Shown here piece by piece: positions 1 through 9,714 of a DNA stretch of 9,714 bases. Where the stretch lies: the NCBI GenBank assembly GCA_027016965.1, contig JALURI010000181.1, positions 1 through 9,714 of the forward strand. The letters run 5' to 3'. How positions within the stretch are numbered: the stretch's first letter is position 1; every line of letters starts with the position of its first letter. The notes beneath the pieces are model-generated. The model did no database searches. It was not told where the DNA came from and saw only the letters and a list, made by a program, of their open reading frames with translations. Made by a program: the position numbers and the translations under genes. The stretch is from Geoglobus sp. (GTDB lineage Archaea > Halobacteriota > Archaeoglobi > Archaeoglobales > Archaeoglobaceae).

Positions 1-1
1 A

Positions 2-556
2 AAAACTGCTTTGAAGTTGAACAGGAATGCGATTGGATATGAAATAAACGCGGAGTTTTTGGATGTGATAAAAGATAAACTTGGGCTAAAGCAGAGTTTA
101 CTGCAATTTAGCGACAGTATCAAAATAGTAGAAAGGGTAAGTACAGTAGATGTCGATGATGTTAACTATGTTCCGAGAATTAAAGATGCCAAACCGAAGA
201 TAGACCCCCAGAAATTCAATTTTAAGAATGATAGACTTTACAGGGTTACCGAAATCGTGGATGAGAAGACGATCAGGCTGAACACAGGGTTACAGGTCAA
301 GTTTCTGGGTGTGGAGATAATTGAAAAAGAGAAAACTCTGAAATATTTGAAGGAGTATCTGTTAAGGAAAGAGATATTTCTGAGATTTGACAATGGTTCT
401 GTCTTAGATGATGAAACTGTCGAAGCTTATGTTTATTTAAAGAACAGAATATTCATCAATGCATATCTGATTAAATCTGGAATGGCAGTTGCAGATAAAT
501 CCAAGAGTTACAGATACAAAACAAAATTCACGAAACTGGAAAAAGAGGTGAAATAG
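2..556 (+). CDS. Beta-class DNA methyltransferase, C-terminal part, with degenerate SNase-like tail (5' partial)
   Basis: The reading frame is open to the window edge, so this is the last 184 residues of a longer protein; the TTG at position 11 is an internal Leu codon. The first residues, KTALKLNRNAIGYEIN, are typical of the segment just after motif I (FxGxGTT) in beta-class amino-methyltransferases (N4-cytosine or N6-adenine), where that motif lies at the C-terminal end. The catalytic TSPPY-type motif would lie upstream and cannot be checked. Residues about 81-184 resemble the staphylococcal nuclease (SNase/OB) fold: a 'VDEKTIRL...VKFLGVE' strand pattern, then 'EAYVYL..RIFINAYLIKSGMAV'. The active-site arginines of true nucleases are replaced (Lys in VKFLG, no Arg before EAYVYL), so this tail is probably non-catalytic. 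It overlaps the downstream endonuclease gene by one base (TAGTG), which indicates translational coupling. I infer it is the modification partner of that system. The methyltransferase call is sure; the SNase-like assignment is moderate. Confidence 0.8.
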   Translation, partial: KTALKLNRNAIGYEINAEFLDVIKDKLGLKQSLLQFSDSIKIVERVSTVDVDDVNYVPRIKDAKPKIDPQKFNFKNDRLYRVTEIVDEKTIRLNTGLQVKFLGVEIIEKEKTLKYLKEYLLRKEIFLRFDNGSVLDDETVEAYVYLKNRIFINAYLIKSGMAVADKSKSYRYKTKFTKLEKEVK

Positions 557-652
557 TGCCAAAAGAATGGATACTCAACATGGCAACAAACAGATGGGGA
601 TTAAACAAGAAAAACAGCGTAGGTCCTGTTTCTCAGTGGATTCGTGAATGTG

Positions 653-658
653 CCCCCC
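653..658 (+). other. C6 homopolymer at first frameshift of the endonuclease gene
   Basis: The run of six C follows TGTG and precedes AAAAC. With five C the codons read Cys-Ala-Pro-Lys-Thr-Ile-Val-Asp-Trp, joining the N-terminal and middle segments without loss. With six, the frame ends 12 codons later at 691. C7 runs at 5000-5006 (khtT-like gene) and 6335-6341 (mqnC) lie in intact frames, so longer runs in the same sequence were read correctly. Confidence 0.75.
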
Positions 659-1049
659 AAAACTATAGTGGATTGGGAAAATTTTTACTATAAGAAAATT
701 GCCGAATTCCTGAAATCAAAGGGAATAGGTCTATCTCCCCGCGAATACATTCAAGATCTCGGAAGAAAGCTGTATGTGAAGATAACAGAGGTCATTCAGG
801 CGGAAATAGAGGAGGTAAATGAGGAAGACTGTATACAGTATATCTGCAATCTTGTAATAAACAGAACTTACGATGGGTATTTAACAGAAATCAACACAAT
901 ATACGGAAAACTGAAACGTGATCTGAGTATTGAAATTAAACCTGCACCCGATGAGTGGGACAGGTTATACAATGTTGACTTTTACATTCAGGTGAAAGAC
1001 AGGTACATCGGCTTGCAGATCAAACCGATCACTTATGAACAGACTCCAG

Positions 1050-1062
1050 AAAATTTGAAAAA
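1050..1062 (+). other. Second frameshift zone of the endonuclease gene (A4 and A5 runs)
   Basis: Between the Pro-Glu codons before 1050 and the Glu-Tyr-Gly-Gly codons after 1062 the frame moves back to that of the 5' segment. One added A in the A4 run (1050-1053) would give PEKFEKEYGG; one in the A5 run (1058-1062) would give PENLKKEYGG. The sequence alone does not decide between them. Confidence 0.6.
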
Positions 1063-1182
1063 GAATATGGTGGCAGGGTTTTCATAGTGTTTTCAATCAA
1101 GAAAGATAACAGAAAGGAAATTCTCAACCCTGAAATTGTGGAGGAAATCAAGAAAGAAATGCAGAAACTTGGGAAGAAATGA

Positions 1183-1210
1183 ACAGGCTTTTATTTAACC
1201 TTCACGTGAC
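1183..1210. other. 28-base convergent intergenic gap
   Basis: Separates the ends of the endonuclease pseudogene (+) and the UbiU-like gene (-). It holds GGCTTTTATTTAACC, a T-rich stretch that could act as a weak archaeal terminator for the + strand. No hairpin is visible. Confidence 0.3.
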
Positions 1211-2164
1211 TCAAACCTCACTCCTCTCAACCCTTGCAGCCCTCATCAACTCAAGTGTTCTCCTCAGCCTTTCAGAGTCTCTTTTCTCTGCAATGGCATC
1301 AAGTTCAGCCCTGTAAGCTTCCATGTCAACTCCTCCTCTTTCGATGTAATCATCAATGAAATTCCTGTAAAGCCTGACAAGATCGTGTATAAGCGGCACG
1401 CTGTACTCCCTGCCCTGGATTTTAAGGCAGTCCACACCCCTGTCAATCATCTCAGGAATCTCATCAAGCATCAGAAACATGTCATTTGGCAGTCTGAAAT
1501 CAGATGCGTAGACTTTTTCACCGCAGAGCTTCCAGCCGAGAAGGCATGGTCTGAAGCACACCCCTCCTCTGTTCGGACTACCTATGTAATATGCTTTATC
1601 ATCGATCGTCTCGTATTTCAGGGATTTGTAACTGCTCATCCAGCATCTGCCGAGGTATGTGAAGTCAGTATTTGCATGAATCAGAACTTCAACACCGAGT
1701 CCAGTGTACTTCTTTATTTCAACCATCTCGTCAAGGCTCATCTTGCAGTCTGCAACAAACATGTCTGCTCCAGCTTCCCTGTAAAGCATAGCCTCATCCT
1801 TATTGAGAATGCTCGCTCCTATGCTTGCTACAATCTTCAGATCTGGATGCCTTTCTCTTGTTATCCTCATAAGACCGATATCGTTCAGGATTACTGCATC
1901 AATTTCCATGCTGTAGAGAGTGTCAAGTTTCTCAATGTACATTTTTTCCTCTCCCGGCTTTAACATCGCATTTATCGCTGCTCTGAGCATTCCTCCATGA
2001 TCGTGAGCGATTTTAACAGCCTTTCCAAGATCTTCATCGCTCATCTCGTACTTCTTGCTTCTTCTACTCCATCCTAAAACTCCTGCATAAACACTGTCAG
2101 CTCCAGCTCTGAAAACAGCCTCAATCATTTCAAGGCTTCCACCTGGACCGAGAAGTTCGACCAT
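1211..2164 (-). CDS. U32-family iron-sulfur protein, UbiU-like
   Basis: A 317-residue U32 protein ('peptidase U32' by old naming; characterised members are Fe-S hydroxylation or RNA-modification factors, not proven proteases). It opens MVELLGPGGSLEM, matching the UbiU-type start MELLCPAGNLPAL, and keeps AGADSVYAG, a VASIGAS strand, the GRCWMSSY segment (Cys174) and a late LKIQGRE motif, the counterpart of family KIEGR (about 247-253). Further cysteines are at 203, 207, 214 and 246. The family cysteine normally seven residues before GRC is absent (HANTDF instead of a GSLC-type loop), so any [4Fe-4S] cluster must use Cys174, Cys203 and two of 207/214/246. A longer frame reaches 2281, but those 39 residues lie inside the upstream gene. 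The ATG at 2164 sits four bases after its stop and just behind GGGGTGAT. Last gene of the U32 cluster, converging on the endonuclease gene. The exact role is unknown; UbiU-like partnership with the next gene is inferred. Confidence 0.85.
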   Translation of the reverse strand: MVELLGPGGSLEMIEAVFRAGADSVYAGVLGWSRRSKKYEMSDEDLGKAVKIAHDHGGMLRAAINAMLKPGEEKMYIEKLDTLYSMEIDAVILNDIGLMRITRERHPDLKIVASIGASILNKDEAMLYREAGADMFVADCKMSLDEMVEIKKYTGLGVEVLIHANTDFTYLGRCWMSSYKSLKYETIDDKAYYIGSPNRGGVCFRPCLLGWKLCGEKVYASDFRLPNDMFLMLDEIPEMIDRGVDCLKIQGREYSVPLIHDLVRLYRNFIDDYIERGGVDMEAYRAELDAIAEKRDSERLRRTLELMRAARVERSEV

Positions 2165-2168
2165 ACCA

Positions 2169-3035
2169 TCACCCCGGAATGTAGATCTGCCCTGCCCTGT
2201 TGAAATAGTAGCCATTTGCAAAGCCATTCTCTGAAATACTCTTAAGCTCTTCAAACTCAGACCTTGAAAACCCATTTTCAATTAGATGTCGGTATATCCT
2301 TCCTACCTTCTCTCTATATCCGATTCTCTCTGTAACAGCCTCGATTCTGAATGCATCGGAAAATCTCAGTTTTTCAATGTGCTCGTACATGCAAATATCC
2401 TTTCCGCTTAGGGTTGCATGTCCAAAGGGCTTTAAAACGAGATCCTCGCTCCTGAAAAACATCTCTTCCCTGCATATGTTCGGGCAATCCTTTCCAACCT
2501 CTGAAGAGAACTTTTTCAGGAAGCACTCATGTCCCACGCCAACAGGAATCTTTCCATGGACAACAATTTCGACCTCTACTCCTGTCTCCTTTATTTTTTC
2601 AATGTCCTCAATGGAAAGTTCGTATGCTGGCACAATCCTTGAAACCCCAATCGAGTAAAGAAGTTCTGCTGTTGAATCAGTGTAAATATTTGCAAGTCCT
2701 CCAGCTATAACCTTCACATCCGGATACTCTTTTGTGATATACCTTATAACTCCCAAGTTGCTTGCTTCGATACCATCGCTTATTTCAGCAGCAACATCTA
2801 TCACCCTGAAAACCCTCTTCAGATCCCTGTTTCTTGGGACGGCAAAGGTTGTAACGTATGCTTTCTTTTCCATAATGTGAAGAAGCTCTATGGCAGATGC
2901 CAGATCATCCCCACCTGTTATGAGATTTCCCTCATACTCCCAGCAGTATGGCATTCCAAGGTAAATGGAGTCATAAGGCTTTATGCTGCATTCACTCATA
3001 CTTTCAAGATTGGGAATGTTGGTTGTCAATTCCAC
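2169..3035 (-). CDS. U32-family iron-sulfur protein, UbiV-like
   Basis: A 288-residue U32 protein whose landmarks follow E. coli UbiV as I recall it. These are YLGMPYC (Cys31; UbiV YLGEAVC), an IEASNLGV strand (UbiV IEASDLGV), VVHGKIPVGVGHEC (Cys171; UbiV SYGHLPLAYSARC), then KDCPNIC (Cys184, Cys188) and a C-terminal NGYYFNRAG (UbiV NGYWRRLAG). The last three cluster cysteines are spaced 13 and 4, the same as UbiV 180/193/197, so a [4Fe-4S] cluster is very likely. The frame can start at a TTG at 3041, but that codon abuts GGGGGTGAT. The GTG at 3035 has this Shine-Dalgarno five bases upstream and is preferred. It overlaps the preceding U32 gene by 32 bases and ends four bases before the UbiU-like gene, so the two are coupled and probably form a heterodimer, as UbiU-UbiV do. 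The substrate is unknown: quinone precursor or RNA are the family precedents. Confidence 0.85.
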   Translation of the reverse strand: MELTTNIPNLESMSECSIKPYDSIYLGMPYCWEYEGNLITGGDDLASAIELLHIMEKKAYVTTFAVPRNRDLKRVFRVIDVAAEISDGIEASNLGVIRYITKEYPDVKVIAGGLANIYTDSTAELLYSIGVSRIVPAYELSIEDIEKIKETGVEVEIVVHGKIPVGVGHECFLKKFSSEVGKDCPNICREEMFFRSEDLVLKPFGHATLSGKDICMYEHIEKLRFSDAFRIEAVTERIGYREKVGRIYRHLIENGFSRSEFEELKSISENGFANGYYFNRAGQIYIPG

Positions 3036-3702
3036 TATCAATCACCCCCTCTCCATTTATCTGTCTTGTCTCATGCTTAATGTAATCAGCTTCAACATCA
3101 TAAAATCTCAATTCAGGTTTAAAGCTTGTTTCACATACTTTCTGTCCTGAATAAATCACATCCCATTTCACTGCGCATTCCATATTGCAAACTCCATCCT
3201 TTTTCACACTCTTTCCAGAGGCATAAATCGAGAGCTGGCATTTGCCTTTGTAAAACATCTCAACAAATACCCTTCCAAAAACCTCAATTTTTAAGTCTTC
3301 CTTTTCAAAGCTCTCAACCTCATAATTCAGCTCTGGGGGAATGACAACTGCATGAGCACCAAGCTCTTTGTAAAATCTCAGATCTAAATTGTTCATGGCA
3401 TTCATCCCCACGCTCACCGTCACTTTCTTGAATTTTGACACATTTGCTATTGCATAAAGTTCATTCAGAATGACATGTTCATGCCTTATTTTCCTGCAGA
3501 TCTTTATTAGCTCTTCTCCACCCTTAACTCTGTTCAGCGCAACAGCAACATCTTTCAGACTGTTTATTTCATCAAGTGTCAGAGACTTTTTGTCTGAATA
3601 CCTTGAGTAGCCTTTCAAACCAACAAATTTCACAGAATCTAACGATTTATAATGTTTTAAAAGGTTTCCTCTTTTTGGCTTTTCACCGAAAATCCGATAC
3701 AT
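3004..3702 (-). CDS. Short U32-related protein (minimal UbiU-like)
   Basis: About 232 residues from the ATG at 3702; UbiU is about 330. The order of motifs is still U32: DSVKFVGLKG near residue 23 (UbiU DAVYIGLK), a VTVSVGMNA strand about 95-103 (UbiU HVSVQASA), and IEVFGRVFVEMFYKGKC ending at Cys155. DGVCNMEC follows, with Cys172 and Cys176. Cys155 and Cys172 are 17 apart, as are the GRC and GAC cysteines of UbiU. The chain ends just after ADYIKHETRQ, where UbiU has the KIEGR motif, so the C-terminal subdomain is missing; the first strand is also shortened. A further Cys at 190 could complete a cluster. An ATG at 3735 would add 11 residues (FLYFYWDFWC), but it lies upstream of a TATA box whose expected transcription start is about 3702. 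The codon usage, intact frame and overlap with the UbiV-like gene argue for a working gene. Function unknown. Confidence 0.75.
   Translation of the reverse strand: MYRIFGEKPKRGNLLKHYKSLDSVKFVGLKGYSRYSDKKSLTLDEINSLKDVAVALNRVKGGEELIKICRKIRHEHVILNELYAIANVSKFKKVTVSVGMNAMNNLDLRFYKELGAHAVVIPPELNYEVESFEKEDLKIEVFGRVFVEMFYKGKCQLSIYASGKSVKKDGVCNMECAVKWDVIYSGQKVCETSFKPELRFYDVEADYIKHETRQINGEGVIDSGIDNQHSQS
3041..3049 (-). promoter_or_regulatory. Shine-Dalgarno of the UbiV-like gene, deciding for the GTG start
   Basis: GGGGGTGAT on the minus strand ends five bases before the GTG at 3035 and touches the rival TTG at 3041, which therefore is unlikely to be the start. Confidence 0.65.
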
Positions 3703-3720
3703 GCACCAAAAATCCCAGTA

Positions 3721-3732
3721 AAAATATAAAAA
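3721..3732 (-). promoter_or_regulatory. TATA box for the U32 gene cluster (leaderless start)
   Basis: On the minus strand this reads TTTTTATATTTT, a good archaeal TATA box in the junction between the HAD gene stop (3737) and the short U32 gene. Its centre is about 24 bases upstream of the ATG at 3702, the spacing expected for transcription starting on the start codon itself. No Shine-Dalgarno precedes that ATG. Readthrough from the HAD gene is also possible. Confidence 0.5.
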
Positions 3733-3736
3733 CATC

Positions 3737-4537
3737 CTATTTACCAGATCTCAGAGCAATTGAGAGATCGTAAAGGTCATCAAAAATAAAATCAGGAGTA
3801 GCACCGGTTTCCCTGACCTTTTCTGCATAGTTTTCCTGATTTGTGACACCTGACATGACAAGAATGCTCTTTATTCCTGCATTCTTTCCTGCCACGATGT
3901 CAACATCAATCTGATCACCTACAATCGCAACCTTCTCTTTGTCAACACCCAGTCGCTCTATCGCCTGATCGATAATGATTCTTGAGGGTTTACCAACAAC
4001 AACATCAGGCTGTTTGCCTGTCATCCAGTAAAGAGCACCGATTATAAGTCCTGTCCCAGGAATTGGCCCATCTTCTGCCGGAAAAACCCTGTCTGGATTT
4101 ACTGCAACATATCTTATCTCGTTATCCAATGCGAGCCTCAGTGCCTTTGTGAAAATTTCAAAATTGATTCCTCTGTTTGATCCGACTACAAGATATTCAG
4201 CATCTCTATAATCAACAAGCTCGTGTCCGAGATTCAGAAGTTCTTCTTTAAGACCATTCTCTCCGGTGGTGAATATTCTTGTCTTTCCACTCTCTTTGGC
4301 TATATAAACAGCAGTTGCATGAGTGGCGATAATCAGCTCACCCTCTTTCACCTCAAGCCCGAACTGTTTGAACCTCTCAAGCATTATCCTTCTGCTCCTG
4401 GTTGAATTATTGGAGACAAAAACAATCTTTATTCCAAGTTCCTTTATCATCCTGTATCCCTCAATTGCTCTCTCTATTGGCTTTCTGCCCCTTGAGATAA
4501 CACCATCTATGTCAAGTATGAGTCCTTCAACATTCAT
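3737..4537 (-). CDS. HAD superfamily subfamily IIA (NagD-like) phosphatase
   Basis: A 266-residue cytoplasmic phosphohydrolase with all HAD motifs. Motif I is LDIDGV (Asp9 nucleophile, Asp11), motif II is VFVSNNSTRS (Ser42), the motif III lysine is in VVGKPS (Lys183), and motif IV is GDQIDVDI (Asp208, with 211/213 for Mg2+). The C2-type cap lies between motifs II and III, which with the NNSTRS signature marks the HAD-IIA/NagD/p-nitrophenylphosphatase group. Archaeal members act on small sugar, glycerol or glycolate phosphates; the substrate here is not predictable. In-frame ATGs at 4576 and 4561 exist, but a TATA box at 4561-4571 makes the ATG at 4537 the natural leaderless start and leaves the usual short lead before motif I. 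The stop is one base from an alternative ATG of the short U32 gene, so the genes may be cotranscribed; whether the phosphatase belongs to the U32 pathway is open. Confidence 0.88.
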   Translation of the reverse strand: MNVEGLILDIDGVISRGRKPIERAIEGYRMIKELGIKIVFVSNNSTRSRRIMLERFKQFGLEVKEGELIIATHATAVYIAKESGKTRIFTTGENGLKEELLNLGHELVDYRDAEYLVVGSNRGINFEIFTKALRLALDNEIRYVAVNPDRVFPAEDGPIPGTGLIIGALYWMTGKQPDVVVGKPSRIIIDQAIERLGVDKEKVAIVGDQIDVDIVAGKNAGIKSILVMSGVTNQENYAEKVRETGATPDFIFDDLYDLSIALRSGK

Positions 4538-4560
4538 CAGGGACAGATCTTGCTTCAGCA

Positions 4561-4571
4561 TTATAAATATT
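4561..4571 (-). promoter_or_regulatory. TATA box of the HAD phosphatase gene
   Basis: Minus-strand AATATTTATAA, centred about 29 bases upstream of the ATG at 4537, consistent with a leaderless or near-leaderless transcript. It decides against the longer frame starting at 4576, which would begin upstream of the promoter. It lies back to back with the promoter of the khtT-like gene. Confidence 0.5.
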
Positions 4572-4583
4572 GGCATCGAAGAA

Positions 4584-4593
4584 GATAAATTAG
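4584..4593 (+). promoter_or_regulatory. TATA-like box of the khtT-khtU-like operon
   Basis: GATAAATTAG is centred about 25 bases before the ATG at 4613, with no Shine-Dalgarno between them (CACACTCTAAGC), so transcription probably starts at or next to the start codon. The match to the archaeal consensus is moderate. Confidence 0.45.
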
Positions 4594-4612
4594 ATTAGTT
4601 CACACTCTAAGC

Positions 4613-5095
4613 ATGGTCAGGTTCATAGGTCTTGAAGGTGTTGGAACAAAATACGAGCTTGAAACAAGTTCTGGTGATAGAATTGCAGTCATATTCCTAC
4701 TGAATAAGAGGATACAGATATACATTCAGGAAAAATCCTGTGAGAAACCATGTTCTATCGAAATGAGTGAAACAGAGGCGAAAAGACTCTCATCAGTTCT
4801 TGGGGGTGTGCCTATAGAAAAGGAAAAGGAAAGTGTAGAGATCGACTTCATGGGAGTTCCAGACCTGACACTTGCGATGCACACCTATACGATAACAAAA
4901 AAACTTCATGGAAAGACAATTGAGGAACTTGCCATAAGGAAAAGGACGGGAGCAAATATTGTTGCTGTTTCGAGGGGTGGAAAGACCATAATAAGCCCAC
5001 CCCCCCATCTCATATTCGAGGAGGGGGACGTGATAGTGGTTATTGGTGATAAAGAGCAAATAGAGAGATTCGAAAGGGAAATTCTGGGGATATAA
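4613..5095 (+). CDS. KhtT-like RCK_C (TrkA-C) regulatory protein
   Basis: A 160-residue cytoplasmic regulator. Residues 1-67 match the KhtT/YhaT N-terminal domain (GLEGVGTKYELETSSGDRIA; UbiU-unrelated), with an acidic/serine patch and a SETEAKRLSSVLGG helix. Residues 77-158 form an RCK_C/TrkA-C domain: HGKTIEELAIRKRTGANIVA, then ISPPPHLIFEEGDVIVVIGD. There is no NAD-binding RCK_N Rossmann domain, so gating is likely through a small ligand at the RCK_C dimer, as reported for KhtT. The stop TAA is directly followed by the antiporter ATG (TAAATG), making a two-gene unit: regulator plus transporter. Two cysteines (43, 47) in KSCEKPC might sense redox state or metal, but this is speculation. A C7 run at 5000-5006 is in frame. 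Start chosen from the TATA box 25 bases upstream and the good family fit of MVRFIGLEG. Confidence 0.85.
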   Translation: MVRFIGLEGVGTKYELETSSGDRIAVIFLLNKRIQIYIQEKSCEKPCSIEMSETEAKRLSSVLGGVPIEKEKESVEIDFMGVPDLTLAMHTYTITKKLHGKTIEELAIRKRTGANIVAVSRGGKTIISPPPHLIFEEGDVIVVIGDKEQIERFEREILGI

Positions 5096-6208
5096 ATGGA
5101 CATAGCTCTTGCAGGGCTCATATGTGTAATTCTGGCTGTCATTTCAAAGAAGCTCTCTCTACCTTCTGTTCCATCTTACATTCTTGCGGGGCTGATTCTT
5201 GGATCTGGAGGTCTTGATTTACTCAGGGCAGATGAGGTTTCAAATGCTATTGCTGAAGCGGGAGTGATAATGCTTCTCTTCTACATTGGTGTAAATCTGA
5301 ATCCGAGAGAGATCTCTGAGAAAAAGGGGATGATATTTCACTCAGGGCTGTACGATTTTTTGATTAATTTTTCGCTCATTTATGCCATTTCATTTCTTGT
5401 CGGATTCAGTCATGTTCAGGCTTTTCTTGTTGCATCTGCCCTCTACATCTCAAGTTCAGCCATTGTTCTTCAATCTCTCATAGAGAACAGAAAGCTGATG
5501 TACAGAGAGTCTGAGATAGTGATATGGATAATGGTTTTTGAAGATATAGCTATCGCGCTTCTCATAGTCCTGAACAATCCTGAAAGTTCCGGTCTGTTTC
5601 TTTTCCTGGTGAAGATTCTGGTGTTCACAGCAATAACATACATGCTTTCCAATTACATGCCAAGACTGCTTGGGGGATTGTTTCAGAGAGAAGACGAAAT
5701 TCCAGCCCTTTTTGCATTTACAGTTGCCCTTCTTGGAATAGCCTTTGAGGAGTTTTTCCATATTCCCGCTGGATACACTGCAATAATGCTCGGTCTCATG
5801 CTTTCAGGTATAAAAAAGCTGAGAGAGATAATTCTTCCATTCAAGGATGTATTTCTTGTTCTTTTCTTCTTTTTCTTCGGAATTTCAGTAACCCTTTCTG
5901 CAGATGGGCTAATTCTTGGTTTAATATTTGCTGCTGTGGCTATTTCTGGAAAGGTAATATCAGGATTGATAACCGGAAGACATCTCCTCAAATCCTGGCA
6001 ATCGGGACTTGAGATTGGACTTGATACAGTTGCGAGAGGAGAGTTTTCAATCTTCCTCATATTCGCCTTTGGTATAGGGAAAGAGATTTCAACTGTGACA
6101 ACAGCGGTGATAATTACATCGATTTTAGGAGCATTCATGTCAAGGAACTCAGAGAGAATAATATCTCTCGCTTCCAGGATGGCTGAAAAGGTCAGCAAAA
6201 CTGAATGA
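5096..6208 (+). CDS. CPA2-family K+/H+ (cation/proton) antiporter, KhtU-like
   Basis: A 370-residue integral membrane protein with about 11-12 hydrophobic segments, from residues 2-18 to about 333-348. CPA2/Kef features seen: LPSVPSYILAGLILG (22-36), SSSAIVLQSL (119-128), FEDIAIALL with the probable ion-binding Asp150, the IPAGYTAIMLGLMLSG turn (223-238), FFFFGISVTLS (258-268) and the family VARGEFSIF motif (312-320). It lacks the C-terminal RCK_N domain of KefB/KefC; the RCK_C regulator is supplied by the separate preceding gene, the arrangement of the Bacillus KhtTU system. It is somewhat shorter than typical KhtU. Likely role: K+ or other monovalent cation efflux coupled to proton uptake at the cytoplasmic membrane, controlled by the upstream protein. 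Na+ specificity cannot be excluded. The ATG abuts the upstream stop; GGGGAT just before may serve as ribosome binding site. The 3' end overlaps the convergent mqnC by 17 bases. Confidence 0.88.
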   Translation: MDIALAGLICVILAVISKKLSLPSVPSYILAGLILGSGGLDLLRADEVSNAIAEAGVIMLLFYIGVNLNPREISEKKGMIFHSGLYDFLINFSLIYAISFLVGFSHVQAFLVASALYISSSAIVLQSLIENRKLMYRESEIVIWIMVFEDIAIALLIVLNNPESSGLFLFLVKILVFTAITYMLSNYMPRLLGGLFQREDEIPALFAFTVALLGIAFEEFFHIPAGYTAIMLGLMLSGIKKLREIILPFKDVFLVLFFFFFGISVTLSADGLILGLIFAAVAISGKVISGLITGRHLLKSWQSGLEIGLDTVARGEFSIFLIFAFGIGKEISTVTTAVIITSILGAFMSRNSERIISLASRMAEKVSKTE

Positions 6209-7253
6209 TGTTGTAGTAAGTGTCTCGTCTTGCAGGAATTCTGCCGGCTCTCTTTATTGCAGAGATTATCTCATCAACCTGTACAGGCCTGAATTCCTTT
6301 CCTGTTGCTTTTACAACATTTTCTTCAAGCATAACCCCCCCAAAGTCGTTTGCACCAAAGTCAAGAGCTAAAACAGCTATGTCCATTCCCTGCGTAAGCC
6401 ATGATACCTGAATGTTTTTTATATTGTGGAGAACGATCCTTGAAATAGCAACAATTCTGAGATAATTGAGAGGTGAGGCTGGCTCCTTCACAAGGTCATA
6501 CAATTCTGTCATCCCCGGCTGAAAGCTCCAGGGAATGAATGCTGTGAAGCCATTTGTTCTTTTCTGAAGATCTCTGATCTTAAATAAGTGCTCCACCACA
6601 TGCTTCTTGTTCTCTACATGCCCGAACATCATCGTTGCAGTTGTCTTTATTCCAAGCCTGTGGGCTGTTTCCATGACCTGAAGCCATTCTTCGGATGTGC
6701 ATTTGTTGCTTATCTTATGCCTGATTTCATCAGACAGTATCTCAGCTCCTCCTCCTGGTATTGAGTCAAGCCCAGCATCCCTGAGCCTTGAGATTGTCTC
6801 TTCAACACTCATTCCTTCCATTCTTGCCAGATAAACTATTTCCGGTGGAGAAAGGCTGTGAATGTCAACCTCAAATCTTCTCTTTATTTCCCTGAAAAGA
6901 CCCTCAAACCACTCAATCCCAAGCTCAGGATTTATACCTCCCTGAAGCATTATCTGGGTTGCATCTTGCTCAACAGCCTCCGCAACCTTTCTCAGAATTT
7001 CATTGTAGCTCAGAACATACGCTTCCCTGCTGTTTTTTGCATAGAAAGCACAGAACCTGCATCTTGAAATGCAAACATTTGTATAGTTTATGTTTCTGTC
7101 TATGACAAATCCAACAACATCCCCGCATCTTTCCTTTCTTATTCTGTTAGCCATGTATCCAAGCTCATAAACTGGAAGGCTGAATAGCTCAAGCGCATCA
7201 TCAAAGCTGATGTTCTCTCCATTCAGATTTTTCTCAATGTAATCTGTGTTCAT
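6192..7253 (-). CDS. mqnC: Cyclic dehypoxanthine futalosine synthase (radical SAM)
   Basis: A 353-residue radical SAM enzyme that cyclises dehypoxanthine futalosine in the futalosine pathway to menaquinone. The SAM cluster motif is CISRCRFC (Cys61, 65, 68; CxxxCxxC) within NYTNVC. MqnC-type signatures follow: MLQGGINPELGIEWFE (102-117), HSLSPPEI, GLDSIPGGGAEIL (161-173), TTATMMFGHVE, TNGFTAFIPWSFQP (233-246), VSWLTQG and GANDFGGVMLEENVV. The LQGG and PWSFQP motifs separate it from MqnE, which has HIVG and PLxFHPENT. Length is normal for the family. The ATG at 7253 overlaps the mqnA end by 20 bases and has GAGGA eight bases upstream. Last gene of the operon. A G7 run (minus strand of 6335-6341) lies in frame. 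The 3' end runs 17 bases into the convergent antiporter gene, leaving no room for a separate terminator. Confidence 0.95.
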   Translation of the reverse strand: MNTDYIEKNLNGENISFDDALELFSLPVYELGYMANRIRKERCGDVVGFVIDRNINYTNVCISRCRFCAFYAKNSREAYVLSYNEILRKVAEAVEQDATQIMLQGGINPELGIEWFEGLFREIKRRFEVDIHSLSPPEIVYLARMEGMSVEETISRLRDAGLDSIPGGGAEILSDEIRHKISNKCTSEEWLQVMETAHRLGIKTTATMMFGHVENKKHVVEHLFKIRDLQKRTNGFTAFIPWSFQPGMTELYDLVKEPASPLNYLRIVAISRIVLHNIKNIQVSWLTQGMDIAVLALDFGANDFGGVMLEENVVKATGKEFRPVQVDEIISAIKRAGRIPARRDTYYNIIQFC

Positions 7254-7977
7254 CTACAAGTTCCTCAAAAACGTTAAGACTTTTAATCTCTTTCCTACCT
7301 GCCTCATGGATGAGTTTGGAAAAGTAGATTGAAAGAAATTCAGAGGGCATCCTGAATTTAAGACTTGCAATTTCAACGATCTCATCCTTCATCTCCATTC
7401 CTTTCCTGTATGAATATATCACATCTCTGTCTATTGCTTTTCCGTGCTCAAAACCTCGCTTTGAGGTTGCAATTCCAAAAACTGCTGGCAAACCTGTTAT
7501 TTCCTTCCACTCTTCACCTATGTCCATCACAACCCTGAAAACCATTCTGGCTTTTATTGCCTCATCTCCAATTATCATAACGTGATTGAACTCTCGCAAG
7601 ACGTCCATAAAATTACCATCAGTGATAACAAGTCTGTTTATCATCCCCCTCTCTCTCCTTATTATCTCGAGCATCCTTGATGATGTCATGGATTTTGATG
7701 TTACTGCTATTGGCGAGTCATCGAGTCTCTTTCTTCTTGATACCACAACAACACTGAAAACCTCTCCATCTGATGAAACGCAGAAGTTGTGGCAATCAAG
7801 AATGTCTTTTTTCTGGATGTAGAAATATGATGGGACAGGAGCGTAAACGATATCTCCTCTGAGTATCATTTCTGAAAGTTCTCTTGGAGAACTCTCCACA
7901 ACCTTATATTTACCCTCCTTTTCAATCTGGTAATAGGGAAGAAAATTGTTTATTAGACCAAACTTTCCGATTTTCAA
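7234..7977 (-). CDS. mqnA: Chorismate dehydratase
   Basis: A 247-residue protein of the MqnA (former DUF178) periplasmic-binding-like fold. It catalyses the first futalosine-pathway step, chorismate to 3-[(1-carboxyvinyl)oxy]benzoate, in the cytoplasm. Features: KIGKFGLINNFLPYY at the N-terminus, RGDIVYAPVPSYFY (40-53), SSDGEVFSVVVVS (68-80), KSMTSSRML (95-103), MIIGDEAI (134-141) and EEWKEITGLPAVFGIA (155-170). MqnA rather than MqnD is chosen from the GDEA and W..TGLP..FG pattern and the pairing with mqnE and mqnC. The start is TTG at 7977, supported by GGAGGTG with a five-base spacer and by the four-base TTGA overlap with the mqnE stop. The chain lacks signal-peptide or membrane features. 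It is cotranscribed with mqnE and mqnC, so substrate and product enzymes are made together. Confidence 0.9.
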   Translation of the reverse strand: MKIGKFGLINNFLPYYQIEKEGKYKVVESSPRELSEMILRGDIVYAPVPSYFYIQKKDILDCHNFCVSSDGEVFSVVVVSRRKRLDDSPIAVTSKSMTSSRMLEIIRRERGMINRLVITDGNFMDVLREFNHVMIIGDEAIKARMVFRVVMDIGEEWKEITGLPAVFGIATSKRGFEHGKAIDRDVIYSYRKGMEMKDEIVEIASLKFRMPSEFLSIYFSKLIHEAGRKEIKSLNVFEELVDEHRLH

Positions 7978-8981
7978 TTCAACACCTCCAGAGTGTTGAA
8001 AAATGCGTCTCTCTCAGCAGGTATTTTTCCAGCATTTCTTATCATGCTCACGAGCTTTTCTTTTGTAAGTGTTGCAGGCGTTTTTGCCCCTGCTGAATGG
8101 GCTATTCTCTCCCCCATCACAGTTCCATCAACATCATTTGCCCCGTAATTTAATGCGATCTGGGCGAGTTTTTCCCCCATCATGACCCAGTAGGCTTTTA
8201 TTCCCATAAAATTGTGCAATGCCATCCTCGAAACCGCAATTGTTCTGAGAATGTCCTGAGGAGATGCTCTGCTTAAATGGCTGAATGATGTATTTTCGGG
8301 ATGGAAGACAAGAGGTATGAAGGCAACAAATCCACCTGTTTTTTCCTGAAGCTTTCTGAGCTTTTCAAGATGTATTGCTCTGTCTCTAAAACTTTCAATA
8401 TGCCCGAAGAGCATAGTTGCATTGCTTCTCAACCCAAGCTCATGGGCTGTTTCCATAACCCTCAGCCATGTTTTGGAATTTGCTTTGTCAGGAGATATCT
8501 TCGTTCTAACTCTTTCAACCAGAATCTCCGCACCACCACCTGGAAGCATGTCCAAACCAGCATCTCTGAGTCTCGAGAGAAACTCTCTGATGCTCATCTT
8601 CTCCTTTCTGGCATAGTAATGAACCTCTGTGGCTGTCAATGCTTTTACTGCAACTCCGTTTCCTCCTCTTTTTCTGATTTCTCTCAGGATGCTCTCAAAA
8701 TACTCCACGCCAACTTCCGGATTGTGACTCCCGACAATGTGAAGTTCCCTTGCACCTGCATTGATCGCTTTCAATGCATCTCTCACAACATCCTCGACCC
8801 TCATCAGATATCCTGTATCCCTGTAATAGGCGCAGATTGGACACTTTGATACACAGAAATTCGTGTAGTTTATGTGCTTGTTAACAGAAAAGGTTGCAAT
8901 TCTGCCATTTATCTCATCAGCCTTTCTTCCGAGTTCGTGTATGTTCTGATAAAAAAGATCCTCAATCTCGTTTACGCTCAA
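7974..8981 (-). CDS. mqnE: Aminofutalosine synthase (radical SAM)
   Basis: A 335-residue radical SAM enzyme joining the MqnA product to adenosyl to give 6-amino-6-deoxyfutalosine. The cluster motif is CVSKCPIC (Cys43, 47, 50) inside INYTNFC. MqnE signatures: ELHIVGSHNPEVGVEYFE (79-96), KALTATEVHYYAR, GLDMLPGGGAEIL (142-154), RSNATMLFGHIES (185-197), GGFVAFIPLVFHPENT (216-231), IKAYWVMMGE and GANDVDGTVMGERIAHSAGA. SHNPE replaces the more usual GLHPD-type loop, a minor variation. The start is a TTG at 8981 with GGAGGT nine bases and GAGG three bases upstream. No ATG or GTG gives a sensible N-terminus. It overlaps the glycosyltransferase gene by 20 bases and the mqnA start by 4. It shares a common ancestor with MqnC, which accounts for the sequence similarity between the two genes. 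Confidence 0.95.
   Translation of the reverse strand: MSVNEIEDLFYQNIHELGRKADEINGRIATFSVNKHINYTNFCVSKCPICAYYRDTGYLMRVEDVVRDALKAINAGARELHIVGSHNPEVGVEYFESILREIRKRGGNGVAVKALTATEVHYYARKEKMSIREFLSRLRDAGLDMLPGGGAEILVERVRTKISPDKANSKTWLRVMETAHELGLRSNATMLFGHIESFRDRAIHLEKLRKLQEKTGGFVAFIPLVFHPENTSFSHLSRASPQDILRTIAVSRMALHNFMGIKAYWVMMGEKLAQIALNYGANDVDGTVMGERIAHSAGAKTPATLTKEKLVSMIRNAGKIPAERDAFFNTLEVLN
7983..7989 (-). promoter_or_regulatory. Shine-Dalgarno of mqnA, supporting its TTG start
   Basis: GGAGGTG on the minus strand, inside the end of mqnE and five bases before TTG. It is a near-perfect match to the archaeal 16S rRNA 3' end and explains efficient initiation at a weak codon. Confidence 0.75.
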
Positions 8982-9714
8982 TTTCCTCTAACCTCCTGTT
9001 AATCTTCCTCATCTCTCTTCTGATCTGGGTGTTGATTCTGAAAAGTGAGTCAGTAAGATAACCAACAGCAATTATCAGAATTCCGGAAACAGTGAGAATC
9101 GAAACAAGATTCACAAGTAGAAAGTGAGATATCCCCCTGAACCACTCAATCACAATGTAAACTCCTCCGGCAAATCCAGCCAGAAGCATGACGAGGCCAA
9201 GAATGTAAAAGTACCTTCCAGGACTGTATCTGCCGAGAAGGGAGTAAACAGTCCTTGTTATTCTGTAGCCATCAAAGAAAGGATTCAGCTTTGTTCTTCC
9301 TGCTCTTTTCCTGTAATGGACAGGAACCTCTGCGATTCTGAATCCATTGGCTATCGTCTCAACAGTCATTTCAGTTTCAACCTCAAAACCCTCCTTCTGA
9401 ATCAAAATGGATTTGTAAACCTCCTTTGTCAGAGCTCTGTAGCCTGAGAGAATGTCATGAAGATTAACTCCATAAAGCATCCTGAAGAAGAAGTTTATGA
9501 TTTTGTTGCCAAGAAGATTTAGCCTTGTAAATGCTCCACTCTCAAAATTCTCAAGCCTGCTGCCTATAACGTGCTCCGCAACACCCTTTTTTATGGGTTC
9601 AAGAAGTTTTTCAACGTCCTCGGGCATATACGTGCCATCTGCATCAATCATCACAACTATGTCATCATCCATGTACTGAAATGCCTCTTTTACAGCCTGA
9701 CCCTTTCCTTTCCC
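8962..9714 (-). CDS. Family 2 glycosyltransferase, DPM-synthase-like, with C-terminal membrane anchor (5' partial)
   Basis: The frame is open to the window edge, giving 250 residues; the ATG at 9672 is internal because GKGKGQAVKEAFQYM upstream is a typical GT2 segment. The DxD metal/nucleotide motif is MIDADGTYMPED (Asp24, Asp26 of the visible part). It is followed by HVIGSRL, a LHDILSGYRALTKEVY acceptor-site motif, EGFEVETEMTVE and VPVHYRKRAGRTKLN, the order seen in dolichol-phosphate mannose/glucose synthase-like enzymes. Two hydrophobic helices (about 168-190 and 197-221) anchor it in the membrane. They are followed by a charged, probably coiled-coil tail rich in Arg and Glu. Likely role: transfer of a sugar from a nucleotide sugar to a polyprenyl phosphate or other lipid-linked acceptor for surface glycans; donor and acceptor are unknown. 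It overlaps mqnE by 20 bases, so it is transcribed with the menaquinone genes despite no obvious metabolic link. Confidence 0.85.
   Translation of the reverse strand, partial: GKGKGQAVKEAFQYMDDDIVVMIDADGTYMPEDVEKLLEPIKKGVAEHVIGSRLENFESGAFTRLNLLGNKIINFFFRMLYGVNLHDILSGYRALTKEVYKSILIQKEGFEVETEMTVETIANGFRIAEVPVHYRKRAGRTKLNPFFDGYRITRTVYSLLGRYSPGRYFYILGLVMLLAGFAGGVYIVIEWFRGISHFLLVNLVSILTVSGILIIAVGYLTDSLFRINTQIRREMRKINRRLEEIERKRD
8985..8996 (-). promoter_or_regulatory. Shine-Dalgarno region of mqnE, supporting its TTG start
   Basis: GGAGGT (8991-8996) and GAGG (8985-8988) on the minus strand lie nine and three bases before the TTG at 8981, inside the end of the glycosyltransferase gene. The upstream copy has the more usual spacing. 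Confidence 0.6.

Follow-up and report, generated by a model that had tools for sequence, protein, structure and literature searches.

A trio of U32 protein genes shared by Archaeoglobales and many bacterial phyla, and its relationship to UbiU-UbiV

Three neighbouring minus-strand genes, designated S, V and U, were found to encode U32 proteins in a heat-loving archaeon, within the window considered here (the whole stretch of Geoglobus DNA that was analysed, 9,714 nucleotides). The trio of U32 genes is real and beyond chance, and S-V-U as a gene unit is well supported. We give slightly better than even odds (about 0.55) that S, V and U function together as a three-component enzyme related to UbiU-UbiV, hydroxylating a small acid or a CoA ester independently of O2. 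The gene unit, its kinship, motif, spread and neighbours were read directly from the data, while the reaction and the substrate are suggested by relatives and by neighbouring genes (CoA ligases, hotdog thioesterases and chorismate mutase). A description of the S-V-U trio was not found in the literature searched, covered mostly via listings and the openings of abstracts, and the term "U32" is absent from the papers on anaerobic benzene metabolism that were examined. The U32 oxidases, which hydroxylate without O2, are a young family, and the trio points to a further anaerobic reaction; a three-protein version with natural Cys-to-Glu/Asp exchanges also constitutes a variant set for probing the role of the cluster.

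Gene layout and kinship within the U32 family

Membership in the family was judged by the Pfam PF01136 gathering cut-off of 22.4 bits, which is exceeded by U (128.1 bits), V (108.5 bits) and S (48.3 bits, scored as the longer frame 3004-3735). On the minus strand, S (positions 3004-3633; 209 aa, GTG start) is a short U32 protein, delimited by PF01136, homologue starts, an upstream box and its translation; V (2169-3035; 288 aa, GTG start) is a UbiV-side protein according to PF01136, the UbiV model, the tree and its cysteines; and U (1211-2164; 317 aa, ATG start), placed by PF01136, its relatives and its ligand positions, is probably of the UbiU side. The nearest relatives of U come from Geoglobus loci, at 90-91% identity. 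The first-pass annotation had described three overlapping genes, which is true of V and S (32 shared bases) and not of V and U, separated by four bases. It had also started S at 3702; homologue starts and a shared upstream box indicate that the GTG at 3633 is probably the start instead, and the residue encoded by this GTG is where 21 of 23 further listed S proteins begin. For U, a TTG start at 2281 was replaced by the ATG at 2164. The upstream box is TATA-like (TTTTAAAA, 3655-3662, minus strand), lies about 25 bases above GTG 3633, and has identical bases in loci L001, L002 and L003 and a variant in L004 and L130; we take it to be a putative archaeal promoter of a leaderless S mRNA. Scans of the trio region gave five promoter-like sites of the sigma-70 type versus 4.8 expected, and zero terminator-like ones.

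As first proposed, the three proteins are distinct U32 paralogues, and V is UbiV-like both by its cysteines and by the tree (V plus UbiV, 100/99). The V clade (100/97) is sister to UbiV and lies outside the UbiV clade, which is represented by only two rows in this tree. The likening of U to UbiU stands in part: U probably sits on the UbiU side as a sister clade jointly with S (93/76 for U, S and UbiU versus the rest, which is weak; SH-aLRT 86 for the same split in a larger, quick tree), whereas a grouping of U with UbiU that excludes S was rejected (p 0.005). U and S are probably two paralogues of the UbiU side, neither of them being UbiU. A separate duplication of the trio apart from UbiU and UbiV was discarded, with a single clade of V, U and S rejected (p 0.008). 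The UbiU/UbiV-like pair of the earlier reading does not hold in a strict sense, since U, V and S are far under the NCBIfam equivalog cut-offs (V 75.1 bits with the UbiV model NF047965, cut-off 275; U 108.2 and S 37.9 bits with the UbiU model NF047963, cut-off 440) and the TrhP model outscores UbiU on U. The split between UbiU and UbiV is possibly older than ubiquinone biosynthesis. The UbiU-UbiV system of Pseudomonadota, an anaerobic ubiquinone hydroxylase, resembles the trio in its adjacent U32 genes, in the sister relation of V to UbiV, both having the same four cysteines, and, with weak support, in that of the U/S side to UbiU. It differs in that ubiV follows ubiU (excerpt of PMC11707229), versus three proteins in the order S-V-U here, in the UbiU cysteine set, which U of the trio lacks, its first position being Asp or Cys, and in the UbiT-type gene, which is not beside the trio.

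The TrhP score bears on another reading, in which the trio makes 5-hydroxy-pyrimidine in tRNA or rRNA, as TrhP and RlhA do. TrhP is the best NCBIfam model for U (120.7 bits) and nearly ties with UbiV on V (73.8 versus 75.1 bits), all of these scores being below cut-off, and four of the nine genomes searched have no U32 genes other than the trio, so that a separate RNA-type U32 is missing there. We nevertheless consider an RNA substrate very unlikely: in the tree, V goes with UbiV, and U and S are nearest UbiU rather than TrhP or RlhA; the scanned neighbours include a single RNA-modification gene, for an RNA methylase encoded about 5 kb from the trio in locus L021; and the patchy distribution of the trio fits an optional pathway. 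TrhP and RlhA, which are prephenate-dependent RNA hydroxylases, share with the trio the U32 motif, the Glu at -15 and the other three motif cysteines, but they are single proteins on separate tree branches, in which the first Cys is essential.

Distribution and co-occurrence of the three genes

The trio is conserved as a neighbourhood, which makes a three-component system likely. S-V-U was found in nine of nine Archaeoglobales loci and also in NC10, Acidobacteria, Aquificota, Bacillota, Chloroflexota, Campylobacterota and one Thermoplasmata archaeon; it is not peculiar to archaea. Nor is the short S without a counterpart elsewhere, as longer S proteins occur in many phyla, and these, together with unlinked S genes, rule out S as an invention of Archaeoglobales. 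Across 57 genomes of the Geoglobus order the trio is near all-or-none (12 complete, one cut). In 43 of 80 loci, U is accompanied by V and by a single additional U32, with S-V-U as the listed order. In V-U-only genomes, mostly deltaproteobacterial, S is located elsewhere in nine of ten cases, and the unlinked S proteins from six of these genomes group with S in the tree (95/82). Moreover, the S, V and U trees are congruent (Mantel r 0.90-0.96 over 42 trios, with 0 of 2,000 permutations as high). Counting against a strict unit, U-like proteins without V were observed in L059, L069, other Rokubacteria-type loci and L098-L101. Plasmid records matched by an Aromatoleum-type query numbered 227, all below 60% identity, the best 20 of the 227 being at 27-30%. 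Neither the wide phyletic spread nor the unlinked S nor the Glu/Asp within the cysteine motif (see below) had been foreseen in the first-pass annotation.

Predicted cluster ligands and a proposed mechanism

The predicted cluster ligands of V are C171, C184 and C188 (2472-2525, minus strand) together with C31 (2943-2945), far upstream as in UbiV. These four cysteines are kept in 70 of 70 V rows and in both UbiV rows, and the expected UbiV-type spacing was confirmed, with 13 and 4 residues separating the last three in V as in C39, C180, C193 and C197 of E. coli UbiV, the residues named as ligands there (excerpt of PMC6747719). In S, the motif consists of E125, C132, C149 and C153 (E-x6-C-x16-C-x3-C; 3175-3261, minus strand), Glu125 occupying the position of TrhP C170; in U, it consists of D167, C174, C203 and C207 (1544-1666, minus strand), beside E159 as the Glu at -15, and does not match the UbiU set C169, C176, C193 and C232. 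The first Cys, equivalent to TrhP C170 and RlhA C169, is thus absent from both window proteins, this position being Glu in most S and Asp in archaeal U. The Glu equivalent to TrhP E162 and RlhA E161 is found at -15 in 62 of 62 U and in 36 of 43 trio S, the remaining seven having it at -16. Activity of TrhP and RlhA requires prephenate, this conserved Glu and the first Cys (excerpt of PMC6599085); the lack of this essential Cys in S and archaeal U counts against the hydroxylase reading, and S could be structural only.

We infer cluster content, hydroxylation, donor, substrate and complex formation as follows. V would be the UbiV-side subunit, whose four-cysteine [4Fe-4S] site relays electrons, while U and/or S may hold clusters in which one iron, weakly ligated, is the binding site for substrate or donor. 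One cluster ligand in U and S would be a carboxylate, contributed by Glu in most S and by Asp in archaeal U, and both proteins retain the Glu essential in TrhP and RlhA. Prephenate or a similar organic donor would provide the oxygen, and an acyl-CoA ligase and a hotdog thioesterase would assist in the formation or release of the product, either a small acid or a CoA ester carrying the new hydroxyl group. UbiUV hydroxylates independently of O2 (excerpt of PMC10470549), and prephenate is its reported oxygen source (excerpt of PMC11574389). A more far-reaching version, which we regard as possible but doubtful, is a widespread, hitherto undescribed enzyme of three subunits and three Fe-S clusters, in at most two of which Glu or Asp replaces a cysteine ligand, and which hydroxylates aromatic or acyl-CoA substrates without O2, with prephenate as the oxygen donor; if this is true, archaea and many bacterial phyla would share a novel way of hydroxylating C-H bonds anaerobically.

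The same carboxylates within the ligand motifs of S and U, the CoA-linked genes near the trio and the isocitrate-lyase-type barrels that appear as the next fold matches of the predicted U model after the U32 structure would also suit a lyase, dehydratase or reductase acting on acyl-CoA. Such a chemistry seems unlikely to us, given that the U32 enzymes of known chemistry are hydroxylases in the excerpted papers and that the essential Glu of the family is retained in U and S. The U32 structure in question is Mk0906 (PDB 5d88), which is the best solved-structure match for both predicted models; it is a weak match by sequence, the only U32 one among solved structures (E 0.0011 with U, 0.08 with V), and is described as uncharacterised in an excerpt of PMC11574389. 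The predicted model of S is of intermediate quality, and pLDDT falls below 50 in part of the motif loop. Another protein for comparison is D5MIQ1, which we assume to come from an NC10 bacterium. It is the reference of PepU32#6 of Kimura et al., whose cysteines are only mildly and poorly conserved (excerpt of PMC6747719), as the Cys/Asp alternation in U would give; PepU32#6 is not presented as part of a trio in that excerpt.

Neighbouring genes and candidate substrates

CoA-ligase and thioesterase genes beside the trio had likewise not been anticipated. An acyl-CoA ligase is found by similarity in 15 of the 80 loci, the family being seen in five of these, and hotdog thioesterases of three kinds are among the neighbours. 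Upstream of the trio in three acidobacterial loci lies a DAHP-synthase/chorismate-mutase gene (family match in L027, similarity in L018 and L050). Within the order, five of the 57 genomes have strong FlK thioesterase matches, and every one of the five carries the trio (p 0.0002, without correction for kinship); in four of the 12 trio-positive genomes (G018, G020, G023 and G036), on the other hand, there is no strong FlK match, and no PaaI-type neighbour of the trio was seen either. The variation of the neighbours between phyla counts against the hydroxylase reading, and prephenate supply does not discriminate, CM_2 being present in 49 of the 57 genomes and in 11 of the 12 trio-positive ones. 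Benzoyl-CoA metabolism was rejected, as BcrAD-type matches are uncorrelated with the trio and absent from three of the 12 trio-positive genomes. Neighbour-protein clusters 48 and 63 of NC10 and Acidobacteria gave no family match.

A quinone substrate was also weighed, with the trio hydroxylating menaquinone or an intermediate of the futalosine pathway as an optional decoration, following the precedent of UbiUV on ubiquinone. The genes mqnE-mqnA-mqnC begin about 2.6 kb upstream of the trio in the window, MqnE and MqnC are near it in Thermodesulfobacteriota L021, and 16 of the 18 trio genomes examined from various phyla have MqnC above cut-off. MqnC is, however, about equally frequent without the trio, occurring in 11 of 12 genomes with the trio versus 35 of 45 without it in the order of G001 (p 0.43), and in 17 of 18 versus 47 of 61 in the phylum of G009 (p 0.17); an mqn-type gene near the trio was seen only in the window and in few of the 80 loci, four cases being noted in all (L002, L021, L033 and the window). 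Quinone tailoring is therefore rather unlikely in our view, and menaquinone is rejected as an obligate substrate because MqnC is common in genomes lacking a complete trio (35 of 45 in the order); the earlier suggestion that menaquinone does not need the trio was right in effect. SCP2 (UbiT-type) genes also count against the hydroxylase reading: none is at the trio in 20 trio-type genomes, SCP2 proteins are present in 17 of 22 genomes tested, away from the trio where there is one, whereas in G007 and G008 an SCP2 gene adjoins UbiUV.

Arrangement and distribution of the U32 genes

The first-pass annotation had proposed three U32 genes in tandem, and all three, encoded on the minus strand of the window, exceed the Pfam U32 cut-off: the short S (3633-3004), the UbiV-side V (3035-2169) and the probably UbiU-side U (2164-1211). 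The start of S had been placed at 3702; homologous starts point instead to GTG 3633, as the residue encoded there is the first one in 21/23 other listed S proteins, and so does a TATA-like box at 3655-3662, some 25 bases upstream of it, common to the Geoglobus loci L001-L003 and present in variant form in L004 and L130. Given this start and box, the S-V-U message is likely leaderless. The loci nearest to the window are titled Geoglobus.

Named genomes were scanned with the U alignment and the best 80 of 113 loci were compared. Within these, V adjoins U in 68, 67 by automated count plus L067, which was added by inspection of the gene listing since its V frame overlaps the U-alignment match. In nine of the 12 loci without V beside U, the sequence ahead of U is shorter than 700 bases; L062 has 1249, and L059 and L069 offer ample room. 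In five of the 12, a Rokubacteria-type group (L061, L062, L065, L069, L077), V is absent after U as well and two of the genomes hold a single U32, so U-like proteins can stand alone. Four genomes from the order of G001 (the L001 genome) likewise carry single U-like proteins, which score 172-241 bits against the U profile and are accompanied by neither V nor S (L098-L101).

V is accompanied by exactly one further U32 in 43/80 loci, with the gene order S-V-U in the loci listed, and by at least two in 13 (11 of Aromatoleum/Azoarcus/Rhodoblastus type, L051 and L060); V-U alone occurs in 12, ten of which are titled Deltaproteobacteria. An unlinked S-type gene, with S as best model, was found in nine of the ten genomes searched from V-U-only loci, G068 being the sole exception, and the six of these nine that were placed in a tree, from which the long-branch L011 S was omitted, group with S (95/82). 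The conserved co-occurrence by which the trio was to be checked is borne out.

Several further arrangements were observed. The Aromatoleum/Azoarcus/Rhodoblastus quartet (L067-L079, approximately 10000-17600) consists of one V and three further U32 with a CPGKC-type motif. Accompanying genes encode an NMT1-type binding protein and a PPDK-like protein (about 980 aa), and in eight loci a fusion of an aminotransferase with a phosphatase domain is encoded upstream; G007 and G008 hold a separate UbiU/UbiV-type pair besides the quartet. Five tandem U32 genes, including a second, very diverged V, occupy 9151-13971 of L051, in a Chloroflexota genome. In two deltaproteobacterial loci, Roadblock and Ras/Arf-like GTPase genes directly precede V-U (L034 7355-8362, L043 7691-8281).

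Exactly three, adjacent U32 matches occur in 12 of the 57 species genomes of G001's order; of the remainder, 39 lack U32 altogether, five carry one other U32, and in G033 S and V sit at the end of a contig. The phylum of G009 (NC10 kin) was sampled with 79 genomes, of which 33 carry any U32 and 18 of these the trio, judged by position alone; the other 15 comprise four with four-gene sets, one with two U32, nine with one, and G083 with three on two contigs. G080 and G150 combine the trio with a further four-gene set each, and G115 with four more U32 on two contigs. The trio is the entire U32 set of G001, G002, G003 and G009. Across 42 trios, the S, V and U distances show correlations of 0.90-0.96, a level reached in 0/2000 permutations, and all three proteins of the Thermoplasmata trio (L037) are nearest to NC10 L012, as if the set had moved as a unit. 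That S-V-U constitutes one gene unit is near certain.

Kinship and cluster motif

In a mixture-model tree of 67 rows (19 V, 38 of U, S and Aromatoleum type), V forms a clade with the only two UbiV (100/99). The UbiV-like character suggested for V holds in its cysteines too: C31, C171, C184 and C188, present in 70/70 V rows, correspond to C39, C180, C193 and C197 of E. coli UbiV, and a fifth Cys is found in 69/70. U, S and the Aromatoleum-type proteins group together (100/98) with UbiU next to them (93/76), a split recovered at 86 (SH-aLRT) in a larger quick tree. V+U+S as one clade is rejected (p 0.008), and one origin of S is not (p 0.35). The description of U as UbiU-like would hold only insofar as U sits, weakly supported, with S beside UbiU, and a U+UbiU group excluding S is rejected (p 0.005); going by profile scores only, U lies closer to TrhP (120.7 bits) than to UbiU (108.2). 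From these groupings and rejected topologies, the trio contains one UbiV-side protein and two paralogues, U and S, probably of the UbiU side.

In 62 U rows the second and fourth motif Cys are invariant, whereas the first position is Cys (50) or Asp (12) and the third Cys (39) or Asp (23), giving CCCC in 27, CCDC in 23, DCCC in 12 and two Asp in none. DCCC comprises all nine Archaeoglobales loci, the window, L051 and L059. The first position of S is Glu in 35 of 43 trio rows and in all nine unlinked S, and Gln in L037; the remaining seven (Aquificota, Hippea/Campylobacterota and kin) have a Cys one residue earlier. The Glu matching TrhP E162 and RlhA E161 is kept, at -15 or -16, in 62/62 U and 43/43 S. 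Both this Glu and the first Cys are described as essential in TrhP and RlhA (PMC6599085), so the replaced first Cys of most S and of DCCC U is a true departure from these enzymes; the motif carboxylate may bind iron in its place. The Cys/Asp alternation of U would produce the look of PepU32#6 (reference protein D5MIQ1), whose cysteines are reported to be only mildly or poorly conserved (PMC6747719). AlphaFold models from shallow alignments (mean pLDDT 78.0 for S, 82.7 for U) have the U32 protein 5d88 as top solved-structure match, with low-pLDDT motif loops.

Possible substrates and neighbouring genes

MqnC, of the futalosine menaquinone route, is over cut-off in 11/12 trio-positive and 35/45 other genomes of G001's order, and in 17/18 and 47/61, respectively, in G009's phylum. 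Since MqnC is this common in trio-less genomes, menaquinone does not need the trio, as the first-pass annotation had argued, and menaquinone as an obligate substrate was rejected. Optional quinone decoration is possible, MqnC being present in 16/18 trio genomes tested across phyla. SCP2 (UbiT-type) genes occur in 11/12 trio-positive genomes of G001's order, at loci away from the trio. Benzoyl-CoA metabolism was discarded, as BcrAD-type (benzoyl-CoA reductase-type) genes do not track the trio. A three-component U32 oxidase-like function is likely; that the substrate is an acyl-CoA or aromatic acid and that prephenate serves as donor is reasoned guesswork, based on the neighbours and on published work on UbiUV, TrhP and RlhA (PMC11574389, PMC10470549, PMC6599085).

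As for the neighbours, 15 of the best 80 loci have an acyl-CoA ligase gene in the vicinity of the trio, at a median distance of 457 bases and with 13/17 copies sharing its strand. Where the family was checked (L011, L021, L027, L031 and L045), the leading models are those of long-chain-fatty-acid, acetate and benzoate CoA-ligases, with scores mostly below cut-offs. Three kinds of hotdog thioesterase recur: 4HBT right after U (L011, L016, L021, L033, L054), PaaI-type after U (L004, L006, L128) or one gene further (L007), and FlK-type (L001, L003, L027, L050, L061). In G001's order, the 5/57 genomes with strong FlK matches are all trio-positive. This association (p 0.0002) is weaker than its p value suggests, because just two of the five matches lie in the trio's neighbourhood and Geoglobus-type relatives account for four of the five. 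In 3/3 Geoglobus-type loci compared (L125 5312-6877, L126 7885-9435, L127 201-1751), the FlK gene adjoins a gene for a 516-521 aa protein, whose L126 copy matches no NCBIfam model. L018, L027 and L050 encode, upstream and on the trio's strand, a DAHP-synthase/chorismate-mutase fusion, a prephenate-making enzyme whose family was identified in L027. Class III CoA-transferases and an IclR regulator are also found, as is a transporter that its gene pattern marks as Liv-type.

In the window, a run of futalosine menaquinone genes, mqnE-mqnA/D-mqnC, lies on the minus strand (6192-8981); MqnC passes its NCBIfam cut-off, MqnE falls short of its own (393.1 of 434.55 bits) and the middle gene is assigned by Pfam only. 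An HAD-IIA phosphatase gene (3737-4576), directly upstream of S, adjoins the trio only here and in L002 among the loci compared; its match to the 2-phosphoglycolate phosphatase TK1734 model is far below cut-off. The plus strand carries, at 4613-6208, what looks like a split K+/H+ antiporter pair: a gene for a TrkA-C domain protein and, after it, one for a CPA2-type antiporter. Finally, the trio in Geoglobus loci is adjoined by what we take, from the motif, to be probable restriction-modification genes, a TSPPYW-type methylase and companion (window 2-1087; L001 10995-12906).
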